A stretch of 64,000 bases of DNA from Halostella pelagica (GTDB lineage Archaea > Halobacteriota > Halobacteria > Halobacteriales > Natronoarchaeaceae). Below the pieces are notes generated by a model. It saw only the letters and a list, made by a program, of their open reading frames with translations. It ran no database searches and was not told the DNA's origin. Below, piece by piece: positions 1 to 64,000 of the stretch (position 1 is its first letter; every line of letters begins with the position of its first letter). Made by a program: the position numbers and the translations under genes. Location: NCBI GenBank assembly GCA_005954745.1, contig CP040678.1:3038001-3102000 (forward strand). The letters run 5' to 3'.

Positions 1-708
1 GACGCCCGGGACCGGCCCCTTCTCCTCGACAGGTTCGAGACCAAGCCCGCGGCGAGGACCGGACGCGTGATGCTGATATTCGACGATAACCGGGCAAGCG
101 TCGCGAGCGCGTACGAGGAGATGCACCGGCGAGGACTCACCGGCGCGATCGCCGTGATCCCCGATCTAGTGGGCGACGGCGGCCATCTATCCGCCGATCA
201 GCTTGCAACGTACCACGCTGACGGCTGGGACCTCGTTTCCCACCCGCAACTGGACAAACCGTTGCCTGCGTATTCGGAGGCGACGCAGAGACGGGAGATC
301 ATCCGCACGAAACGGTGGCTCGTTAGCCACGGGTACGAGGCGGGCGCGGATCATTTCGTCGCCCCGTTCGGAAAGATCGGCCCGAAGACGCTCGAACTGC
401 TCGAGGAGTTCCATCACACGAACTATCTGACGACTAACGGATTGAACGACACGCCGCCGACGGATCCCCTCACGATCGACCGGGTCGCCATCGACGACGT
501 ACAGAACGCGAAACGGCAGATCGAATTGGCGGCCACGTACGATAGGCTCGCCGTCCTCTCGGCGCACACGGTCGGGAACGCGGACGATCGCTGGGTCTCC
601 CGTGAGGGGTTTATCGACGTGCTCGACCACATCGAACGGTCAGCTGTCGAGGTCGTCACTCCCACGAGTTACTGGGAGACTGCCGCCGCAGTTGTCGGGT
701 CCGACTGA
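1..708 (+). CDS. Polysaccharide deacetylase-family protein, 5' end outside window
   Basis: The frame is open from base 1 through a GTG at 67 to the stop at 708, so the gene most likely begins left of the window. The visible part begins with residues RVMLIFDDNRAS, which fits the metal-binding Asp-Asp of the NodB/polysaccharide deacetylase fold. A downstream WDLVSHPQ segment matches the usual S/T-H-x-x-x metal motif region, and FVAPFGKIG resembles the R/A-P-F-G substrate loop. Members remove N- or O-acyl groups from polysaccharides. The family is assigned from these motifs; the substrate is unknown. It could be a cell-surface sugar deacetylase or a catalytically reduced homologue. Confidence 0.7.
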   Translation, partial: DARDRPLLLDRFETKPAARTGRVMLIFDDNRASVASAYEEMHRRGLTGAIAVIPDLVGDGGHLSADQLATYHADGWDLVSHPQLDKPLPAYSEATQRREIIRTKRWLVSHGYEAGADHFVAPFGKIGPKTLELLEEFHHTNYLTTNGLNDTPPTDPLTIDRVAIDDVQNAKRQIELAATYDRLAVLSAHTVGNADDRWVSREGFIDVLDHIERSAVEVVTPTSYWETAAAVVGSD

Positions 709-719
709 TACACTGACAG

Positions 720-950
720 TCACTTCCCGCCGCGCTCGGCCGAGAGTTGAAGCTCCCCGTCCGCCGACGCGAGCGTGTAGGCCTGATCGGTCGCCTCGAC
801 CGCGTCTATGAGCAGATCGCCTAGCTCCGGGTCGTCCTCGAGGTCGATCGATTCGAGGATCGTTTCGAGCTGATCGTACACGTCGGCGATCTGTACCGCT
901 TCGTTCTCCCGCAGGGCCGTCCGTGTCCGGCTGAGCGATCCGTTGACCAT
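720..950 (-). CDS. Small conserved-type hypothetical protein
   Basis: A 76-residue acidic protein (MVNGSLSRTRTALREN...) with no signal peptide or membrane segment. It is predicted to be helical throughout, with Leu/Ile spacing that could form a short helical bundle or coiled coil (IADVYDQLETILESIDLED). It is convergent with the deacetylase, with only 11 bases between the two stops. Amino-acid composition is typical of haloarchaeal cytosolic proteins, which supports it being real. I do not recognise a family, so no function is assigned. Confidence 0.55.
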   Translation of the reverse strand: MVNGSLSRTRTALRENEAVQIADVYDQLETILESIDLEDDPELGDLLIDAVEATDQAYTLASADGELQLSAERGGK

Positions 951-1044
951 AGCTGACGATCAGTCCAAATAGTGTTAGTTATGGACTCTTTACTCCCGAC
1001 AAAGGGAGGCGGTCGCTTGGCCGCTATCGCTCTGCAACGGGGGG

Positions 1045-1884
1045 TTAGCGCCGCTCGGTCACGAACTCCCGGGTCAACGCGGCGACGCCCGACCTGAACG
1101 CCCGGAGTTCGTCGTCGGAGGTCCCGGAGGAGAGTTCTCGGTGTTTTTCACGGACGATATCCTCCAGCACCCGGTCGTAGAGCGAGTCGACAGTGACTGG
1201 CTTCCCATCGGCTTCGAGACCGTTCGCGATCCGCTGGAAGCGACGGTCGGTCGCCCACTCGCCGGCCAGTTCCTCGGCAGTGAAATCGGCCGAGGGCGAC
1301 CCGTCCGCCGGTTCAAGGTTCGGATCGGGTTTGTGGGCACGCAAACCAGTCTTGTTACGCAGTACGACGCCGGCCGCAGTCCCGTCGTACCAGCGCGAAT
1401 CAGGTATAGCGTACGTCTCGGGATCGAAATCGACCGCTCGAACCTCCTTCCGGAACGCGTTCACCGGCGTGAGCCCGAGTCGGTCGAACACCTTCTCGGT
1501 CGTGTCGGGCGGGAGAAACGCTTCCTCGGTCCCCGACCAGATATCGTGACCCACGAACGAGGGGAGCCGATTCCAGTTGTAGTCGACGGCGCGCTTGTAC
1601 GTCGACACGCCGAAAAACACCACGTCCTCGACGGAGTCGACGGCGGACCGGAGCGCCGCCCGGTCGAGGCGCTCGCGGACGTGTCGGACCGTGTGCTCGT
1701 CGGGTGCAGGGATCGTGTCCCGGTCGAAAACATCGGTACGGTCGCCGAACTCGACGGTGCCGGATTCGGAGAGCCGGAACCGGAACTGGCCCCCGTCGAT
1801 CCGTTCCTGTATCCAGAGATGTCCGCCGTCGAACAGTTCGGTCGGAGCGTCGTCGACGCGGGGGACGGGAGGACACGCTTTCAT
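1045..1884 (-). CDS. RNA ligase-like nucleotidyltransferase-fold protein, catalytic residues atypical
   Basis: 279 residues. The N-terminal part reads HLWIQERIDGGQFRF, which aligns with motif I (K-x-D-G) of the covalent nucleotidyltransferase/RNA ligase fold. Position 28 is Arg where the adenylated Lys is expected. Later segments fit ligase motifs: FVGHDIW (motif IIIa-like), AAGVVLRNKTG where motif IV is normally E-G-x-V, and RAHKP near motif V. The C-terminal third is helical. Fold assignment rests on motif order and is moderate; activity is doubtful because both the Lys and the motif-IV Glu are replaced. It lies just downstream of tfb on the same strand, 88 bases away. Confidence 0.5.
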   Translation of the reverse strand: MKACPPVPRVDDAPTELFDGGHLWIQERIDGGQFRFRLSESGTVEFGDRTDVFDRDTIPAPDEHTVRHVRERLDRAALRSAVDSVEDVVFFGVSTYKRAVDYNWNRLPSFVGHDIWSGTEEAFLPPDTTEKVFDRLGLTPVNAFRKEVRAVDFDPETYAIPDSRWYDGTAAGVVLRNKTGLRAHKPDPNLEPADGSPSADFTAEELAGEWATDRRFQRIANGLEADGKPVTVDSLYDRVLEDIVREKHRELSSGTSDDELRAFRSGVAALTREFVTERR

Positions 1885-1972
1885 CGCGTACCGGGTACCA
1901 CTTGACCCGAGTACTTGCTTGCTTCGGCGGGCGAAACGACGAGCGAAGCGAGTTGCCGTGGTTCCAGTCCAG

Positions 1973-2944
1973 TTACGCCATCGCGGCCGACGTTCCGGCG
2001 GCCTCTAACAGTTCCTTGTAGCGGTTCCGGATGGTGACTTCGCTGACGTTTGCGACCTCGCCGACCGCCGACTGAGTGACCTTCTCGTTGACCAGCAGTG
2101 ACGCGGCGTAGACGGCGGCGGCCGCGAGACCGACGGGCGACTTCCCGCTGTGGATGCCGCTGTTGCGGGCGTCGTCGAGCAGGCGTCGCGCCTGTCGCTC
2201 GACTTCCTCCGAGAGGTCGAGGTCGCTGGCGAACCGCGGGACGTACTTCTCGGGGTCCGCCGGCTGGACTTCGAGGCCGAGTTCGCGCACCACGTAGCGG
2301 TACGTCCGGGTGAGTTCCATCTTCTCCACGCGGGAGACGGTGGCGATCTCGTCGAGGCTCCGGGGCGTCCCGGCCTGGCGAGCGGCGGTGTACAGCGACG
2401 CAGTCGCCACGCCTTCGATGGAGCGACCCGGTAGGAGATTCTCTTCGAGCGCGCGTCGGTAGATGACGCTCGCGGTCTCACGGACGCTCTTCGGGAGGCC
2501 GAGCGCCGACGCCATCCGATCTATCTCCCCGAGCGCCTGCTTCAGATTCCGGTCCTGGGAGTCACGGGTTCGGAACCGCTCGTTCCAGGTGCGCAGACGC
2601 TGCATCTTCTTGCGCTGGCGCGAACTGAGCGAGTTGCCGTAGGCGTCCTTGTTCTGCCAGCCGATGTTGGTCGAGAGCCCCTCGTCGTGCATCATCTTCG
2701 TCGTCGGCGCGCCGACACGGGACTTCTCGTCGCGGTCGCTGGAGTTGAACGCACGCCACTCCGGACCGTGGTCTATCTCATCTTCCTCGACCACGAGGCC
2801 GCAGTCTTCGCAGACGGACTCGCCCTGCGCGGAGTCCTGTCTGACCGACCCAGAACACTCCGGGCATACGTCTGCGTTCTCGTTTTCGTCCGCTTGTTCG
2901 ATCTCTGTCTCGCCAGTGGTCGTACGGATGTTAGAGTCACTCAT
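1973..2944 (-). CDS. tfb: Transcription initiation factor IIB (TFB)
   Basis: 323 residues, usual length for haloarchaeal TFB. An acidic N-terminal tail precedes a zinc ribbon with Cys27, Cys30, Cys45 and Cys48. Next come the B-reader/linker region (GPEWRAFNSSDRDEKSR) and two cyclin-like repeats (about 125-210 and 220-315), the second ending in an HTH that recognises the BRE (VANVSEVTIRNRYKEL). The protein bridges TBP-TATA complexes and RNA polymerase. Haloarchaea carry several TFB paralogues, so this may be one of a set and the paralogue number cannot be given from this window. Start chosen at the ATG whose complement is at 2942-2944. Confidence 0.97.
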   Translation of the reverse strand: MSDSNIRTTTGETEIEQADENENADVCPECSGSVRQDSAQGESVCEDCGLVVEEDEIDHGPEWRAFNSSDRDEKSRVGAPTTKMMHDEGLSTNIGWQNKDAYGNSLSSRQRKKMQRLRTWNERFRTRDSQDRNLKQALGEIDRMASALGLPKSVRETASVIYRRALEENLLPGRSIEGVATASLYTAARQAGTPRSLDEIATVSRVEKMELTRTYRYVVRELGLEVQPADPEKYVPRFASDLDLSEEVERQARRLLDDARNSGIHSGKSPVGLAAAAVYAASLLVNEKVTQSAVGEVANVSEVTIRNRYKELLEAAGTSAAMA

Positions 2945-3027
2945 GATTGTGGGGGTGGAAACGACAACACGGGGGTAGGAACCAAGAAACCCGGATCGTT
3001 CTTCCTATCGGGAAAGACGAACGGCAG

Positions 3028-3057
3028 ATATATAAGCCTTCCCCCTACCTTTATAAG
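3028..3057 (-). promoter_or_regulatory. Twin TATA-like boxes upstream of tfb
   Basis: Two AT-rich boxes read toward tfb: one at 3028-3035 (TTATATAT on the minus strand) and one at 3050-3057 (CTTATAAA). They would give a 5' leader of roughly 55-85 bases. Repeats of the form TAAGC/GCTTA surround them (3031-3077), so an overlapping operator is possible. Placement is inferred from sequence only. Confidence 0.45.
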
Positions 3058-3230
3058 TAAGCTTCTCCCTGCTTATGTATATGACGGTCTTTGATCGAGC
3101 ATCAGTCATGACCGTTTCAGGGAGTGTCGGGAGAAAACAGCTACGTGGGGCGGAGCCGAAATCGGCTGCGAGTAACTCCCCGGGAAAAGTCACGAACAGG
3201 GAAAATCGGGGCGAGAAGCCGAACTGACGG

Positions 3231-5303
3231 TCAGATCCGACGGCGAAGGAGAAGAACGGAACCCAGCACGGCGAGAACGGCGAGCCCAACGCCGAATCCG
3301 GGTTGTCCGTCGCTCTCAGCGTCGTCGGTCCCGTCTTCGCCGGCGTTCATCTCGTCGTTGCCGCCGTCACTCATCGTCTCTTCCGTCGTCTGTGCGTCGC
3401 TTCCGTTTTCGTCATCCATGCTATCGCCGCCGTCGACCGTCAGAGCGGCGGCGTGAACCACTGGGCCGCCCGCGGCGACGTAGGGGCCGTCGTCCGCACC
3501 GTCCGTTTCGACGAAGTCGTAGGCCTCGTTGCTGTTCGAGTCAGTGTGTGGCATGGCGATGACCGTGCCGTCGTCCATGTAGTCGGTGTCGAGGGTTATC
3601 TCGACATCCATGTGCGTGCCGGGTTCTAGGTAATCCGAGGACCCGCGGACGCTGTCGAAGACCGCTCCGTCGAGCAGCGACCCATCGTGAATCGTCACGA
3701 ACCCGCCGTCGCGGAGCGTCACTTCCTCGACGACGACGGTTTCACCCTCGCTCGACTGGTCGGCGATACTCACGCTCGCTGGCACGGAAACCTGCGCGCT
3801 CTCCATGACGATGTCGCCGTTCGCGGTGACCGGACCGTCCGCGTCACCTTCCGAGTCGACGAAGTCGTAGGTCTCGTTGTCGTTCGTATCCTCATGCGCC
3901 ATCCCGAACAGCGTCTGCGTCTCGCTGACCGGCGAATCGAGCGTCACCTCGACGTCGTGGTGGTGACCCGCTTCGAGGTACTCGGACGTGCCGAGAACGC
4001 TGTCGAAGACGGCACCATCCAGTAGCGTGCTGTCGTGGACGGTGACGAATCCGCCCTCGGAGAGTTCAACGGTGTCGATTACCACGGTTCGACCGTCGCT
4101 CGACTGCGCGTTGATGTCGACCGCGCCGGAGACGGTGACCTCGCCGTCGTCCATCGCGATGTCGCCGTCAACCGTGTACGGGCCGTCCTCCGCTCCTTCG
4201 GAGCCGGGGAAGTCGTACGCCTCGTTACCGTTCGTGTCCTGATGGGCCATCCCGAACAGCGAGTCGTCTGCGGTCAGTTCGTCGTCCAGGTGGACGACGA
4301 CGTTCCGGTGGTAGCCCGGTTCGAGGTAGTCCGAGGTCCCGCGGATGCTCTCGAACACCGCGCCGTCCGCGAGCGTACTGTCGTGCATCGTCACGAAGCC
4401 ACCCTCGGGGAGGTAGGTTTCCTTGACGACCACCGAGTAGCCGCCGGAGTTCTGATCTGCGACGGTCGTCGACGCGCCGGTGCCGACGGTGACGGCGGCC
4501 GTATCTATCACTGCGCCGCCCTCGTCCGTGCGGAAGGGACCGTCAGCGGCCCCGTCCTCCTCCACGAAGTCGTACACCTCGTTGTCGTTCGTGTCGCGGT
4601 GCGGCATCGGGATCAGCGTGTCGTTCTCGGTCACGCTGTCGTCCAGTTCGACGCGGACGTTCTCGTGAACGCCCGCTTCGAGGTACTCCGACGAACCGAC
4701 GACGCTGCCGGTTACCTCGCCGTCGAGCAGCGTGCTGTCGTGCATTGTCACGAACCCGCCTTCGGAGAGTTCGACGCGGTCGACAAGGACCGAGTCGCCG
4801 TCGGTCGGCTGGTCGCTCATCGAGACGGACGCCGAGACAGTCACCTCGGCGGAATCCATCACGATGTCGCCGTCACTCGTGTACGGGCCGTCCGTCTCGC
4901 CGTTGCTGGAGACGAACGAGTAGGCGCGGTCGGCGTCCGTATCGCGGTGCGCCATGGCGAACAGCGTGTCGTCCTCACTGAGTGGTTCGTCCAGGTGAAC
5001 AGTCACGTTCGTATACGTCCCGGCTTCGAGATACGCTGAACTCCCGCGAACGCTGCCGAGTACTGCACCGTCGCCGAGGCTACTGTCGTGGATGGTAACG
5101 AACCCACCCTCTTCGAGCGTTACCTCGTCGACGACGACCGTCTGTCCGCCGCTGGTCGTTCCGGAGAAGTTCACCGCCGTCTCGTCCGCCTGCTGAGACG
5201 CCGCGTTCGTACTACCTGTCTGGGTCGCGCCGGCCACACCGACCAGTCCGCCGCTGGTCACCATGAACGCCGCGAGCAACACTGCGAGTATGCGTTGTCG
5301 CAT
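3231..5303 (-). CDS. Secreted surface protein with five DUF7282-type repeats and PGF-CTERM
   Basis: 690 residues from the ATG at 5301-5303, chosen because a Sec signal (MRQRILAVLLAAFMVTSGG) starts there and a TATA-like box lies 21-28 bases upstream; an in-frame ATG seven codons earlier is less likely. After the signal come five tandem repeats of about 120 residues. Each has the pattern VVVDxVxLxEGGFVT(I/M)HD, G(S/T)SxYLExG and (F/I)xMxHxDTxxNxxYDF, typical of haloarchaeal DUF7282. An acidic linker, QPGFG, a hydrophobic stretch and RRR form a PGF-CTERM tail, the substrate type for archaeosortase A. It is probably lipid-anchored in the cell envelope. The ligand is unknown. The same domain occurs once in the surface protein at 57254-60058. 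Confidence 0.88.
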   Translation of the reverse strand: MRQRILAVLLAAFMVTSGGLVGVAGATQTGSTNAASQQADETAVNFSGTTSGGQTVVVDEVTLEEGGFVTIHDSSLGDGAVLGSVRGSSAYLEAGTYTNVTVHLDEPLSEDDTLFAMAHRDTDADRAYSFVSSNGETDGPYTSDGDIVMDSAEVTVSASVSMSDQPTDGDSVLVDRVELSEGGFVTMHDSTLLDGEVTGSVVGSSEYLEAGVHENVRVELDDSVTENDTLIPMPHRDTNDNEVYDFVEEDGAADGPFRTDEGGAVIDTAAVTVGTGASTTVADQNSGGYSVVVKETYLPEGGFVTMHDSTLADGAVFESIRGTSDYLEPGYHRNVVVHLDDELTADDSLFGMAHQDTNGNEAYDFPGSEGAEDGPYTVDGDIAMDDGEVTVSGAVDINAQSSDGRTVVIDTVELSEGGFVTVHDSTLLDGAVFDSVLGTSEYLEAGHHHDVEVTLDSPVSETQTLFGMAHEDTNDNETYDFVDSEGDADGPVTANGDIVMESAQVSVPASVSIADQSSEGETVVVEEVTLRDGGFVTIHDGSLLDGAVFDSVRGSSDYLEPGTHMDVEITLDTDYMDDGTVIAMPHTDSNSNEAYDFVETDGADDGPYVAAGGPVVHAAALTVDGGDSMDDENGSDAQTTEETMSDGGNDEMNAGEDGTDDAESDGQPGFGVGLAVLAVLGSVLLLRRRI

Positions 5304-5323
5304 GAAACAGAGGAATTCGACCA

Positions 5324-5331
5324 CTTAAAAG
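5324..5331 (-). promoter_or_regulatory. TATA-like box of the DUF7282 repeat protein
   Basis: On the minus strand the box reads CTTTTAAG and ends about 21 bases before the ATG at 5303. That spacing fits leaderless transcription, common in haloarchaea. The rest of 5332-5532 shows no gene; it is ordinary intergenic DNA leading into the hairpin element at 5533. Confidence 0.5.
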
Positions 5332-5532
5332 AGGATTTCCCGAACTCGGACCCAATTTCGTTCCTGTTCTGTTCGGTATCGGGCCCGAAGTCCGTGCTAT
5401 TCGGTGATTTCGGCCACGGGCGCGGAGCGGATCGACCTACCGTTTCGGCGATGTGAAAATAGAGACGCTGAACGGTTCGGGAACGGTTCGAGACTGGTTC
5501 GGAAGCGGTGGGGACGAACTCGTCGGTCGTTT

Positions 5533-5613
5533 ATACTGTCGGCTGTACCTTCGGAACGATACTCGGGCCTCCGGGGGGTCCGATATTCTGCAAGGGAGTA
5601 CAGCCGACAGTAT
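5533..5613. repeat. 81-bp hairpin element, copy 1 (MITE-like)
   Basis: Perfect 15-base inverted ends (ATACTGTCGGCTGTA at 5533-5547 and its complement at 5599-5613) enclose a middle that is also partly self-complementary, so the whole unit can fold as one long imperfect hairpin. A related copy lies at 29728-29810. The right end overlaps the last base of the stop codon of the membrane gene at 5613-5915, so it may serve as that gene's 3' end. No transposase is inside; a non-autonomous element is an inference. Confidence 0.75.
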
Positions 5614-5915
5614 TAGTCCCAGGTCACCCAGAAGAGGAACGCGAGGGCCGCCACCTCGAAGACGCGGAGCAGGGTCATCGCTCGCTGGGCGATGTCGGGT
5701 ATCCCCGAAACCCAGACGCTCAACACCGGATCGAGCATGTAGAGGTAGAGAGCGACGCCGTTCTCGACGAACAGCATAGCGCTAAACAGCAACAGACCAA
5801 GCGTGTGCTTCGACCGGAAGCGCCAGTAATTCCGGCCCCAGACGTAGCCCAACCCCAGCAAGAGACCGAGGTTAATCACGATCGAGATGCGAGCTACGTC
5901 GTACCAGAATGTCAT
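5613..5915 (-). CDS. Small multi-pass membrane protein paired with wHTH regulator
   Basis: 100 residues with three hydrophobic segments (about 7-27, 37-58, 78-98) and few charges. It lies 55 bases downstream of the winged-helix gene at 5971-6246 on the same strand. Two-gene units of an ArsR-like HTH and a small three- or four-helix membrane protein are common in haloarchaea, and the arrangement suggests co-transcription. It could be a membrane sensor or partner of the regulator. The function is unknown. The stop codon is embedded in the edge of the 5533-5613 hairpin. Confidence 0.75.
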   Translation of the reverse strand: MTFWYDVARISIVINLGLLLGLGYVWGRNYWRFRSKHTLGLLLFSAMLFVENGVALYLYMLDPVLSVWVSGIPDIAQRAMTLLRVFEVAALAFLFWVTWD

Positions 5916-5970
5916 CTATCCCCACCTTTCAGTCGATGTCGGTTATACTCTTTCCCAAATTCGCCCATAG

Positions 5971-6246
5971 TCACTCTACCTTCTCCAGTATCGTTTCGAC
6001 AGTGTCCCAGTGATGCCGTACCTGGTCGGTTGGCAGGTATATCGCACCGTAGTCGTCCCCGCTGTTCTCGACGATGTCGTTGTCGCCCAGAACGTCAAGG
6101 TGGTGTCGAATCGTCTTGTAGTCGAGACCCAGATCGTCCGCCAGTTGGTTTGCGTTCCGTGGTCGCTCGTCCACGGCACGCAGGATGCGGGCGCGGTTCT
6201 CGCCCCCGCGGGTGCCGGTGAACACGTACCACAGAACGGCCTCCAT
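5971..6246 (-). CDS. ArsR-like winged-helix transcriptional regulator
   Basis: 91 residues. The core is a winged helix: GGENRARILRAVDERPRNANQLADDLGLDYKTIRHHLDVLGDNDIVEN, where LGLDYKTIRHHL is the recognition helix and a beta-wing follows (GDDYGAIYLPT). The length matches a single-domain DNA-binding protein without a separate effector domain. It is first in a probable operon with the membrane protein at 5613. An AT-rich TATA-like stretch (TATATATTTA on the minus strand) lies near 6303-6313. Target genes are unknown; autoregulation is plausible for this type. Confidence 0.85.
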   Translation of the reverse strand: MEAVLWYVFTGTRGGENRARILRAVDERPRNANQLADDLGLDYKTIRHHLDVLGDNDIVENSGDDYGAIYLPTDQVRHHWDTVETILEKVE

Positions 6247-6380
6247 TGGAGAGATAGAGTGTTCCCGCCCTTGTAAATCCCGCCGACAGGATCGATCAGC
6301 GGCTAAATATATACGGAACCCGGCCGAATCCGCTACAGACCAGAATTCAGAGGGGCTTGGTTCCGCCAGTGTCAGCTGTT

Positions 6381-6998
6381 TTATCTGTATCTACCGTAAC
6401 CGCTGCCATCGCCGCCGTTATCAGTACCGCCGCGTCCGTTCCCGCCGTCGGCCATCCCCATCCCGTCGGGACACTCGACGATGAACCCGCCCGCCGCATC
6501 GAGTATCTCCTGCATCGGCTTCGCGTCGTCGAACGCCTCGGGGAACGGTATTGCCTCGTTCAGGAGGTTCAGATATGATGCGTGACGCGCTTCGACCGTC
6601 GCGATGGTCGCTCCGGTAGTCACCAGATCCGGGTCGTCTATCAACGCGATCGCACCGTTGTACGCCGCGACTCCCGTGTTCTCCAGCGTCCGAGCGATCG
6701 CTATGAACTCGTTGAAGGTACTGTATCCGAACTCGTACGTACATTCCGGCACCGGTTCGCCGCCGAGGTCTTCGATGGTGGCGGTCAGCGCTTCCGTGTG
6801 CGTTGCCTCGTGCCTCCCGATGCGGGCGATGTTGTCGTAGATGCCGTTACTGACGAAATCGCCGAACCGCTGTGCGGCGTCGGACTGTATCACGGTCTCT
6901 TCATCGAACGATGAGACCCCTTCGTCGTAGAACACGTCCTCCAGATGCTCCAGCGTGAGCGCGTAATTGAGGACGTCGACATCAGTAACTTCGTCCAT
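6381..6998 (-). CDS. Ferritin-like domain protein, probable Tat lipoprotein with missing start
   Basis: 205 residues from the ATG at 6996-6998, containing a four-helix ferritin-like domain. It shows LTLEHLEDVFYDEG, RHEATHTEAL and VEARHASYLN, whose Glu and His residues fit di-metal ligands. Upstream, the same frame stays open to a TGA at 7185-7187 and encodes SSRRSFLAGTGALLG followed by TALAGC, i.e. a twin-arginine signal and lipobox. No ATG, GTG or TTG precedes that motif. Either the true start codon is unusual, or the 5' end carries a mutation or sequencing error. The protein ends in a Gly/Asp-rich tail. Role inferred as envelope-anchored iron or peroxide-related; not proven. Confidence 0.75.
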   Translation of the reverse strand: MDEVTDVDVLNYALTLEHLEDVFYDEGVSSFDEETVIQSDAAQRFGDFVSNGIYDNIARIGRHEATHTEALTATIEDLGGEPVPECTYEFGYSTFNEFIAIARTLENTGVAAYNGAIALIDDPDLVTTGATIATVEARHASYLNLLNEAIPFPEAFDDAKPMQEILDAAGGFIVECPDGMGMADGGNGRGGTDNGGDGSGYGRYR

Positions 6999-7342
6999 TC
7001 CGCCGTCGCCGTTTCCGTTGCCGTGTTCACCGACGTCGTCGCATCCGGCGAGCGCAGTTCCGGAGAACGCACTCGCACCGAGCAGCGCGCCGGTCCCGGC
7101 CAGAAAACTCCGGCGACTACTGCCGAGGTCGTCGAGCGAGCCTTTGACGTTTGCGACGATTTCGTTCGAGGCGTATGGTCCTCGTCAGTTCTCTGTCACA
7201 TTGTGATCTGCGTCGGAATCCCCTCCGATGCGTTACTACCAACCAGTGGCAGCCGTATACCGGTATTTTCCAGATGATGTTGCCGACGGCCAGTTCCCAT
7301 CCAACTTCGACCCGCGCCCCGTCGGAACGCGAACAGAGACGT

Positions 7343-7627
7343 TCAGACGGTGAACAGATGGCCCTCCGTCGGCACGTCGAAGAGGCCGATACGCGCACCG
7401 GCATCGAGCCAGGCGTGCCCGTACGAGAACGCGGCAAGCGCGTTGACCCGGTCGCCGTCGTCGCGGAAGTGTCTGCCGTCGTCGAGATACGACTCGGCCA
7501 TCTCCAGGCACTCGGCGGCCGCCTCGCTCATCGCCGTGCCGTCCGGCGGAGCGATCTCTGCCTCCCCGAGAGCTTCCGCCAGCAGGTCGTGATACCGGTT
7601 CGTCTTCTCCGCTAAGTCCGCCGCCAT
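7343..7627 (-). CDS. DUF357-family protein
   Basis: 94 residues starting at the ATG at 7625-7627 (MAADLAEKTNRYHDLL). The C-terminal signature DGDRVNALAAFSYGHAWLDAGARIGL is characteristic of the archaeal DUF357 family, a helical-bundle protein of unknown role. The frame extends upstream to 7939, but that part is arginine-rich shadow sequence overlapping the divergent thioredoxin reductase gene, so the shorter start is preferred. Monocistronic by layout. Confidence 0.85.
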   Translation of the reverse strand: MAADLAEKTNRYHDLLAEALGEAEIAPPDGTAMSEAAAECLEMAESYLDDGRHFRDDGDRVNALAAFSYGHAWLDAGARIGLFDVPTEGHLFTV

Positions 7628-7767
7628 AGTAGGTGCGAGAGGTTCGGGGAGCGTAAGCGCTTCGACCCTCCGTTCAGCGTCCCTGTGAGGCGTCTCGCGC
7701 CGCCGAGGTGGCGGAAACGCGTGATGACAACACAAGCTAAATACGCCACGGAGGCCAAGTATTTCGC

Positions 7768-9099
7768 ATGAGTGACCGGCCCCACGTGGAGATATACACC
7801 AAGGAGAACTGCTCTTACTGCGAGAAAGCGAAAGACCTCTTCGACGAGAAAGGAGTCGAGTACGAGGAGTACAACGTGACGGGCGACGAAGAGATGTTCG
7901 ACGAGATGGTCGAACGCGCTGACGGACGCCAAACCGCACCCGAGGTGTTCATCGACGACGAACTGATCGGCGGGTGGGACGACACCAGCGCCCTCGACGA
8001 GACGGGCGAACTAGACGAGAAGCTCGGGATCGCATCGGACGGTGACGACACGGACGGACCGGAGGAACACCGGAAACTGGTCATCGCCGGGACCGGCATC
8101 GCGGGACTGACGGCGGCCATCTACGCGGCGCGCTCGAACAACGACCCGCTCGTCATCGAGGGCGACGAACCGGGCGGACAGCTAACGCTGACGACCGACG
8201 TCGAGAACTACCCCGGCTTCCCGGAGGGGATCAGCGGCCCGGACCTCATCAACAACATGAAAGAGCAGGCCGAGAAGTTCGGGGCCGACACGATAAACGG
8301 CGTCATCGCCGAGGTCGACGACTCCTCTCGACCGTACCGCGTCGAGATGACGAACGGCGACGTGTACACGGCGGACGCGTTCATCGCCGCAAGCGGCGCG
8401 AGCGCCCGCACGCTCGGCGTTCCCGGCGAGGACGAACTGATGGGCTACGGCGTTTCGACCTGCGCCACGTGTGACGGCGCGTTCTTCCGCGACGAGGAGA
8501 TGCTAGTCATCGGCGGCGGCGACGCCGCGATGGAGGAGGCCGACTTCCTCACGAAGTTCGCCTCGAAAGTGTACATCGCACACCGCCGCGAGGAGTTCCG
8601 CGCGGAGGACTACTGGGTCGACCGCGTACAGGAGAAAGTCGACGAGGGCGAGATAGAGATCCTGAAAAACACCGAACTGACGGAGATCCACGGCTCGGCT
8701 GAGGAGGGCGTCGACCACGCGAGCCTTGTCAAACACCCCGAGGGTCACCCCACGGAGAAACTCGACGATCCCGACGCCGAGGAGTTCGAGATGGATGTCG
8801 GGGCGGTGTTTCTCGCCATCGGCCACACGCCCAACACGGCCTATCTGGAGGACACGGCCGTCGAGATGGACGACGCCGGCTACCTCCAGACCGAGGGCGG
8901 CAAGGGCGGCGGCCAGACGAAGACGGGCGTCCCCGGTATCTTCGGCGCGGGCGACGTGGTCGACTATCACTACCAGCAGGCCGTCACCGCCGCCGGAATG
9001 GGCTGTAAGGCGGCGCTCGACGCCGACGACTACCTGGAAACGCTCACCCAGGCCGAAACGGGCGCGAGCGCGGACGGAGCGGTCGAAGCGGACGACTGA
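7768..9099 (+). CDS. Glutaredoxin-thioredoxin reductase fusion
   Basis: 443 residues. Residues 1-85 are a glutaredoxin-like domain with the redox pair CSYC (about 15-18) and TAPEVFIDDELIGG. Residues 108-435 are a complete thioredoxin reductase: FAD motif IAGTGIAGL, ENYPGF, redox motif CATC, second Rossmann IGGGDAAMEEA, HRREEFRAE (typical of NADPH binding) and GIFGAGDV. The first nucleotide motif is GTGIAG rather than the commoner GSGPAG but keeps the glycines. The fusion should pass electrons from NADPH through the CATC site to the attached CSYC domain, making a self-contained disulfide reductase. ATG at 7768 follows a TATA-like AAATAC stretch about 30 bases earlier. Confidence 0.92.
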   Translation: MSDRPHVEIYTKENCSYCEKAKDLFDEKGVEYEEYNVTGDEEMFDEMVERADGRQTAPEVFIDDELIGGWDDTSALDETGELDEKLGIASDGDDTDGPEEHRKLVIAGTGIAGLTAAIYAARSNNDPLVIEGDEPGGQLTLTTDVENYPGFPEGISGPDLINNMKEQAEKFGADTINGVIAEVDDSSRPYRVEMTNGDVYTADAFIAASGASARTLGVPGEDELMGYGVSTCATCDGAFFRDEEMLVIGGGDAAMEEADFLTKFASKVYIAHRREEFRAEDYWVDRVQEKVDEGEIEILKNTELTEIHGSAEEGVDHASLVKHPEGHPTEKLDDPDAEEFEMDVGAVFLAIGHTPNTAYLEDTAVEMDDAGYLQTEGGKGGGQTKTGVPGIFGAGDVVDYHYQQAVTAAGMGCKAALDADDYLETLTQAETGASADGAVEADD

Positions 9100-9115
9100 A
9101 CGGTTGAGGCTCCGT

Positions 9116-9135
9116 GCCGAGGCCGCAGTCTCGGC
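9116..9135 (+). terminator. Possible hairpin terminator after the reductase fusion
   Basis: GCCGAG (9116-9121) pairs with CTCGGC (9130-9135) over an 8-base loop and is followed by a weakly T-rich TTCATCTT. It sits 17 bases past the stop at 9099. Archaeal termination depends mainly on T-tracts, so this is weak. Confidence 0.3.
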
Positions 9136-9196
9136 TTCATCTTGAGGCGGACGACTGATCCAAAGACGGATTAGTCGGTCACCCGAACGTCAGGCC

Positions 9197-9481
9197 ATGA
9201 CGGACACTATTACGATCACGGTAGAGTCTTCGGACGACGGCACCGACGAGATCACGCTCCCCGAGAACCTCATCGAGATGCTCTCGGAGGGCGAGGAAGA
9301 CGCCGCGACAGTCGTCAGCGATATCGCCATGTTCGGGTGCGCACAGCGGATCCACGGGGCTATCCACCACAGTCAGGGCGAACCGAGCCAGGAGATCCAG
9401 GACGTCGAATCGGAGACGATGGAACTGTTCGAGGAGCGCTTCGGCGCGACGTTCGAAGAACTGACCGGTCACGACCACTAA
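9197..9481 (+). CDS. Small acidic conserved-type hypothetical protein
   Basis: 94 residues beginning MTDTITITVES. It has a short beta-rich start, then ENLIEMLSEGEEDAATVVSDIAMFGCAQRIHGAI and a histidine-containing C-terminus (LTGHDH). There is a single Cys and several His (IHGAIHHSQ), so metal binding is conceivable but unproven. It lies 97 bases after the reductase fusion in the same direction and is convergent with arfC. I recall only a general haloarchaeal family of unknown function; no role is assigned. Confidence 0.65.
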   Translation: MTDTITITVESSDDGTDEITLPENLIEMLSEGEEDAATVVSDIAMFGCAQRIHGAIHHSQGEPSQEIQDVESETMELFEERFGATFEELTGHDH

Positions 9482-9510
9482 ACGGGTTCTGACGACCGCT
9501 TTCGACTGCA

Positions 9511-10188
9511 TCAAGTGGACGGCTGCTCCGCCGGCACCCACCGTAGGAGGACGCCGCCGTCCAACCGTTCGACATCCGCTAGCGACAGCGCCGGAAAGTC
9601 GTCGACGAACCCGTCGCCGTCCGCGAGCGTCGGTGCGTCGCGGCCGCCGATGATCTTCGGCCCGACGAACACCGTCAGTTCGTCGACGAGACCGGCGTCG
9701 AACAGCGAGAAGATGACCTCACCGCCCCCCTCGACCATGATCCGGTCGACGCCGCGGTCCGCGAGCGCCTCGAACGCGGCCGCGAGGTCGACTCGCTCGT
9801 CGCCCGCCGCGAGTATCTCGGCGCCGGCGTCGCGGAGGGCGTCGACCCGGTTCTCGGGGGCCGCGTCGCTCACGAGGACGTAGGTCGTCGCCGCGTCGTC
9901 GAGGATTCGGGCGTCGGTCGGCGTCCGCGCCCGCGAGTCGGCGACCACGCGCGAAGGATGCTCGGAGTTTCCCCGAGCGACGCGCTCGTCGACCCGGTCC
10001 GCGTCGTCGAGCGCCAGGTGCGGATCGTCCGCGAGAACGGTGCCGACGCCGACGAGAACGGCGTCGCTCTCGGCGCGGAGGCGGTCGACGCGGTCGAAGT
10101 CGTCCGGTCCGCTGATGGCGACCTGCTCGCGTCCGCGGTGAGAGAGTTTCCCATCGGCGCTCATCGCGGCGTTGACGACGACGTGCAT
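9511..10188 (-). CDS. arfC: 2,5-diamino-6-(ribosylamino)pyrimidinone 5'-phosphate reductase
   Basis: 225 residues from the ATG at 10186-10188 (MHVVVNAAMSADGKLS). This is the RibD C-terminal reductase fold. NAAMSADGK is the family start motif, SDAVLVGVGTVLADDP binds cofactor/substrate, and VEGGGEVIFSLFDAGLVDEL with FVGPKIIGG is the classic C-terminal signature. The enzyme uses NAD(P)H to reduce the ribosyl group of the pyrimidine intermediate in archaeal riboflavin and F420 biosynthesis. The frame continues 29 codons upstream to 10275, but homology begins at the chosen Met. It is divergent from rpa1, with 116 bases between the starts. Confidence 0.93.
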   Translation of the reverse strand: MHVVVNAAMSADGKLSHRGREQVAISGPDDFDRVDRLRAESDAVLVGVGTVLADDPHLALDDADRVDERVARGNSEHPSRVVADSRARTPTDARILDDAATTYVLVSDAAPENRVDALRDAGAEILAAGDERVDLAAAFEALADRGVDRIMVEGGGEVIFSLFDAGLVDELTVFVGPKIIGGRDAPTLADGDGFVDDFPALSLADVERLDGGVLLRWVPAEQPST

Positions 10189-10304
10189 GAGCGGTAGTTC
10201 ATCCGCGTACAGAAAGCCGCTTTCGGTCCCTGTCCCCGTTCCCACAGTGCTTCGCCGCCGTTTCGCGCGAACCATTTTTACCCCGTCCGGTCGAATAGCC
10301 GGTG

Positions 10305-11576
10305 ATGAGCTTAGACGATCATGCCGAGGAACTCGCCTCCAACCTCGGTGTCGACAAAGAGGAGGTCAAAGCGGACCTGGAGAACCTGGTGTCGTACAGC
10401 GTTCCGATGGACGAGGCGAAACAGAGCCTCCGCCGGAAGTACGGCGACGGTGGCGGCGGCAGCGACGGCCCGAGCGAGGTCAGCGTCGCCGACATCGAAA
10501 CCGACGACGGCAACGTCACGGTGACGGGCACCGTCCTCACCCGGGGCAAGCGCTCGATCCGGTACCAGGGCGAGGAGAACGTCATCTACGAGGGCCGCAT
10601 CGCGGACCAGACGGGCGTCATCGACTACACCGCCTGGGCCGAGGTCGACTTCTCACCCGGCGACACCGTCACGCTCGGCAACGCCGGCGTCCGCGAGTGG
10701 GAGGGCGAACCGGAACTGAACATCAACGAAAGCACCACCGTAGCACGCGCCGACGAGACCCTCGACGTGGCCTACGAGGTCGGCGGCGACGCCGACCTGA
10801 TCGACGTGCTGGTCGGCGACCGCGGCGTCAACGTCGAGGCCAGAGTGGTCGAGGTCGAGTCCCGGACTATCGACGGCCGCGACGGCGAGACGGATATCCT
10901 GTCGGGCGTGCTCGGCGACGAGACAGCGCGTCTCCCTTTCACTGACTGGGACCCCCATCCCGAGGTCGAGGAGGGCGCGGATCTCCGGATCGAGAACGCG
11001 TACGTCCGGGAGTACCGCGGCGTGCCCTCGGTCAACGTCTCGGAGTTCTCGACGGTCGAAGCACTCGCCCGGGACGTGGACGTCAGCGCCGCTGCGCCGC
11101 GGATGGACGTCGGCGACGCGATAGAGAGCGGCGGCGTGTACGACGTCGAACTCGTCGGAAACGTCATCGCCGTCCGCGACGGGTCGGGCCTCATCCAGCG
11201 GTGTCCGGAGTGCGGCCGCGTCATCCAGAAGGGCCAGTGTCGCACCCACGGCGACGTCGACGGCGAGGACGACCTGCGAGTGAAGGCCATCCTCGACGAC
11301 GGGACGGGGTCCGTCACAGCCGTACTCGACGAGGAACTCACTGAGACGGTGTACGGCGGGGACATCGAGGACGCCCGCGAGCAGGCCCGCGAGGCGATGG
11401 ACCAGGAGGTCGTCGCGGACACCATCCGCGAGAACGTCGTGGGCCGTGAGTACCGCGTCCGCGGACACCTCTCGGTCGACGAGTACGGCGCGAACCTCGA
11501 CGCCTCCGAGTTCGAGCGGAGCGCGGACGAGCCAGCGGACCGCGCCGCTGAACTGATCAGGGAGGTGGTCGCATGA
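10305..11576 (+). CDS. rpa1: Replication protein A, ssDNA-binding protein of the rpa1 operon
   Basis: About 423 residues. A short helical N-terminus (about 1-50) precedes tandem OB folds (around 60-150, 165-265 and 275-390). Inside the last is a zinc-finger motif CPECGRVIQKGQCRTHG (C-x2-C-x8-C-x2-H). Haloarchaeal RPA1 has three OB folds plus this finger and is encoded with an RPA-associated protein and the phosphoesterase Rpe, exactly the order seen here. It binds single-stranded DNA in replication and repair. Start set at ATG 10305; the GTG three bases earlier is also possible. The 3' end is affected by a small duplication (see 11561-11640). Confidence 0.92.
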   Translation: MSLDDHAEELASNLGVDKEEVKADLENLVSYSVPMDEAKQSLRRKYGDGGGGSDGPSEVSVADIETDDGNVTVTGTVLTRGKRSIRYQGEENVIYEGRIADQTGVIDYTAWAEVDFSPGDTVTLGNAGVREWEGEPELNINESTTVARADETLDVAYEVGGDADLIDVLVGDRGVNVEARVVEVESRTIDGRDGETDILSGVLGDETARLPFTDWDPHPEVEEGADLRIENAYVREYRGVPSVNVSEFSTVEALARDVDVSAAAPRMDVGDAIESGGVYDVELVGNVIAVRDGSGLIQRCPECGRVIQKGQCRTHGDVDGEDDLRVKAILDDGTGSVTAVLDEELTETVYGGDIEDAREQAREAMDQEVVADTIRENVVGREYRVRGHLSVDEYGANLDASEFERSADEPADRAAELIREVVA

Positions 11577-11640
11577 GCGAACGTCGTGAGCGAATGCGAT
11601 TACGCCGGAGTGTCACTCCGGAGGTGGTCGCATGAGCGAA
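11561..11640 (+). repeat. 21-base direct duplication at the rpa1/rpap1 junction
   Basis: The 21 bases at 11561-11581 (GGAGGTGGTCGCATGAGCGA plus A) recur exactly at 11620-11640, 59 bases later. The first copy contains the rpa1 stop overlapping an ATG (ATGA); the second contains the ATG used by rpap1. The spacer carries the 17-base palindrome CCGGAGTGTCACTCCGG. An ancestral ATGA overlap seems to have been duplicated, leaving the genes 55 bases apart. Confidence 0.8.
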
Positions 11641-13293
11641 TCCGACGACGGCGGGCCGGGCACGCGCGAGGTCGCGTACCGCCTGTTCGCCGCGGAGTAC
11701 GACAACGCCGACCTGGAGTTCTCCGAGAGCGACGAGGAGCGAGCCCCGAACTACGTGGTGACGCCGACGGGCGCTCGCGTCAACCGCCTGTTCGCGGTGG
11801 GGGTCCTGACTGAGATAGAGCAGGTCAACGAGGACGTGCTCCGCGCCCGAGTCGTCGACCCGACGGGCGCGTTCGTCGTGTACGCCGGGCAGTACCAGCC
11901 CGACGAGATGGCCGCGTTAGAGCGGATGGACCCCCCTGCCTTTGTCGCGGTGACAGGTAAGGCGAACGCGTTCCAGCCGGACGATTCGGACAGGGTGTTC
12001 ACCTCGATCCGGCCGGAGAGCATCAACCGCGTCGACGACGAGACGCGGGACCGCTGGGCGGTCGCCACCGCCGAGCGGACGCTCGAACGCCTGGGGACGT
12101 TCGCGGACGCGCTGGACCTCGACGAGACGGGCGACGACCTGGAGGACGCCCTGCTTGCCCGCGGCGTCGACCCCGCGCTGGCCCAGGGCATCCCCATCGC
12201 GCTCGACCACTACGGAACTACCCGCGAGTACCTCGGCGAGCTATGGGACGTCGCCGTCGACGCGACGCGCGTCGTTGCGGGCGAGATAGACGCCGACGAG
12301 GTCGGACCGCTCTCGCTCGCGCCGGGCGAGGGCGGCGACGAGGCTACGGTCGAGTTCACCGTCTCGCAGGTCGATGACGAAGCGGCTGAGCCGGCCGAAA
12401 CGGCTGACGAGAGCGGAGAGCCGACAGACGAAGCGCCCGCCGAACCGGCTAGTGAGGGAGAGTCAGCGGAATCCGCCGGTGAGGAAGAACCGGCGGAGCC
12501 GACTGACGAGGAGGAACCGGCGGAACCGGCCGCCGCGGAATCCGGCGTCGACGGCGGGACGGTCGCCGACGCGGAGACCGCCCGCGACGCCGAGACGACG
12601 GTCGAGGACTCCGAGGACGCCAGCGAGGCGCTGGGAGACTGGGACGACACCGATGACGTCGAACCCGGACAGGAGACCGTCACCGACGAGGAGTTCGAAC
12701 CCGAAGCCGACGAGGTCGAAGAGCTCGGAACCGGCGGTGCCGGCGACGAGATGTACGAGTTCGACGAGGAGGAACGCGAACAGATCGAGGAGGAGTACGG
12801 GACCGACTTCTCGACGGGAACCGAAGTAGGGGAACCGGGCGAGGCCGACATCGACGTGGGAAGCGAGGCACAACCCGCCTCGGACGAGACGAACGGAGAC
12901 GCCGAGGAGCCACGAGATAGTGAGCCAGGCGAGCAGGCCGACGCGCTGGAGGGGACCAGCGACGAACTCCCTGACGACGATCTCGCGGAGGCCGCGGCTG
13001 AGGTCGGTGGCGGCGAAGCGGCCGAAGTCGAGGACGAAGCGACCGAAGGCGAAGATGAAGCGGCCGACTCCGGGGGCGAAGTCGACGTTGACGAAGACGC
13101 TGAACTCGGCGAGACCGTCATGGACGTGATGGAGCAACTCGACGAGGGCGACGGCGCGCCGCGGGAAGAGATCGTCGCGGGCGTCGTCGACGGGACGGGG
13201 GCCGACCCCGCCGACGTGGAGGACGCCATCGAGGACGCGCTCATGGGCGGGCAGTGTTACGAGTCCGGCGACGACACGCTCAAGCCCATCTGA
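11632..13293 (+). CDS. rpap1: RPA-associated protein (rpap1) with long acidic linker
   Basis: 553 residues. The N-terminal 230 residues include an OB-like domain (VNRLFAVGVLTEIEQVNEDVLRARVVDPTGAFVVYAG), as in COG3390 RPA-associated proteins. A very acidic, low-complexity region rich in Glu, Ala and Pro (about 235-480) follows. A C-terminal winged-helix-like segment (about 490-553, VMDVMEQLDEGDGAPREEIV...) resembles the RPA32 C-terminal domain. It should partner RPA1 on single-stranded DNA. Its stop shares one base with the rpe start (TGATG), supporting translational coupling. The unusual length is due to the linker. Confidence 0.9.
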   Translation: MSESDDGGPGTREVAYRLFAAEYDNADLEFSESDEERAPNYVVTPTGARVNRLFAVGVLTEIEQVNEDVLRARVVDPTGAFVVYAGQYQPDEMAALERMDPPAFVAVTGKANAFQPDDSDRVFTSIRPESINRVDDETRDRWAVATAERTLERLGTFADALDLDETGDDLEDALLARGVDPALAQGIPIALDHYGTTREYLGELWDVAVDATRVVAGEIDADEVGPLSLAPGEGGDEATVEFTVSQVDDEAAEPAETADESGEPTDEAPAEPASEGESAESAGEEEPAEPTDEEEPAEPAAAESGVDGGTVADAETARDAETTVEDSEDASEALGDWDDTDDVEPGQETVTDEEFEPEADEVEELGTGGAGDEMYEFDEEEREQIEEEYGTDFSTGTEVGEPGEADIDVGSEAQPASDETNGDAEEPRDSEPGEQADALEGTSDELPDDDLAEAAAEVGGGEAAEVEDEATEGEDEAADSGGEVDVDEDAELGETVMDVMEQLDEGDGAPREEIVAGVVDGTGADPADVEDAIEDALMGGQCYESGDDTLKPI

Positions 13294-14042
13294 TGGCGCT
13301 GGTCGAACCGGTTCCGGACGCGCCCGCCGCCGTCGCGGACCTCGGCGACGAGCGCGCGCTGGTGGTCGCCGACTACCACGCCGGTATCGAGGACGGACTC
13401 CGGTACGAGAAAGGCGTCGACGTGGATAGCCGCGCCGAGGAGCGCCGGGACCGACTGCGGTCGCTGGTAGTCGAGACGGATCCCGACAGGATCGTCTTTC
13501 TCGGCGACCTGATGCACTCCATCGGAGACCCGGGCGGGGCCGAGCGCGGCGAAGTGGAGGTGTTGATCGAGTCGCTCCCCGGTGACCTGCCCGTGACGCT
13601 CGTCAAGGGGAACCACGACGGCGACGTGGAGTCGTGGGTCCGCGACGTGTCCGTGACGCCCGGTCACGGCGTTCGCCTCGGACGCGTGGGGTTCGCCCAC
13701 GGACACACCTGGCCGTCGGCGGACGTGCTCTCGGCGGACGTCGTCTGCGTCGGGCACGAACACCCGTGCGTTCGCCTCGAAGACGAGGTCGGCGGGACCC
13801 GGGTCGAGCAGGTCTGGCTCCGCGGGCCGCTAAAGCGGGAGGCGTTCGCCGACAGTCACTCGGACCTCGACTGGAACGACCCCGAACTGGTCGTTTTTCC
13901 CGCGTTTAACGGGCTCTCTGGTGGGACCTGGGTGAACGTGTCCGGCCAGCAGTTCCTCTCCCCGTTTCTGCCGGCCGGCCTCGCAGACGGGCAGGCGTAT
14001 CTCCTCGACGGGACGCGCCTCGGAGCGTACCGAACCGTGTGA
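13293..14042 (+). CDS. rpe: Calcineurin-like metallophosphoesterase of the rpa1 operon
   Basis: 249 residues from the ATG at 13293, which overlaps the rpap1 stop by one base. All metallophosphoesterase motifs are present: VVADYHAGIED (D-x-H), FLGDLMH (G-D), VKGNHDG (G-N-H-D), FAHGHTWP and CVGHEHP. These bind two metals. In haloarchaea this phosphoesterase is co-transcribed with rpa1 and rpap1 and is thought to work with them in DNA repair or processing; the substrate is not known from sequence. Confidence 0.92.
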   Translation: MALVEPVPDAPAAVADLGDERALVVADYHAGIEDGLRYEKGVDVDSRAEERRDRLRSLVVETDPDRIVFLGDLMHSIGDPGGAERGEVEVLIESLPGDLPVTLVKGNHDGDVESWVRDVSVTPGHGVRLGRVGFAHGHTWPSADVLSADVVCVGHEHPCVRLEDEVGGTRVEQVWLRGPLKREAFADSHSDLDWNDPELVVFPAFNGLSGGTWVNVSGQQFLSPFLPAGLADGQAYLLDGTRLGAYRTV

Positions 14043-14141
14043 GCGGTGGGCTGTCGTCTCTCACGCGTCTGACCTTCTGAAAGGACGCCGAACCCCGCTA
14101 CATACTGCGAATACCAGACCTCAGATCAATGTCTGACGCTC

Positions 14142-14159
14142 CACCAAATCATTTTGGTG
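14142..14159. promoter_or_regulatory. Palindromic operator candidate upstream of padR-like gene
   Basis: CACCAAA (14142-14148) and TTTGGTG (14153-14159) form a perfect 7-base inverted repeat around TCAT. A second imperfect repeat (GGTGAAGCCTTTACC, 14156-14170) overlaps it. Both are 55-85 bases before the ATG at 14226, a sensible place for an autoregulating PadR dimer. Inferred from sequence only. Confidence 0.4.
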
Positions 14160-14225
14160 AAGCCTTTACCCCCATTACCATTGTAGAGACATATGCCTTC
14201 GTAGGGGGGGCAGAAGGGGAATACA

Positions 14226-14540
14226 ATGTACGATCTTACCGGATTCCAGCGAGATCTGCTGTACGTGATCGCTGGGGAAGACGACCCACACGGATTGGCA
14301 ATCAAAGACGAATTAGAAGCCTATTACGAGACCGAAATTCATCACGGGCGACTGTACCCGAATCTGGACACGCTGGTGGATAAGGGCCTCGTTGACAAGG
14401 GCGAACTCGACCGGCGAACGAACTACTACGCGCTGACGCAGCGAGGCGAACGGGAGATAGAGGCCCGCCGCGAGTGGGAAGAGCAGTATCTGGACGAGCA
14501 GGAGGAACTGGAAGTCGGCAGAATGGCCGAAGCGGAGTGA
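14226..14540 (+). CDS. PadR-family transcriptional regulator
   Basis: 104 residues. MYDLTGFQRDLLYVIAGEDDPHGLAIKDELE is the typical haloarchaeal PadR start, then GRLYPNLDTLVDKGLVDKGELDRRTNYYALTQRG, the winged-helix recognition helix and wing. A charged C-terminal helix (EAREWEEQYLDEQEELE-like) would mediate dimerisation. It is a compact PadR-s1-type protein without a long effector domain. It stands alone, 183 bases after rpe, with a palindrome upstream that could be its operator. Regulon unknown. Confidence 0.9.
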   Translation: MYDLTGFQRDLLYVIAGEDDPHGLAIKDELEAYYETEIHHGRLYPNLDTLVDKGLVDKGELDRRTNYYALTQRGEREIEARREWEEQYLDEQEELEVGRMAEAE

Positions 14541-14654
14541 CCGCGGGAAACGCGACGGGCACACTACCTTTCTTATTCGCGTCAGAAAGTGAGAAGCGGC
14601 GGCTGTCTCCAGCGGACGATGCCCTTAATCCGGTCGAACCGCTAGCTCGGATAG

Positions 14655-17498
14655 ATGAGCGATAGTCGGGCCGCGCCCGATTCTGCGGCTTTCACCCGCC
14701 TTAGCGACGAGGTTCGGGCCGCCCTTTCAGAACGAGGATTTCACACGCCGACGGAACCCCAGAAGCGTGCGATCCCGCCGCTGGCAGCGGGCAACGACAC
14801 GCTGGTCGTCGCGCCCACCGGCACTGGCAAGACCGAGACGGCCATGCTTCCGGTGTTCGACGCGATCTCGCGGGCTGACCCGCGGTTCGGCATCTCCGCG
14901 CTGTACGTGACGCCACTGCGGGCGCTGAACCGGGACATGCGCGAGCGCCTGGACTGGTGGGGCGAGGAGTTAGGCATCGAGATCGACGTCAGGCACGGCG
15001 ACACGTCGGACTACCAGCGGGGAAAGCAAGCGGACGACCCGCCGGACGTACTCGTGACGACGCCGGAGACGCTGCAGGCGATGTTTACCGGGTCGAAGCT
15101 CCGGAAAGCGCTAGCTGACGTCGAACACGTCGTGATCGACGAGGTCCACGAACTCGCCGCGTCGAAACGGGGAGCGCAGTTGACCATCGGGATGGAACGC
15201 CTCCGCAATCTGGCCGGTCCGTTCCAGCGGATCGGCCTCTCCGCGACGGTCGGCGACCCGGCCGAAGTAGGCCGCTTTCTCACCGGCGGTCGCGGCTGTG
15301 CGATCCGGACGGTCGACGTCGGCAGCAAGGTCAGCGTCACGGTCCGAGAACCGACGGTCACGGAGGAAGACGAGGCCCTCGCCAGGGAGCTACTGACCGA
15401 CGAGGAGATAGCGAGTCACGTCCGGGCGATCCGCGACATCGTCGCGGAGAAGGAGTCGACACTTATCTTCGTCAACACGCGCCAGACGGCGGAGGCGCTC
15501 GGATCGCGGTTCAAGGAACTCGACCTGCCTATCGGCGTCCATCACGGGTCGCTGTCGAAAGACGCCCGCATCGACGTGGAAGACCGGTTCAAGGACGGTC
15601 GGCTCGACGCCCTCCTCTGTACCTCGTCGATGGAGCTGGGCATCGACGTGGGTCACATCGACCACGTGGTACAGTACGGCAGCCCCCGACAGGTCACGCG
15701 CCTGCTACAGCGCGTCGGCCGGGCCGGCCACCGGATGGACCAGCTATCCGAGGGCACCATCGTCACGACGCATCCGGACGACACCGTCGAGGCGATGGCC
15801 ATCGCCCGTCGAGCGAAAGCGGGGGAGGTCGAGGCGACGGCCATCCACGACGGCAGTTTAGACACCGTCGCGAACCAGATACCGGGAATGGTGATGGCCA
15901 GCGAGGACGGCGTGAGCGCGATGGAGGCTTACGAGACGGTGACCAGCGCCTACCCGTTCCGCGACCTCACAGAGTCGGAGTTCAAGGCGGTGCTTCGCGA
16001 GTTGAAGGGCAACCGCATCGTCTGGGTCGACGAGGAGACGGACCGGGTCGAGTCCTCAGGAAGCACCTGGCAGTACGTGTACGCCAACCTCTCGATGATC
16101 CCGGACGAGGAAACCTACACCGTCGAAGACGTGGCCAGCGGCCGCCAGATCGGCACGCTCGACGAGCGGTTCGTCGTCAACTTCGCCGAACCGGGCGAGG
16201 TGTTCATCCAGCGCGGCGAGATGTGGCGGATCACCGAGATAGACGACGAGGAGAGCGAGGTGACCGTCAGCCCCATCGAGGACCCCGCCGGCGAGGTGCC
16301 GTCGTGGGTCGGCCAGGAGATACCCGTTCCGCGCGGCGTGGCGAGCGAAGTCGGCGAGATGCGCGCCGTGGCGGAACCACAGTTCCGGGCGGGAGCTGAC
16401 GCCGACGGCGTGGCTCGCGAGTTCGCGAGCCGGTATCCGACGGACGAGCGAACCGCGGCGAGCGCGCTCGAACGGATCGAAACGCACGTCGAGGCGGACG
16501 CGCCGATGCCGACCGACGACCGCATCGTCGTCGAACACCAGGGCCGAACCGTCGTCGTCAACGCCGCGTTCGGACACAAGGTCAACGAGACGCTCGGTCG
16601 CGTACTCTCGTCGCTCGTCGGCCAGCGGACGGGGTCGTCTGTCGGCCTCGAAGTCGACCCGTACCGCATCGAACTCGACGTTCCGGGCGGCGTGACGGGA
16701 CCGGACATCGTCGAGGTGCTGGAGGAGACGGAGCCGGACCACGTGGCCACGATCATCGAGTTGAGCCTCAAACGCTCGGACGCGCTGAAGTTCAAGCTGT
16801 CGCAGGTGGCCGCGAAGTTCGGTACGCTGAAGCGCTGGCAGGGCTCGGGCGGGATCTCCGGCAACCGCCTGATCGCCGCACTCGAAGACACGCCCGTCTA
16901 CGACGAGGCGGTCCGCGAGGTGTTCCACGAGGAACTAGATGTCGACGGTGCCGGCGAGGTGCTCGAATCGGTCCGGACCGGCGACGTGGATGTCGTCTCG
17001 GTCGGCGGCCGAACCGCCGTCGGAACCGGCGGCCGGTCCAGCGGCCGGGAGCTTCTCTCTCCGGAAAACGCGGACGCGAGCGTCATCGACACCGTCCGTG
17101 AGCGCATTCAGGACGACCGCGTCATCCTGTTTTGCCTGCACTGTCAGGACTGGGAGCGACGGAAGCCGGTTCGCCGGGTCCGCGACCAGCCGGAGTGTCC
17201 CGAGTGCGGGTCGACCCGCATCGCCGCGCTGAACCCCTGGGCGGACGAGATTGTGAAAGCGATTCGCACCCCGGAGAAAGACGAGGAACAGGAGAAACAG
17301 ACCGAGCGCGCCTATCGCGCCGGGAGTCTCGTCCAGGCCCACGGGAAGCGAGCCGTGGTCGCGCTTGCGGCGCGGGGAGTCGGCCCCCACAACGCCGCCC
17401 GGATCATCAACAAACTCCGCGACGACGAGGACGCGTTCTACCGCGACATCCTCTCTCAAGAGCGACAGTACGCCCGGACGCAGTCGTTCTGGGACTGA
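14655..17498 (+). CDS. lhr: Lhr-type large DEAD/DEAH-box helicase
   Basis: 947 residues, within the normal range for archaeal Lhr. Motif I is APTGTGKT (53-60), motif Ia TPLRALNRD, motif II DEVH (162-165), motif III SAT (about 196-198) and motif VI QRVGRAGHR. After the two RecA domains come the winged-helix and Lhr-specific modules (about 400-800), then a Cys-rich zinc-binding segment (CLHC...CPEC) and a helical tail ending QERQYARTQSFWD. Lhr proteins are 3'-5' translocases that unwind DNA:RNA hybrids and branched DNA in repair. The zinc module at the C-terminus is common in haloarchaeal members. The gene stands alone. Confidence 0.93.
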   Translation: MSDSRAAPDSAAFTRLSDEVRAALSERGFHTPTEPQKRAIPPLAAGNDTLVVAPTGTGKTETAMLPVFDAISRADPRFGISALYVTPLRALNRDMRERLDWWGEELGIEIDVRHGDTSDYQRGKQADDPPDVLVTTPETLQAMFTGSKLRKALADVEHVVIDEVHELAASKRGAQLTIGMERLRNLAGPFQRIGLSATVGDPAEVGRFLTGGRGCAIRTVDVGSKVSVTVREPTVTEEDEALARELLTDEEIASHVRAIRDIVAEKESTLIFVNTRQTAEALGSRFKELDLPIGVHHGSLSKDARIDVEDRFKDGRLDALLCTSSMELGIDVGHIDHVVQYGSPRQVTRLLQRVGRAGHRMDQLSEGTIVTTHPDDTVEAMAIARRAKAGEVEATAIHDGSLDTVANQIPGMVMASEDGVSAMEAYETVTSAYPFRDLTESEFKAVLRELKGNRIVWVDEETDRVESSGSTWQYVYANLSMIPDEETYTVEDVASGRQIGTLDERFVVNFAEPGEVFIQRGEMWRITEIDDEESEVTVSPIEDPAGEVPSWVGQEIPVPRGVASEVGEMRAVAEPQFRAGADADGVAREFASRYPTDERTAASALERIETHVEADAPMPTDDRIVVEHQGRTVVVNAAFGHKVNETLGRVLSSLVGQRTGSSVGLEVDPYRIELDVPGGVTGPDIVEVLEETEPDHVATIIELSLKRSDALKFKLSQVAAKFGTLKRWQGSGGISGNRLIAALEDTPVYDEAVREVFHEELDVDGAGEVLESVRTGDVDVVSVGGRTAVGTGGRSSGRELLSPENADASVIDTVRERIQDDRVILFCLHCQDWERRKPVRRVRDQPECPECGSTRIAALNPWADEIVKAIRTPEKDEEQEKQTERAYRAGSLVQAHGKRAVVALAARGVGPHNAARIINKLRDDEDAFYRDILSQERQYARTQSFWD

Positions 17499-17593
17499 GC
17501 GAGAGCCGACACGGATCGCCCCTATCGGTGCGAGGTCTCGGGGAAACGGGCGATCCCAACGCTTATTTACAGGTTCTTCGACACGTGTATCAT

Positions 17594-18508
17594 ATGTCAC
17601 GAGCGGGTTCGGAAGACAGCGGCGTTCTGGGGGCGCTGCCGATACAGCGAGGCGCGTTTGCGGGCGTCGGCGCGTTTCTCGTCGGATACGCCCTGACGTA
17701 TCTGATCAAGTCCGGTGATATCGAGGGCAAGACGCCGGACGACGGCGTTATGACGTACGATTCCAACGGCGAGGAGGCCGATGTGGTGTTCTCGGAAGTG
17801 GAGGTCGACCCGCCCGAAGTCGCCGACGCAGTTAGCTGGCTGTACTACGAGATGCACAACGTCGAGCTCGACGGGACGATAGCGTACACGATTTCCCAGG
17901 ACGGCGATAGCAACACGCAGGAGTTCGACCTGCTGCTCGGCGTCGACGTCGAGACGTACATGATGGTTCTCCCGCCGGTGCTGCTCGCGGCGGCCGGCTA
18001 CTGGGTGGCGTCGTCGGTAGCCGTACGCGACGAGACCGAGGCGGCGAAAGCCGGCGCGACCGTCACAGCCGGCTACCTCGTTACGGCGACCCTCGGAGCA
18101 CTCGTCTTCGCCTACAACGACCTGAACACCCAGACCAGAGAGGGGTACGGCGGCGAGGTGGAACAGACCCTCGAAGTGGCGTACAGTGCGGACCTCCAGT
18201 CCGCGGTGATATTCGCCGGACTCGTCTATCCGCTCGCCTTCGGCGCGCTCGGCGGCTACATCGCGTACAGGCGGGCGGAGACGCCCGGACCGGCAGCGGG
18301 GCGGCAGACGCCCCCGCACAACCCGCAGCAGCCCCAACAGGGTCCGGCCGCCGGAAACCACAACAAAGACGCCGACGGCGGAAATCGAGCGGCGGGCCGT
18401 CAGGCCAACCAGCGGAGTACCCGACAGAGACCCGCCCACCGACAGCAGTCGAACCAGGCCCAGGGCGGACAGTCGGGGCGGTCCGGCGACGACTCGGGCC
18501 GTCCGTAA
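17594..18508 (+). CDS. Haloarchaeal membrane protein with disordered Gln-rich tail
   Basis: 304 residues from the ATG at 17594 (MSRAGSEDSGVLGALPIQRG). Hydrophobic segments lie at about 18-36, 116-136, 150-172 and 200-220. The first and second are separated by an acidic extracytoplasmic-looking domain. The last 85 residues are low complexity and hydrophilic, rich in Gln, Gly, Asn and Arg. The frame is open further upstream to 17132, but that overlaps lhr and is arginine-rich shadow. It resembles a conserved haloarchaeal membrane family of unknown function (DUF7978-like); the role is unknown. Confidence 0.75.
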   Translation: MSRAGSEDSGVLGALPIQRGAFAGVGAFLVGYALTYLIKSGDIEGKTPDDGVMTYDSNGEEADVVFSEVEVDPPEVADAVSWLYYEMHNVELDGTIAYTISQDGDSNTQEFDLLLGVDVETYMMVLPPVLLAAAGYWVASSVAVRDETEAAKAGATVTAGYLVTATLGALVFAYNDLNTQTREGYGGEVEQTLEVAYSADLQSAVIFAGLVYPLAFGALGGYIAYRRAETPGPAAGRQTPPHNPQQPQQGPAAGNHNKDADGGNRAAGRQANQRSTRQRPAHRQQSNQAQGGQSGRSGDDSGRP

Positions 18509-18540
18509 CGCACATACTCTTTCGCACCGCCTCTTTTCGT

Positions 18541-19188
18541 ATGAACCTCGCTCCGGGCGGGTGGCGCTACGCGATACCCCCGGCGCTCGCCGCTTTACCG
18601 GCACTCATCTTTAGTTTTGGCCTGAGCGCCGCCCTGGTCGCTCTGGCCGTCGGCGTCGTCGCCTTCTTCCGCGACCCGGAGCGGACGCCGCCGCCGGCCG
18701 GCGTCGTCTCGCCCGCGGACGGAAAAGTCTCGGTGATCCGCGAGGAGGGCGACCGCGTCAGAGTCGGCGTGTTCATGAACGTCTGGGACGTCCACGTCAA
18801 CCGCTCGCCGGTCAGGGGGACGGTCACCGGCGTCGAACACAGTCCCGGCGCGCACCGCCCCGCGTTCTCCAAGGAGTCGGACCGGAACGAGAAGGTCCAC
18901 ATCCGCTTCGATGACGCGGAGGTAACGCTCATCGCGGGGGCGTTCGCCCGCCGTATCCACCCCTACGTGGAGGCCGGCGACGAACTGACCCGCGGCGACC
19001 GCATCGGACACATCGCCTTCGGCAGTCGCGCTGACGTACTGTTGCCGCCCGACATCGACCGCGCCGACCTCACCGTAGAGAGCGGCGAGAAGGTGACCGC
19101 CGGCGAGAGCGTCATCGCCTACACGGACGACGAGACGCCCCTCGCCGGTAGCATCGAAGAGTTCGGCGAGGAGAGCGGATCGGCGTGA
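18541..19188 (+). CDS. asd: Archaeal phosphatidylserine decarboxylase
   Basis: 215 residues, the short archaeal/type II form. One or two N-terminal membrane segments (about 10-43) are followed by the catalytic domain: VVSPADGKVS, FMNVWDVHVNRSP, and IAFGSRADVLLP, where Gly161-Ser162 is the self-cleavage site that yields the pyruvoyl group. It converts archaetidylserine to archaetidylethanolamine at the membrane. The next gene begins in the stop codon (GTGA overlap), so the two are probably translated together. Confidence 0.92.
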   Translation: MNLAPGGWRYAIPPALAALPALIFSFGLSAALVALAVGVVAFFRDPERTPPPAGVVSPADGKVSVIREEGDRVRVGVFMNVWDVHVNRSPVRGTVTGVEHSPGAHRPAFSKESDRNEKVHIRFDDAEVTLIAGAFARRIHPYVEAGDELTRGDRIGHIAFGSRADVLLPPDIDRADLTVESGEKVTAGESVIAYTDDETPLAGSIEEFGEESGSA

Positions 19189-20360
19189 CGGGGGAGGAGA
19201 CGCCGCCGCCGAGAGAGAACGGGGCGGCGGAGAACGGGGCGGCTGACCCGGCGACTGAGAAGGGGGCGGCTGACTCAACGGCTGACGCGGTGACAGACCC
19301 GGTAGAGGATGTGGCGACAGACCCGGCGACGGACGACGACGGGTCGGTCCGCGCCAGCGCCGGGGACGTCGAAGTCACCCGAAGGCGGGCCCTCGGACTC
19401 GCCGGCGGCGCGGCGGCCCTCGGCGCGGGCAAAGCCGTAGACAACGTGCTGATCGGGTACGGCGTGGTCGTCGGCGAAAACCTCACGACCCAGAACCTGT
19501 CCGCCGTCGCCGACGAGCGACTCGACCCCTCGCTGGCCGAATCCCCGCTTCCGGACGGCCACCGGGCCGCGGTTAGAGGGGACGCGCTCGCCGTCGTCGA
19601 CGCCGACGACGAGGCAGTCGCGACGGTGTCGCTTCCGGGCGACCCCGACGAGGGGGCCGCAGTGGACGAGCGACTGGGCTTTGGGGGCGGACCCGTCGAG
19701 GAACTGGTTCGGGACCTCTCCGCTCTCCGACGCGGGGAGTACGAGTACGCGTTCTCGACGCGTGAGCCCTTTTTCGAGCGGGTCGACGACGCCGAGTCCC
19801 GCGCGGTCACGACGGGCGCACTTCGCGGCCCGTACTACGCGGGCGCCGACCCCGAAACGGTCGAATCGTTCGCGGACGCCGACCCGTCTCGCCCGCGAGC
19901 CGTTCTCGACGGTCTCGTCGACGGGTTCCGCGAGTACTCCTCGTACGACGTTCCGAGATATCTCGCCGGGTCGGTCGAAGACAACGTCCTCTTCGGGACC
20001 GTAGACCTCAGGCAACATTTCCGGACCGAGGCCGATTTCGATGCGATCCGGGCGGACGACGGCACGGGGATGTTCTGCTGGGAGTTCGTCAACCGGTCGC
20101 TCGAAGCGCTCCACGCCGTCCCCGCACGGCGTCAGCGCCGCCCCGTCGTCGGCCTGAAAGTCGTCGACGACCGCCACAAGCACGTCTACACCGGCGTCGC
20201 GAGCGTCGTCAGGGAGTCTGGGGATCTGGTGATCCCGGCGACGTTCGTCGACTATACGCACTCGACGCTGTACGACGATTTCTCGCTGACCGGCCTCCTC
20301 GGAGAGGGCGTGGAGGCGTACAACGAGCGACACCGCGCGACGGACATCTACTGGCCGTGA
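19185..20360 (+). CDS. Unrecognised protein coupled to phosphatidylserine decarboxylase, internal Tat-like motif
   Basis: 391 residues from a GTG at 19185 that overlaps the preceding stop by four bases. The first 60 residues are Ala/Asp/Glu-rich and low complexity. Then comes TRRRALGLAGGAAALGAG, a twin-arginine plus hydrophobic stretch that looks like a Tat signal or membrane anchor set unusually far in. The rest is a soluble domain with HRTEADFDAIRADD-type acidic loops and MFCWEFVNRSLEAL; no known catalytic motif stands out. The coupling suggests a link to phospholipid metabolism, but that is inference. A downstream start nearer the RRR motif is possible. Confidence 0.65.
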   Translation: MTGEETPPPRENGAAENGAADPATEKGAADSTADAVTDPVEDVATDPATDDDGSVRASAGDVEVTRRRALGLAGGAAALGAGKAVDNVLIGYGVVVGENLTTQNLSAVADERLDPSLAESPLPDGHRAAVRGDALAVVDADDEAVATVSLPGDPDEGAAVDERLGFGGGPVEELVRDLSALRRGEYEYAFSTREPFFERVDDAESRAVTTGALRGPYYAGADPETVESFADADPSRPRAVLDGLVDGFREYSSYDVPRYLAGSVEDNVLFGTVDLRQHFRTEADFDAIRADDGTGMFCWEFVNRSLEALHAVPARRQRRPVVGLKVVDDRHKHVYTGVASVVRESGDLVIPATFVDYTHSTLYDDFSLTGLLGEGVEAYNERHRATDIYWP

Positions 20361-20415
20361 CCGCGTCGCCGCGGTCCCGTAGTCTGAACCCATCCGAGAC
20401 CGGCCCCGGAACGTG

Positions 20416-22551
20416 CTACTGTACGCCTGTACTCGGTTCGACCGTCTCGCGCGCCTCGTCGAAGTGCTCGGCCGTGATGACGACCTCCTCGGCGCGCTCG
20501 TTTGCCGCTTCGGGGCCGAGATCGTCCGCAAGTTCGCGGATGGCCCGCATCGAGGCGTCGCGCGCGACGGCTTCGATGTCCGCACCGGTGTAGCCCGCCA
20601 GTTCGTCCGCCAGCGCGTCTAAGTCCACGTCGTCGCCCAGGGGTTTGCCGTGCGTGTGAACCGCCAGGATCTTCCGGCGGGCCTCGGCGTCCGGTTCCGG
20701 TATCTCGACGTGCGTGTCGATCCGACCGGGGCGAAGGATCGCGGGGTCGATAGCTTCCATGCGGTTCGTCGCCGCGAGGACGACGACGTTCGGGTTCTCC
20801 GCGAGGCCGTCGAGTTCCGTCAAGAGTTGCGAGACGACGCGTTCGGTCACCTCGTGGCCCTCGCCCCGTCGCGCGGTCACGGCGTCTATCTCGTCGAAGA
20901 AGACGATGCTCGGCGCGGACTGGCGCGCGCGGTCGAACACCTCGCGGACGGCCTTCTCGCTCTCGCCGACGTACTTGTCGATTATCTCCGGGCCGTTTAC
21001 GTGCACGAAGTTCACGTCGGTCTCTCCCGCCAGCGCCCGAGCGAGCAACGTCTTGCCGGTGCCGGGCGGGCCGTACAGCAGGACGCCGGAGGGCGGATCC
21101 GTGTTTGTCACGTCGAACAGTCGGTCGTAGGAGAGCGGCCACTCGACGGCCTCGGTGAGGGTGTCTTTCGCGTTCTGGAGGCCGCCGACGTCGTCGAAGG
21201 AGGTCTCCGGCGTCTCCGCGACGTACTCCCGCATTGCGGACGGTTCGACCGCCGCGAGCGCGGCGTCGAAGTCGCGTTTCGTCACTTTCGGGTCCTCGTC
21301 GTCCGCCGCCTCGCGGAACCGCGGCAGGGCGTGCATCGCCGCCTCCGTCGTCAGCGCGTGCAGGTCAGCGCCGACGAACCCGTGCGTGCGGGCGGCGATC
21401 CGGTCGACGGACACGTCGTCGGCGAGGGGCATCCCGCGGGTCTGTACTTCGAGGATCTCGCGACGACCGGCCTCGTCCGGCACGCCGATCTCGATCTCGC
21501 GGTCGAAGCGCCCGCCGCGACGGAGCGCCGGGTCGATAGCGTCGACGCGGTTCGTCGCGCCGATCACCACCACGTCTTCGTGCGTATCCAGACCGTCCAT
21601 CAGGGAAAGCAGTTGCGCGACGACGCGGTTCTCGGCACCGTCGCTTTCCTCCCGCGTCCCGGCGATGGAGTCTATCTCGTCGAAGAAGACGACGGCGGGC
21701 GCGTTCTCGGCCGCTTCGTCGAAAGCGTCGCGCAGTCGCTCCTCGCTCTCTCCCTTGTACTTCGACATGATCTCCGGGCCGTGGACGGTGACGAACTCCG
21801 CGTCAACCTCGTTAGAGACGGCCTCGGCGATGAGCGTCTTGCCGGTCCCCGGCGGACCGTACAACAGAACGCCCTTGGGCGGGTCCACGCCGAGTTGGTG
21901 GAACAGGCCGGGCTCCGACAGCGGTATCTCGATCATCTCTCGAACCTGTTCGAGTTCCTCGTCCAGCCCGCCGATGTCCTCGTACGAGACGACGGCGTCG
22001 TCGACGCTCCCCTGGTCGGAGGCGTCGGTCCGGTCCGGTTCGTACGGGTCCGGTGCGACGAGCACCATCGTGTTCGACGAGATGCGAACGGGGCCGTCCG
22101 GGTCCGTCGCGACGACCCGGAACGGCGGGTCGGCGACGCGTTCGAGGCGGATCTGTTCGCCCTCGCTGACGGGGCGGTCGTGGAGGTCGCGGGTTACCGC
22201 TCGCTCGACGACGGTCGCGTCGACGTTCGCGAGCGACGGCGGCGGTGCGACCGTCACCGACTGCGCGTCCTCGACGTCTTGCTTGGCGACGGTGACGGTG
22301 TCGCCTATCTGGACCCCCGCGTTCGTCCGCGTGTCCGCGTCGACGAGAATAGCGTCCGGCGGGACATCGCCGTCCGCGGGCCACACCTTGGTGACGGTCG
22401 TTCGGTCGCCGCTGACGACGACGGTGTCGCCGGACAGGACGCCGAGGTTTCGACGCGCGGCTTCCGGAATGCGCGCGACGCCGCGGCCCGCGTCGCGCTT
22501 CTCGGCACCGCGTACCGTGAGTTCGACGGCAGCGGGTCCCTTCGAGCTCAT
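20416..22551 (-). CDS. cdc48: Cdc48/VCP-family AAA+ ATPase
   Basis: 711 residues from the ATG at 22549-22551 (MSSKGPAAVEL). The Cdc48 N-domain (double-psi barrel plus CDC48_2) spans about 1-170. D1 carries GPPGTGKT, FFDEIDSI and the GATNRVDAIDPAL sensor; D2 carries a second GPPGTGKT, FFDEIDAV and AATNRMEAIDPAILRPGR. These hexameric ATPases unfold substrates, probably for the proteasome. Haloarchaea encode several paralogues; the paralogue cannot be named here. The C-terminus (EPSTGVQ) lacks an HbYX proteasome-docking motif. An ATG at 22579-22581 could add ten residues. Confidence 0.94.
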   Translation of the reverse strand: MSSKGPAAVELTVRGAEKRDAGRGVARIPEAARRNLGVLSGDTVVVSGDRTTVTKVWPADGDVPPDAILVDADTRTNAGVQIGDTVTVAKQDVEDAQSVTVAPPPSLANVDATVVERAVTRDLHDRPVSEGEQIRLERVADPPFRVVATDPDGPVRISSNTMVLVAPDPYEPDRTDASDQGSVDDAVVSYEDIGGLDEELEQVREMIEIPLSEPGLFHQLGVDPPKGVLLYGPPGTGKTLIAEAVSNEVDAEFVTVHGPEIMSKYKGESEERLRDAFDEAAENAPAVVFFDEIDSIAGTREESDGAENRVVAQLLSLMDGLDTHEDVVVIGATNRVDAIDPALRRGGRFDREIEIGVPDEAGRREILEVQTRGMPLADDVSVDRIAARTHGFVGADLHALTTEAAMHALPRFREAADDEDPKVTKRDFDAALAAVEPSAMREYVAETPETSFDDVGGLQNAKDTLTEAVEWPLSYDRLFDVTNTDPPSGVLLYGPPGTGKTLLARALAGETDVNFVHVNGPEIIDKYVGESEKAVREVFDRARQSAPSIVFFDEIDAVTARRGEGHEVTERVVSQLLTELDGLAENPNVVVLAATNRMEAIDPAILRPGRIDTHVEIPEPDAEARRKILAVHTHGKPLGDDVDLDALADELAGYTGADIEAVARDASMRAIRELADDLGPEAANERAEEVVITAEHFDEARETVEPSTGVQ

Positions 22552-22674
22552 GCGACTCGATAGCGGACCGACAGCCTTCATTGTAGCGTTTGCCGCTGTG
22601 TGCAGGCCGGCCGCGGGCGTGGCTCGCTCTCGACCGGAGAAACGCATATGTCGCCGGCCGTTCCACGGTAACAC

Positions 22675-22809
22675 ATGGTCGTACAAACGGAACGTGACGA
22701 CGTGACCTGGTTCGAGTGCGAGGGGTGCGGCTTGCTGTTCGATGACCAGAACGACGCTCGCCAGCACGAGGAGAACTGCGACGCCGAGGAACCGTCGTAC
22801 ATCCAGTGA
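22675..22809 (+). CDS. 44-residue zinc-finger-like small protein
   Basis: ATG at 22675, stop TGA at 22807-22809. The peptide contains WFECEGCGLLFDDQNDARQHEENC, a C-x2-C...H-x3-C pattern that fits a single C2HC/C2H2-type finger. Haloarchaea have many such micro zinc-finger proteins. It is divergent from cdc48. Role unknown; nucleic-acid or protein binding is the usual guess for the fold. Confidence 0.7.
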   Translation: MVVQTERDDVTWFECEGCGLLFDDQNDARQHEENCDAEEPSYIQ

Positions 22810-22876
22810 GCGGAGGTTCAGACAGACTCGTCGGAAGCGTAGCGAACTACAGGCAGTCGCACGCGCCCGGACCGGC

Positions 22877-23119
22877 TCATAGCCGCTCGCGGTGGTCGGC
22901 GGCGAGTTCCTCGGCGCGCTCGTTCGTGTTCGTTTCTGTCCACCTGACGTTCGTTCCCGACCCGTAGGAAAGCGCCGTCTTCAGTTCGTCCCGCAGGACG
23001 CCCGCGCCGACTTCGACCACGTTGCCGTCGTCGTCGCCCAGTTCGTACACGCCGTAGCGCTCCGGCGCGTTCCCGACCGTCCGGCGGTTCAGCGTCCGCC
23101 ACTGCTTTGCGAGAGGCAT
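22877..23119 (-). CDS. Small conserved-type hypothetical protein
   Basis: 80 residues (MPLAKQWRTLNRRTVGNAPERYGVYELGDDDGNVVEVGAG...). The segment GVYELGDDDGNVVEVGAGVLRDEL loosely recalls the GIY-YIG core, where a G-[IV]-Y start is followed by a strand and a helix, but the second YIG element and catalytic Arg/Glu are not clear. I therefore call it hypothetical. It is in the same direction as the DUF5796-like gene, 78 bases downstream of it. Confidence 0.6.
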   Translation of the reverse strand: MPLAKQWRTLNRRTVGNAPERYGVYELGDDDGNVVEVGAGVLRDELKTALSYGSGTNVRWTETNTNERAEELAADHRERL

Positions 23120-23197
23120 CTACTCCGTCTCTGACGGCCGTACCGCGGGAAAAGATTTCGGCGCTCGGCGACGAACGCCGTTCGTCGGCTCCGACCG

Positions 23198-23611
23198 TCA
23201 GGCAATCTCGTACGAGTGCTCGCTCAGTTCGTCCTCGGCGAAGACGAACACCCGTCCGCGGGCGACCTCCGGGTCGGCCTCGATGATGATAGAGTGGCCG
23301 TCCATTCTGGCGACGACGCCGGGGAACAGTTCCTCCTCGTCCTCGACGAAGATCCGGCCGACGCCGGTCGTTTCGAGGATGTCGTCGTGGGTGTTCCGGT
23401 CGTTGACGTACATCATGACTCCCTCCGTTTCGCTCGGGTCCGTCACGAGCACCTGCACCTGTTTGCCGGGCGGCGTTCGAACCGACTCCTCGACTTTCTC
23501 CGGGACGCCGTGGTAGAGAACCTCCCTGCCGTCGATATATTCGACGTAGACGCCTTCCTCCGCGAGTTCGACGCCGAGTGTCGACGGCGAGACGTTGTTG
23601 CGGGCGCTCAT
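23198..23611 (-). CDS. DUF5796-like haloarchaeal protein
   Basis: 137 residues from the ATG at 23609-23611 (MSARNNVSPSTLGVEL). It is a beta-rich, acidic protein (GVYVEYIDGREVLYHGVPEKVEESVRTPPGKQVQVLVTDP) without signal or membrane segments. The composition and pattern match a conserved haloarchaeal family annotated DUF5796. The function is unknown. An in-frame ATG nine codons earlier is less likely given the conserved start. It is divergent from the shikimate kinase gene, with 127 bases between starts. Confidence 0.7.
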   Translation of the reverse strand: MSARNNVSPSTLGVELAEEGVYVEYIDGREVLYHGVPEKVEESVRTPPGKQVQVLVTDPSETEGVMMYVNDRNTHDDILETTGVGRIFVEDEEELFPGVVARMDGHSIIIEADPEVARGRVFVFAEDELSEHSYEIA

Positions 23612-23738
23612 ACACGTCCCTTCCCGCGGCACGCTCAAAAGCGACCCGTTCTCGCGCAGGCGGTCGCGGGGGCAGAGACGACCCGGCTATATCCGCGGGG
23701 ACCGCCAGCGGTAAGTGCGTGATCTGATTTCCTTGGGT

Positions 23739-24587
23739 ATGGACGGGCGGGCACGCGCTCCGGCGGCCGGGACGGTGTTGAACGCGCTAGCCTGCGGTAC
23801 TGGGTCGGCGTTCGCCATCGACGAGTACACCGCCGCCGAAGTCACGCTTGACGGACGCGGCGGCGTCGACGGCGAGATAGCCGGCGCGCCCGACGCCGAC
23901 ACCAGCCTGATCGAACGCTGCGTCGAACTCGTCGCCGCGGAGTTCGGTGACGGACAGGGCGGGACGGTCCGGACTGAGAGCGAGGTGCCGATGGCGTCCG
24001 GTCTGAAGAGTTCCAGCGCGGCCGCGAACGCGACGGTGCTCGCGACGCTCGACGCGCTCGGCGTCGACACCGTCGACCGGAAGTCGGCCTGCCTGCTCGG
24101 CGTAGAGGCTGCCCGCGACGTCGGCGTCACGGTCACCGGCGCGTTCGACGACGCCAGCGCCAGCATGCTCGGCGGCGTCACTGTCACCGACAACGAGCGC
24201 GACGAACTACTCGCCCGCGACGAGGTGACGTGGGACGTGCTCGTGTGGACTCCGCCGGAGCAGTCGTTTTCGGCGGACGCAGACGTAGAGCGGTGCCGGC
24301 GGATCGCGCCGGTCGCGGAACTCGTCGCCGATCTCGCACTCGACAGCGAGTACGGCCGGGCAATGACGGTCAACGGCTTCGCCTTCGCCGCGGCCCTCGG
24401 CGCTCCCACCGACCCGTTACTGGAGGCGCTACCCGACGTCACCGGCGTTTCGATATCCGGAACCGGCCCCAGTTTCACTGCGGTCGGCGACCGCGAAACC
24501 TTAGAGGAACTACGAGAAACATGGGAGACACGACCAGGAACCACATGGCTAACGACGACACAGACAGACGGCGCACGGACGAGATAA
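23739..24587 (+). CDS. aroK: Archaeal (GHMP-type) shikimate kinase
   Basis: 282 residues from the ATG at 23739 (MDGRARAPAAGTVLNALACGTG). GHMP kinase signatures are VPMASGLKSSSAAANA (the glycine/serine-rich ATP loop) and the C-terminal VSISGTGPSFTAV. This non-homologous replacement of bacterial AroK phosphorylates shikimate in aromatic amino-acid synthesis. The 3' end overlaps the chorismate mutase start by up to 67 bases in another frame, so the two pathway genes are tightly coupled. Confidence 0.94.
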   Translation: MDGRARAPAAGTVLNALACGTGSAFAIDEYTAAEVTLDGRGGVDGEIAGAPDADTSLIERCVELVAAEFGDGQGGTVRTESEVPMASGLKSSSAAANATVLATLDALGVDTVDRKSACLLGVEAARDVGVTVTGAFDDASASMLGGVTVTDNERDELLARDEVTWDVLVWTPPEQSFSADADVERCRRIAPVAELVADLALDSEYGRAMTVNGFAFAAALGAPTDPLLEALPDVTGVSISGTGPSFTAVGDRETLEELRETWETRPGTTWLTTTQTDGARTR

Positions 24588-24850
24588 GCCTCGACGAACT
24601 CCGCGAGGAGATAGAGAGCATCGACCGAGAGTTGGTCGAACTCATCGCGCGACGGACCTACGTCGCAGACACTATCGCGGAGGTCAAAGAGCAGGGGGAC
24701 CTGCCGACCACGGACGAGGCCCAGGAAGAGGCGGTGATAAAACGAGCCGTGGAGAACGCGGAACAGTTCGAGGTGGACCCGAACATAGTGCGCGCCATCT
24801 ACCGCCTGCTCATCGAACTGAACAAAGTTGAGCAACGTGAAAGTAGGTAA
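24545..24850 (+). CDS. aroQ: Chorismate mutase (AroQ type)
   Basis: 101 residues from the ATG at 24545; an in-frame ATG at 24521 would add eight. It is the all-helical AroQ fold: ISLDELREEIESIDRELVELIARRTYVADTIAEVKEQ, with Arg and Lys residues that hold chorismate, then IVRAIYRLLIELNKVEQRESR. It converts chorismate to prephenate. It overlaps aroK. The last 33 bases (LNKVEQRESR-stop) use AT-rich, rare-looking codons (AAA, GTT, CAA, CGT, AGT, AGG) and recur three times downstream, as if the 3' end was exchanged by integration of foreign DNA. Confidence 0.93.
   Translation: MANDDTDRRRTDEISLDELREEIESIDRELVELIARRTYVADTIAEVKEQGDLPTTDEAQEEAVIKRAVENAEQFEVDPNIVRAIYRLLIELNKVEQRESR
24818..24850 (+). 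repeat. Putative attL: 33-bp 3' end of aroQ, copy 0
   Basis: Encodes LNKVEQRESR and the stop. Copies of identical length lie at 26341, 29678 and 33765. This is the copy still attached to aroQ. Its codons are AT-rich compared with the copy at 33765, as expected if an incoming element supplied it. Site function is inferred. Confidence 0.6.
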
Positions 24851-25134
24851 CCGGATTCGACTGTTTCAGGCCTTCTATTGTCGGTCGGATGGCTGATTCT
24901 TCTTCCGGCAGTTGCTCTTTCGTTCCTCAATCGGTGACAGATGACACGGCTCCATAGCCGTCCGGGGCCACTGAATCAAAGAGGGCCCACGTGGCGGAGA
25001 TCGATGCATCACGAAATCCGTTTCGATGCTCTCTGGATTCATTGCCCGTAGTTCGCTCCGTTTCAACTTATATAATACCGATAATACTAGGCAGTCTCCA
25101 GACCTGTCTCGTCACCCTACTCACTGGTAGAACC

Positions 25135-25874
25135 ATGGCTGAGTCACGAACAGATCCGACGGGAGACGAACCGACGAGTCAGGGGTATAACTACAGGCAT
25201 TTCAGCCCGGAGTATTACGACTTCAGAAGCTTCGACGGGCCCGAACCGGGCGACGAAGCCCCCAATTTCGAAGCTGTAACGCTGGAAGGAGAGACGGTCG
25301 AATTTTCGGATTTCAGGGGGAGTTGGTTCGTCCTGGAGACCGGCAGCATCACGTGTCCCATCACGGATTCGAAAGTCCACGTGATGGACGAACTCCAGAA
25401 GCAGTTCGAAGACGTGGTGTTCATCCTGCTGTATACGAGGGAGGCACATCCAGGGGAACATTTCGAGGCTCACGACTCGTTGGAAGCCAAACTCGAACGA
25501 GCACGGACGTTTGCAGCCGAGTACGACGTTGAGCGCACCGTCCTCGTGGACGACGTTGAAGGAACCGCCCACAGGAAATACGGGGGATGCCGAACTCGGT
25601 ACACATCGTGAACCCCGACGGCGTGGTCGTGATGCGAGGCGACTGGAACAACGTACGGACAGTGACGGAGGTGCTCAAAAGTAGGGACGAGAACAGAATC
25701 TACGAACGCGATATCTACCGAGGTAGCCCGGTATTCTTCACACAGAAGAAAGGGGCCACGAGAGTGCTAGCCAATGCAGGCCCACGGGCTGTTTGGGATT
25801 TCATCAGGAATGCGCCGGCACTCGCACTGATGCATCTGAAAAAAGAGTTCAGAAGTAAGCAGTCGAAAAGATAG
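25135..25874 (+). pseudogene. Deiodinase/redoxin-like thioredoxin-fold gene, frameshifted
   Basis: Reading starts at ATG 25135 (MAESRTDPTGDEP). The thioredoxin-fold core GSWFVLETGSITCPITDSKVHVMDELQ and VVFILLYTREAHPGEH match the redoxin/iodothyronine-deiodinase group, with Cys in the GSxTCP active site. The frame breaks at the G-run 25582-25586 and ends in CRTRYTS; the downstream frame, from 25587, continues the protein naturally (MPNSVHIVNPDGVVVMRGDW) to 25874. One missing G explains both. It may be a true mutation or a sequencing error. Restored length is about 247 residues. The function would be thiol-based peroxide or halogen chemistry. Confidence 0.7.
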
Positions 25875-26373
25875 GGTATGGACGAGTGAGAGATTGAGGA
25901 GGACACGCCGGCAACCATAGAGGAGTCGCCTGAAAGGGGAGATGGCGGAGCGGAAACCGGGGGCGAATTTGTTGAGTGTGATGATGGGGAGGTGTGGATG
26001 TCGTCGGTGTCGGGTAACGGTATTGTGAGGAATCAAGGAGCAGTTGCGGGAATGTCACAGACCTCTCCCGAGTCCTCAACAGTCGCTGCGGGGTCGTCGT
26101 GTCGCACTTCTTTGCCAGCCTCTCCATCTACACTCAACTCTCACAGTACACCTATGCCAAGATCCTGGCTGTACAGAACGATTCGGTTCGTTTGAGCGGG
26201 CCTCGCTGAACTGCTTACATCTAACCACCATCGCGTATTTATAAGCGAATGCGTTTCAGCGACTCTATCCATCGATAACGACACCCTTGAATTCGAGAAA
26301 TCCCCTATTTTCAGGAGAACCTATCATGGATTTCAGCTACCTGAACAAGGTCGAACAGCGGGAGAGGCGGTAA
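25875..26373 (+). repeat. Right-end repeat A of island segment 1
   Basis: About 500 bp related to 29273-29710. Shared blocks include ATGGACGAGTGAGAGAT near the left edge, GATTCGGTTCGTTTGAG in the middle, a TTTATA box (near 26237), TTGAAT and ATCATGGATTT just before the 33-bp repeat. Copy A is longer by roughly 60 bases in the middle. No convincing gene lies inside. In both copies the 33-bp site is preceded by an in-frame ATG, giving a 15-codon mini-frame. Confidence 0.7.
26341..26373 (+). repeat. aroQ 3'-end repeat, copy 1
   Basis: Encodes LNKVEQRERR and TAA, in the same orientation and length as the end of aroQ, but with different synonymous codons (AAG, GTC, GAA, CAG, CGG). The protein-level match together with base changes points to an end taken from a related aroQ gene. 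Possible attachment site. Confidence 0.6.
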
Positions 26374-26519
26374 ACCGCAAGAAGAGGCGGTAGTGGTGAT
26401 TCTCGACCGTGATCTCTTTGTCGACGTCGAGCTGCCAGTCGATTTGTGTATGTTGAAGTTTTCTGATCATATAGGAAGCGTCAAGTGTTTTAATATGGCC
26501 ACAGGGTGAACCTTTTCAT
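26374..26519 (-). other. Possible minus-strand coding remnant
   Basis: On the minus strand one frame runs without stops from about 26455 leftwards and reads DWQLDVDKEITVENHHYRLF, which has a protein-like composition, but there is no start or known domain. It may be a decayed gene fragment at the left end of segment 2. The right part (26488-26495) carries a TATA-like TTTAATAT, 25 bases before the next ATG. Confidence 0.25.
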
Positions 26520-26681
26520 ATGGTCTCCACGCTGACCATCGGAGCCATCCTGACGCTCCTCGCGTGGATTTGGCTGCAAATCACCGTCGTTCACGGCAAA
26601 TACGTCGTGGATAAAATCGCCGATAACGATTATCGGAAAGGCCCGTTTGACAGGCCGCGTGACGGTGATTCTCATGAGTGA
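26520..26681 (+). CDS. 53-residue membrane peptide overlapping the permease
   Basis: ATG at 26520, TGA at 26679-26681. Residues 4-25 form one hydrophobic helix (TLTIGAILTLLAWIWLQITV), then a charged tail (HGKYVVDKIADNDYRKGPFDRPRDGDSHE). Its last codons overlap the permease start by eight bases (ATGAGTGA), so translation is probably coupled. A TATA-like box lies 25 bases upstream, making this the first gene of the unit. It could be a small accessory subunit of the transporter. No family recognised; the call rests on the overlap, promoter spacing and composition. Confidence 0.6.
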   Translation: MVSTLTIGAILTLLAWIWLQITVVHGKYVVDKIADNDYRKGPFDRPRDGDSHE

Positions 26682-29097
26682 CGAGGAAGGTCTTCCCGGC
26701 CATAGTGATAACGAGGATCTCGCTCGCGACCTCTCATTATTCGATATCACGATGATCGGCGTAGGCGCTATGATCGGCGCCGGTATCTTCGTTCTCACAG
26801 GACTTGCAGCAGGCCAAGCTGGCCCCGGACTCGTGATGGCGTTCGCGTTCAACGGTTTCATCACTATCTTTACGGGGATGGTGTATGCCGAACTCGGCTC
26901 CGCGATCCCGGAAGCCGGAGGCGGCTATCTCTGGGTTCGCGAGGCGCTTGGACGATCACAGGCCTTCCTCGCTGGCTGGATGTCTTGGTTCGCCCACGCG
27001 GTCGCTGGGTCACTGTACACACTCGGCTTCGGTGCGTTCGTCCACCTGCTTTTGACCGACTACTTCGGCATTCCCCTCTTCCAACCAATCAATCTCGTAG
27101 TTGTATCGATTGGCCCAGAAAAGGTATTCGCTGCATTCGCCGGTGTTCTGTTCGCATACATTAACTTCCGTGGCGCGAAGGAAACTGGCCTCGCAGGCAA
27201 CATCGTGACGATGGTCAAAGTCACCGTCATCTTGGTTCTGGTCGCATTCGGCCTCGGGTACATCTTCGGCAATCCAGCCGAAGCGACTGGTCGCTTCCGT
27301 CCCTTCCTCCCCCGTGACTTCGGTGGCGTCTTCATCGCGATGGGACTGACGTTCATCGCGTTCGAAGGCTATGAGATCATCGTCCAATCCGGTGAAGAGG
27401 TTGTGAACCCGAAGAAATCCGTTCCGAAGGCCGTCTTTTACTCGATGTCTATCGTCGTCACGATCTACATGCTGGTGGCCATCGTCCTCATCGGGGCAGT
27501 CACAGTTACTCCCGACCTGTTCCAGCTAGCTCAGGAGGGGGCGGCAGCAGGCGGTCATGGAGGTGGAAATCTCCCAGAAATCCCGTCCAATATTGAAGAT
27601 GCCGCTGTCTGGGAGATTCTCGGCCATCTCGGTGAACTCGGACTCGCTCGTGCTGCGGGACAGATAATGCCGTACGGAACCATCGTCATCCTCGTGGCTG
27701 GTATCTTCTCGACGCTCTCGGCGCTGAACGCGACGACGTATTCATCGACGCGTGTTTCGTTCGCGATGGGACGTGACCACGTTCTCCCCGATGCATTTAG
27801 CGAGGTTCATCCCGAGAAACGGACACCACACATCGCAACAGCGTTCTCTGGTGCACTCATTATTTTCATGGCTGTCGCGTTACCGATCGAAGCCGTCGCA
27901 GCGGCAACCGACGTGATGTTCTTGTTGTTGTTCCTTCAGGTGAACTATGCGGCGATCGTCATTCGTCGCGAATGGGGTGACCAGATCGACTACGGGTATG
28001 TCATGCCGTACTTTCCATACGTGCCGATTATCGGGATTCTAACAAAACTCGCTCTTGCCGTCTACCTGTTCAATTACAGCCCACTGGCGTGGTATGGAGC
28101 GACAGCATGGATTCTGGTCGGTGTGGGGATCTTCTTCCTGTACTCTCGAGGTCGTGTCCGGGAGACAGAGGCCAAAGAAGAGACGCGACTCATAACAGAA
28201 GAGCGCGCTCCCGAGGAACGCGGCTACCAGGTGCTGGTTCCGATTGCAAACCCGGCAAACGCGGAACAGGTCATTCGAGTCGCCAGCGCCGTGGCCCGTC
28301 ACAACGATGGTGAGCTACTGCTGACGAGTGTCGCGACAGTGCCCGGGCAAACGCCCCTGTCGGAGGGACGCCAGTTCGCGGACGAACAGCGGGAAGTGCT
28401 TGACGAGGCAATGCAGTACGCTCCTGACGATGTACCCGTCCATCGAACAGTGACGATCGGTCACGATATCGGGAAGAGTATTAACAACGTGGCCTACCAG
28501 CGGGATAGCGACTTGATATTACTCGGCTGGCGGGGGCAACGGAAGCGGTTCTCTGACTACGCATTAGGTTCGAATATTGACATAGTTGTTGAAAACGCCG
28601 AATGCGACGTCGGAGTAGTCAAGACAGCCGAGCCACTGGTGCCAGCCCGGACGCTCATGCCGACTGCTAGCGGGGTCAACGAAGACTTGGCACTACTCTT
28701 TGCGTCTGCGTACGCAGAAGCCGGATCTAATGTGACACTGTTCAATGTGGCGACCGACGGCGATGTCGAGGAGGCCAAATCGTCCCTCGCCGACAAACAG
28801 GAGGTCTTAGCTGAATCAGATATCGACGTGGATCTCGATGTGAAAGAAGGTGAGGATATCGCAGAGACGATCCTCAGCTATGCTCGTGATGAAGAGTTTG
28901 AGTCAATTATCATCGGGGCTGCTAGTGAAGGTATTCTTCGCCGTGTATTGTTCGGTGAAATCCCTGAGACTGTTGGCGAGGAGTTCGAGAAGGAGGTGGT
29001 AATGGTTCGAAAACATCGTCCTGTACAGTCGGCGGTAAAGGGATTCGTTCGAAAATGGATTGGGAAAGGCGCCAGAGCAACGAACCTCGACGAGTAA
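26674..29097 (+). CDS. APC-family permease with C-terminal universal stress domains
   Basis: 807 residues from the ATG at 26674 (MSDEEGLPGHSDN). Residues 20-490 hold about 12 membrane helices with the APC family start motif IGVGAMIGAGIFVLTG and the EGYEIIVQSGEEVVNPKKSVPKA loop. After a charged linker come two UspA-like domains (about 505-640 and 650-780), the first with VLVPIANPANAEQVI and the second degenerate. Members move amino acids or amines; the Usp domains may sense ATP or stress. Fusion of APC and Usp is frequent in haloarchaea. Codon use is less GC-biased than in flanking core genes, and the gene is bracketed by right-end repeats, suggesting acquisition. Confidence 0.9.
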   Translation: MSDEEGLPGHSDNEDLARDLSLFDITMIGVGAMIGAGIFVLTGLAAGQAGPGLVMAFAFNGFITIFTGMVYAELGSAIPEAGGGYLWVREALGRSQAFLAGWMSWFAHAVAGSLYTLGFGAFVHLLLTDYFGIPLFQPINLVVVSIGPEKVFAAFAGVLFAYINFRGAKETGLAGNIVTMVKVTVILVLVAFGLGYIFGNPAEATGRFRPFLPRDFGGVFIAMGLTFIAFEGYEIIVQSGEEVVNPKKSVPKAVFYSMSIVVTIYMLVAIVLIGAVTVTPDLFQLAQEGAAAGGHGGGNLPEIPSNIEDAAVWEILGHLGELGLARAAGQIMPYGTIVILVAGIFSTLSALNATTYSSTRVSFAMGRDHVLPDAFSEVHPEKRTPHIATAFSGALIIFMAVALPIEAVAAATDVMFLLLFLQVNYAAIVIRREWGDQIDYGYVMPYFPYVPIIGILTKLALAVYLFNYSPLAWYGATAWILVGVGIFFLYSRGRVRETEAKEETRLITEERAPEERGYQVLVPIANPANAEQVIRVASAVARHNDGELLLTSVATVPGQTPLSEGRQFADEQREVLDEAMQYAPDDVPVHRTVTIGHDIGKSINNVAYQRDSDLILLGWRGQRKRFSDYALGSNIDIVVENAECDVGVVKTAEPLVPARTLMPTASGVNEDLALLFASAYAEAGSNVTLFNVATDGDVEEAKSSLADKQEVLAESDIDVDLDVKEGEDIAETILSYARDEEFESIIIGAASEGILRRVLFGEIPETVGEEFEKEVVMVRKHRPVQSAVKGFVRKWIGKGARATNLDE

Positions 29098-29272
29098 ATT
29101 ACCATGCCCAATATCGCGTTGGGGAAGTTCCCGTCACTAAGACGCTCAGCCGGTGCTCGGGCCGGTTCGAACTGGTGAATTGATCTCAAGGCCAGCTCAT
29201 CTCCTGTTGATTTGTTCGACACCCCTCGTTGTGAGTGGTTGGGTACTCTACGTGTCCGGACGAGCAACTGCT

Positions 29273-29710
29273 GGGAATGGACGAGTGAGAGATGAAGGAG
29301 AACGCGAGGGCGATCGTGGAAGAATCGACGTAAATGGGAGATGGTGAGCACAAACGGGGGGAATGGGTTGAGTGCGGTGATGAGGAGCTGTGGAAGTCGC
29401 CGGTGCCGGGGTGCAGTATTGCGAGGAGTACGTGAATGGGCAGTTTCGGGAACAACCTCTCTATCCACTCTCGACTCTCGTAGTACACCCATACCAATAT
29501 CTTGGCTGTACAGAAGGATTCGGTTCGTTTGAGGGGCCTTCGAGGAACTCCTCGCATCCTCCCATTGCCGCGTCTTTATATACGATTGCGTTTCAGTGCG
29601 TGTACCGATAAATAACGATGCCTTTGAATCCGAAACACCTTCTATTTTCACAGATATCTATCATGGATTTAATCTACCTGAACAAGGTTGAGCAGCGGGA
29701 GAATCGGTAG
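29273..29710 (+). repeat. Right-end repeat B of island segment 2
   Basis: About 440 bp related to 25875-26373, in the same orientation, so the permease gene and its small partner lie between direct repeats. Shared landmarks: ATGGACGAGTGAGAGAT (29277), GATTCGGTTCGTTTGAG, a TTTATATA box near 29575, and ATCATGGATTT before the 33-bp site. The whole gap 29098-29978 contains only this repeat, the 33-bp site and the hairpin element at 29728; I see no gene. Confidence 0.7.
29678..29710 (+). repeat. aroQ 3'-end repeat, copy 2
   Basis: Encodes LNKVEQRENR and TAG. It ends segment 2. Codons are intermediate between copies 0 and 3. Immediately after it (29711-29727) begins the left end of segment 3, interrupted by the hairpin element. 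Confidence 0.6.
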
Positions 29711-29727
29711 ACGGACTCGGGTGGTTC

Positions 29728-29810
29728 ATACTGTCGGCTGTAACTTCGTAAAGATAATCGGACCACCGCCGGGGCTCCGATATTCTTTAACGGATTACAG
29801 CGGACAGTAT
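29728..29810. repeat. 83-bp hairpin element, copy 2 (MITE-like)
   Basis: Inverted ends ATACTGTCGGCTGTA (29728-29742) and, with one mismatch, its complement (29796-29810). It is related over its whole length to 5533-5613, including CTTCG near the left arm and CCGATATTCT near the right. The two halves also pair with each other internally. It interrupts sequence resembling the left end of segment 1, so it looks like a later insertion. Confidence 0.75.
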
Positions 29811-29978
29811 CAGGGGTTCGACTGACAGTCGGCCAGTCAGACTTTCTTCCGGGAGTCGTTTTCCTTTGCCGCTCGATTAGTTAGAAGCGGAACGACGACC
29901 CCCTCTAGAGATGGTTTGAGAGGCATCTTTTATCACCGCCGCGTGTAGCGGAACCTACTCTCACCGGGAGGCCAACCA

Positions 29979-30221
29979 ATGACCGACGCAATCACTGAGA
30001 AGTTCAGTCAGCACCAACCGCAGTCTCTCGACCAGTCTCGAAACGACCGGGCCGGGCACAGTCTTCGCCGTGGGTGGGTAGTAGCCTCTGTTCCGGGAAT
30101 GCAGCCACGATCTCCCACCCGAAACCTCGTTTTAGGCGCGATGTGCGTCCTCGTTCTCGGTGTTCTCACCAGTATCCTCGCGACGGTTCAAGTCAGCTAC
30201 CGACCCTACGGAGGCTGTTAA
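29979..30221 (+). CDS. Small single-pass membrane protein, hypothetical
   Basis: 80 residues starting at ATG 29979, preceded at about 10 bases by GGGAGG, a plausible ribosome-binding site. A hydrophilic N-terminal half is followed by one strong hydrophobic helix (LVLGAMCVLVLGVLTSILATV, near 49-70) and a short tail. No family recognised. It sits alone at the left of segment 3; the stretch 30222-30458 behind it holds no gene. Confidence 0.4.
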   Translation: MTDAITEKFSQHQPQSLDQSRNDRAGHSLRRGWVVASVPGMQPRSPTRNLVLGAMCVLVLGVLTSILATVQVSYRPYGGC

Positions 30222-30458
30222 CGGGAAACACGAGACCCCGGATCACTGGCGACCCGACCGCGGTAGTTGTGGACCGCGCCGAAACAATCCCTATGACTAC
30301 GGCCGGACCGCAACGGAGTTCCGCTTCTGACCAGCATCTGATCGAGGCTCCTGCTCCGCTGACCTGGAAACATTTGATATCCGAACGTATGGCCACTAGC
30401 GCTATCTAGAGAGGCGTTTCAAGCGCATTGACAGTCCAAACTCACAGGGTGATATCCC

Positions 30459-30911
30459 ATGGCACAGGCCACCCCAGACGCCGAACAGATCGTGACTGCG
30501 TACGTTGCTATGTGGAACGACCGGGACTACGCGAAAATCCCAGAACTCGTTTCAGAGTCGTTCGTGATGTACGATACAAACGCACCCGCGGACGACATAC
30601 CTGGCCCAGCGGGTGAGGTCCACGGCCCGGACGGACTGGAGGCGTGGATACGCGCAATCACGACCGCCTTCCCAGACTTCGAGGCGGACATTCAAGAGAT
30701 ACTGGCCAGCGACGACCGGGTGATGTACGAGGTGACCCTCTCTGGGACACACGAGGGAGAGTTCGCCGGAATTCCACCGACGGGCCGGGAGATCGAGCTT
30801 TCCGGGATGGAATCGTACCGCGTCGCAGACGGTGCCGTCCAAGAACATCGGACCTACTACGACCGGCAGGAATTCCTGAACCAACTCGGACTCACGGACG
30901 ACGCGACCTAA
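30459..30911 (+). CDS. SnoaL-like/ester cyclase-type NTF2-fold protein
   Basis: 150 residues. EQIVTAYVAMWNDRDYAKIPELVSESFVMYD opens a SnoaL/NTF2-like cone fold, followed by GPDGLEAWIRAITTAFPDFEADIQEILASDDRV and the family signature GTHEGEFAGIPPTGREIELSGMESYRVADG. Members include polyketide cyclases and many small-molecule enzymes of unknown substrate. It is first of four related genes here (next at 30930, 31382, 33113). The 60 bases before the ATG are partly repeated at 36145, pointing to duplication of promoter plus gene start. Confidence 0.85.
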   Translation: MAQATPDAEQIVTAYVAMWNDRDYAKIPELVSESFVMYDTNAPADDIPGPAGEVHGPDGLEAWIRAITTAFPDFEADIQEILASDDRVMYEVTLSGTHEGEFAGIPPTGREIELSGMESYRVADGAVQEHRTYYDRQEFLNQLGLTDDAT

Positions 30912-30929
30912 CAGTCGGAGGCTCCACAA

Positions 30930-31361
30930 ATGGCCACAACAACCACCGAGGAGAACGAGCAACTCGCACGCGACCACTTCACACGCGTGTGGAACCACGG
31001 CGAGTTCGATACGGACGTCCTCACGGATGACTTTCGGGTCCACACGCACAGCGGCGGGCACGAGACCTACACACTAGACGAGTTCCGGGAGGTCATCGCC
31101 CAAGCACGCGAGTCGATACCCGATCTACGCAAAGAACCGGACGACGTGTTCGCGGCCGACGACAGAGTAACGATCCAGTACACCATGACCGGCACTCAGG
31201 AAGGCGAGTTCAAGGGTGTTCCACCGACCGGGAAGGAGGTCGAGATTGCCGGCGTTGCCGTCTACAGGATAGAAGACGGCGGACTCGCAGAATCGTGGTT
31301 CGTCGCCGACTTCTTGCGGGCGATGAAACAGCTCGGGGTCATCGAACCGTCTGAAGAATAA
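30930..31361 (+). CDS. SnoaL-like NTF2-fold protein, second paralogue
   Basis: 143 residues, 18 bases behind the first paralogue, with a ribosome-binding-like GGAGG before the ATG, so probably the same operon. It has the same layout: ARDHFTRVWNHGEFDTDVL, LDEFREVIAQARESIPDLRKEPDDVFAADDRVTIQYTMTGTQEGEFKGVPPTGKEVEI and a C-terminal MKQLGVIEP tail. Divergence from its neighbour is considerable, so it is not a recent tandem duplicate. Confidence 0.85.
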   Translation: MATTTTEENEQLARDHFTRVWNHGEFDTDVLTDDFRVHTHSGGHETYTLDEFREVIAQARESIPDLRKEPDDVFAADDRVTIQYTMTGTQEGEFKGVPPTGKEVEIAGVAVYRIEDGGLAESWFVADFLRAMKQLGVIEPSEE

Positions 31362-31381
31362 CGTGGGCGAAAGTGAACACA

Positions 31382-31811
31382 ATGGCAACTATCGAATAAG
31401 ATAACAGAGCAGTCGTGTGCCGGTTTTTCGACGCGTGGAACGAGGCGAACTTCGAAGTCGTCGACGACGTAGTGGCCGCCGATGCCGAGCAGCACAATCC
31501 CCAAGAACCACCCGTCCCGCCCGGCCCGGAGGAAAAAAGCGGCTCATCGGATGTCCCACTCTGCGTTCTCCGATGCGACGCTCGCCGTCGAGGAAATGGT
31601 TGCAGACGGTGACAGTGTCGCCGTCCGCTATACAGCTACGGGAACGCACGACGGCGAATTCATGGGGGTGGAACCGACGGGGACCGACGTCGAGATAGTC
31701 GGCTTCGAAATCAACTGGCTCGCAGATGGTCGGATCGTCGAATCGTGGGGGCTCTTCGACACGTTCGGGTTGATGCAGCAACTCGGTGTCGTTGATCCGC
31801 CCGGGGAGTGA
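31382..31811 (+). pseudogene. SnoaL-like paralogue, disrupted
   Basis: Starts at ATG 31382 right after the second paralogue, but codon 6 is TAA (31397-31399). The frame then reads RAVVCRFFDAWNEANFEVVDDVV, clearly SnoaL N-terminal, and is lost near the A-run around 31534. The end of the gene resumes in another frame (FSDATLAVEEMVADGDSVAVRYTATGTHDGEFMGVEPTG...) to the stop at 31811. At least one nonsense change and one frameshift are needed, so it is a decaying third copy rather than a simple sequencing slip. The 31812-32033 gap holds nothing recognisable. Confidence 0.8.
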
Positions 31812-32033
31812 CAGAGGCTGTTGTACCTGTGTACCGGTATTGCCGGCCCTGTGTCGGAGAAATACCGAAACGACTTACAACAGTCCAGAGCGGCGATCGG
31901 CACCGATCCCGTTTTCGGCAGTGACGTTCGAAGAGTTCCGGCAGCGGCGGATCTTCGCTACATCACCTACCAAGAGTATCCACACGGGTACAGTGTCGGT
32001 CCTTCTGATACCGTCCGTGGGGATAGTGTCCTC

Positions 32034-32834
32034 TCACTCCGACGGTAACAGTGCAGGATCGAGCGGCTCTGCCCTGGCCCGGTATTCCTCGTACAATGAC
32101 TCCGCCCACGAAACGACATCCGAGTGCGTACACTCTAAAAGCCCCTTTACGAACACGTCGTCACCGGTCTGGTTGTCGTCGCACAACCAGATCAGGATCG
32201 TTCCATCGATAATGTGGATATTGAGCGGAACGCGACCGTCGTAGAGCCACATCCGTTCGGCGATGTCCTGCCAGAGGGCCGCCCGCTCCGGGTCATCCCT
32301 GAGAACGTCGATGAAGCTCGCTTCGATGACTCCCTCGAAATCGAGCTGTCCCGTAACGACGCGGCCACGAATCGTTTTCATATACTCGGGGAGTGAGTTC
32401 TGGGTGAGACCACGGTAGCTGTCGCTCCCCCTGAAGTGGTCTATCGCGCGGTCGAAGTGGGCGGTCGGATTGGTCTCCGTCGGAGTCGTGATCTCGGCCT
32501 CACGGAAGCACCGAAAGTCGAGTTCCCAGGCCGGGTCGGGCAACCAGTCGATCGCCGGACCGAGATGGCGAATCCCTTCCGTCGCCGCCAGATACCTCCG
32601 GAACTCCGTTATCATCGCCTCTCCCAGGGAGGTGAGCCAGTACCTGCTTCCCTCCGATCTGACCCAGTCCCGGGCTTCGGCATCATCGAGTACCCGTGCG
32701 GCTGTTGATCGGGGCACCCCGGTCGCGTCTTGGAGTTCACGGCGGGACGCTGCGCCACTAGTGAGTTCCTCCAGTATCTGGATGCGATTGGCCGAGTTCG
32801 CCAGGAACTGGATGTCATCGAGAGTGGCGTCCAT
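32034..32834 (-). CDS. wHTH regulator with C-terminal effector-type domain
   Basis: 266 residues from the ATG at 32832-32834 (MDATLDDIQFLANSANRIQIL). A MarR/ArsR-type winged helix (about 1-85, GAASRRELQDATGVPRSTAARVLDDAEARDWV) precedes a 170-residue domain like the FilR1-type regulatory domain common in haloarchaeal HTH proteins. The frame is open upstream to 33119, but that part is arginine-rich shadow over the divergent SnoaL gene. It is convergent with the broken SnoaL copy and divergent from the intact one at 33113, so it may control them. Effector unknown. Confidence 0.85.
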   Translation of the reverse strand: MDATLDDIQFLANSANRIQILEELTSGAASRRELQDATGVPRSTAARVLDDAEARDWVRSEGSRYWLTSLGEAMITEFRRYLAATEGIRHLGPAIDWLPDPAWELDFRCFREAEITTPTETNPTAHFDRAIDHFRGSDSYRGLTQNSLPEYMKTIRGRVVTGQLDFEGVIEASFIDVLRDDPERAALWQDIAERMWLYDGRVPLNIHIIDGTILIWLCDDNQTGDDVFVKGLLECTHSDVVSWAESLYEEYRARAEPLDPALLPSE

Positions 32835-33112
32835 GTGACCAAGTAGCACTCCATTCGGTAAATAGTCGCCAGTAGATGGACAGGGAGTGCGTAACTCGGT
32901 CCGACAGCCTAGATACAGGGGACAACGTACGTACATCCACGCCGTGTGAGGTGTTTCGAGGCGTACCCACACGTCGAAGATCGCAACAGTGGTGGTGCAA
33001 GCCAGCGGGTCAGACTCCGAAGAGAAACGTGTCAGTGGTATTACTGTGGGAGCGTTCCTGCCGAGTAAGGCCAAACGACTGCATCCCGTCTGTTGGTGTG
33101 GGTGGAACACCC

Positions 33113-33538
33113 ATGGCACAGTCTACATCGGACGTCGAACAGTGCGTCGAAGAGTGGATAGATGTTTGGAACACCGGCGGGTACGAGCGCCTTCCAGACG
33201 TTCTCGACGAGTCAGCCACGGTGTACGATCCCGGCGCTCCGGGCGGAGTGCTAGAGGGACGTGAGGAGTTCGAAGCCCACCTGCGAGAGCTACGAGCGGG
33301 GTTCCCGGATTTCACCATCGGGATAGCGGAGATGCTCTCGGAGGACGGAATCGTCATGACGGAGTGGACAGCGACGGCCACACACGAAGGGGAATTCAAC
33401 GGCATCCCGGCAACCGACCGCGAGATCGAATTCCAAGGAATGTCGAAAACGGAGATCCGAGACAGCGAAATCGTAGAGGACCGGATCTATCACGATTTCC
33501 ACGCCTTCTTGGAACAGCTCGGTCTCACCGAGACGTAG
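33113..33538 (+). CDS. SnoaL-like/ester cyclase-type protein, fourth paralogue
   Basis: 141 residues from ATG 33113 (MAQSTSDVEQCVEEWIDVWNTGGYERLPDVL). It shares FPDFTIGIAEMLSEDGIVMTEWTATATHEGEFNGIPATDREIEFQGMSKTEI with the first paralogue at 30459, including the MAQxTxDxEQ start. It lies divergent from the regulator at 32034-32834, with a 278-base shared upstream region. Substrate unknown. Confidence 0.85.
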   Translation: MAQSTSDVEQCVEEWIDVWNTGGYERLPDVLDESATVYDPGAPGGVLEGREEFEAHLRELRAGFPDFTIGIAEMLSEDGIVMTEWTATATHEGEFNGIPATDREIEFQGMSKTEIRDSEIVEDRIYHDFHAFLEQLGLTET

Positions 33539-33764
33539 GAACGTCCCTTCTCTCTACCGGTTCCCCTCTTCCCAGACCGGCACTCACCCCATCGCTTGAG
33601 AGTTTCCAATAAGACCAATGGACGCTGCTCGCTGAAACGCCAGCATCGCCCGTTTCTACCTTTTATCTGCGATTGAGATCGATTGCCTGTGACACCCGTT
33701 TTTGCCAACCTGAATTCTCAATAGGGTGTTTGTTTCGTTAGGCTGTGTTACAGATTTCGACTCC

Positions 33765-33797
33765 CTGAACAAGGTCGAGCAGCGCGGGCAGCGGTAA
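33765..33797 (+). repeat. aroQ 3'-end repeat, outermost copy 3 (putative attR)
   Basis: Encodes LNKVEQRGQR and TAA with uniformly GC-rich, host-like codons (AAG, GTC, GAG, CAG, CGC, GGG, CAG, CGG). Being farthest from aroQ and the most host-like, it is the best candidate for the original aroQ end displaced by integration. The 33539-33914 gap contains only this repeat and the segment-3 right end. Confidence 0.55.
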
Positions 33798-33914
33798 TGC
33801 GGGTCGTAGTAGAAAGAGCGTGAGGGCGGTGTCCCAACCTCACCGGTAGACACCCTCCACAGAAAGCGTTCATCCAGGTCACGGACGTCTGAGAGCCTGA
33901 ATTCTGTGGCTGCA

Positions 33915-34112
33915 CTAATCGAGGTCCGGTTCGAATAGATCTTCTATCGAGCAGTCGAAATATATAGCGAGCTTAAATGCCAGTTCGAGCGACGGGTCGT
34001 ATTTTGATTTCTCTATCGCATAGATCGTCTGGCGGCTCACGCCGACTGCGTCTGCGAGTTCCTGTTGCGTGATGTCCGCTTTTGCACGCTCGACCCGAAG
34101 GTTGTTATCCAT
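33915..34112 (-). CDS. Cro/CI-type HTH regulator of membrane operon
   Basis: 65 residues, a single HTH_3 domain: [57 protein letters not shown]. This compact type is often encoded with DUF2178-like membrane proteins, as here. It is third in the operon, five bases after the stop of the 34118-34510 gene. Probably an autoregulator; the signal is unknown. Confidence 0.9.
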
Positions 34113-34117
34113 ATACT

Positions 34118-34510
34118 CTACAGGCGTTGATACGCTTCCGTCCCCCCTAATACGAGAAATATCGTTACGACGCCCGCCGTTGCAAGGTAATCCATTTCCG
34201 TCGGAACGATATCGCTTGTCGCTGCGTATCCAATGTAGATAACAGTTATGGAGACGAGAAGAACCATCCCTGTAACGGTTAGTGCAAGGTCAATATTCCG
34301 CGTGTCACGTTCGTCAACGACTCCCGACTTCTCGTGTTGTGACTTGAACGCATACCCGATGTTACTGGTGAGTACCATCACAGCGGGTAATAGGACCAAA
34401 TCCGCGGCCGTTGGGTCCGTAAACGGCTCACCGACGAGTAAACCAGCGATCGGATAAACGAGCGCTGGCACGATAAACAGAAGGAAGTTGTACTTCGCCG
34501 GCAGCCACAT
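34118..34510 (-). CDS. DUF2178-like four-helix membrane protein
   Basis: 130 residues with four hydrophobic segments (about 7-27, 37-55, 75-97, 106-126). An [21 protein letters not shown] loop, with the V-D-E-R-D motif typical of DUF2178-type proteins, links helices 2 and 3. It lies between another small membrane protein and the HTH gene, overlapping the former by one base. This looks like a membrane sensor/regulator module of unknown purpose. Confidence 0.8.
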
Positions 34511-34746
34511 CAGTGGTCGCCTCCGTTCGTCCCAAACTCCCGAGAGAGGATTCTCGGCAAGTTAGTGGCCCAACTGATGATCGCACAGACGATCATCATT
34601 ACTACAGCGCCGAGATAGACCCAGAAGGTGTTTCCTCGGATCACAAACTCAGGAGCGATGAATCCTGAGAAGATAATTATGGCACTGATCGCTGCTGTTA
34701 TCGTTACGAGGAGGGCACCGTACGCTTGTCGCGGGTTCTCTACCAT
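34510..34746 (-). CDS. Small two-helix membrane protein, first in HTH operon
   Basis: 78 residues: hydrophobic segments at about 9-29 and 42-62 with a charged C-terminal tail (NLPRILSREFGTNGGDH). The stop shares a base with the next start, so translation is coupled. An AT-rich TATA-like stretch lies upstream (near 34769-34780) for leftward transcription. No family recognised with confidence. Confidence 0.7.
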   Translation of the reverse strand: MVENPRQAYGALLVTITAAISAIIIFSGFIAPEFVIRGNTFWVYLGAVVMMIVCAIISWATNLPRILSREFGTNGGDH

Positions 34747-34899
34747 ACAGTATCATCTTGATCCGCCGCGGATATAAATGTTAAGGGAGCTTTACAAAAA
34801 GTATAGTTTGCTTAACGTTCGAACCGAGACGTGACCCCGGACGCTGTGCTCTGCGGGGACATAGAATAACGCTACTGAACGCCAGTTCAAGGAGGCCAC

Positions 34900-35334
34900 T
34901 CAACAGTCAGACCACGACTCGACTGTCTGCTCCGGAGTCAGTGTGAGACCGATATCCGTGCGCTCACAGTTCAGGCTGTTCTCCGGCGAATACTCCCACG
35001 TTGCAGACGTTCCGTTCGGCGTGAAGACAGACACCGTTGCCGGGCGAGCCTCAACTGCTCCAGACTGGTCGATGGAGTGTGGTTCGAGTTCGTACACTCG
35101 GCTGAAGATGGAATCACCGTCCCGGTCTGTGACGTAAACAGCTATCCGTGCGAGGTCGTCGGTATCGTTTTCGACGAGTACCTCTATCGAGTCGCCGTCG
35201 CCATCGGATCCGCCAAACGGGTCGATCCCGTTACATCCCGCTATCGAAACCGCAGAAACGGTGCCGACACTGGCGAGCAGCTTTCGGCGAGACGTTCGCT
35301 GCGTATCGTGGGACCGAGAGGGACTCGAAGACAT
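34900..35334 (-). CDS. Tat-exported lipoprotein, hypothetical
   Basis: 144 residues from ATG 35332-35334 (MSSSPSRSHDTQRTSRR). TSRRKLLASVGTVSAVSIAGC is a twin-arginine signal ending in a lipobox, so the mature protein starts at the Cys and is lipid-anchored outside. The rest is a small beta-rich domain (IEVLVENDTDDLARIAVYVTD...) with two Cys near the end (LNCERTDIG...WSDC) that could form a disulfide. In-frame ATGs at 35349 and 35373 are alternatives. Function unknown. Confidence 0.75.
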   Translation of the reverse strand: MSSSPSRSHDTQRTSRRKLLASVGTVSAVSIAGCNGIDPFGGSDGDGDSIEVLVENDTDDLARIAVYVTDRDGDSIFSRVYELEPHSIDQSGAVEARPATVSVFTPNGTSATWEYSPENSLNCERTDIGLTLTPEQTVESWSDC

Positions 35335-35417
35335 CGTGCGTAAGTTCATCAGTACACCCCTCAATGTTTTCATTCGAGCACTCTACCAGTTCGAACCAGT
35401 TGGCACAGAGTGATCTC

Positions 35418-35603
35418 CTACATTTGTCTGTACCAGTAGATACCGCTACCGGCGAGTAAGAGGCCGGATATCAGGTGGAACGCGCCTTTCGGAAGAATTC
35501 GCGAAAATCCGACTATCGGGTTGGCAATGAGCATCAAACCGATAAGTAGCGTGATGAGACCAACGGCTTTGCTGGTGGTATCTGTGTTCCCGCCTGTATC
35601 CAT
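35418..35603 (-). CDS. Small two-helix membrane protein, hypothetical
   Basis: 61 residues. After a polar start (MDTGGNTDTTSK) there are two hydrophobic helices (VGLITLLIGLMLIANPIVGF and GAFHLISGLLLAGSGIYWY). It lies 83 bases upstream of the lipoprotein on the same strand. Composition supports a genuine membrane peptide; no family or role is recognised. Confidence 0.6.
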   Translation of the reverse strand: MDTGGNTDTTSKAVGLITLLIGLMLIANPIVGFSRILPKGAFHLISGLLLAGSGIYWYRQM

Positions 35604-35779
35604 ATATGCCCGTTTAGTTCATATGAATTTACAAGTTCGGATCCGCGGAAAGATGCTGTTTCCTGGTCTCGGAACAGGCTACGGTCATTTGTCGATTACT
35701 ACGCCCCAGTGTGTGACTCAGGCCGTACCCAAACGATATATGTGTAGTGTTTCTTCATTTACCGGAGGTTACGTATCAA

Positions 35780-36016
35780 ATGGGACTTCTCGATTCGTTC
35801 GGCGCGTTGGTCAGTAGTATCATCGCCGGAATCGTCATGCTGGTGTTCGGTATCCTCAGTTTCTTCGTTACGGTGTTTATCGTGCAAATGGGTGCGGAGT
35901 TGGCAGGATACACCCCTAGCGGGGATTTCGTCGTTCTGTCCGCCGCACTTCTCGCAACGGGTGCGATCATCGCCGGCGCCACTCCGATGTCGGGTTCGAC
36001 CGACACCGCTGAATAG
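35780..36016 (+). CDS. Small membrane protein, hypothetical
   Basis: 78 residues from ATG 35780 (MGLLDSFGALVSSIIAGIVM). Two hydrophobic segments (about 7-36 and 50-70) flank a short loop (GAELAGYTPSGDF). A TATA-like ATATAT (35733-35738) lies about 45 bases upstream. No family recognised. Confidence 0.6.
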   Translation: MGLLDSFGALVSSIIAGIVMLVFGILSFFVTVFIVQMGAELAGYTPSGDFVVLSAALLATGAIIAGATPMSGSTDTAE

Positions 36017-36144
36017 CGGTGTCCGGGGCTGCGTTTCGGCTGAAACACTCTCGTAGCCCGCTATATTCGATAGCGAGAGCCCCCGCCGCTTGCGGGCGAG
36101 ATCAGTCTCAACTGTCACGACACGCGCACTGCGTCCGATTATGT

Positions 36145-36245
36145 CTAGTGCTATCTAGAGGCAGATTTCAAGCGAACTGATAGCGAGGAAGAGAGCGATA
36201 CCGCATGGGAGAGGCCCCGCTGGACGCCGAACGGGACGTTCCTGC
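36145..36245 (+). repeat. Degenerate copy of the SnoaL promoter and gene start
   Basis: CTAGTGCTATCTAGAG (36145-36160) followed by TTTCAAGCG parallels CTAGCGCTATCTAGAG (30396-30411) and TTTCAAGCG before the first SnoaL gene. Both lead to an ATG (36205; 30459), and the first codons are similar (MGEAPLDAERDV versus MAQATPDAEQIV). After that the similarity stops. It looks like a truncated duplicate. The frame from 36205 overlaps the minus-strand gene at 36268 and is not called. Confidence 0.6.
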
Positions 36246-36267
36246 CGTTCGGGAGCGAAAAAGTACG

Positions 36268-36588
36268 CTAGCCGCGTGCGACGGGGACATCCCGTTTCTC
36301 GGTCTCGGCGTTGTCCGTCCTGACGCGCTGGGGCGGCCCGCTGGCCGGCAGACGGGCGCGACAGTTCAGCCAGCCGATACTCCCTTTGGTCGGTGCCGCA
36401 TAGCGAGCGGTTACCTCGACCAGTTGGTCCGCGGCGTCGGTCTCGGCCGTCGCTCCGAGAAACTCGATGTCGACCCCCTCGCGCTGCATGCGCCCGATGG
36501 TCTCGTCGATGAGCGAGACGGCGTCAGTGTACTCGGCCCGGGAGCGACCGTCGAACACGTACGTGACTGTGTATCGTGTCTGTGCCAT
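36268..36588 (-). CDS. Hypothetical protein
   Basis: 106 residues from ATG 36586-36588 (MAQTRYTVTYVFDGRSRAEYTDAVSLIDETIGRMQREG). The first 75 residues look like a small alpha/beta fold, ending VEVTARYAAPTKGSIGWLNCRARLP; the tail is polar. The frame opens further upstream to 36666 without a better start. No family recognised. It is transcribed in the same direction as the large regulator to its right, 107 bases past that gene's stop. Confidence 0.5.
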   Translation of the reverse strand: MAQTRYTVTYVFDGRSRAEYTDAVSLIDETIGRMQREGVDIEFLGATAETDAADQLVEVTARYAAPTKGSIGWLNCRARLPASGPPQRVRTDNAETEKRDVPVARG

Positions 36589-36694
36589 TGTCAGTGTCCC
36601 CACGTCTCGGTCGTGCCCTCGGGATAGAGAGCGGGCGCTGCTACACGCAGCGTGATCAAAAAGCACCGCTCAAACTATCGCTAGACCGGCGACG

Positions 36695-39028
36695 TTACCG
36701 CTTTTCGAAGTCGACGAGTGTCGACGAGAGCGTGTGGAGCGCGTTGCGCAGGTGGTAGTGAAAGGTGGTCTCTGCGAGGTCCATCGACTCGGCGATATCG
36801 CCTGCGGTGCTCCGGCGCGGCCAGTCGAAATACCCGGCGTGATAGGCACGTTCGAACGCCTCCTGCTGGCGTTCAGTCAGTCGGTCGTCGATAGATTGGC
36901 GCATCTCTAGGGCTTTCTGAACGGGACGGTCGAACTCGCGCTGTGCGATCAACGTCGAGTCTGGGTACACGGCCTGAAGCCTGTCAGTCAACCGTCGAAC
37001 GTCGGCCGACCGTGGCGCTTCGACGCTAAACCGCCCCCGTCCAGCGTCGGCGTGTCCCGACGTGAGGATGGCACCTTTCTCCGTGATTTCGTTCAGGGCC
37101 GGTCCCTTCAGGACGAACTCGACCAGGCCGCTGTCGCCCTCGTCGGCGATCACCCGAACGCGGTCCACATCCGGGTCCTCCGTCGCGACGTCGCGTACGC
37201 CCGCCGGTGTCGCGCCGTCGACCGAGAGATATACGCTCCAGCGCCCGGACGCCGACTCGACGTAGCCGGTGATGGTGAGTTCACAGTCCAGGCGGTCGGA
37301 CGCCCGGACGAACACCAGTTCGGAGTCCGTGACCTCGAACTCGAGTTCGACTACCGAATCGGCGAACAGGAGTCTCCGGTTTTCGATAGCGTTGATAGCG
37401 AATCCGACGGCCTTGCCGAGAGTTTCGAACCCCGCCTGTTCGCGCTGACTGAACGCGAGTGGTCGGGTCGCGTACACCGCCAGAACGCCGTACGTCGTGT
37501 CACCGTGGACCAGCGGGACGGCGGCGACCGACTTGACGTCGCGGTCGAGCGCCTCCTCGCACCAGGGTTCGAACGAGGGGTCGGAGCGAATGTCCTGGCT
37601 GACCTGTATCCGCCCCGTGCGAAGCGCGCGACCGCCGGGACCCTGTCCGGGGTCCTCCTCCGCGGTCGTGACCGTTATCGCCTCGACGTACCCGTCGTCG
37701 ATCCCGGCGCTGGCGCGGGGGACGATCCGATTGCCGCGCCGTTCGGGTTCGCCGATCCAGGCAAACTGGTACAGTTCGGACGCCGCCAAGCGGTCACAGA
37801 CGACCTGCTCGATCTCGGTTCGCGTCGGCGACTCGAACAGGTCACGGGTCACCTCCAGAAGAAGTTCGTTGATCCGGTCCAGCGTCGTCAATTCGTCGCG
37901 CTGGCGCTCTAGTTCCCGCTCGTGCCGCCGACGCTCCGAGATGTCGTTAGCCATCAGGAGCGCGCCGTCGAACTCGCCGTCTCGATACAGCGGAACCCCC
38001 CGTCCGGTGAAGTACGCCTCCGCGCCGTAGATCGATTCGAAGGGAAACTCGAACTCGATCGTTTCGCCCTCTTGCAGGCGAGAGAACAACTCCGCCTCGC
38101 CGGTTTCGACGATAGAAGGGAGTTCGCGGATGTCCACCCCGATCGCGGCCGACGACTCCTCGTCGGGAGGAAGGCCGATGATCTCCTCTGCCCGCGGGTT
38201 TTCGTACGTGATCCGGAGGTCATCGTCGAGACGGAACATTCCGAACGGCGCGTTTTCGACCAGTTCCTGGTTGAACTGACGGGCGGCACCGAGTTCGCGC
38301 TCGCGCTCCGTGCGGTCGGTGATGTCGCGGGCGATACCGCACCGGTAGATGCCGCCCGTCCGTGGGTCCTCGAACGCCGACTCCCGGAACTCGTGTGGGA
38401 TGCGTTCGCCGTCTCCGGTGACGATATCGAGGTCGGCTTGTCGGTCGCCGAGTTCGTCGACGGCCCCGGCCAGACACGGCAGGTGGTCGTGCTGGTCCGT
38501 CGCAACGAACTCCGTCGGGTCGGCCGCGGCTATCTCTGCGTCCGTGTAGCCCGTCACTTCGCAGAGTTTCGCGTTCCAGAGGACCAGAGAGCCGTCCTCG
38601 TCGAGGACGTACACGATGTCGTCGAACGCGTCCAAGACGCGGTCGACGAGTTGGTCCCGTCGCTCTGGTCGCTCGTCGTCCGCGGTCGCTCGCACGATAC
38701 AGATGAACTGGTCGTCAGCCAGACGGGCGATCGAGAGTTCCTGCGGGAAGGTACTGCCGTCGCGTCGCCGGCCAGCGACCCGGCCTCGCCACTGGCCATC
38801 CGCGCGGCAGGTCGGTAAGACATCCAGTTCGAAGCGAGACCGCTCGCTCTCGGCGAGACGACGGTCCCAGGGCTCGCTATCGAGGTCCTCCGGTCGCGCA
38901 AACCCGTAGAGGTCAGCGTACGGCTGGTTGACCGAGACGTACTGTTCGCCGTCTATGACGGCCATCGCATCCATCGACGCAGCCATCACTTGCGCCCCAT
39001 CCAGAGTGATCTCGGCTGCGTTTGCCAT
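36695..39028 (-). CDS. PAS/GAF sensor with Bat-type HTH (bacterio-opsin activator-like)
   Basis: 777 residues from ATG 39026-39028. Three PAS-type domains (about 10-105, 110-235, 245-370) precede a GAF domain (about 385-535), the bacterio-opsin-activator module (about 545-700) and an HTH-10 domain near the end (LTERQQEAFERAYHAGYFDWPRRSTAGDIAESMDLAETTFHYHLRNA). It senses a small ligand, redox state or light through PAS/GAF and binds DNA directly, a one-component system typical of haloarchaea. Targets unknown; several paralogues exist per genome. Confidence 0.92.
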   Translation of the reverse strand: MANAAEITLDGAQVMAASMDAMAVIDGEQYVSVNQPYADLYGFARPEDLDSEPWDRRLAESERSRFELDVLPTCRADGQWRGRVAGRRRDGSTFPQELSIARLADDQFICIVRATADDERPERRDQLVDRVLDAFDDIVYVLDEDGSLVLWNAKLCEVTGYTDAEIAAADPTEFVATDQHDHLPCLAGAVDELGDRQADLDIVTGDGERIPHEFRESAFEDPRTGGIYRCGIARDITDRTERERELGAARQFNQELVENAPFGMFRLDDDLRITYENPRAEEIIGLPPDEESSAAIGVDIRELPSIVETGEAELFSRLQEGETIEFEFPFESIYGAEAYFTGRGVPLYRDGEFDGALLMANDISERRRHERELERQRDELTTLDRINELLLEVTRDLFESPTRTEIEQVVCDRLAASELYQFAWIGEPERRGNRIVPRASAGIDDGYVEAITVTTAEEDPGQGPGGRALRTGRIQVSQDIRSDPSFEPWCEEALDRDVKSVAAVPLVHGDTTYGVLAVYATRPLAFSQREQAGFETLGKAVGFAINAIENRRLLFADSVVELEFEVTDSELVFVRASDRLDCELTITGYVESASGRWSVYLSVDGATPAGVRDVATEDPDVDRVRVIADEGDSGLVEFVLKGPALNEITEKGAILTSGHADAGRGRFSVEAPRSADVRRLTDRLQAVYPDSTLIAQREFDRPVQKALEMRQSIDDRLTERQQEAFERAYHAGYFDWPRRSTAGDIAESMDLAETTFHYHLRNALHTLSSTLVDFEKR

Positions 39029-39274
39029 GGTGTGGTGTTTGCTAGCACTGGTCTTAAAATTCGGCACACAGCAGGCGCGGAGGACGGAGAAGAAGAATTA
39101 GTTCCGAGAACTACGGCGGGAAATTCAGTTCTGTGAAGTGTCGATTTGATCCGTTGAACCCCGGCGCATACGCCTGGGTTTCCGAAGTGCCTGACTCCGC
39201 CGAGGATGGGGTCCTGAAGCGGGTTACCGTCCCGTTCGACCACAGTTTCGGGCGTCGATAGGCACGGCGGACTG

Positions 39275-39955
39275 TCAGTACTCCCAGAGCCGCTCGATCC
39301 GCGATTCGATGTCGGGGTGGGCGTCCCGGAGCGCGTCGACGGCGGTTTCACCGCCGACGTTGATGACGTGGACTTCCCCCCGACGCCCGGAGTAGGCGTC
39401 TTGGAAGTCGTACACGACGCCGACGACCTCGACGTCCTGCGGAACGTCGTCGCTCTCTATGAGGAACTCGACCTGTCTGTCGACGTTGTACTCGACGAGC
39501 CGATTGATGGCCTCCGTGCGGTTCACGTCCGACGGAAGGAGTTCGACGCCGCTTTCGAGATGCGGCTTCAGTAGCTCGAGGCAGTGGTCGATACCCGCAG
39601 GCTCGGCACTCTCGCCCGTGAGCGCGTCGTACGTCGCGGTAACGGCTCCACAGCCCGTATGCCCCACGACGATGATAGTGTCCGTTTCGGTGTGTTCGAC
39701 CGGATAGAGAACGTCTCCCGAAACCACGTCGCCGGACTCCGTCCGCTGAACAACGCGGTTGCCGATGTTGCCGCACGTAAAGAGGCGTCCGGGTTCGTCG
39801 TTCCCCCAAATGTGGTCCTGAAGGACGCGGGAGTCGGAACAGCAGACCGTGACCGCGTCCGGCCGCTGGGAGTCCTGTACGTCGTCGAACCGTGACTGAA
39901 ACCGACTGGCGTGGTCTGAATTGCTCCGTAGCAGGTCGAGTAACGCCTGGCTCAT
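39275..39955 (-). CDS. Beta-class carbonic anhydrase
   Basis: 226 residues. Zinc ligands Cys39, His99 and Cys102 and the catalytic dyad Asp41-Arg43 are present in CCSDSR and VVGHTGCGAV. CGNIGNR is the usual active-site loop. Like other beta-CAs it should interconvert CO2 and bicarbonate in the cytoplasm, probably as a dimer. The C-terminal half (RQVEFLIESDDVPQDVEVVGVVYDF) matches the family. It stands alone, in the same direction as the Bat-like gene but 246 bases away. Confidence 0.94.
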   Translation of the reverse strand: MSQALLDLLRSNSDHASRFQSRFDDVQDSQRPDAVTVCCSDSRVLQDHIWGNDEPGRLFTCGNIGNRVVQRTESGDVVSGDVLYPVEHTETDTIIVVGHTGCGAVTATYDALTGESAEPAGIDHCLELLKPHLESGVELLPSDVNRTEAINRLVEYNVDRQVEFLIESDDVPQDVEVVGVVYDFQDAYSGRRGEVHVINVGGETAVDALRDAHPDIESRIERLWEY

Positions 39956-40163
39956 GGGCGTACAGCGACTCTCGGAGAAGTATAATCTTGCGACTGCGCG
40001 GAGAGTCCTCCGATCCGAAAACGGTTCGTTCCCCCGCGGCGACGAAGGCGTACATGATCAGTCGTCGTTCTACCCGTAGATGTGTTCCTAGTGCAGTAAC
40101 AGGAGAATACCACCAGTGGTCCTCACAACAGCGTTTAACGTTTCGGATCCGTACCTTGCAGTA

Positions 40164-40358
40164 ATGGTTATCATGGGGAAGTGTACTCGGTGTGGACACA
40201 CGCAACCGGGGACGGAAAACGGGAAGACTGTCGACCCACTCGCGGAGGGCGGGTGTGCAAACTGCGACAACGGGACGTTCACCGTCGTGGAAGAGGACAA
40301 CGCCGCGGCGCTGCGTCACGGGACGGCAGACGTAACCGTATCGGCCAGGTCCGGCTAG
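40164..40358 (+). CDS. Small zinc-ribbon-like protein
   Basis: 64 residues from ATG 40164 (MVIMGKCTRCGHTQPG); the ATG at 40173 is an alternative. Two pairs of cysteines, CTRC and CANC, about 28 residues apart form a zinc ribbon. The frame extends upstream to 40116, but that overlaps presumed promoter sequence. It is convergent with the small membrane gene at 40361, with only two bases between stops. Role unknown. Confidence 0.65.
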   Translation: MVIMGKCTRCGHTQPGTENGKTVDPLAEGGCANCDNGTFTVVEEDNAAALRHGTADVTVSARSG

Positions 40359-40360
40359 CG

Positions 40361-40576
40361 TCAGAAGTCAGCGCGTCCGATCAGGTCGACGACGGTCAGC
40401 ACGAACCAGCCCATCCAGACCGCGAACGCGACCAGAGCAGCGCCGTAGTACGCGGTGCTGGAGGCAAACATCGTCGCGACCGCGAACGCGACGACGACCA
40501 GAGAGACTGCGACGAGGTGCCGCCGCCAGTTCGAGAGGGCGGCCGCGAGCGCAGTGGTAGCCGGTTGGTTCGCCAC
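40361..40576 (-). CDS. Small two-helix membrane protein
   Basis: 71 residues from a GTG at 40574-40576 (VANQPATTALAAALSNWRRHL). Two hydrophobic helices (VAVSLVVVAFAVATMFA and YYGAALVAFAVWMGWFVLTVV). An upstream in-frame TTG at 40619-40621 would add 15 residues. The GTG is preferred because the TATA-like ACTATATG on the minus strand ends about 27 bases before it, giving a leaderless start. The palindromic element at 40605-40688 lies at this promoter. No family recognised. Confidence 0.6.
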   Translation of the reverse strand: MANQPATTALAAALSNWRRHLVAVSLVVVAFAVATMFASSTAYYGAALVAFAVWMGWFVLTVVDLIGRADF

Positions 40577-40604
40577 GGGTGAGTGTTTTCGAGACGCGGG
40601 AACA

Positions 40605-40688
40605 TATAGTAGTGCTTGCAACTGTTTACAGATCCGATCGCACGCAGTCGTGCGATCGAGTGTGTGATAACTTGCAAGCGCTACTATA
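40605..40688. repeat. 84-bp nested palindrome upstream of small membrane gene
   Basis: Outer arms of 17 bases (TATAGTAGTGCTTGCAA at 40605-40621 and its complement with one mismatch at 40672-40688) enclose an inner perfect 10-base palindrome pair (CGATCGCACG, CGTGCGATCG) around CAGT. The architecture resembles the hairpins at 5533 and 29728, but the sequence is different. TATA-like ends face both ways. It could be a hairpin insertion element or a large operator. Confidence 0.75.
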
Positions 40689-40756
40689 ACTGTGGGCCAC
40701 TGCGGAGAGGTCGGGGCCGAGTGCTCCGGCAGTGACCGCCGCTCGGGCCGGGCGGA

Positions 40757-41803
40757 TCACCACTCCAGTCCGCGAGGGTCGTCCGGCGGTGAAAGCGGGG
40801 ACGACGGAAGGCCGTCCGGTGGTTCCGGGTCGTTGTAGCCGCCGGGAGCGACGTCGTTCGGACTCTCCGGATAAAACAGCGACGCGAAGGCGTGAAGGTG
40901 CTGCCGGCCGACACCGAGTTCGAACTGGCCGCCGCCGTACAGTCGAATGTCGCGCTTGCGGGCGAACTCGATGGTGTCGAGGAGGGATTCGACGCTCCCG
41001 AACCGCGACGGTTTCACGTTGAGCCAGCGCGGTTCGAACGGCAGCGATTCGACGCTGTCGACGCCGGTGATGGGATGGTCCCACGAGACGCGGTCGGCCA
41101 CCTCGTCGACGAACGCGTCCGTCTCGGCCGTCAGGGCAGGGTCTTCGATGATGGCCTTCGGGAACGCGTCGGCGACGAGTCGGTAGAGGTCGAGGTCGGC
41201 GCTCTGGTCGACGTCCGTTCCCTCGTACTGACCCTTCAGGTCGACGATGCGGACCGTCGCCCGCGACGCCAAGTCGGCAACCAGGTCGGCGTCCCAGTCA
41301 GATGTCGGGTCGAGTTTGAACGCCAGATCCGGGTCGGCGTCGAGCAGCGTCTCGATGCGGTCGACCGTGGGCGGGTCGCCCAGACGGGTCGAGACGACGA
41401 AGTTCACCGGGTCGTACGTCCGTCCGAGCGCGGACGCGAGCGACTCGCCAGCCTGTCTGAGCGCCAGGTCGAGCGCCGCGCTCTCGAACCCCCAGCGGCG
41501 GTAGTTGCGTGCGGCCGCCTGCTCCGGGTCGACGTTCGGGAAGAGTTCCACGTCGTCGAGTGCCTCGGAGAACGCTGCGACAGTGTACTCCCCGGCCAGG
41601 TCGAACGGCTGGCGGTCGACGAGAGCGTCGTGGGGGGCCGCGTCGTACGTGACATCTTCCCCGCGGCCCGTCTCTCCGTCGCCGCGAAGGGTTATCTCGG
41701 TCGTCACGCGCGTGAACCCGCTGGAAGTGTCCCGTTCGCGTCGCGTCAGTCCGACCTCGTCGATCCGTAGCGGATGGTCAGCAACTGCGTCGTACAGCGC
41801 CAT
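40757..41803 (-). CDS. Enolase-superfamily (mandelate racemase/OSBS-like) protein
   Basis: 348 residues. The N-terminal capping domain (about 1-110) is followed by a TIM-barrel part. The barrel has FKLDPTSDW (candidate Lys), IVDLKG and IIEDPA (metal-ligand Asp and Glu positions) and WLNVKPSRFGS (second Lys), in the order expected for OSBS/mandelate-racemase enzymes. The usual K-x-K pair is K-x-D here. Substrate cannot be predicted; no menaquinone genes adjoin it. It is divergent from the ABC transporter. Confidence 0.7.
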   Translation of the reverse strand: MALYDAVADHPLRIDEVGLTRRERDTSSGFTRVTTEITLRGDGETGRGEDVTYDAAPHDALVDRQPFDLAGEYTVAAFSEALDDVELFPNVDPEQAAARNYRRWGFESAALDLALRQAGESLASALGRTYDPVNFVVSTRLGDPPTVDRIETLLDADPDLAFKLDPTSDWDADLVADLASRATVRIVDLKGQYEGTDVDQSADLDLYRLVADAFPKAIIEDPALTAETDAFVDEVADRVSWDHPITGVDSVESLPFEPRWLNVKPSRFGSVESLLDTIEFARKRDIRLYGGGQFELGVGRQHLHAFASLFYPESPNDVAPGGYNDPEPPDGLPSSPLSPPDDPRGLEW

Positions 41804-41956
41804 GGGCTACTCTGTGGTCCGGGAGACTATCAGTGTATCCGAGTTACCGTTTCGCGCCGGTCCTCCGACGGTGGTCTCGGCGGATATCGCATCAGTTGAA
41901 TTGACACATCAAATTTGCCGACAGGAATATGACGGAGTACGCCCACTAGAAACACG

Positions 41957-42703
41957 ATGACTGCAATTCGGACACAGAGCGTTCAGAAGTCCTACGGCGA
42001 TCTGGAGGCGTTATCCGGCCTCTCACTGTCCGTAGACGAGGGCGAACTGTTCGGTCTGCTCGGCCCGAACGGAGCGGGAAAATCGACGACTATCGAGATC
42101 CTCACGGGACAGCTCCGGCCCGACGCGGGCGACGTGTCCGTTCTCGGGACGGACCCGACGACGAACCCCGCCGAAACCCGACGACGGGTCGGTATCCTGC
42201 CGGAGCGGGAGTCGCCGCCGAGTTTCCTGACGCCGCGCGAGTACTTCGAGTTCGTCAGTACAGTTCGCGACATCGACGACGAGACGCGAGAGCGCCGAGT
42301 CGAGGAGTGGGCGGACCGGCTGTCGTTCGCCGAACAGCTCGATACGCTGGCCACCGACCTCTCGCGCGGGCAACAGCAGAAGGTGATGATCGCCGGCGCG
42401 TTTCTCCACGAACCTGACCTCGTCTTCATCGACGAACCGCTGGCGAACCTCGACCCGATCGTCCAGGAACGCACCAAGCGGTTCTTCGAATCGTACGCCG
42501 CCGACGGCAACACGCTGTTTTTCTCGACACACCACGTCGAGGTGGCGGAGGACATCTGCACCCGCGTCGGCATCGTGAGCGGCGGCGAACTGATCGCCGA
42601 ACGCGACCCGCGAGCGCTTGACGAGGGGTCGTCGCTGCTCGACGCCTTCCTCGAGAACGTCGACGCGCCCGAATCGCGCGAGGCGCTGGCGACGGAACCA
42701 TGA
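41957..42703 (+). CDS. ABC transporter ATP-binding protein
   Basis: 248 residues. Walker A GPNGAGKST (36-44), signature LSRGQQQK, Walker B DLVFIDEPLANLDP and the H-loop FFSTHHVE are all present. It is the exporter/antibiotic-type single ATPase that pairs with one membrane subunit. Its stop overlaps the start of the permease gene at 42700 by four bases (ATGA), so they form a two-gene operon. The substrate is unknown. Confidence 0.94.
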   Translation: MTAIRTQSVQKSYGDLEALSGLSLSVDEGELFGLLGPNGAGKSTTIEILTGQLRPDAGDVSVLGTDPTTNPAETRRRVGILPERESPPSFLTPREYFEFVSTVRDIDDETRERRVEEWADRLSFAEQLDTLATDLSRGQQQKVMIAGAFLHEPDLVFIDEPLANLDPIVQERTKRFFESYAADGNTLFFSTHHVEVAEDICTRVGIVSGGELIAERDPRALDEGSSLLDAFLENVDAPESREALATEP

Positions 42704-44124
42704 GCCTGCACTGGACGCTGTTTCGCGGCATGCTCGCCGAGGAGTGGCGGCTTCACACCGAACTGTTCGGCGGCCGGCGCTTCGCGGTGTTTCCACTCCT
42801 CGTCACGGCGCTCGCCGCGGGGACCGCGTGGTTCCTCTCGCTCACCGAAGTGACCGTCGCGACGGTCGCCGCCGGTCTCCACGGCCTCGCGTTCGCGTTC
42901 GGGCTTCACACGGGTTCTATCGGCTTCGTCGGGCGTGACGCCATGGAGAATTTGCTCGGCGATATCACGATGCTCGTGTTCTCCGGGCGGACGCTTCCGG
43001 TGTCGCGGCGGACGCTGCTTTCGGTCTTTCTCGTCAAGGATATCGTCTACTACGGCGTCCTGTTCCTGCTCCCGCTCACGGTGGCAGTCGCGCCGCTCGC
43101 CTACGCCCGCGACCCGGCGCTGCTCGCTCGCCTGCCGCTGCTCTGGGCGACGACGACCGCAACGTTCCTGTTCGGTGCCGCTGTCACGTTCGCGTTCGTC
43201 GGCCTCTCGACGCGCGGCCTGCCCGGGCGCATGGTCGGTCTCCTGGCCGCGGCGGCTGTCGGCCTGGCCTGGGCCGCAGGCGTCGACGTCGGAGGAGCAA
43301 CGCCGTACGCGCTGTACGCCGACCCCTCACTCGCCACTGCGGCGATAGCCGTTGCCCCGTCGGTGGCCTTCGCTATCGTCGGCCTGTACGCCTACGACCC
43401 GTCGGTTCGGAGCGGGGTGCGAACGATCGACGCCGCGTTCGGACGGTGGCGTCGCCGCCTCGGCGACGACACCGGCCTGTGGATGAAGAGCCTGCTCGAC
43501 CTGCACCGGAGCAGCGGCGGCATCTGGAAGGTGCTTTTCTCCGGCGGCGTCCTGTTCGCCGTCAGCGCCGCACTCATCTTTCTCACCGAATCAGTCACCG
43601 GCGTCGAGCCGTCGATCGGACTCTCGTTCGGTGCCATTCTCGGTCTGACGGCCTTCACGACGTACAACTGGCTGACGCAGTTCGACGACCCGGACGACTA
43701 CCTGATCTACCCCGTCGGCGTCGCAGACGCCTTCGCCGCGAAGTTCCGGGCGTTTCTCGTCCTCGCCGTCCCCAACGGCCTGGCGTACTTCGCGCTCGCG
43801 GTAGTCTGGTTCGGGGCCGACCCTGCCCACGTCGCCGTGGGTGCCGTCCTCCTCGTCGGGATCGAACTCTACCTCTTCGGTCTGACGGTGGCGCTCGCCG
43901 GCCTACAGCCGAACGAGTTCCTCTTCGACAGCGTCCTGTTCGCCGCGTTCGGTGCCGCCGTCGCCGCGGCGCTCGTCCCGGTATTGATCGTCAGCTTAGT
44001 CGTGACGCCCGTCTCGACGACGCTTCTGGGCGCTCTCGCGGCCGCTGCAGTACTGCTCGGCGCTGTCGGCGTCGCCGTCTACCGCCGCGCTGTCCCGCGG
44101 TGGGAGCGACGCCTGCTTGCCTGA
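42700..44124 (+). CDS. ABC transporter permease
   Basis: 474 residues with about 10-12 hydrophobic segments in two halves, separated by a charged loop near 235-270 (VRTIDAAFGRWRRRLGDDTGLWMKSLLDLHRSSGGIW). It is coupled to the ATPase gene by an ATGA overlap. It has no recognisable substrate-specific motif. Probably an ABC-2-like exporter subunit; it is convergent with the large subtilase gene. Confidence 0.88.
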   Translation: MSLHWTLFRGMLAEEWRLHTELFGGRRFAVFPLLVTALAAGTAWFLSLTEVTVATVAAGLHGLAFAFGLHTGSIGFVGRDAMENLLGDITMLVFSGRTLPVSRRTLLSVFLVKDIVYYGVLFLLPLTVAVAPLAYARDPALLARLPLLWATTTATFLFGAAVTFAFVGLSTRGLPGRMVGLLAAAAVGLAWAAGVDVGGATPYALYADPSLATAAIAVAPSVAFAIVGLYAYDPSVRSGVRTIDAAFGRWRRRLGDDTGLWMKSLLDLHRSSGGIWKVLFSGGVLFAVSAALIFLTESVTGVEPSIGLSFGAILGLTAFTTYNWLTQFDDPDDYLIYPVGVADAFAAKFRAFLVLAVPNGLAYFALAVVWFGADPAHVAVGAVLLVGIELYLFGLTVALAGLQPNEFLFDSVLFAAFGAAVAAALVPVLIVSLVVTPVSTTLLGALAAAAVLLGAVGVAVYRRAVPRWERRLLA

Positions 44125-44221
44125 CACTGATCAGACCGCCAGACCGAACCCGAGTTCGTCGCTCCCGCCGTGGTCGCCTCGACCTCGTCCGGATCGACCT
44201 CGTGTTTCGCCGCGGCGTCGG

Positions 44222-47200
44222 CTACCGGAACCGCCGGCGGCCGAGAAGCGTAAGCGTCAGCGCGAGGACCGCACCGACCGGTCCGACGCCCGGTTGCCCG
44301 TCGCTTTCCGTCTCAGCGTCCCGGTCCTCTGCAGTGGTGGTCGACGGGTCACCGGTCGATTCGGTCTCCAACGGATCGCTCACCGTCACGGTCCCGACGT
44401 CCGTTTCGCCGATGTGCAGGTCGTGCGTGCCCGGTCCGAGCGTCGGAGCGAACGACACGGTCCGCGCCTCGCCGGGCGCGAGAGAGACAGTTCGCTCAGC
44501 GACGACCTCGCTGTCCCGTTCGAGCGCGACGGTGGCGTTACCTCCGGCGGTTCCGGTGTTCGTCACCGTCGCCTCGACGGGGACCGACTCGCCGTCCGCG
44601 ACTTCGGTCGCGCCGAGCGTCGCGTCGGTCACGGAGTACTCGGGGTGTTCGACGCCAACCGCGAACGCCGAGAACCCCGGAGTCGCCGCCTCGTACTCGT
44701 TCCCTGTGTAATTCGTCGGGAGGTCGCGCCACTCGCCGTCGTGATACCGGTAGAGCGTCACGTCGTCCGGGTCGGCACTGTCGGGGAGCGCCGACTGGGA
44801 CACGCTGAACCGGAGCGACGCCTCGGCGATCGCCTCCTCGGAAACGCCGTCGCGGCCGACGTCGAAGTAGCCAAGCGCCGTCGACCGGTTGTAAGCCGGG
44901 ACGTCCCCCGGCGGTTCCGCGGACGCCCCGACCGACAGGTCGAACTCGGGGGCGTTCTCGGCGAGAGTCACGTTGATACCGGTCGCACCGACGCCGTTCG
45001 CGGTCACTGACGCCGGGAGGTCGGCCGACGCGGTATCGCCTCGCAGGCCGCGGACGACGGTAACTGTCGCACCGTCCGCGGTGGCCGTCACGTCCGTTCC
45101 GACGCCGAGCGACGGTTCGAGCCCCGACGACGGCGCGCCGCCGCTTCCGCCCCCGCTACTGTCGTCGCCGTCGTTGTCGTCGCCGCCGTCGCTGCCATCG
45201 TTCCCTTCACCTCCGCCGCCGTCATTACCGTCTCCGTCGCCGCCATCATCTCCCCCACTACCATCGTCGTTACCGTCTCCGTCGCTACCGTTGCCGCTGC
45301 TGTTATCCGGTCTGGCTTCGACCGAAACGGTCACCGTATCGGTAGCCGAGACGCCGTACTCGTCGGTGAGCGTCAACGCGGCCTCGTACTCGCCGGGCGA
45401 CTCGTACGCGTGCGAGACGTGTTCTCCCTCGGCGGTCGCGCCGTCGCCGAAGGACCAGTCGTACGCGACGACTGTGCCCTGCGCCGCGCTGTCGGCGGCG
45501 TCGAACGTCACCGCGTCGCCGACGGTCGCCGTCGCGGGGTCGGCAGTAGCGTGCGCGACCAGCGACGGCTCTTCGAGCGTCACCGTGAGGTCCCGCGGGC
45601 CAGTGGCGACGACGGTCCGTTCGGTCGTCGTGGGGACGAACGACTCGTTCTCCGGCGGCGTGACCGCGACTGAGACGTTCCCGGAGAGTTCGAGTCCGTC
45701 TACGGGAAGTCGTCCGTCCGCCGTCGTCAGGAACTCGCCGACGCGGACCGACGCCCCGTTCGCGCTCACGTCGACCGCGACGGACGCGTTCGCCACCGGC
45801 GCTCCCGACTCGTCCGTGACCGTCATCGTCACCGGATGGCCGTCCGGTATGTCGTGCGTTCCGAGGTCAGCGTCCGTTTCGGTGACGGTGTTCGCCAGCG
45901 GGTAGACGTCCGCGACGCCGTCCTCGGGGAAGAACTCGTCTGCGGTCGTGTCGTACTGACGGTAGCCCACGTCGACGGTCGCGTTTCGGCGAACGCCGAC
46001 GGCGTACGACCCGTCCGCGTCGGTTCGCGAGACGTTCGTCCGCCTCGCCCCGTCGTGTGTCGTGACGACATCGTCGGCCGCGGCGGTACCGTCCGGGCCG
46101 CGGACCGTCCCTTCGAGCGTCACCGTCGGCGGCGCAGTCGACCGGTAGGCGTCGTACACCGTCGACTCCGCGAGGTTGCCCGACGCGTCGACGAGCGCGA
46201 CGTTCAGGTGGAGCGTCGACGCGGTGATCTGCGACCCGTCCAGTTCGACCGCGTACTCGCCGTTGCCCGTCCGCTCGACCGCCGCCTCGTGCCACGCCTC
46301 GCTCGTGTTCGTGACGTTCCCGTCGTGGGGGGCGGTCGTCACGGACCCGTCCGCGTAGCGCACGCGGACGCTGCCGTTGGCGAGGTCCATGTCGTCGCTC
46401 GCGGTGAGCGACAGCGTCACTGGAAGCCGGTACAGGGAGTTGCCTTCGCCACCGTCCGTCACCCGGATCCCCCGGAGTTCCGGCGGCGTGACGTCCTCGC
46501 CGGGACGGTACGTCGCGGCGTAGCGAGTGAGGGACCGCGTCGACAGGCCGTCGGAGCCGTTCGCCGTCAGCACCGCTTCGTACGTCGCGTTCTCGACGAG
46601 CGGGTCGTCGCCGGCGTACGCGAACTCGTCATCCGTTGTCGTCCGCGCGGCCACCGTCGTCCCGTTCCGGCGTATCTCGTAGTGGTTCGTCGCCGACGAC
46701 CGGTGGACGAACCGCGTGGGGGGTTGGTCAACCTGGAACCGCGCGCCGACGCTGACGTTGGCGGCGGCGGGCGTCGCCCCCAGATGCCAGTTCCGGCGGT
46801 CCGCCGTGAGCGGGTGGGCGCGGACGCTCACCGCTCTGTTCTCGCCGACCGCGAGCGACTGCATCGGCGAGACGAAACGCCAGTCGCCGCCGTTGTCGAC
46901 CGCTGTCAGCCCGTACGCCGTCCGGACGTCGCTCCCGGAGGGGGTGACGTACACCGTCTGCCGAGTTCTGTCGCGACGGTCCCAGCGGGCCGTCGTGAGG
47001 CCCCGTGTCGGGAACGCCGAGTGGGTGACAGTCCGCACGACATCGTAGTCGTCACCACTGCCGGTCCGGCCGTAGGTGACGGTCTGTGCGGCGAGGTCGG
47101 ACTCGTCGGGCGCGACGGTCCGCGGCCCGTCGACGCCGACGGTGGGATACACTAGATGATACGCCTCGGAAACGTCGAGGTGGTGCCCGCCGTCGTCGTA

Positions 47201-49600
47201 CGCGCTCGTAGGCGCGAGCAGGTACGAGACGCTAGCGTTTGCCGTACCCGTGCTGAATCGAACTGACGGTTCGTCGGGGAACGTCCGGAACGATTCGTAC
47301 GTCAGCGACCGACCGTCGGCGGTCGTCCGCTGCATTTCGCCCGCCGCGCGGAGCGTCTCCAGTTCGGTTCCGTCGCCGAGGCCGCTCGCGTTCAAGCCGT
47401 ACCGAACGGCGTCGTTCTCGTCGAACGAAACCGTCGCGTCGTCAGACACGGTCAGCGTCTCCTCCACGAGAACCGTCTCGCCGGTCGACTCGTCGACGCC
47501 GCCGCTGACGACCGTGTACGTGCCCTCGAAAACGAGCGTCTCCGCGTCGTCGCCGGAGAGAGACAGCACCTCAGTCGATCCGCCGTCACCGTGGCGGTAG
47601 AGGACCACTTCGTCGCCGGCGACGCTCGTTCCGTTCGCGCCGTGTTTCGAGACGGAGAGGCGGTGGCCGATCGTGTATCCGAAACTCCCGCGGTAGTCGC
47701 CGCCGTCGACTAGCAGTCGACCGGAGTAGACGCCCGCGTCGGTGGTCCCGTTGACTCGCACCGCGACGGCCTCGGTGTCTCCGGGCGCGACCGAGACGGC
47801 CGTCCGGTTCAGCGACACGTCGCCGGTCGTGCCGTCGTCGATATCGGTCGCGTGGGCGGAGACGTCAAGCGTTACCGTTTCGGTTCCGCGGTTAGCGAGT
47901 TCAACGATGCGCGTCTCGTTCGCAGACGGCCGGACGACGCCGAAGTCGACGGTCGACGGCGCGACGGTCACGTTTGCCGTCAGCGCGGCGGTCGCGTTGA
48001 CGCGGCCCGACCCCGCCTGGTAGATGTCGTAGTTGCCCTCGAGACGGTCCGTCCGCGTGACGAGCGCGCTCCGCACGTCGGTGGGGGTCCAGTCCGGATT
48101 CGCGTCGAGCAAGAGCGCGGCGATGCCGCTGACCGCGGGTGCCGACATACTCGTTCCGGAGTACTCGACGTACCTGTCGGTGCCCGCCCTCGCGCTGGCA
48201 ATGTCGACGCCGGGCGCGACGAGGTCGGGTTTCACGCGGTTCGTCGCCGTCGGGCCGCGGGAGGAAAACGGTGCGAGACGGTCGTCACCGTCGCTCGCGC
48301 CAACCGTGAGTGCCGACGGAACCACGCCGGGCGAGAGAACGGTACCGTAGCCGTCGTGGCCGGGGCGGCCGTCGTTACCCGCCGCGACGACGACGGTAAC
48401 GCCGTTGTCGACGGCGTACTGGACCGCGTCGAAGTAAGGGTCCTCGTCGTAAACGGGTCCGCCGAGGCTCACGCTGATCACGTCTGCGTCCGTCTCGTCG
48501 ACGGCGTACTCTATCGCGTCGATGACGTTGGAGCGACTGCCGTATCCGTCGCTCTCGATGACTCGGAGGTTCAGGACGCTCGCGTTCGGTGCGATGCCGG
48601 TGTAGGTTCCGTTGCTCGCGGAGCCGTCGCCCGCGACGATTCCGGCGGTGTGGGTCCCGTGCCCGTACGGGTCGTCAGTGGTCCCCTCGCCGGTGAAGTC
48701 GACCTGACGGGTCACGGCGTCCTGCAGGTCGGGATGAGAGTCGTCGACGCCCGAGTCGAGGACGGCGACGGTGACGTTCTCACCGTTGACGCCGTATCGA
48801 GAGCGCGCCGCGCCCGCACCGGTGAGTTCCGAAACGTCGTCGAGGGAGACGCTCACGCGTGCGTCGAGCGACACGTGTTCGATCTCGGCGCTCGTCCGGA
48901 GGGTCTCGTAGACGGCCGCAGACTGGTCTTTTGACACCGAGGCAGAAACCGCGTCGACGGAGTCGAGCGTGCGTTCGGCCGTCAGACCGCGCGTTCGGCC
49001 CATGTCGTCGCGCAGGGCCGCGGTCGGACTCCGCTCGGCATTGCCGTCCGTTCGACCGACTTCGTCCGGACTGCCTCGGCGCTCGACGATCACCGGGATC
49101 GAGTCGACGTTCGCGTCCGTCAGGTTCTGTTCCACCAGCAGGTCCACGTTGAACAGACGAGGATCGAACCGCTCCAGATCGGCGTTCTCGGGGAACACGT
49201 ACGTCCCGTCGGGTGTCGATATCCGCCGCATCGCCGTCTCCGCATCGGTCGTGTAGACGGTTTCACCGCGGCGCTTCTCGACGGTCACCGTCTGGCCGGT
49301 GATGAGCGTCAGCGTTACGGCGGACTCGTTCGCCGCTCCGGCGCGGTCAGCGCCCGGACCGGCAGTCGGGGAGCCGGTAGTTCTCCCGTCAGTCGAAGCG
49401 TTCGTGACCGAGAGGTTCGCATGGGTGTCCGATATCTGAACCTCTCGGTCGCCGGGCGGAGCCGCTTCTGCGTACGCGACAGCGGGTGCCGCTGTCGCCG
49501 AGACCAGCAGTAGAGCGACCAGAAACAGCGTCCGGAGAGACGCGTTGAGGCGAGACGATACGTCGTGGGACTCGCCTCCGCAGGGGCTGTCAGATTTCAT
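44222..49600 (-). CDS. Giant secreted subtilisin-like protease with PKD and PGF-type tail
   Basis: 1792 residues. A Sec-like signal (about 20-45) and propeptide (to about 260) precede an S8 subtilase domain. The triad is Asp282 (LDSGVDDSHPD), His314 (YGHGTHTAG) and Ser484 (SGTSMSAPAV), with oxyanion Asn409. Downstream are beta-rich domains, a carboxypeptidase-regulatory-like domain (about 1220-1300), a PKD domain (about 1395-1475, YDWSFGDGA), a Gly/Asp/Asn/Ser linker and a PGF-pre-PGF-like domain. A CARDB-like domain and a C-terminal QPGVG-hydrophobic-RRR signal follow. The last resembles PGF-CTERM, with Val for Phe. Probably anchored at the cell surface after archaeosortase processing. Confidence 0.92.
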   Translation of the reverse strand: MKSDSPCGGESHDVSSRLNASLRTLFLVALLLVSATAAPAVAYAEAAPPGDREVQISDTHANLSVTNASTDGRTTGSPTAGPGADRAGAANESAVTLTLITGQTVTVEKRRGETVYTTDAETAMRRISTPDGTYVFPENADLERFDPRLFNVDLLVEQNLTDANVDSIPVIVERRGSPDEVGRTDGNAERSPTAALRDDMGRTRGLTAERTLDSVDAVSASVSKDQSAAVYETLRTSAEIEHVSLDARVSVSLDDVSELTGAGAARSRYGVNGENVTVAVLDSGVDDSHPDLQDAVTRQVDFTGEGTTDDPYGHGTHTAGIVAGDGSASNGTYTGIAPNASVLNLRVIESDGYGSRSNVIDAIEYAVDETDADVISVSLGGPVYDEDPYFDAVQYAVDNGVTVVVAAGNDGRPGHDGYGTVLSPGVVPSALTVGASDGDDRLAPFSSRGPTATNRVKPDLVAPGVDIASARAGTDRYVEYSGTSMSAPAVSGIAALLLDANPDWTPTDVRSALVTRTDRLEGNYDIYQAGSGRVNATAALTANVTVAPSTVDFGVVRPSANETRIVELANRGTETVTLDVSAHATDIDDGTTGDVSLNRTAVSVAPGDTEAVAVRVNGTTDAGVYSGRLLVDGGDYRGSFGYTIGHRLSVSKHGANGTSVAGDEVVLYRHGDGGSTEVLSLSGDDAETLVFEGTYTVVSGGVDESTGETVLVEETLTVSDDATVSFDENDAVRYGLNASGLGDGTELETLRAAGEMQRTTADGRSLTYESFRTFPDEPSVRFSTGTANASVSYLLAPTSAYDDGGHHLDVSEAYHLVYPTVGVDGPRTVAPDESDLAAQTVTYGRTGSGDDYDVVRTVTHSAFPTRGLTTARWDRRDRTRQTVYVTPSGSDVRTAYGLTAVDNGGDWRFVSPMQSLAVGENRAVSVRAHPLTADRRNWHLGATPAAANVSVGARFQVDQPPTRFVHRSSATNHYEIRRNGTTVAARTTTDDEFAYAGDDPLVENATYEAVLTANGSDGLSTRSLTRYAATYRPGEDVTPPELRGIRVTDGGEGNSLYRLPVTLSLTASDDMDLANGSVRVRYADGSVTTAPHDGNVTNTSEAWHEAAVERTGNGEYAVELDGSQITASTLHLNVALVDASGNLAESTVYDAYRSTAPPTVTLEGTVRGPDGTAAADDVVTTHDGARRTNVSRTDADGSYAVGVRRNATVDVGYRQYDTTADEFFPEDGVADVYPLANTVTETDADLGTHDIPDGHPVTMTVTDESGAPVANASVAVDVSANGASVRVGEFLTTADGRLPVDGLELSGNVSVAVTPPENESFVPTTTERTVVATGPRDLTVTLEEPSLVAHATADPATATVGDAVTFDAADSAAQGTVVAYDWSFGDGATAEGEHVSHAYESPGEYEAALTLTDEYGVSATDTVTVSVEARPDNSSGNGSDGDGNDDGSGGDDGGDGDGNDGGGGEGNDGSDGGDDNDGDDSSGGGSGGAPSSGLEPSLGVGTDVTATADGATVTVVRGLRGDTASADLPASVTANGVGATGINVTLAENAPEFDLSVGASAEPPGDVPAYNRSTALGYFDVGRDGVSEEAIAEASLRFSVSQSALPDSADPDDVTLYRYHDGEWRDLPTNYTGNEYEAATPGFSAFAVGVEHPEYSVTDATLGATEVADGESVPVEATVTNTGTAGGNATVALERDSEVVAERTVSLAPGEARTVSFAPTLGPGTHDLHIGETDVGTVTVSDPLETESTGDPSTTTAEDRDAETESDGQPGVGPVGAVLALTLTLLGRRRFR

Positions 49601-49960
49601 ATCAGTCTGGATATCAGTATCGATAGCTGATATCGCCAGTACCTTGATGTGAAACGTAAATCTTGTGGTGGTACCGTCTCGACTTAGTAAGATTCAATTC
49701 GTAACTCAGAGAGAAATAGCAGACGTTCGGAACGGTCGGCGGCACTGCCGGCGGCGACGTCTGCGTCGGGAAATAGCGGTCGACGAGTCCGGGAACAACC
49801 GCTCCGCCTACGACGGTTCTACAATGTGCTGTTACCCACGTCCGTCGTAGAATGAAAGCCGGAGGTTTGAACCACGCCCGCGTCGGTCGTATCTCCCCCG
49901 TTCCGTAGTTCAGTCCCTCACGAGACGTATTGACCGCTCGCAGGATCGCTTGCGGCAAAA
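49601..49960. other. Gene-free stretch before the tRNA-Thr element
   Basis: Leader of the subtilase gene plus about 300 bases of moderate GC. No coding frame with haloarchaeal composition, RNA gene or strong repeat is seen. It ends where the partial tRNA copy begins. Confidence 0.5.
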
Positions 49961-49990
49961 GTAAGCCGGTGGGGGAATTTGGAACCCTCG
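49961..49990 (-). repeat. Partial tRNA-Thr 3' end (putative attL)
   Basis: GTAAGCCGGTGGGGG followed by ATTTG-GAACC resembles the 3' end of the tRNA-Thr gene and its flank at 54943-54970, with a few mismatches. It is the left boundary of the element whose recombinase starts at 50073. Confidence 0.7.
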
Positions 49991-50072
49991 GTGCTCCGTC
50001 GGGTGATTCTCGCCCTCTGGCGTCACCGCCGATCCTTACGCGGGGTAGTCTGTAGCCAGACAACAGACACCT

Positions 50073-51078
50073 ATGAACCTCAAGCAAACCCTGCCGGAAG
50101 ATGCCAAGAATCGGTATCTCAAAGACAAGAAGACCCACGTCAGCAAGAAGACCCTCTCCAACTATAGCACATCGTTGGGTATGTTCTGCAAGTGGTTGAA
50201 CTCGGAGAGAATCACTGATCTCCGTGACCTCGACAGTGACGAAATTCAGCGGTACAAAGAACACCGGCTGGACAACGTTAAGCCGATTACGGCACGGAAT
50301 GATATGTGGACCGTCAAGAACTTCGTTCAGTTCTGCGAGTCTATTCAGGCTGTTCCACAGGGTCTCTCAGAATTAGTTCGTATCCCAAAGGTATCTGAAG
50401 ACGATGAGATTTGCGACGATCTCCTGACCCGTGAAGAGGCTGTAGAACTGCTGGACTATCTTAAGAAGTACGAGTATGCGAGTATCCGTCACGTGACTCT
50501 GCTCATTCTCTGGAAAACTGGAATGCGAGTGGGTGGTCTTCGGTCCCTTGATCTCAAAGACTTCGATGAAGTACGGCCTGCTCTACAACTCAGACATAGG
50601 CCCGACATGGCCACCCCCCTCAAACGTAAGGAAAAGAGCCAACGAGACGTTCTCATTTCCACCGAGACGGCCGATGTGATAGTTGATTATATCGAGAATA
50701 CCCGCCCGGACGTTACTGACGAACACGACCGGGAACCGCTAATTGCGACCGATCACGGACGTATTGCGGAAACAAGCCTACAAAGATACGTCTACACCGC
50801 AACTCGGCCCTGTCACTACACAGGGGCCTGCGCCCTCGACCGTGACCCCAGAGGAGTGCGAGGATAACAGTTGGAATGGGTCGTCTGCCTGCCCCGACTC
50901 AGTAAGCCCTCACGCGCTTCGTAGAGGATATGTGACTGCTGCCCGGAATGCAGGGCAGGCCAAGGATGTGACCGGTGAGCGTGTGAATATGAGCGGGAAG
51001 GTCCTTGACAAACACTACGATAAGGGTTCATTCGGCGAGAAGGCAGAGAGACGGCGTAACCATCTGAAGGACATTTAG
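50073..51078 (+). pseudogene. Tyrosine recombinase/integrase, frameshifted
   Basis: The first frame (50073-50867) has the SAM-like N-terminal domain (KKTLSNYSTSLGMFCKWLNS) and the first catalytic Arg (TGMRVGGLRSL). It then passes into CALDRDPRGVRG and stops. The second frame, ending at 51078, supplies the rest: EECEDNSWNGSS, SPHALRRGYVT (H-x-x-R) and VLDKHYDKGS (Tyr nucleophile). One extra base in the C-run 50846-50850 (CCCCA) would explain the break. Restored, it has all catalytic residues except the usual Glu after Arg-I. It was probably the element's integrase. The 51079-51363 gap holds no gene. Confidence 0.85.
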
Positions 51079-51363
51079 ACTCTCACAACAGGTCTTTCTC
51101 CAATCCAATATCATCTGAACTTACCATTTATAGATCAGAAGCAAGCCCAGATATTCAAGTTTCCGGCAGAATGATGGTGAGATATGCTATCGGTTCTGGC
51201 GCCCAATTCAAGTAGTTGGCAGTAAACTCCCAACGAACCGGTTGAGACAGGCGAACGAAGTAGCGCGGTGGGTCACAACTCATCTGTATCCTATCAAGAA
51301 TAGCGTACTGGATAGAGAAGATGCCGGTAGTGGATAACCTATTTTGGTCTTGGGTATAATGTT

Positions 51364-52416
51364 ATGTCCATGTCAAAAGCAGAAGAATTGCACGCGTTTC
51401 TGACGGATCTCCCGAGCCGCGAATTTGAGACGGTACGTGACTACGAACGGGAATCAATCTCAGAATTCCTCAACATTCTTGGATATTCTTCTGAAAATAT
51501 CTTCTACGAGGTAACTCGGAACCTTCCGCAGCAACAGGAAACAACATTTTTTGATGCTTTCGTAGCGACCTCTCCTGATGCCATACCCTGGATCTGTCTT
51601 GAGGTCCGAAAATATACAGAAACCTCATATCCTGAGACCGGTGGTCAAATTGATCCGCATATATTCCGCGATCTCGAATGTTACCAATCGATCACAAACG
51701 CCCAGTATAGTGTTGTCTTGACTAATCGGGCGTTAGGTGTTCAAACAAATGATAACCAACATGGGTTCAACCATGAAACAATCGGTATAGATGACTGCGA
51801 ATGGATCGTTGAAACTCTTTCTTCCCCAGGCTATATACCGGAAGTAGAAGAACTCTCAGAAAAAGAAGCCAAGGATAAGCCTGATGAAATCACTACCGAT
51901 AAATTTAGTATAGACTTAGAAACGTATCGTACCCGACTCAAAGCGGTTACAGAGGCAAAGACAAATCAAGAAAAAAAGGAGACATTGGAAGACTTAGCGG
52001 CCTTATTGATCCAGGGCGTTCCACAATTTTCCGTGCATCGCCGAAATCTCAATACACTGAGCGGGGAGATAGACTTAGTTGTGGAAAACTCTGACGCGCA
52101 ATCTGCAATCAACTGCCATAGTCGATATTTTCTCATAGAGTGCAAGAACTGGGCTGACAGTGTTGGTGCAGATCGAGTTCGAGACTTTACTGGAAAATTA
52201 CAATCCGCAAAGTCCAGCCTCGGAATCCTGTTTGCGAAGAACGGAATTTCCGGACCTGATAGCGAAAATGCAAAGAAAGTTATTAATGATACATTCCAAC
52301 AAGATGGGATCGCAGTAATAGTGTTTGACTTAAACGACTTAGAGCAGATCGCTGAAGGGAAAAGTTTTCACGAATTCCTCGAAGAGAAGATCTTCAATCG
52401 ACGCTTCCCGACTTAG
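51364..52416 (+). CDS. Putative nuclease with two PD-(D/E)XK-like modules (Mrr-like)
   Basis: 350 residues from ATG 51364. The N-terminal half has TTFFDAFVATSPDAIPWICLEVRK, a D...E-x-K pattern like restriction-type N-domains. The C-terminal half has LSGEIDLVVEN...RYFLIECKNWADSVG, the standard PD-(D/E)XK signature of Mrr-like endonucleases (Asp, then E-C-K). A charged helical linker (KAVTEAKTNQEKKETLEDL) joins them. The Lys/Asn-richer composition and AT-rich codons differ from core genes. Located in an integrated element, it could be a restriction or anti-phage nuclease; no methylase is nearby, so classical restriction-modification is not supported. Confidence 0.65.
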   Translation: MSMSKAEELHAFLTDLPSREFETVRDYERESISEFLNILGYSSENIFYEVTRNLPQQQETTFFDAFVATSPDAIPWICLEVRKYTETSYPETGGQIDPHIFRDLECYQSITNAQYSVVLTNRALGVQTNDNQHGFNHETIGIDDCEWIVETLSSPGYIPEVEELSEKEAKDKPDEITTDKFSIDLETYRTRLKAVTEAKTNQEKKETLEDLAALLIQGVPQFSVHRRNLNTLSGEIDLVVENSDAQSAINCHSRYFLIECKNWADSVGADRVRDFTGKLQSAKSSLGILFAKNGISGPDSENAKKVINDTFQQDGIAVIVFDLNDLEQIAEGKSFHEFLEEKIFNRRFPT

Positions 52417-53052
52417 ATACTGAAGAATCTCAAATTCTATCCTATGAACACCTCTCTTAACTATGCACCTATATTCAGCAAGACCATCAGAATATCTATA
52501 CGAATTGGCAGAATGCCATCGGGCGATGCAGTAATACTGCACAGGCGTTTCTACGAAGCAGAATGAAATGGGCTGGACAGACGATCTTACCGCAGTCCTT
52601 CGTATGAATTTGGTGCAGTCTGGCGGGTTGAACACAGCAAAAGGGGCCAGAGTGTAACCCTGCCTCTATAATTGATCCCCGCTCCGCATTGTATGATGCT
52701 TACAGGTAATAATCGGTCCGGTTGTTACACCGTTCATTCTGCAAGCTCAAGATATGGATGTAGCCCTCCCAGAAAATCATGCAATTTGCCAGACTAAGAG
52801 CGTTCTCTTCTCGCTGCCTCTCCGATCTGTAAATAACACTTCCTTAGCCTACTGTGTCACGCTACAAGATCGGTAATCTGGCTGAATCGAATTAGTCGCC
52901 TTGTCTTCTGAAGTCACGAAAGCCACCAAGAGGCCAAAATTAACCCTGATCAGAAGGTCCCTTCGCAGCGAGAAGCGCCCGGAAGCGACGGACTGAGAGA
53001 AACGTTTAAGATACTCAACTTACCTTGTAATAGAGGAGACACAAACCTCTGA
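52417..53052. other. Gene-free AT-rich stretch of the element
   Basis: 636 bases without a convincing frame on either strand; the one possible minus-strand frame overlaps the nuclease gene and has non-haloarchaeal composition. It contains CAGCGAGAAGCG (52966-52977), a motif repeated at 53749-53763 and inverted at 53945-53959. Confidence 0.45.
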
Positions 53053-53700
53053 GCGGCGCAACTCTTCCAGTGTCCTGTCAGCAGTGATCCGCATACTGAG
53101 CTGCACGGTTTCTCTCCCCTATCTGCAATAAGTTCCGAAACAGCAACCCAGACCAGCACCAGCCTTGCACAGCCAGATACCACACGTGAAACCACCATTG
53201 GTCCATCCACTTACAATACGCCATATTGGACTCCCCAACACGCAGGCCAGTTCTGGCCCGCCGACTACCTCTATCGACGGAAGGGAAAGTTCTTCCAGCA
53301 CTTAGAAGAGATCGACAAAGGGCTTAAGAGCGGCTATACGTGGTGGAATCAACCGTACTTCACGCGCTTAGCCAATCGGGACCTGATAATCATCTTCGCG
53401 GATAATCTTGAACTGACGCCCGCACAGAAGCGGCTCGCGGTAGCATTCTTCCTTGAGCAGGATCTCGGAAAGTGGGGTATCCGGAAGGAACTCGTTCTGT
53501 GGGCTACCTGTGCTTACGTTGTCCATGAAGATGAGGCAGACAGCAGACGGTGCCACCCTCGAACTAAAGAAGAGGCCACAGACAAACAGTTCCTTGAGGC
53601 AGCATACAGTCTGGACCTTAGGTTCAAATACCGAGAGAAGACTTACGGGAAAGTCCAGCATCTCTTTCGGCGGGAATGGAGCCAAGGGGGTGGTATATAA
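53053..53700 (+). CDS. Coding frame without canonical start, element-type hypothetical protein
   Basis: Frame open from the TGA at 53050-53052 to TAA 53698-53700 (215 codons) with no ATG, GTG or TTG. From about 53230 it reads as a genuine protein: FWPADYLYRRKGKFFQHLEEI, then RDLIIIFADNLELTPAQKRLAVAFFLEQ, DLGKWGIRKELVLWATCAYVVHED and CHPRT. The region up to 53229 is Ser/Thr-rich. The gene may have lost its 5' end by mutation, or use a rare start. The sequence resembles proteins I associate with haloarchaeal integrated plasmids and proviruses, but the match is from memory. Function unknown. Confidence 0.5.
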   Translation, partial: AAQLFQCPVSSDPHTELHGFSPLSAISSETATQTSTSLAQPDTTRETTIGPSTYNTPYWTPQHAGQFWPADYLYRRKGKFFQHLEEIDKGLKSGYTWWNQPYFTRLANRDLIIIFADNLELTPAQKRLAVAFFLEQDLGKWGIRKELVLWATCAYVVHEDEADSRRCHPRTKEEATDKQFLEAAYSLDLRFKYREKTYGKVQHLFRREWSQGGGI

Positions 53701-54132
53701 ACCCTCGAATATTCTATTAAGTGAAACCGGACACCAGTGAGAACCTCATAACAGCGAGAAGCGTAGTCTTAGAATGAAACTACAGAATCCTTGAGACCAT
53801 ATTGCTCTTCGCCCCCTTCACGCTGAGAATGGTCCCCCGAGAAGTAGTATTAGGCAGAGAATGCGCACCAACTCTCAAAGACCCTTGCCGTTTTCGCCCG
53901 CTATCGAGGTAACCTTACGAAGTAGGTGGCTGTAACTCGACGCCCGCTTCTCGCTGTTAATGGCGCTTACAAGATTACTTAGACAGGTATGAAATTCTCG
54001 CCCATAGCCACAGTCAAGACAGTTTCGCAAGCCGATCTTGAGGGAGGAATAGAACTCTGGTCAGTACGCTCAGATGAACCCACTCCCAAGGAGAACCGAA
54101 CTGGAGAGGCAATGATTGATTGTTGTCATCTC
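53701..54132. other. Gene-free stretch with a 15-base inverted repeat
   Basis: TAACAGCGAGAAGCG (53749-53763) and its exact complement (53945-53959) face each other across about 180 bases. A plus-strand frame from 53989 exists, but it runs into and overlaps the membrane gene and has no protein-like features. The repeats might mark an element end or a control region. Confidence 0.4.
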
Positions 54133-54729
54133 CTACTTAGCGCCGATACCATATGCCTCACGTACCTCAGATGCCAACTTTTCGCTGAAGTACAATTGAG
54201 TAACTGCGTACGGGAGTGTTACTATTATGGCAAGCGTCGCAATAAGAGGAACATTCGGTTCAATTCGGGCAAAGCGGCCGATCTGATTGACTAAGACTCC
54301 AAAAAAGAACGATGGGACCGCGTGGTATATATTTGACCGTATCGCTGTCCCATTCCGACGCATCTCTTCGTATTCGGTGACTTCCAGGTAGGGGAGAATA
54401 CAGAACAAGACGAGAACCGCGAAAGTAAGAAACAAACGAGCGGGCGGCGTGACTGCGTAACTCACCATGAAAATCCCCGAGAATAGTATCACACAGTTTA
54501 TTGCGTGGAGTGACTGAAAATGCCCCAATTCATTTACATGGTCCACTTCGAACATTGATTCAAGAATAGAGTTAAATCGGCTCTCTACCGCGTGCGGAGT
54601 CGGTTCAATTCTCTCTCCCACTGCGCCAGACAGGGAGAGCTGTCGCACGATCCCTGTGATTTCCATTACTACCAAGAGCATTACCGGTACCAAGATTGAG
54701 GTGGTGAATGCTAAATCACCATTTGCCAT
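54133..54729 (-). CDS. Multi-pass membrane protein of the tRNA-Thr element
   Basis: 198 residues with five or so hydrophobic segments (about 8-25, 78-95, 98-115, 140-155 and 160-185). A soluble loop (QLSLSGAVGERIEPTPHAVESRFNSILESMFEVDHVNEL) sits between the first two. It is transcribed opposite to the integrase and nuclease, and is the last gene before the tRNA. No family recognised. Composition is AT-rich like the rest of the element. It could be an immunity or effector membrane protein, but this is only context. Confidence 0.65.
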   Translation of the reverse strand: MANGDLAFTTSILVPVMLLVVMEITGIVRQLSLSGAVGERIEPTPHAVESRFNSILESMFEVDHVNELGHFQSLHAINCVILFSGIFMVSYAVTPPARLFLTFAVLVLFCILPYLEVTEYEEMRRNGTAIRSNIYHAVPSFFFGVLVNQIGRFARIEPNVPLIATLAIIVTLPYAVTQLYFSEKLASEVREAYGIGAK

Positions 54730-54946
54730 ATCGCTGGATACAACCCCACCTTCTTAGATTTTTACTAATATATGTCCTGCTTCGTTTTCAAAAATCACGT
54801 GACTGCTACTCTGGAGTGCGGTCACGGGTGTCATTTCCACCGGCAATGCTATTGCAAAAACGGGTGGAAATATCATATCAAATACGGCGGGAAAGTTAAG
54901 ATACAGTGGAGCAGTCTCTGAATTACGGATTACCCCGCAGGGGTAA

Positions 54947-55020
54947 GCCGGTGGGGGGATTTGAACCCCCGGCCTAATCCTTACGAAGGATTCGCTCTAG
55001 CCAGTCTGAGCTACACCGGC
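54947..55020 (-). tRNA. tRNA-Thr (anticodon CGT)
   Basis: 74 bases on the minus strand, GCCGGTG...CACCGGC acceptor pairing. D-arm GCTC/GAGC, anticodon stem AATCC/GGATT with loop TTCGTAA (anticodon CGT, reading ACG), and T-arm GGGGG-TTCAAAT-CCCCC follow. No CCA is encoded. The 3' half is the integration target of the element on its left. The 55021-55125 stretch is its 5' flank. Confidence 0.95.
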
Positions 55021-55125
55021 GCACTGCGCGCCGAACCCTGCATCGCTACGCTCTGCAGGACACCGGTACACTCCACCTCAACATAGGCGCGATAATCGGT
55101 TTAAGGATTCCGAATTCCGACGCCG

Positions 55126-56217
55126 TTATCGAGTCAGTCGCACGTCGAGACAGACGTTCAGTTCGTGCGGCGCGTACGACCGGACGGTGTGGCGCGTCTC
55201 GACGGCAACCTCGTACTCCGGTTCCGCTGCCGCCCTGATCGCCGCCTCCCCGGGACCGAAGGGGTCGTCCTCGTGCTGGATATCGTAGTAGTGGACGACG
55301 CAGTCGTCGCCAGCGACGGTGACGGCGGCGTCGAGGAACTCGTCGGCGCTGTGTGGCAGGTTCATCACGATCCGGTCGGCCCAGTTCTCGTACTCCGGCG
55401 CGTCATCTCGAACACCGTCGCTTCTCTCCGGCCGCTCGCGAGCCTGCGGCCCGCTCGTCTCATCGATGCCCTCGCTTCGTTCGCGTCCCGCAACTCGCGA
55501 CGAGCCCGAAACAACGTCTCGGACATCGCCCGCGATAGCGGTCACACGGTCGGCCACGCCGTTTCGCTCGGCGTTCTCGCGGAGGTACTCGACCGCGCGC
55601 TCGTTCAGGTCGACGCCGACTACCTCCGCTCCGCGTTTCGCCGCCGGGATGACAAAGGGGCCGACACCGGCGAACATGTCGAACACGCGCTCGCCCTCCT
55701 CGACCTGCTCGGCGACGCGGTGGCGCTCCGTCGCCAACCGCGGCGAGAAGTACATCTCTGCGATGTCGAGCGCGTACTCGCAGCCGTACTCGCGGTGAGT
55801 CGTTTCGGTCCGCTCTCCGGCCAGTAGCTCCCAGTCCCTGATGCGGAGTTCGCCCTGGATCTTCGACGCTCGGTCGACGACGGTTTCGACGGGGACATCC
55901 GACTCGACGACGGCGTCGGCGATGTCGGCCGCGCGCTCCGGGTCGTCCTCGTCCACGATGACGATGTCGCCAAGGCGCTCGTAACTCGGGTCGAAATCGA
56001 GCAGGTCCGCTGGCGTCTGCTGCGTGGCGCGCTCTGGCACGTCGCGGACGACCACGTAATATTCCGCCGGGACGGCGGCCGCGTCTGTCACCGGAATGTA
56101 CAGATACCCCTCGTCGAACTCTATCTCCAGGTCCTCGTCGACGAGATCGTCGGCCGCGAGGGAACGGCGGGTCGCCTCGCCGTCCTCCCGCTGAACGCGA
56201 ACGCACGGCGCTTCCAT
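55126..56217 (-). CDS. trm5: Trm5-type tRNA (guanine-37 N1) methyltransferase with in-frame insert
   Basis: 363 residues. The N-terminal D1/D2 region (about 1-150) ends in KIQGELRIRDWELLAGERTETTHREYGCEY. The Rossmann methyltransferase domain shows VFDMFAGVGPFVIPAAKRGAEVVGVDLN (SAM site) and MNLPHS (the N-L-P catalytic loop). It methylates G37 next to the anticodon, protecting frame. Residues about 238-274 (AGRERSEGIDETSGPQARERP...) form a low-complexity, Arg/Glu/Ser-rich insertion between SAM-fold strands that does not belong to the core fold. Start at ATG 56215-56217; divergent from dphB. Confidence 0.9.
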   Translation of the reverse strand: MEAPCVRVQREDGEATRRSLAADDLVDEDLEIEFDEGYLYIPVTDAAAVPAEYYVVVRDVPERATQQTPADLLDFDPSYERLGDIVIVDEDDPERAADIADAVVESDVPVETVVDRASKIQGELRIRDWELLAGERTETTHREYGCEYALDIAEMYFSPRLATERHRVAEQVEEGERVFDMFAGVGPFVIPAAKRGAEVVGVDLNERAVEYLRENAERNGVADRVTAIAGDVRDVVSGSSRVAGRERSEGIDETSGPQARERPERSDGVRDDAPEYENWADRIVMNLPHSADEFLDAAVTVAGDDCVVHYYDIQHEDDPFGPGEAAIRAAAEPEYEVAVETRHTVRSYAPHELNVCLDVRLTR

Positions 56218-56328
56218 ACGCTGACTCTCGTCCCGTGGCGGGCGTAAGCCTGACGCTTCCGGGCCGAGCGTGTCGCGCGTTCACCGTCGAACCCCTGGCG
56301 TTAAGCGGGCACGACTCCGAGTCCGGGT

Positions 56329-57132
56329 ATGCTCACGTTCATCGGTCTCGGCCTCTACGACGAGCGGTCGATCACCGTCGAAGGCAAGGAGGCGCTTCGC
56401 GACGCCGACCGCGCGTTCGCCGAATTCTACACCAGCACGCTTGTCGGCACCACCGTCGCGGAACTGGAGGAGTATCACGACACGCAGATCGAGGTTCGCG
56501 ACCGCGAAGGCGTCGAACGGAGTCCCGGAGAGATCCTAGACGCCGCCGAAACGGCTGACGTTGCCTTCCTGACGGCCGGGGATACGATGATCTCGACCAC
56601 GCACGTCGACCTCCGCCTGCGCGCTCACGACCGCGGCATCGAGACGCGGGTAGTCCACGGAACGACGGCTCAGGCCGCCGCGAGCGCGCTCACCGGCCTC
56701 CAGAACTACCGGTTCGGCAAAGCGACCACGCTCCCGTTCGCGTACGCCCACGGCGCGGACGGGCTTCCGGCAAGCGTCACCGAGCCCATCGACGAGAACC
56801 GCGACCGCGGCCTCCACACGCTCGTCTATCTCGACATCAAGGTCGACAACGCGGCGGCGGTCGCCCGGTCGGAAGACGACGAGATAGAGGAGTACATGAC
56901 CGCGAGCACGGCGGCGGAGTATCTCGCCGACGAGTATCCAGAGACGCTCGGCGTCGTCGTCGCCCGCGCGGGCAGTCCGGACCCAGTCGTCGCGGCCGAC
57001 AGTATGTGTGGCCTCGCGTCGCGGTCGTTCGGCGGTCCGCTTCACCTGCTCGTCGTGCCGGGAGAACTCCACCACATCGAACGCGATGCCCTTCGTGACC
57101 TGGCGGACGCTCCCGACTCGTCGCTCGACTGA
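56329..57132 (+). CDS. dphB: Diphthine synthase
   Basis: 267 residues. LTFIGLGLYDERSITVEGKEAL and FLTAGDTMISTTHVDLRLRA are the tetrapyrrole-methylase-fold signature of DphB. VVHGTTAQAAASALTGLQNYRFGKATTLPF covers the substrate/SAM cleft. It uses SAM to methylate the modified histidine of elongation factor 2 in diphthamide biosynthesis. It stands next to trm5 in the divergent direction, 111 bases between starts. Confidence 0.95.
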   Translation: MLTFIGLGLYDERSITVEGKEALRDADRAFAEFYTSTLVGTTVAELEEYHDTQIEVRDREGVERSPGEILDAAETADVAFLTAGDTMISTTHVDLRLRAHDRGIETRVVHGTTAQAAASALTGLQNYRFGKATTLPFAYAHGADGLPASVTEPIDENRDRGLHTLVYLDIKVDNAAAVARSEDDEIEEYMTASTAAEYLADEYPETLGVVVARAGSPDPVVAADSMCGLASRSFGGPLHLLVVPGELHHIERDALRDLADAPDSSLD

Positions 57133-57253
57133 CGCGAACTGCTTCTGAAACCCGTTCGGGGACGCGATATCGTGTGCTGCGGCTGTTCGGCGTAGCGTTC
57201 GAAAAAATGTGAATCGTCGAAAGCCGGCGTGAGCCGGTAGTTAGCTACCGGAA

Positions 57254-60058
57254 TTAGTCCTGACGACGGACAGCCAGGAGGGCAGCAGCGATGAGCGCCA
57301 CGATGGCGACGCTGATGCCGAAGCCGGGCTGACCGTCACCGTCGGAGTCACCGTCCCCGTCGCCGTCCTCGGGGGTGGTCTCCTCGGTGGTGGTGTTAGT
57401 CGGTTCTTCGGTAGTGGTGTCAGTCGGTTCGTCGGTAGTGGTGTCAGTCGGAGTCTCCGTCTGCAGCGTCACGTCACCGGCGTCAACGACGATGTCACCG
57501 TTACTGTCGGTGTACGGAGCGTCGTTATCGCCTTCGGAGTCAACGAAGTCGTACTCCTGGTTGTCGTTGTCGTCCATGTGCGGCATCGCGATGAGGGTCT
57601 GATCCTCTTCGATGGCGCTGTCGAGTTCGACCTGCACATCCGTGTGCGTGCCGTTCTCGAGGTACTGGGACGTACCAACGACGCTGCCGATCGGGTCGTC
57701 CTCGACGGATGCGTCGTGGATAGTGACGAAGCCACCTTCGGGCAGGTAGACCTCGTCAACAGTCACGACGGAGCCGTCTTCACTGATGCCGCCAGAGTAG
57801 GACACCTGAGCGGTCGGAGCTTCGCCGACAACTCCGCTGACGGAGTCAGCGAGCGAGTTGCCGTTAGAGTCCTCGAGGTAGACCGTGAAGTTGGAGCCTT
57901 CCTCAGGCTCGCCGCCGAAGTCGAATTCGGCGCTGAAGCTACCGTCGTTCTGGACGGTTGCGGTCTCCTCAAGCAGGAACGGGTTGTCAGTGTCATCGCC
58001 TTCGGCGGTGATCCGCACTTCGGAGCCGGCGGCGATGGACGTCGTGCCGCTGATGGTCTGGCCGGACGAGGCCTCGACCTCAGGCGGGTGGATGGTCCCT
58101 TCGCGGCCGTCCATCTCGAAGGTGTCGCTGACCGTCTCAGCGTCGTCGGACGGGTTCAGCTTGGAGTTCTCCGCGACGGAGAAGGTAGCCTCGTAGCTAC
58201 CGTCGTCGGAGGAGATGTCAAGTGCCGAGCTGTCGACAACGAGGTAGTAGAGGTCCTCGTCGCCGTTCGTGTAGACGTCCGTGTTACTGTCGCTGAGTTC
58301 GGCCGTTTTCGGGTCACGGTTCGCTTTCGCTTCTTCCTGCTCGACCGTGATCGAAACGTTCTCGTCGTTAGTGAACTCGGAGTAGTCGTCCGTGCCACCA
58401 ACGAGACCCTCGATACCGGACGCGTCAACCTCGACCACTATCTGATCGCCTTCCGAGATAGTGCTGTCCTGAGAGACAGAGTCGGCGAGGTCTTCGACGT
58501 CATCGTAGCTCATGTCCTGCGGTGCGGTACCGACAGACAGGCTGTTAGTCGAGCGCGGGCGCAGGTTGAGCGTACCGGGGTCGTCGGAGTCAACGGTCGG
58601 GTCCTCACCAGCACGGACCGTCATCCGGTAGCCGTGGTCGGTGAGAAGCCGGCTGCTGCTGAACGTGGTTGCGGTGAGGTTGTCGCCTTCGAGAACCGTG
58701 ACGGAGTCGTCGCTGTTCGCTGCGGATGCGAGATCCGACCCGGTCGTGTTACCAGCTTCGTACGTGTTGAACTGGATGGTGACCTCACCGTCGTCGTTAC
58801 CGTCTTCGACAGTCAGGTTGGCCTGATAACCGTCGTCCTGGATGTTACCGACGGTGACAGCGGCCGTGTCGGTGTTCTCCAGTTCGACCGTGATGTCGGC
58901 AACGTCGCCGACCTGGTCGCTCGTGACGGAGCTTGCGAACTCGGCCTCGCTGTCGCCGGCGTCCGAGACGTTGATGTCTACGGAGTCCTCGGCGTCAGTG
59001 TCGGTGACAGAGAAGTCGAGCGTGTAGTTGTCTGCGTCGATACCGGAGAAGTTACCGGTGGCCGTGCTACCACCGCGGACGGAGAACGCAACGCCGTCCT
59101 CGGTGTTGCTGACATCGTCCTCGTCAGCGAAGATGTTCTGAAGTTCGTCGGCGTCGAGGTCGTCTGCGGTGACCTCAACGTCGAAGCTACCGCGTTTGGA
59201 GTCAACCTCGAACTCCTCCTCGGAGTTACCGGAGTTCCGAACCTCGCCATCGTCAGCGGTGATGGTGAGGTCCTGTTCGACGACAGTGAAGTTGAACGAG
59301 CCGCTAGACTTACTGAGCGTGTACTCGCCTTCACTGAGACCGGACGTGTCGATCAGGTGCGCGCCGTCGGCGTTCGCCGTGCGCTCCCGCTCGAGAATTC
59401 CGGTTTCGGAGTTGATGATCTGGTAGTCCTCGTTGGACTCGAAGCCGTCCTCGTAGAGGACCTGGCCTTCCCAGTACGTACCACCGGCGTTGAGGTTCGC
59501 GTCAGACTCGGACTGGTTCGTACCTTCCTGGCCGTCGTTGCCGTCGTTACCGTCTTCGCCATCGTTACCGTCGCCGTCGTCGGCGGCGGTTTCGAGGGTG
59601 GTCGAGCCGGTGTTAACTTCGTCGTCACCACTGGAAGCGGTACCAGTGATTTCGTACGTCATGTCTTCGGAGTCAGCGGTGGTGACCGTGTACGTCAGCT
59701 CGACCGTTGCGTCTGCGGGCACGGACGAGATCGTAACCACGGCACCGGTGCTGTCAGCCTCCGCGATGATGGTATCTGCATCCTCACCGTCGACAGTGAC
59801 GCTGTCGATGCTTGCGGACTGGACCTCGGGACTGAACTCTTCCGAGATCGTGAGTGACCCGCCGTCACTGTCCATATTGACTGTTGTCGTAACCGTTGCC
59901 TCTCCACCAGGACTCACTTCCGAGTCACTGATGTTGCGATCCGCATCGGCGATCCCTGCAGCTGCGGTGCCTGCGAATGCGGCAGACATCGCAACTACTG
60001 AGACCACCATTAACGCAGCCATCAGCAGGCTACGCATCTTATCGTTATTGCTTGACAT
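57254..60058 (-). CDS. Surface glycoprotein-like protein with DUF7282 domain and PGF-CTERM
   Basis: 934 residues. A Sec signal (MRSLLMAALMVVSVVAMSAAF after a short start) and acidic, Thr/Asn-rich beta domains follow, in BGTF-type surface protein style. One DUF7282 domain near 735-855 (VDEVYLPEGGFVTIHDASVEDD...) matches the five-repeat protein at 3231-5303. A TTTDEPTDTTTEEPT repeat linker (O-glycosylation candidate) and DGQPGFGISVAIVALIAAALLAVRRQD end it with a PGF-CTERM signal. Many N-x-S/T sequons. It is probably a lipid-anchored envelope glycoprotein, possibly part of the S-layer. The gap to the neighbour is 32 bases. Confidence 0.88.
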   Translation of the reverse strand: MSSNNDKMRSLLMAALMVVSVVAMSAAFAGTAAAGIADADRNISDSEVSPGGEATVTTTVNMDSDGGSLTISEEFSPEVQSASIDSVTVDGEDADTIIAEADSTGAVVTISSVPADATVELTYTVTTADSEDMTYEITGTASSGDDEVNTGSTTLETAADDGDGNDGEDGNDGNDGQEGTNQSESDANLNAGGTYWEGQVLYEDGFESNEDYQIINSETGILERERTANADGAHLIDTSGLSEGEYTLSKSSGSFNFTVVEQDLTITADDGEVRNSGNSEEEFEVDSKRGSFDVEVTADDLDADELQNIFADEDDVSNTEDGVAFSVRGGSTATGNFSGIDADNYTLDFSVTDTDAEDSVDINVSDAGDSEAEFASSVTSDQVGDVADITVELENTDTAAVTVGNIQDDGYQANLTVEDGNDDGEVTIQFNTYEAGNTTGSDLASAANSDDSVTVLEGDNLTATTFSSSRLLTDHGYRMTVRAGEDPTVDSDDPGTLNLRPRSTNSLSVGTAPQDMSYDDVEDLADSVSQDSTISEGDQIVVEVDASGIEGLVGGTDDYSEFTNDENVSITVEQEEAKANRDPKTAELSDSNTDVYTNGDEDLYYLVVDSSALDISSDDGSYEATFSVAENSKLNPSDDAETVSDTFEMDGREGTIHPPEVEASSGQTISGTTSIAAGSEVRITAEGDDTDNPFLLEETATVQNDGSFSAEFDFGGEPEEGSNFTVYLEDSNGNSLADSVSGVVGEAPTAQVSYSGGISEDGSVVTVDEVYLPEGGFVTIHDASVEDDPIGSVVGTSQYLENGTHTDVQVELDSAIEEDQTLIAMPHMDDNDNQEYDFVDSEGDNDAPYTDSNGDIVVDAGDVTLQTETPTDTTTDEPTDTTTEEPTNTTTEETTPEDGDGDGDSDGDGQPGFGISVAIVALIAAALLAVRRQD

Positions 60059-60090
60059 TTTGTGTTGGGTTTGTCGGTTGGATCAGTTGT

Positions 60091-62832
60091 TTAACTGGAA
60101 TACGCGCCAGCAACTTGACTGAGTTCCATCAGCGAGATCTGGCCGCTGGAGTATGCGTTGGCCGCTGCAGAGAGCTCCATCAGGTCGATCTCGCCGTTGT
60201 TGTTTGCGTCGTACTCGGCTACAATGCTGCTGTTGCTGTTATCGTCGTCGGACGATTCAACAGTCAGCGTACCGGTCTGGTCGTCGTCTTCGGTGTACAC
60301 GCCGTGCGTGTGGTCACCAGCGGCCAGACCGCTCGTGTCGACATCGTCGAAGGTGACGGTAACGTTCTCATCGCCAACGAGCTGGACGTCCTGGCTCGCA
60401 AGCGTGTTACCGTCCACGCGCAGTTCGACGGTCTGCGTACCCTGCTCGTCGCCAATGTTGGTGACCGTCGCGGAGACGTCGATCTGGTCTCCCTGCGTGA
60501 CGGTCTTGTTGGACGGCGAGAGGTCGCTGACATCGAAGGTTGCTGCGTCCGGCGTAACGCCGACGATCACGATGTCGGCGTTAGTCGTACCGGCGCTGCC
60601 CTTGTAGATCTCGTTGAAACCGGTCTCGTTCTCGAAGGTACCGACTAGGCGGTAGGTCTCGCCGGTTCGGACCTCCGTGAAGGAGTACGAACCCTGCGGA
60701 CCCGTGTAGTCCGTATCGAGGAGCGTTTCGCTACCGTTGTTCTCGACACGGAGCAGGTCGACCTTCGCACCGGGGAGGTTGTCCGCCGGGTTCTTGTCGT
60801 TGACCACGTCGCCAGTGATCTCACCGACGCCGTAGACTTCGATCTGGACGGTGTCGTTGAACACCATGTCCTCGCCGTTGGTCACTTCAGCCGTCAGGTT
60901 AGTCACACCGGTACTGCGGGTGGACTGGAAGACGGTCGTCTCGTTGCTCTCCGTAACGGTGAGCGGGTCGTCGACGACGTTTCCGATGACGGAGTTGTTC
61001 GTGCTGAAGTTGACGTCTTCGCTGTCAACGAGATCGGAGTTCTCGATCGGGGTGAACTCGCTGTCCGGTTCGTTCTGGGCCTTCACGTCGAGTCCCACAC
61101 GAACGTCGCGCTCGGAGCTGATCCCCATCGCGATCGAGTCAGAGTAGTTGCCGTCTTCGCCCTCTGCGGACAGGTTCAGACGGTAATCGAGCGTAACGTC
61201 GACCGGAGCCACGACGATGTCGTGGTTCTCGGTCTCAGACTTGGGTCCAGCGGTCTGTTCGAACTCGCTCGCCGCGACGAACTGGCCGACGCTCGTGTCG
61301 GTCAGGTTCTCGCGGTTGTAGTTGGTCGCAGTGACGTAGACCGTCACGTTAGTGTCGTTGCCTGCGAGACCGGGGATGGCGTAGCGGCCATCGTCGTTCG
61401 TCTCGTCGACGAGGAACGCGTTCCCGTCGTCGTTAACGAACGTGTTCTCGGTGAACGCAACCGACTGGTTGCCGGAGCCCTCGTAGACGGCCCAGACAGT
61501 AGCGTCGGAGACACCCTCACCGTCGATATCGACGACTTCGCCGGTGATCTTCTCTTCACCTTCCAGCACGTACTGGACGGTAGCGTCGTTATCCTGCAGG
61601 TTGTTTTCCGCGTTCGACGCGTTGATGCCAACCTCAGTGAGCGGGTTGGCAAGCGTGTCGGCGCTCGCGTTGTCCGCCGTGACGTTGAACGTCACGTAGG
61701 ACTCGGAGTATCCGTCACCGTCGACGTCACCGCGCTCGGTGGTCGTGACAGTGGTGGAGGTGTTGATCGCGTCGTTGTCCCAGAAGTCACCGACGTTAGC
61801 GTCGGTCTTGTTGAACTCCAGGTCGACGTCGATCGAGAAATCAGAGGAGTCGATAGGCGTACCGGCGTTCTCGACGTTGGTGTTCTCGACCACGACGGCG
61901 TACGTCGCGGTGTTGTCGGACTCGTTGTTGCCGAGCAGCGTCGAGGATGTACCGGCGACCTCGCCGTTGTCGAAGCGCTGGACGTCGACGTTGTCAGGCT
62001 GGAGGTTGAATTCCAGCGTGACCGGGAAGTTGACCGTCTCCTGCGACCCGACGAACTGGGTCTGGGAGTACGTCGTGTACCCGAAGCGGTCGACGTTCAC
62101 GGTGTAGTTCTGTCCAGGTGCAACGCGGACACGGCTCGGGTCGAACTGACCGTTAGCGTCGGTGGTCAGCGTTTTGACCGTCGCGCCGTTGTCGTTGTTG
62201 ACGATTTCGACCTGAGCGTTCTCGATCGGCTCACCGTTGGAGTCCTCGACTTCACCGGAGATGAAGGAGGAGTCAGTGGTGACGCTCTGGACGTTGTCAG
62301 TGTCGATAGCGCCGGACGTGGTTCCGTCGTCAGCCTGAAGCTCGACTGATGCGTCGAGAACTTCGTTGCCGTCGACGGTGGCACTGGACGCGAGCTGAGC
62401 GTAGACTACGACACGGTCGACCGTGCCGTTAGTCTCGGAGTCAGCGTCCGTACCGTTGAAGTCGACCACGGTGCCGTGCGTGGCGTAAGACGACGAAGTC
62501 TCGGCGAGAACGTCGCTGCCGTTGTACGCAACGACACGGACGTCAGTGACGTCGTCGACATTGACGTTGGCGGAATTAGCACCACCATCAACGTTAACCG
62601 TGATGTTGTTCATCTCTCCAGGGTCGCTGAAGACTAAGTCAGCGACTTCCGTCTCTTCACCGGAGAGAGCACTTACGCTTTCAGTATTGTCAGTAACGGT
62701 CCCGCTATTACCGGGAGCGTTAGCCGCGGCAGCCGCTCCTGCGAACGCGATGGAGCCTCCGACCACGGAGAAAACCATCAGCGCCGCGAGGACGAGGCTG
62801 CGTACCTTGTCTTTCGAATTCGTTGTTGTCAT
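60091..62832 (-). CDS. Surface protein with dockerin-like tail and carboxypeptidase-regulatory-like domains
   Basis: 913 residues. Sec signal (VRSLVLAALMVFSVVGGSIAFAGAAAA), then SpaA/carboxypeptidase-regulatory-type domains (EVEDSNGEPIENAQVEIVN..., EVVDIDGEGVSDATVWAVY..., DVVNDKNPADNLPGAKVDLL...). A CARDB-like domain (about 765-850, ATVTNIGDEQGTQTVELRV) and a C-terminal dockerin-like motif (AEYDANNNGEIDLMELSAAANAYSSGQISLMELSQVAGAYSS) close it. It has no PGF tail, unlike its neighbour, so attachment probably relies on other interactions. Many N-x-S/T sequons. It is probably co-transcribed with 57254-60058, 32 bases on. Confidence 0.88.
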   Translation of the reverse strand: MTTTNSKDKVRSLVLAALMVFSVVGGSIAFAGAAAAANAPGNSGTVTDNTESVSALSGEETEVADLVFSDPGEMNNITVNVDGGANSANVNVDDVTDVRVVAYNGSDVLAETSSSYATHGTVVDFNGTDADSETNGTVDRVVVYAQLASSATVDGNEVLDASVELQADDGTTSGAIDTDNVQSVTTDSSFISGEVEDSNGEPIENAQVEIVNNDNGATVKTLTTDANGQFDPSRVRVAPGQNYTVNVDRFGYTTYSQTQFVGSQETVNFPVTLEFNLQPDNVDVQRFDNGEVAGTSSTLLGNNESDNTATYAVVVENTNVENAGTPIDSSDFSIDVDLEFNKTDANVGDFWDNDAINTSTTVTTTERGDVDGDGYSESYVTFNVTADNASADTLANPLTEVGINASNAENNLQDNDATVQYVLEGEEKITGEVVDIDGEGVSDATVWAVYEGSGNQSVAFTENTFVNDDGNAFLVDETNDDGRYAIPGLAGNDTNVTVYVTATNYNRENLTDTSVGQFVAASEFEQTAGPKSETENHDIVVAPVDVTLDYRLNLSAEGEDGNYSDSIAMGISSERDVRVGLDVKAQNEPDSEFTPIENSDLVDSEDVNFSTNNSVIGNVVDDPLTVTESNETTVFQSTRSTGVTNLTAEVTNGEDMVFNDTVQIEVYGVGEITGDVVNDKNPADNLPGAKVDLLRVENNGSETLLDTDYTGPQGSYSFTEVRTGETYRLVGTFENETGFNEIYKGSAGTTNADIVIVGVTPDAATFDVSDLSPSNKTVTQGDQIDVSATVTNIGDEQGTQTVELRVDGNTLASQDVQLVGDENVTVTFDDVDTSGLAAGDHTHGVYTEDDDQTGTLTVESSDDDNSNSSIVAEYDANNNGEIDLMELSAAANAYSSGQISLMELSQVAGAYSS

Positions 62833-63220
62833 GTTATTCTGTTTGTCTGTCGGTCGGCGCCAGCGACTTTCTCTCGGACTCGGCCAACGAACGCACGCCG
62901 AAGACCAAGGTACTCGTTGCTGTCACCATGGGTAGGGGTACGGTAGAAACCGTTGTGACCTCGTTATAAATGCTTTGTGGTGAATGACGCGTATGGTAAT
63001 TATTCACACCACTAGATACGGCCGGAGTCGTGCGGTTTCGGCGATATGGGGGATTCGGGGGGGACGGGGGTTTACCATATAAACAGCTTCGCCCTCGTTC
63101 GTCCAAGCGATTCGACCAGTCCGACAGTTGACGGCAACGCGTCGAAGTGACCGTTGTAACGTACCGGTTGTTGCCGACCTTGCGTCGGCGGACTACCGAA
63201 TCGAATTACGACAGTCCCAA
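62833..63220. promoter_or_regulatory. Upstream region of the surface protein pair
   Basis: 388 bases without genes. On the minus strand a strong TATA-like CATTTATAACG lies at about 62961-62971, giving a leader near 105 bases for the surface protein. Long leaders are unusual for haloarchaea but common for surface glycoprotein mRNAs. A G-rich run (63046-63070) follows on the other side. Confidence 0.4.
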
Positions 63221-63979
63221 TCAGTCGCTCGTGACGATTTCGAGTTCGTGGCCGTCCTGGTCCGTGGTAAAGGCGTAGCGCATGTCACACGATTCCGGGT
63301 CGCGGTACTCCGCCGCGCCGCGTTCCATGAGCGTGTCCCAGAACTCCTGTAGGTCCGCGGCTTCCACAGCGAGATGGCCCCAGGCATCGCCCATTTCGTA
63401 CGAGCGACCGTCGTAGTTGTACGTGAGTTCGACCGCCATCCCCTCGTCCGCGGCGTCCGCCGGCTTCATGAAGTAGTTGGCGAACGTATCCGACTCCCAG
63501 CGTCCGGTGTGTTCGTACTCGAGTTTTCGGGTGAACCAGCCGATGGCCTCGTCGGCGTCCTCGACGCGGATCATCGTGTGGTCGAGGCTCCACCTCGCGC
63601 CGTAGTCGCGCTCGACTATCTCGATCTCGTGGCCGTCCGGGTCCGTCACGAAGGCGTAGCTTCCGCCACAGGAGTCCGGGTCGCGGTACTCCTCGACGTC
63701 GCCGTCGACCAGTTCGTCGTAGGCGTCGTACACGTCCGCCACGCGAACGGCGATGTGGCCCCACGCGTCGCCCATCTCGTACGTGCGGCCGTCGTGGTTG
63801 TACGTGAGTTCCAGCAGTGCCCCCTCGTCGTGAACGTCCGTCGGGCCGAGAAAGACGTTGGTGAACGTGTCGGCCTCCCAGCGACTCTTCTCCTCGTAGT
63901 CGAGGTGGGTCTTGTACCAGGAAAGCGACTCGTCGAGGTCCTCGACGCGCATCATCACGTGGTCGAGCGGTGCACTCAT
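63221..63979 (-). CDS. Two-domain VOC (glyoxalase-fold) protein
   Basis: 252 residues made of two VOC domains of about 120 residues each: MSAPLDHVMMRVEDLDESLSWYKTHLDY... and SLDHTMIRVEDADEAIGWFTRKLEY.... Both end in AFVTDPDGHEIEIVE/AFTTDQDGHELEIV. Possible metal ligands are the His in DHV/DHT, Glu in LELTYN/VELTYN, His in AWGHI/AWGHL and the Glu in EIEIV/ELEIV. This is consistent with a glyoxalase I-like lyase or a metal-dependent dioxygenase-type cavity. The halves are clearly duplicated. The substrate is uncertain; lactoylglutathione lyase is a typical automatic label. Start ATG 63977-63979. Confidence 0.88.
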   Translation of the reverse strand: MSAPLDHVMMRVEDLDESLSWYKTHLDYEEKSRWEADTFTNVFLGPTDVHDEGALLELTYNHDGRTYEMGDAWGHIAVRVADVYDAYDELVDGDVEEYRDPDSCGGSYAFVTDPDGHEIEIVERDYGARWSLDHTMIRVEDADEAIGWFTRKLEYEHTGRWESDTFANYFMKPADAADEGMAVELTYNYDGRSYEMGDAWGHLAVEAADLQEFWDTLMERGAAEYRDPESCDMRYAFTTDQDGHELEIVTSD

Positions 63980-64000
63980 ACCCGTAGATCGGGTCGCTCC

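Follow-up and report, generated by a model that had tools for sequence, protein, structure and literature searches.

The DNA examined here (the window) is a stretch of 64,000 nucleotides from Halostella pelagica (CP040678.1:3038001-3102000), with positions counted from its first letter. The chorismate mutase gene aroQ, an orthologue of which occurs in 386 of 392 genomes of the order, was identified as an ORF at 24545-24850 on the plus strand, and its 3' end forms the primary attachment site. Four copies of this 3' end, all plus-strand and identically oriented, were located: the one within aroQ (site 1, 24818) and displaced copies at 26341, 29678 and 33765. No displaced copy is expected by chance (pattern search of 100 shuffles). 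The sites divide 24819-33772 into three cassettes, the TGAACAA crossover region of site 1 being placed within aroQ at 24819-24825 (plus strand) by covariation and exact cassette ends. Cassette 1 (24826-26341), belonging to family T07, consists of a frameshifted peroxiredoxin-like gene and a distal arm. The gene (25135-25874, plus strand; Pfam AhpC-TSA) is read in two frames, 25135-25611 and 25587-25874, and a relative at another locus (L077) forms one open frame of 277 aa; intact copies exist elsewhere. Displaced site 2 (26326-26373, plus strand) comprises a class A arm (ATGGATTTCAGCTAC), C-TGAACAA (TGAACAA at 26342-26348) and the aroQ tail. Cassette 2 (26349-29678) holds a 53-aa ORF, an amino acid permease gene with C-terminal Usp domains (plus strand; Pfam AA_permease, E 3.9e-42; Usp, E 2.6e-25) and a distal arm, and is followed by displaced site 3 (29663-29710, plus strand; class A arm, TGAACAA at 29679-29685). 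Cassette 3 (29686-33765) was found by Pfam to encode four SnoaL-like proteins and a FilR1-type regulator; these paralogues and the regulator fill it from 30459 to 33538. Displaced site 4 (33750-33797, plus strand; TGAACAA at 33766-33772) is the last of the array.

A sequence-only reading of this region had described a permease gene bracketed by two related direct repeats, forming a unit that might be excised or amplified by recombination. The repeat copies (25874-26375 and 29272-29712, both plus strand) are indeed related and in the same orientation: they share 77% identity over aligned columns, with a best local alignment of E 2e-62 (blastn), and a block of approximately 60 bp in copy 1 is missing from copy 2. 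When the last 60 bp were trimmed, the two still aligned with 176 bits (E 9e-49), whereas 284 random pairs from the window gave at most 34 bits, so similarity at the level of chance can be dismissed. The permease (26677-29097) and the small ORF (26520-26681) do lie between the repeats, and pattern search confirmed the aroQ tail at the end of both, together with a third displaced tail (33753-33797) that had been overlooked. What does not hold is the bracketing itself: copy 1 consists of cassette 1's distal arm and a displaced aroQ tail, copy 2 is the equivalent of cassette 2, and the permease cassette, from about 26342 to 29678, therefore owns only the second. The arms, of approximately 450 bp in this window, contain interrupted frames, and a coding test on the two copies gave 10, 13 and 17 mismatches in the three codon phases. 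No match to the repeat was found among phage records, and Rfam analysis of the window returned tRNA-Thr only.

The position of the crossover was mapped by comparing displaced sites. Site pairs with a common upstream cassette type show high identity up to position -1 that drops after about position 8, and pairs with a common downstream cassette show the reverse. The left flank accordingly tracks the upstream cassette and the right flank the downstream one, the switch lying within the invariant TGAACAA. For cassette family T08, identity between copies begins at TGAACAA at the left end, and at the right end it passes through TGAACAA to a mismatch at the very next base. The strongest dyad symmetry has this 7-bp spacer at its centre, with short and imperfect arms. 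The working site is the aroQ tail of approximately 40 bp, with the crossover within TGAACAA. Folding analysis of 50 displaced sites found no attC-like single-strand structure (mean z -0.63; six below -2).

These ends bear on how the repeats of the window arose. Homologous recombination or local duplication between the 450-bp repeats would suit their 77% identity over their length, but it is highly improbable: in most arrays successive cassettes have only the tail of approximately 40 bp in common, the identity of a transferred cassette ends abruptly at TGAACAA on both sides, and empty sites are also found. The mobile unit first envisaged, with its recombination end at the aroQ-like tail, stands; recombination between the repeats, which are no more than about 77% identical, is discarded. 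Some transposases duplicate the 3' ends of genes, and insertion of a transposon or casposon that duplicated its target site at the 3' end of aroQ was considered in that light; it is barely conceivable here, however, as the repeated tail is an inexact duplication whose right half belongs to the incoming cassette, and neither a transposase nor Cas1 was identified among annotated cassettes.

Approximately 103 cassettes were delimited across the genomes compared (104 list entries, one of them an artefact), with a median size near 1 kb. Eleven families (T01-T11) recur between genomes in varying order and position; examples are T01-T02, T01-T03, T03-T02, T02 ahead of T03, and T05 on either side of T01. 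Small cassettes are mostly 0.7-1.5 kb in size with cargo genes on either strand, and compact forms of 720 bp or 750 bp with exact ends recur in many genera at different positions. Many encode toxin-antitoxin pairs: T01 carries a PemK/MazF toxin, T02, T04 and T05 carry PIN-domain toxins, and in T03, going by the ORFs, a RelE-like toxin gene is accompanied by an RHH-like partner. Among other families, the cargo of T07 is AhpC-like, that of T08 is annotated as an ATPase and that of T09 is a NicO transporter. The 5.46-kb T08 cassette is 100% identical over aligned bases between a plasmid of Halobacterium sp. DL1 and a genome of another family (G162), the copies differing in length by 99 bp and the aroQ genes of the two being 89.5% identical. 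Over 1495 bp, cassette 1 of the window matches cassettes from another family of haloarchaea (f7) at 93.8% identity, with aroQ at 74%. At the level of sequence, these identities establish that whole cassettes have been transferred horizontally.

It could be argued that the cassettes are CIMEs, that is, remnants of larger elements that lost their integrase, accreted in tandem, have ceased to move by themselves and spread only in cis with incoming elements. Such tandem accretion with integrase loss is known in bacteria (PMC5704250), and the interrupted frames of the 450-bp arms and the frameshifted peroxiredoxin gene of cassette 1 would agree with decay. We nevertheless regard this as an unlikely, if serious, contender, as many genera share the 720-bp or 750-bp cassettes, exactly delimited and at varied positions, and as two families have the 5.46-kb cassette in identical form, a match resolved to the single cassette. 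The identical T08 copies and the recurring compact cassettes point instead to discrete, recent movement and not to relics.

The exact site pattern occurs in two or more copies in 112 of 392 Halobacteriales genomes, aroQ itself usually contributing one copy per genome, and a reversed-pattern control gave zero in every genome. Displaced tails, one to six each, were identified at 81 of 116 aroQ loci, a proportion that is no frequency estimate as the loci were picked partly for having tails. Every displaced tail in the first set of Halobacteriales aroQ regions fetched is on the aroQ strand. A longer class A site pattern matched 22 contigs among 84,980 GTDB species, all of them haloarchaeal by title. 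Fourteen pattern matches on viral contigs were rejected, all falling in one conserved coding frame with NKVEQR that is unrelated to aroQ sites. In Halobacterium sp. DL1, Haloterrigena alkaliphila and Halomontanus rarus, annotated plasmids carry aroQ, cargo and a displaced tail. Both aroQ and a shikimate kinase gene are plasmid-borne in three haloarchaea (L043, L044, L045), and a second, chromosomal aroQ is present in Halobacterium sp. DL1. Empty and occupied sites can be compared within one genus (g7): in two genomes (G012, locus L194; G301, locus L199) the conserved flank starts 20-30 bp past aroQ, and in four others (G289, L058; G235, L069; G227, L200; G049, L052) a cassette and displaced tail precede this flank (85-91% identity).

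Displaced sites fall largely into two classes according to their arm, with class A (ATGGATTTCAnCTAC) at 84 of 134 and class E (TGTAACGTnAGTnnnnGAC) at 41; 125 of the 134 thus have an arm of either class, and nine fit neither. Only 0.17% (class A) and 0.14% (class E) of random positions pass the threshold, a comparison that shows clustering and is no independent test, the motifs having been picked from the same data. Some arms (ATTGGATATTATC) presumably resemble the dif site of Pyrococcus. A 15-codon frame ending at the site had been put forward as a possible control or recombination end; it is best read as a by-product, since its ATG falls within the conserved arm motif ATGGATTTCAnCTAC and the other common arm class lacks it. 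An SSV-type interpretation of this frame, with a suicidal integrase, was also rejected: no Int fragment lies behind any aroQ tail of the window, and class E arms do not conserve the ATG.

No recombinase was detected in the small cassettes with the queries used. Rare elements of 32-72 kb at the aroQ site do carry an RHH-helper-tyrosine-recombinase (Int) module, and a tyrosine recombinase was identified behind aroQ in four genomes (G358, G360, G391 and G267). The Int module adjoins aroQ in G358 and G360, whose displaced tails lie 32 kb and 38 kb away, respectively; in G391 Int is located about 0.1 kb past aroQ and the displaced tail 72 kb away, and in G267 Int is 10.6 kb downstream of aroQ with the other end on a separate contig. 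The Int gene is preceded by genes for a protein of approximately 175 aa, weakly similar to the N-terminal core-binding region of Int, and for an RHH/coiled-coil-like protein. Compared with the first of these Ints, the remaining three show 40-52% identity, with the catalytic residues R181, HxxR and Y354 invariant. None of them passed the NCBIfam Xer or integron integrase models, all scoring far below the cut-offs, and Int gave no match among viral contigs or, at E 1e-5, among phage records. The remaining genes of the G358 element are defence-like (Eco57I methylase, SNF2/PLD helicase); with its AAA ATPase, Eco57I-type methylase and PLD/SNF2 helicase, this 32-kb element (L064, L101) resembles a defence island. 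Distally, the G358 and G360 elements end in perfect class A and the G391 element, which has the divergent Int, in perfect class E. This is as expected from trans-mobilisation by two integrase specificities, the connection of Int clade with arm class being drawn from just three elements with both ends known. As the arms of the large elements match classes A and E, it is suggested that aroQ-targeted Ints, or relatives of them, move the cassettes in trans.

An Int module is found neither inside nor near the array of the window, and the closest homologue elsewhere in the same genome is distant (E 1e-23). A tyrosine recombinase gene at 50073-51078 consists of overlapping frames (50073-50867 and 50743-51078), both matching integrases. 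It is probably frameshifted, judging from these frames, and is unrelated to the aroQ array; a phmmer search with the window's own integrase ORF identified no array integrase. There are 12 PF00589 matches in this genome, and a resident host enzyme, XerA or another chromosomal tyrosine recombinase, might move the cassettes as XerCD does pdif modules. The presence of several tyrosine recombinases per genome, the lack of any detected in small cassettes and the similar toxin-antitoxin cargo of pdif modules (PMC13141974) speak for such an enzyme. We consider its involvement quite unlikely, given a 7-bp spacer with short imperfect arms as against the 11-6-11 layout of dif (PMC8371274), and given that the large elements found at this site are equipped with an integrase of their own and share the two arm classes.

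Very probably the locus behind aroQ is an array of gene cassettes that integrate site-specifically, a reading built on site identity, crossover position, modular reuse, empty sites, whole-cassette transfer and small cassettes with no detected recombinase. Features of a tyrosine-recombinase element are present: a 3' end rebuilt by the incoming copy, a far displaced tail and an empty site in relatives. Each cassette would exist as a circle with one attachment site, in which TGAACAA stands between the distal arm and a copy of the aroQ tail. Strand exchange by a tyrosine recombinase would take place inside the 7-bp TGAACAA and involve the circle and either the aroQ 3' end or a displaced tail. The incoming tail would rebuild aroQ and push the old tail downstream, and repeated rounds would thereby give a same-direction array. 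Circular intermediates, excision and the acting enzyme are inferred. We lean towards the aroQ-targeted Ints of the large elements, acting in trans with specificity classes A and E, as the likeliest enzymes. An even chance is given to the wider proposal of an integron-like capture system in haloarchaea, with the end of a housekeeping gene as platform, recombinase-less and largely toxin-antitoxin cassettes moving as circles, and two integrase lineages of large mobile elements mobilising two compatible cassette classes in trans.

In the way they work, the aroQ arrays resemble the cassettes of integrons, pdif modules and tandem CIMEs, and by test they are neither integrons nor pdif modules. With integrons they have in common small tandem cassettes in the same direction with one site each, abundant toxin-antitoxin cargo and a site of tyrosine-recombinase type. 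They differ in having no adjacent IntI, in using the 3' end of a housekeeping gene as platform, in cargo on either strand and in a site that is a short double-strand dyad with no marked hairpin. The pdif modules of Acinetobacter plasmids are also recombinase-less, bounded by tyrosine-recombinase sites and rich in toxin-antitoxin genes, and shuffle between replicons (PMC13141974). Their 28-bp sites (11-6-11, with a 6-bp spacer) alternate in orientation, whereas aroQ sites have a 7-bp spacer, one direction and an origin in aroQ, and a dedicated Int is carried on larger elements at the aroQ site. CIMEs, like the aroQ cassettes, lack an integrase and stack their att sites at a conserved gene's 3' end (PMC5704250), and they adjoin autonomous elements; the autonomous elements of the aroQ site were found in other genomes and not inside the same arrays, and small aroQ cassettes recur across families as discrete units, unlike one-off decayed islands. 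The SNJ2-type integrase is, like the aroQ Int, a haloarchaeal tyrosine integrase encoded in an operon with two small proteins (PMC8371274); the aroQ Int differs in its target, which is aroQ and not a tRNA gene, and in its helpers, an RHH-like protein and a free-standing core-binding-like domain.

The section on protein-coding targets in a review of archaeal tyrosine recombinases does not include aroQ (PMC8371274), and bacterial-like integrons have been reported in archaea (PMC9668308). Searches of open-access papers, hence weak evidence, found nothing on chorismate mutase in connection with haloarchaeal integration, and no description of aroQ cassette arrays was found in the open-access literature. 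Bacterial-like integrons aside, we know of no archaeal platform of this kind at a fixed chromosomal gene. Cassette capture is one of the main routes by which bacteria gather adaptive genes. The aroQ platform, present in at least 29% of sampled Halobacteriales, accounts for gene-content variation behind aroQ; its 7-bp crossover and two arm classes are directly testable, and it may offer a tool for site-specific integration in halophiles.

The TATA-like box noted in the sequence-only reading is real. It was read from the sequence as TTTATAA at 26238-26244 (plus strand) in the distal arm of cassette 1, and a second example lies in a distal arm at 29575-29582. Such boxes are enriched 20-150 bp before displaced tails (28 of 119, against 12 of 595 random positions). 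Those of distal arms point to the next cassette, and a promoter role is possible. Further downstream in the window, a carbonic anhydrase gene (39275-39955) is probably an older neighbour of aroQ, since it sits nearer behind aroQ in several relatives.

What the first reader, a model, noticed from the sequence alone, without database searches (positions are those of the whole stretch)
51364..52416. One protein with two nuclease-like motifs, no methylase partner
Both halves carry D...E-x-K patterns (FFDAF...LEVRK and GEIDLV...LIECKNW). Alone in an integrated element, it could be a self-contained defence or inter-element competition nuclease.
Basis: partly seen in the sequence, partly recalled or inferred. 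Interest (0 to 1): 0.55.

Follow-up and report, generated by a model that had tools for sequence, protein, structure and literature searches.

The report
Provirus-borne double-nuclease-fold restriction protein
A salt-loving archaeon carries, inside what looks like the decayed remains of an integrated virus, a protein made of two DNA-cutting-enzyme folds, of which one still has its full active site and the other has probably lost it, and relatives suggest such proteins are cargo that integrated archaeal viruses use against rival DNA.

Summary
The ORF is real (350 aa, 51364-52416+). Its C-half is a Mrr-type nuclease domain (Pfam Mrr_cat above cut-off) with a complete active site (E209, E235xD237, E259xK261). 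In 14 aligned family members the C-site lysine is kept in 13, while the N-site is intact in 4 of 5 bacterial but only 1 of 9 haloarchaeal proteins. The host element is a 5-kb insertion at tRNA-Thr with a frameshifted integrase closest to betapleolipoviruses (HRPV-9, SNJ2); four congeners lack it there. Five of 10 haloarchaeal members lie near betapleolipovirus integrase/NTPase genes, against 0 of 20 control regions; one sits between the virion genes and Rep gene of a provirus. Best reading: methylase-free restriction cargo of pleolipovirus-type proviruses, probably for excluding competitors. Activity, target and modification dependence are untested.

The parts
51364..52416 (+). Two-domain nuclease-fold protein, 350 aa, intact frame, GC 43.6%
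51364..51852 (+). N-half (residues 1-163): predicted restriction-endonuclease (HSDR_N/DrdV-like) fold with decayed site D64 (51553-51555), E80 (51601-51603), R82 (51607-51609)
   Evidence: AlphaFold2 pLDDT 88.7, pTM 0.85; VIA Z 9.6 to DrdV residues 2-147, 8.0 to TT1808, 7.7 to HsdR 3h1t; relative L082 passes Pfam HSDR_N_2; columns
51853..52413 (+). C-half: Mrr-type catalytic domain; E209 (51988-51990), E235 (52066-52068), D237 (52072-52074), E259 (52138-52140), K261 (52144-52146)
   Evidence: Pfam Mrr_cat 26.9 bits, cut-off 21; VIA Z 10.7-11.1 to BspD6I subunits and AF1548; conserved columns
50073..50867 (+). Tyrosine integrase, first part; nearest viral relatives are betapleolipovirus integrases (HRPV-9 39.6%, SNJ2 38.6%, HHPV4 36.7%)
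50743..51078 (+). Rest of the integrase in another frame: the gene is frameshifted
49961..49987 (+). Left att-like repeat (copy of the tRNA-Thr 3' end, 89% over 27 nt)
54943..54969 (+). Right att-like repeat, in the tRNA-Thr 3' end; spacing 4982
54946..55020 (-). tRNA-Thr(CGT), presumed integration target; present without the element in 4 of 4 congeners
53206..53697 (+). Orphan open frame of 164 codons without an evident start, in the element; no Pfam or phage-collection match
54133..54729 (-). 198-aa ORF in the element, by eye a membrane protein (Acyl_transf_3 below cut-off)

Best explanation
A stand-alone restriction-type nuclease carried as cargo by a now decayed betapleolipovirus-type provirus. 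Shown by computation: the protein joins an N-terminal HSDR_N-like PD-(D/E)XK fold (predicted) to a C-terminal Mrr-type PD-(D/E)XK domain; the C-site is complete, the N-site has lost its lysine; the gene lies in a tRNA-Thr-integrated element with a betapleolipovirus-type integrase. Inferred: the C-domain cuts DNA; the N-domain now serves to bind or recognise the target, or as a dimer or control surface; and, since no methylase travels with it, it spares self DNA either by needing a modified or otherwise foreign feature (Type IV-like) or by controlled activation. Its benefit to the element would be exclusion of competing viruses and plasmids, which also protects the host. The ancestral two-site form kept in bacteria could have cut both strands as one polypeptide; the window copy would then nick, or cut as a dimer. 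My estimates per step: active DNA nuclease 0.8; N-site inactive 0.75; pleolipovirus-type element 0.8; exclusion/defence role 0.6; modification-dependent 0.4.
For: Mrr_cat above the Pfam cut-off in the window protein; Mrr_cat is listed for 7 of 7 members of A1 at E<=1 and for L081 and L082 (38.9 bits each). C-site columns kept. N-domain fold and HSDR_N_2 in L082 at 25.1 bits, cut-off 25. Intact N-site in 4 of 5 bacterial relatives and in haloarchaeal L081, with the haloarchaeal rows on one side of a 100/100 branch. Integrase kinship. Site without the element in 4 of 4 congeners. Betapleolipovirus integrase or NTPase near 5 of 10 haloarchaeal members against 0 of 20 controls (whose models included three of the target loci's own proteins; repeated with viral queries only, same five; p = 0.0018). 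L016 keeps the SNJ2 order spike-NTPase-gp18-[nuclease]-Rep-integrase. Defence-type neighbours: L017 Eco57I methylase, HNH, GHKL ATPase; L080 D12 methylase and SIR2_2; L020 PbeA; L081 T1RH-like_C; L018 DpdA/DpdC-like protein. Precedent: HHPV4I, a modification-dependent restriction enzyme of a betapleolipovirus, proposed to exclude other viruses (PMC10101028; abstract, discussion and passages read).
Against: No match in the phage/virus collection (for the window protein, for a bacterial member), nor in IMG/VR by pattern scans that reach close relatives, so cargo status rests on proviruses. PADLOC does not know the protein. Member L080 has no Pfam match at all at E<=0.5, although its C-site columns are kept. 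The looser test, any of 25 SNJ2/HRPV-9 proteins, gives 6 of 10 against 4 of 20 (p = 0.045); the stricter split was chosen after seeing the results. The five bacterial loci show none of these 25 proteins, so the virus link is haloarchaeal only. L082 lies among high-GC3 genes that look chromosomal. L015 has lost K261 and L018 is frameshifted, so the gene decays. The host has a D12 methylase, which argues against recognition of that enzyme's site (unknown). No defence experiment exists to my knowledge.
Confidence: 0.5

Rival explanations
1. Both sites are active: D64/E80 with R82 or K83 in place of the usual lysine, so one polypeptide makes a double-strand cut.
For: D64 and E80 are kept in the window protein and a basic residue is at 82; four bacterial relatives have two complete sites; PD-(D/E)XK sites can tolerate changes at the lysine (recalled, from no call).
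Against: K82 is absent in 9 of 10 haloarchaeal members and position 80 is neither E nor D in 4 of 10, so the N-site is not under strong constraint in this clade.
Confidence: 0.15
2. An activated effector (abortive infection): the N-domain or a partner senses infection and unleashes the C-domain on host DNA.
For: The C-domain aligns to Can2/Card1/Cdn1 nuclease domains (Z 6.9-8.8) and relatives of it are joined to or lie beside other proteins (Halorussus plasmid and L084, about 700 aa; Kozakia beside SIR2 and ATPase; Agrobacterium beside a TIR/deoxyribosyltransferase-like protein, below Pfam cut-offs).
Against: No CARF or other ligand-binding domain was found by Pfam; the N-half is a restriction fold; the same structures list also holds plain restriction enzymes at higher Z.
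Confidence: 0.2
3. A viral replication or recombination nuclease of the provirus, not a defence protein.
For: In L016, L018 and L080 it lies next to the Rep-Arvir (DUF7845) gene, and in the window and L019 next to the integrase.
Against: No member in SNJ2, HRPV-9 or HHPV4, which have the same replication genes; other ORFs (HHPV4 ORF17, HRPV-9 ORF22) fill that slot; five bacterial loci have no homologue of 25 SNJ2/HRPV-9 proteins.
Confidence: 0.12
4. A decaying passenger without present function.
For: Integrase frameshifted; most of a provirus is missing; L018 and L015 members are damaged.
Against: The 350-codon frame and the whole C-site are intact while the neighbouring integrase is broken.
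Confidence: 0.15

Closest known systems
Mrr_cat (PF04471) Type IV restriction enzymes, e.g. Haloferax volcanii Mrr
   Same: Catalytic domain family, PD-(D/E)XK site, no methylase partner
   Different: The N-terminal part is an HSDR_N-like restriction fold; modification dependence not shown
HSDR_N / HSDR_N_2 (PF13588) and the N-terminal region of DrdV
   Same: Predicted fold of the N-half; one relative passes the Pfam cut-off; four bacterial relatives keep D..ExK
   Different: No helicase, methylase or specificity part; lysine lost in the window protein; no profile match for the window protein itself
HHPV4I of betapleolipovirus HHPV4 (PMC10101028)
   Same: Restriction enzyme of a virus of the same genus as the element's nearest relatives
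   Different: HHPV4I is SRA-wH-HNH, with a different catalytic fold; no match to this family's profiles
BspD6I / FokI cleavage domains, AF1548
   Same: Best structural matches of the C-half
   Different: Sequence identity 9-20%; no FokI-type recognition part
CRISPR ancillary nucleases Can2/Card1 and Cdn1
   Same: Nuclease domain aligns to the C-half (Z 6.9-8.8)
   Different: No CARF domain found here
Betapleolipoviruses SNJ2, HRPV-9
   Same: Integrase family; some relatives' loci carry the virion, NTPase and Rep genes
   Different: The window element keeps only the broken integrase; these isolated viruses lack the nuclease

Membership tests
Mrr_cat restriction endonuclease domain | Profile match above the curated cut-off | tested here: met
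   26.9 bits against 21
Mrr_cat restriction endonuclease domain | Complete catalytic residues | tested here: met
   E209, E235, D237, E259, K261
HSDR_N (type I R-subunit N-terminal nuclease) | Profile match for the window N-half | tested here: not met
   No HSDR_N match to the window protein; of 14 N-domains one, L082, matches HSDR_N_2 (whole protein 25.1 bits, cut-off 25)
HSDR_N (type I R-subunit N-terminal nuclease) | Restriction-endonuclease-like fold | tested here: met
   Predicted model only: DrdV Z 9.6 (139-141 aligned, rmsd 4.1), HsdR 3h1t Z 7.7 (115 aligned, rmsd 4.1); Z of 7-8 can be chance
HSDR_N (type I R-subunit N-terminal nuclease) | D..ExK active site | tested here: not met
   R82 instead of K
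Type I R-M system | Helicase motor plus HsdM and HsdS | tested here: not met
   350 aa with no further Pfam domain above cut-off; none among the 6 element ORFs scanned
Type IV modification-dependent restriction enzyme | No cognate methylase beside it | tested here: met
   6 element ORFs scanned
Type IV modification-dependent restriction enzyme | Cuts only modified DNA | not testable with these tools
   Needs biochemistry
Betapleolipovirus-type provirus (window element) | SNJ2-type tyrosine integrase | tested here: met
   39.6% to HRPV-9, 38.6% to SNJ2, 98% coverage
Betapleolipovirus-type provirus (window element) | Spike, NTPase and Rep genes | tested here: not met
   None found within 7 kb of the nuclease in the window; present in L016, partly in L017, L019, L080
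Known PADLOC defence systems | Model match | tested here: not met
   0 families at E<=1

The most novel reading that the evidence does not exclude
A family for which I found no name, spread over Halobacteria, Pseudomonadota, Myxococcota and Chloroflexota, of methylase-free restriction proteins made of two different PD-(D/E)XK nucleases in one chain (HSDR_N-like plus Mrr-like): originally self-sufficient double-strand cutters with two unlike active sites, in which pleolipovirus-borne copies in haloarchaea turned the first nuclease into a recognition or control module. In other haloarchaea the same N-domain stands alone inside a DrmMI/DrmMII/BrxHII-like defence cluster.
Probability: 0.35. Interest if true: 0.65.

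Novelty: new variant of a known kind. Interest (0 to 1): 0.45.

Why it matters
If true, betapleolipoviruses repeatedly carry restriction nucleases as cargo (HHPV4I being one unrelated case), so the variable slot between their virion genes and Rep gene would be a place to look for archaeal antiviral systems. The family also offers a natural series, from two intact sites to one, for testing how a catalytic domain becomes a recognition module, and a small one-gene restriction barrier to test in genetically tractable haloarchaea.

Tried and rejected
Rejected: (a) that the N-half is no nuclease fold. (b) That the two halves are recent duplicates: hhalign probability 0.2%. (c) That the two-domain design is confined to haloarchaea: this was my working view after the class and phylum samples, and overturned it. 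(d) Type I R-M remnant: no helicase, M or S found. (e) GATC-m6A specificity by analogy with HHPV4I and H. volcanii Mrr: not supported, since the host has a D12 methylase, though its site is unknown.

Led nowhere: sequence searches of the PDB (none; best E 0.2 and 0.48); NCBIfam (nothing near its cut-offs for this protein); PHROGs (two families of unknown function, weak, C-half); phage and IMG/VR searches; GATC/CTAG counts, which say nothing specific about the nuclease. Foldseek E-values are modest (best 3.6e-4 for the whole model, and 2.4e-4 for the N-domain, both DrdV); RNA-polymerase subunit E (RPB5) chains follow at ranks 2-6 for the whole model and align to the C-half at Z 7.1-8.4; human and mouse mitoribosomal chains score Z 7.2-8.0 on the N-domain, so only the DrdV match stands out there. 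Paper passages on Hachiman and on pleolipovirus taxonomy added nothing decisive.

Full report
What is there. The window is haloarchaeal chromosome (in a 3.94-Mb genome of 4 contigs). At 51364-52416 (+) an intact 350-codon gene lies in a low-GC stretch (44-53% per kb against roughly 60-70% around it). The stretch is bounded by a 27-nt direct repeat, 89% identical, at 49961 and 54943; the right copy is the 3' end of tRNA-Thr(CGT) at 54946-55020. In 4 of 4 congeners the tRNA-Thr is present and no DNA of 49961-54935 is found beside it. In two of these (L099, L100) the homologue of window 44.1 kb lies only about 300 and 140 bp from the tRNA, so the protease-like gene of 44222-49600 is missing there too and the region has gained or lost more than this element.

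The element. Besides the nuclease it has a tyrosine integrase (50073-50867, continued in another frame to 51078, hence frameshifted), a 198-aa ORF (54133-54729) and an orphan frame (53206-53697). The integrase's nearest viral relatives are betapleolipovirus integrases: Halorubrum pleomorphic virus 9, 39.6%; SNJ2, 38.6%; HHPV4, 36.7%, each over 98% of the query. It is therefore best described as a decayed betapleolipovirus-type integrative element; no virion or Rep gene was recognised in it.

The protein. The C-half matches Pfam Mrr_cat above its cut-off. The N-half of the window protein matches no nuclease family in Pfam. AlphaFold2 on the alignment gives pLDDT 81.9, pTM 0.52 for the whole and 88.7 and 0.85 for the N-domain alone. 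In VIA-align the C-half aligns to the BspD6I subunits (Z 10.7-11.1), AF1548 (10.7), FokI (9.5), AspBHI and Can2 (8.8), Cdn1 (7.8) and Card1 (7.2), with RNA-polymerase subunit E chains at 7.1-8.4. The N-half aligns to residues 2-147 of DrdV (Z 9.6), then TT1808 (8.0), HsdR 3h1t (7.7) and 3ijm (7.3), with mitoribosomal chains also at 7.2-8.0. The sequence bridge is relative L082, whose N-half passes HSDR_N_2 (25.1 bits, cut-off 25) and whose C-half is Mrr_cat. Both halves are thus restriction-endonuclease folds by prediction, but not recent copies of one another.

Relatives and active sites. In 391 genomes of the class, 9 had a match to the protein, of which 7 (own included) cover most of it and 2 only the C-half. 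Family-wide searches with the alignment gave three more full-length members: G703 and G715 among 125 genomes, G789 among 26; none new among 146 and 170, nor among the 9 of the own family (one C-half match). The phylum sample gave 21 of 392, outside the order C-half matches only. That makes ten haloarchaeal members, window included; the first six others show 29-34% identity to it; one (L018) is frameshifted. Nine of the ten have a Mrr_cat match at the limits used; L080 has none at E<=0.5. A scan of GTDB contigs with the C-domain alignment gave 13 loci. Of these, 7 of 13 also carry the N-domain at E < 1e-5: two are haloarchaeal members already known (L124 = L081, Natronococcus pandeyae; L132 = L019, Natrinema hispanicum), and five are bacterial (Azohydromonas australica, Luteimonas gilva, Agrobacterium cavarae, a Polyangiaceae and a Caldilineaceae MAG). 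In the 14-row alignment (the ten haloarchaeal members less the broken L018, plus the five) E209, E235, D237 and E259 are invariant and K261 is kept in 13 of 14 (L015 has E); L018, dropped there, keeps all five. The N-site D64/E80/K82 is complete in 4 of 5 bacterial and 1 of 9 haloarchaeal rows; the window has D, E, R. In the tree the haloarchaeal rows fall on one side of a 100/100 branch and intact N-sites occur on both sides; three changes suffice, and 84 of 500 label shuffles do as well, so the clustering itself is not significant, and most of the order within the haloarchaea is unresolved. I infer an ancestor with two active sites and repeated loss of the first among haloarchaea.

Genomic setting of relatives. 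L016 carries, in SNJ2 order, spike, NTPase, gp18-like, the nuclease, Rep, and integrase genes; L017 has spike, NTPase and gp18; L019 a partial NTPase, gp18 and integrase, then the nuclease; L080 has Rep, the nuclease and integrase; L018 has Rep beside the nuclease. The Rep gene is DUF7845, shown in SNJ2 to be the replication initiator Rep-Arvir (PMC13107129, passages read); that paper reports DUF7845 also in other viruses and plasmids, so L018 alone is weak evidence. The L017 NTPase is 61% identical to that of HRPV-3. Integrase or NTPase of this type occurs near 5 of 10 members (window, L016, L017, L019, L080) and in 0 of 20 control regions, taken at even steps from large contigs of five of the genomes (Fisher p = 0.0018; split chosen afterwards). 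The models included proteins from L017, L019 and L080, with viral queries only, finds the same five. With any of 25 SNJ2/HRPV-9 proteins it is 6 of 10 against 4 of 20 (p = 0.045). The five bacterial loci have none of the 25. HHPV4 and HRPV-9 hold other ORFs, with no match to this family, between the NTPase block and Rep, so I read this as a cargo slot. Defence-type neighbours: L017 (Eco57I-type methylase, GHKL ATPase, HNH), L020 (PbeA helicase), L018 (DpdA/DpdC-like), L080 (D12 methylase, SIR2_2), L081 (T1RH-like_C); no background was measured for these. L082 lies among high-GC3 genes that look chromosomal.

The N-domain alone. Four haloarchaeal genomes encode it as a separate protein of 133-205 aa as my ORF caller drew it (G034, G091, G212, G753), in a cluster that looks the same in all four by ORF order (homology of L033 and L083). 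The PADLOC scan, done for the L033 copy only, shows a DrmMI/type IIG-like methylase, a DrmMII-like cytosine methylase, a BrxHII/DrmD-like helicase, a DrmC-like protein and, by Pfam, an AspBHI_N-HNH enzyme. This links the domain to defence independently of the Mrr part. These four lack the N-site lysine too.

How it probably works. A Mrr-type C-domain cutting DNA, guided or restrained by a former nuclease domain, without a methylase. Precedent in the same virus genus: HHPV4I, a modification-dependent SRA-wH-HNH enzyme, which its authors propose excludes other viruses (PMC10101028: abstract, discussion and passages read). In haloarchaea, Mrr of H. volcanii is reported to lower transformation by GATC-methylated plasmids (PMC6471742, passages read). 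Prophage-borne antiviral genes in fixed slots are known in bacteria (PMC9122126, passages read). I put 0.5 on the whole chain.

Novelty. I found no paper naming this combination: searches 'pleolipovirus'+'Mrr' (4 papers listed; passages of two of them read), 'betapleolipovirus'+'restriction endonuclease' (5 papers listed), Mrr_cat+HSDR_N (none), 'two nuclease domains'+'Mrr' (5 papers listed, none opened). This covers only the open library. The parts are known kinds; the pairing and the provirus setting make it a new variant.

Noticed in passing
L033:2559-13930; likewise L034, L035, L083: Haloarchaeal cluster: DrmC-like protein, 1381-1387-aa DrmMI/type IIG-like methylase, AspBHI_N-HNH enzyme on the other strand (in pieces in L034), stand-alone N-domain protein, 980-aa BrxHII/DrmD-like helicase (split in L034), DrmMII-like methylase. 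It looks like a DISARM/BREX-like variant with a small extra protein.
   Followed up: partly
L011:6378-8480 and L084:6944-8986: A Mrr-type C-domain related to the one studied here, after a different N-terminal region of about 530 residues, in two haloarchaeal replicons (87% identical proteins).
   Followed up: no
L012:5133-6456; L013:5057-6465: Overlapping gene pairs on Agrobacterium and Sphingomonas plasmids: a deoxyribosyltransferase-like protein (in L012 also a TIR-type CAP12 match, both below Pfam cut-offs) followed by a Mrr-like nuclease; possibly a two-gene effector system.
   Followed up: no
L014:2331-6413: Kozakia baliensis plasmid: Mrr-like nuclease, then a SIR2-family protein and an ATP-binding protein in a row.
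   Followed up: no
window 44222-49600: Very long protease-like gene (S8/PKD by eye, not scanned); in two congeners the tRNA-Thr lies about 300 and 140 bp from the homologue of window 44.1 kb, so this gene is missing there too.
   Followed up: partly
window 49961-50061: The left repeat continues, after a gap, into a second stretch resembling the tRNA-Thr (50032-50059, 75%), as if a whole decayed tRNA copy were present.
   Followed up: no
window 49961-54968: CTAG occurs 0 times where base composition predicts 19; GATC is not depleted (28 against 19).
   Followed up: no
window 53206-53697: 164-codon open frame without an evident start codon in the element, no match found; maybe an N-terminally truncated gene.
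   Followed up: partly
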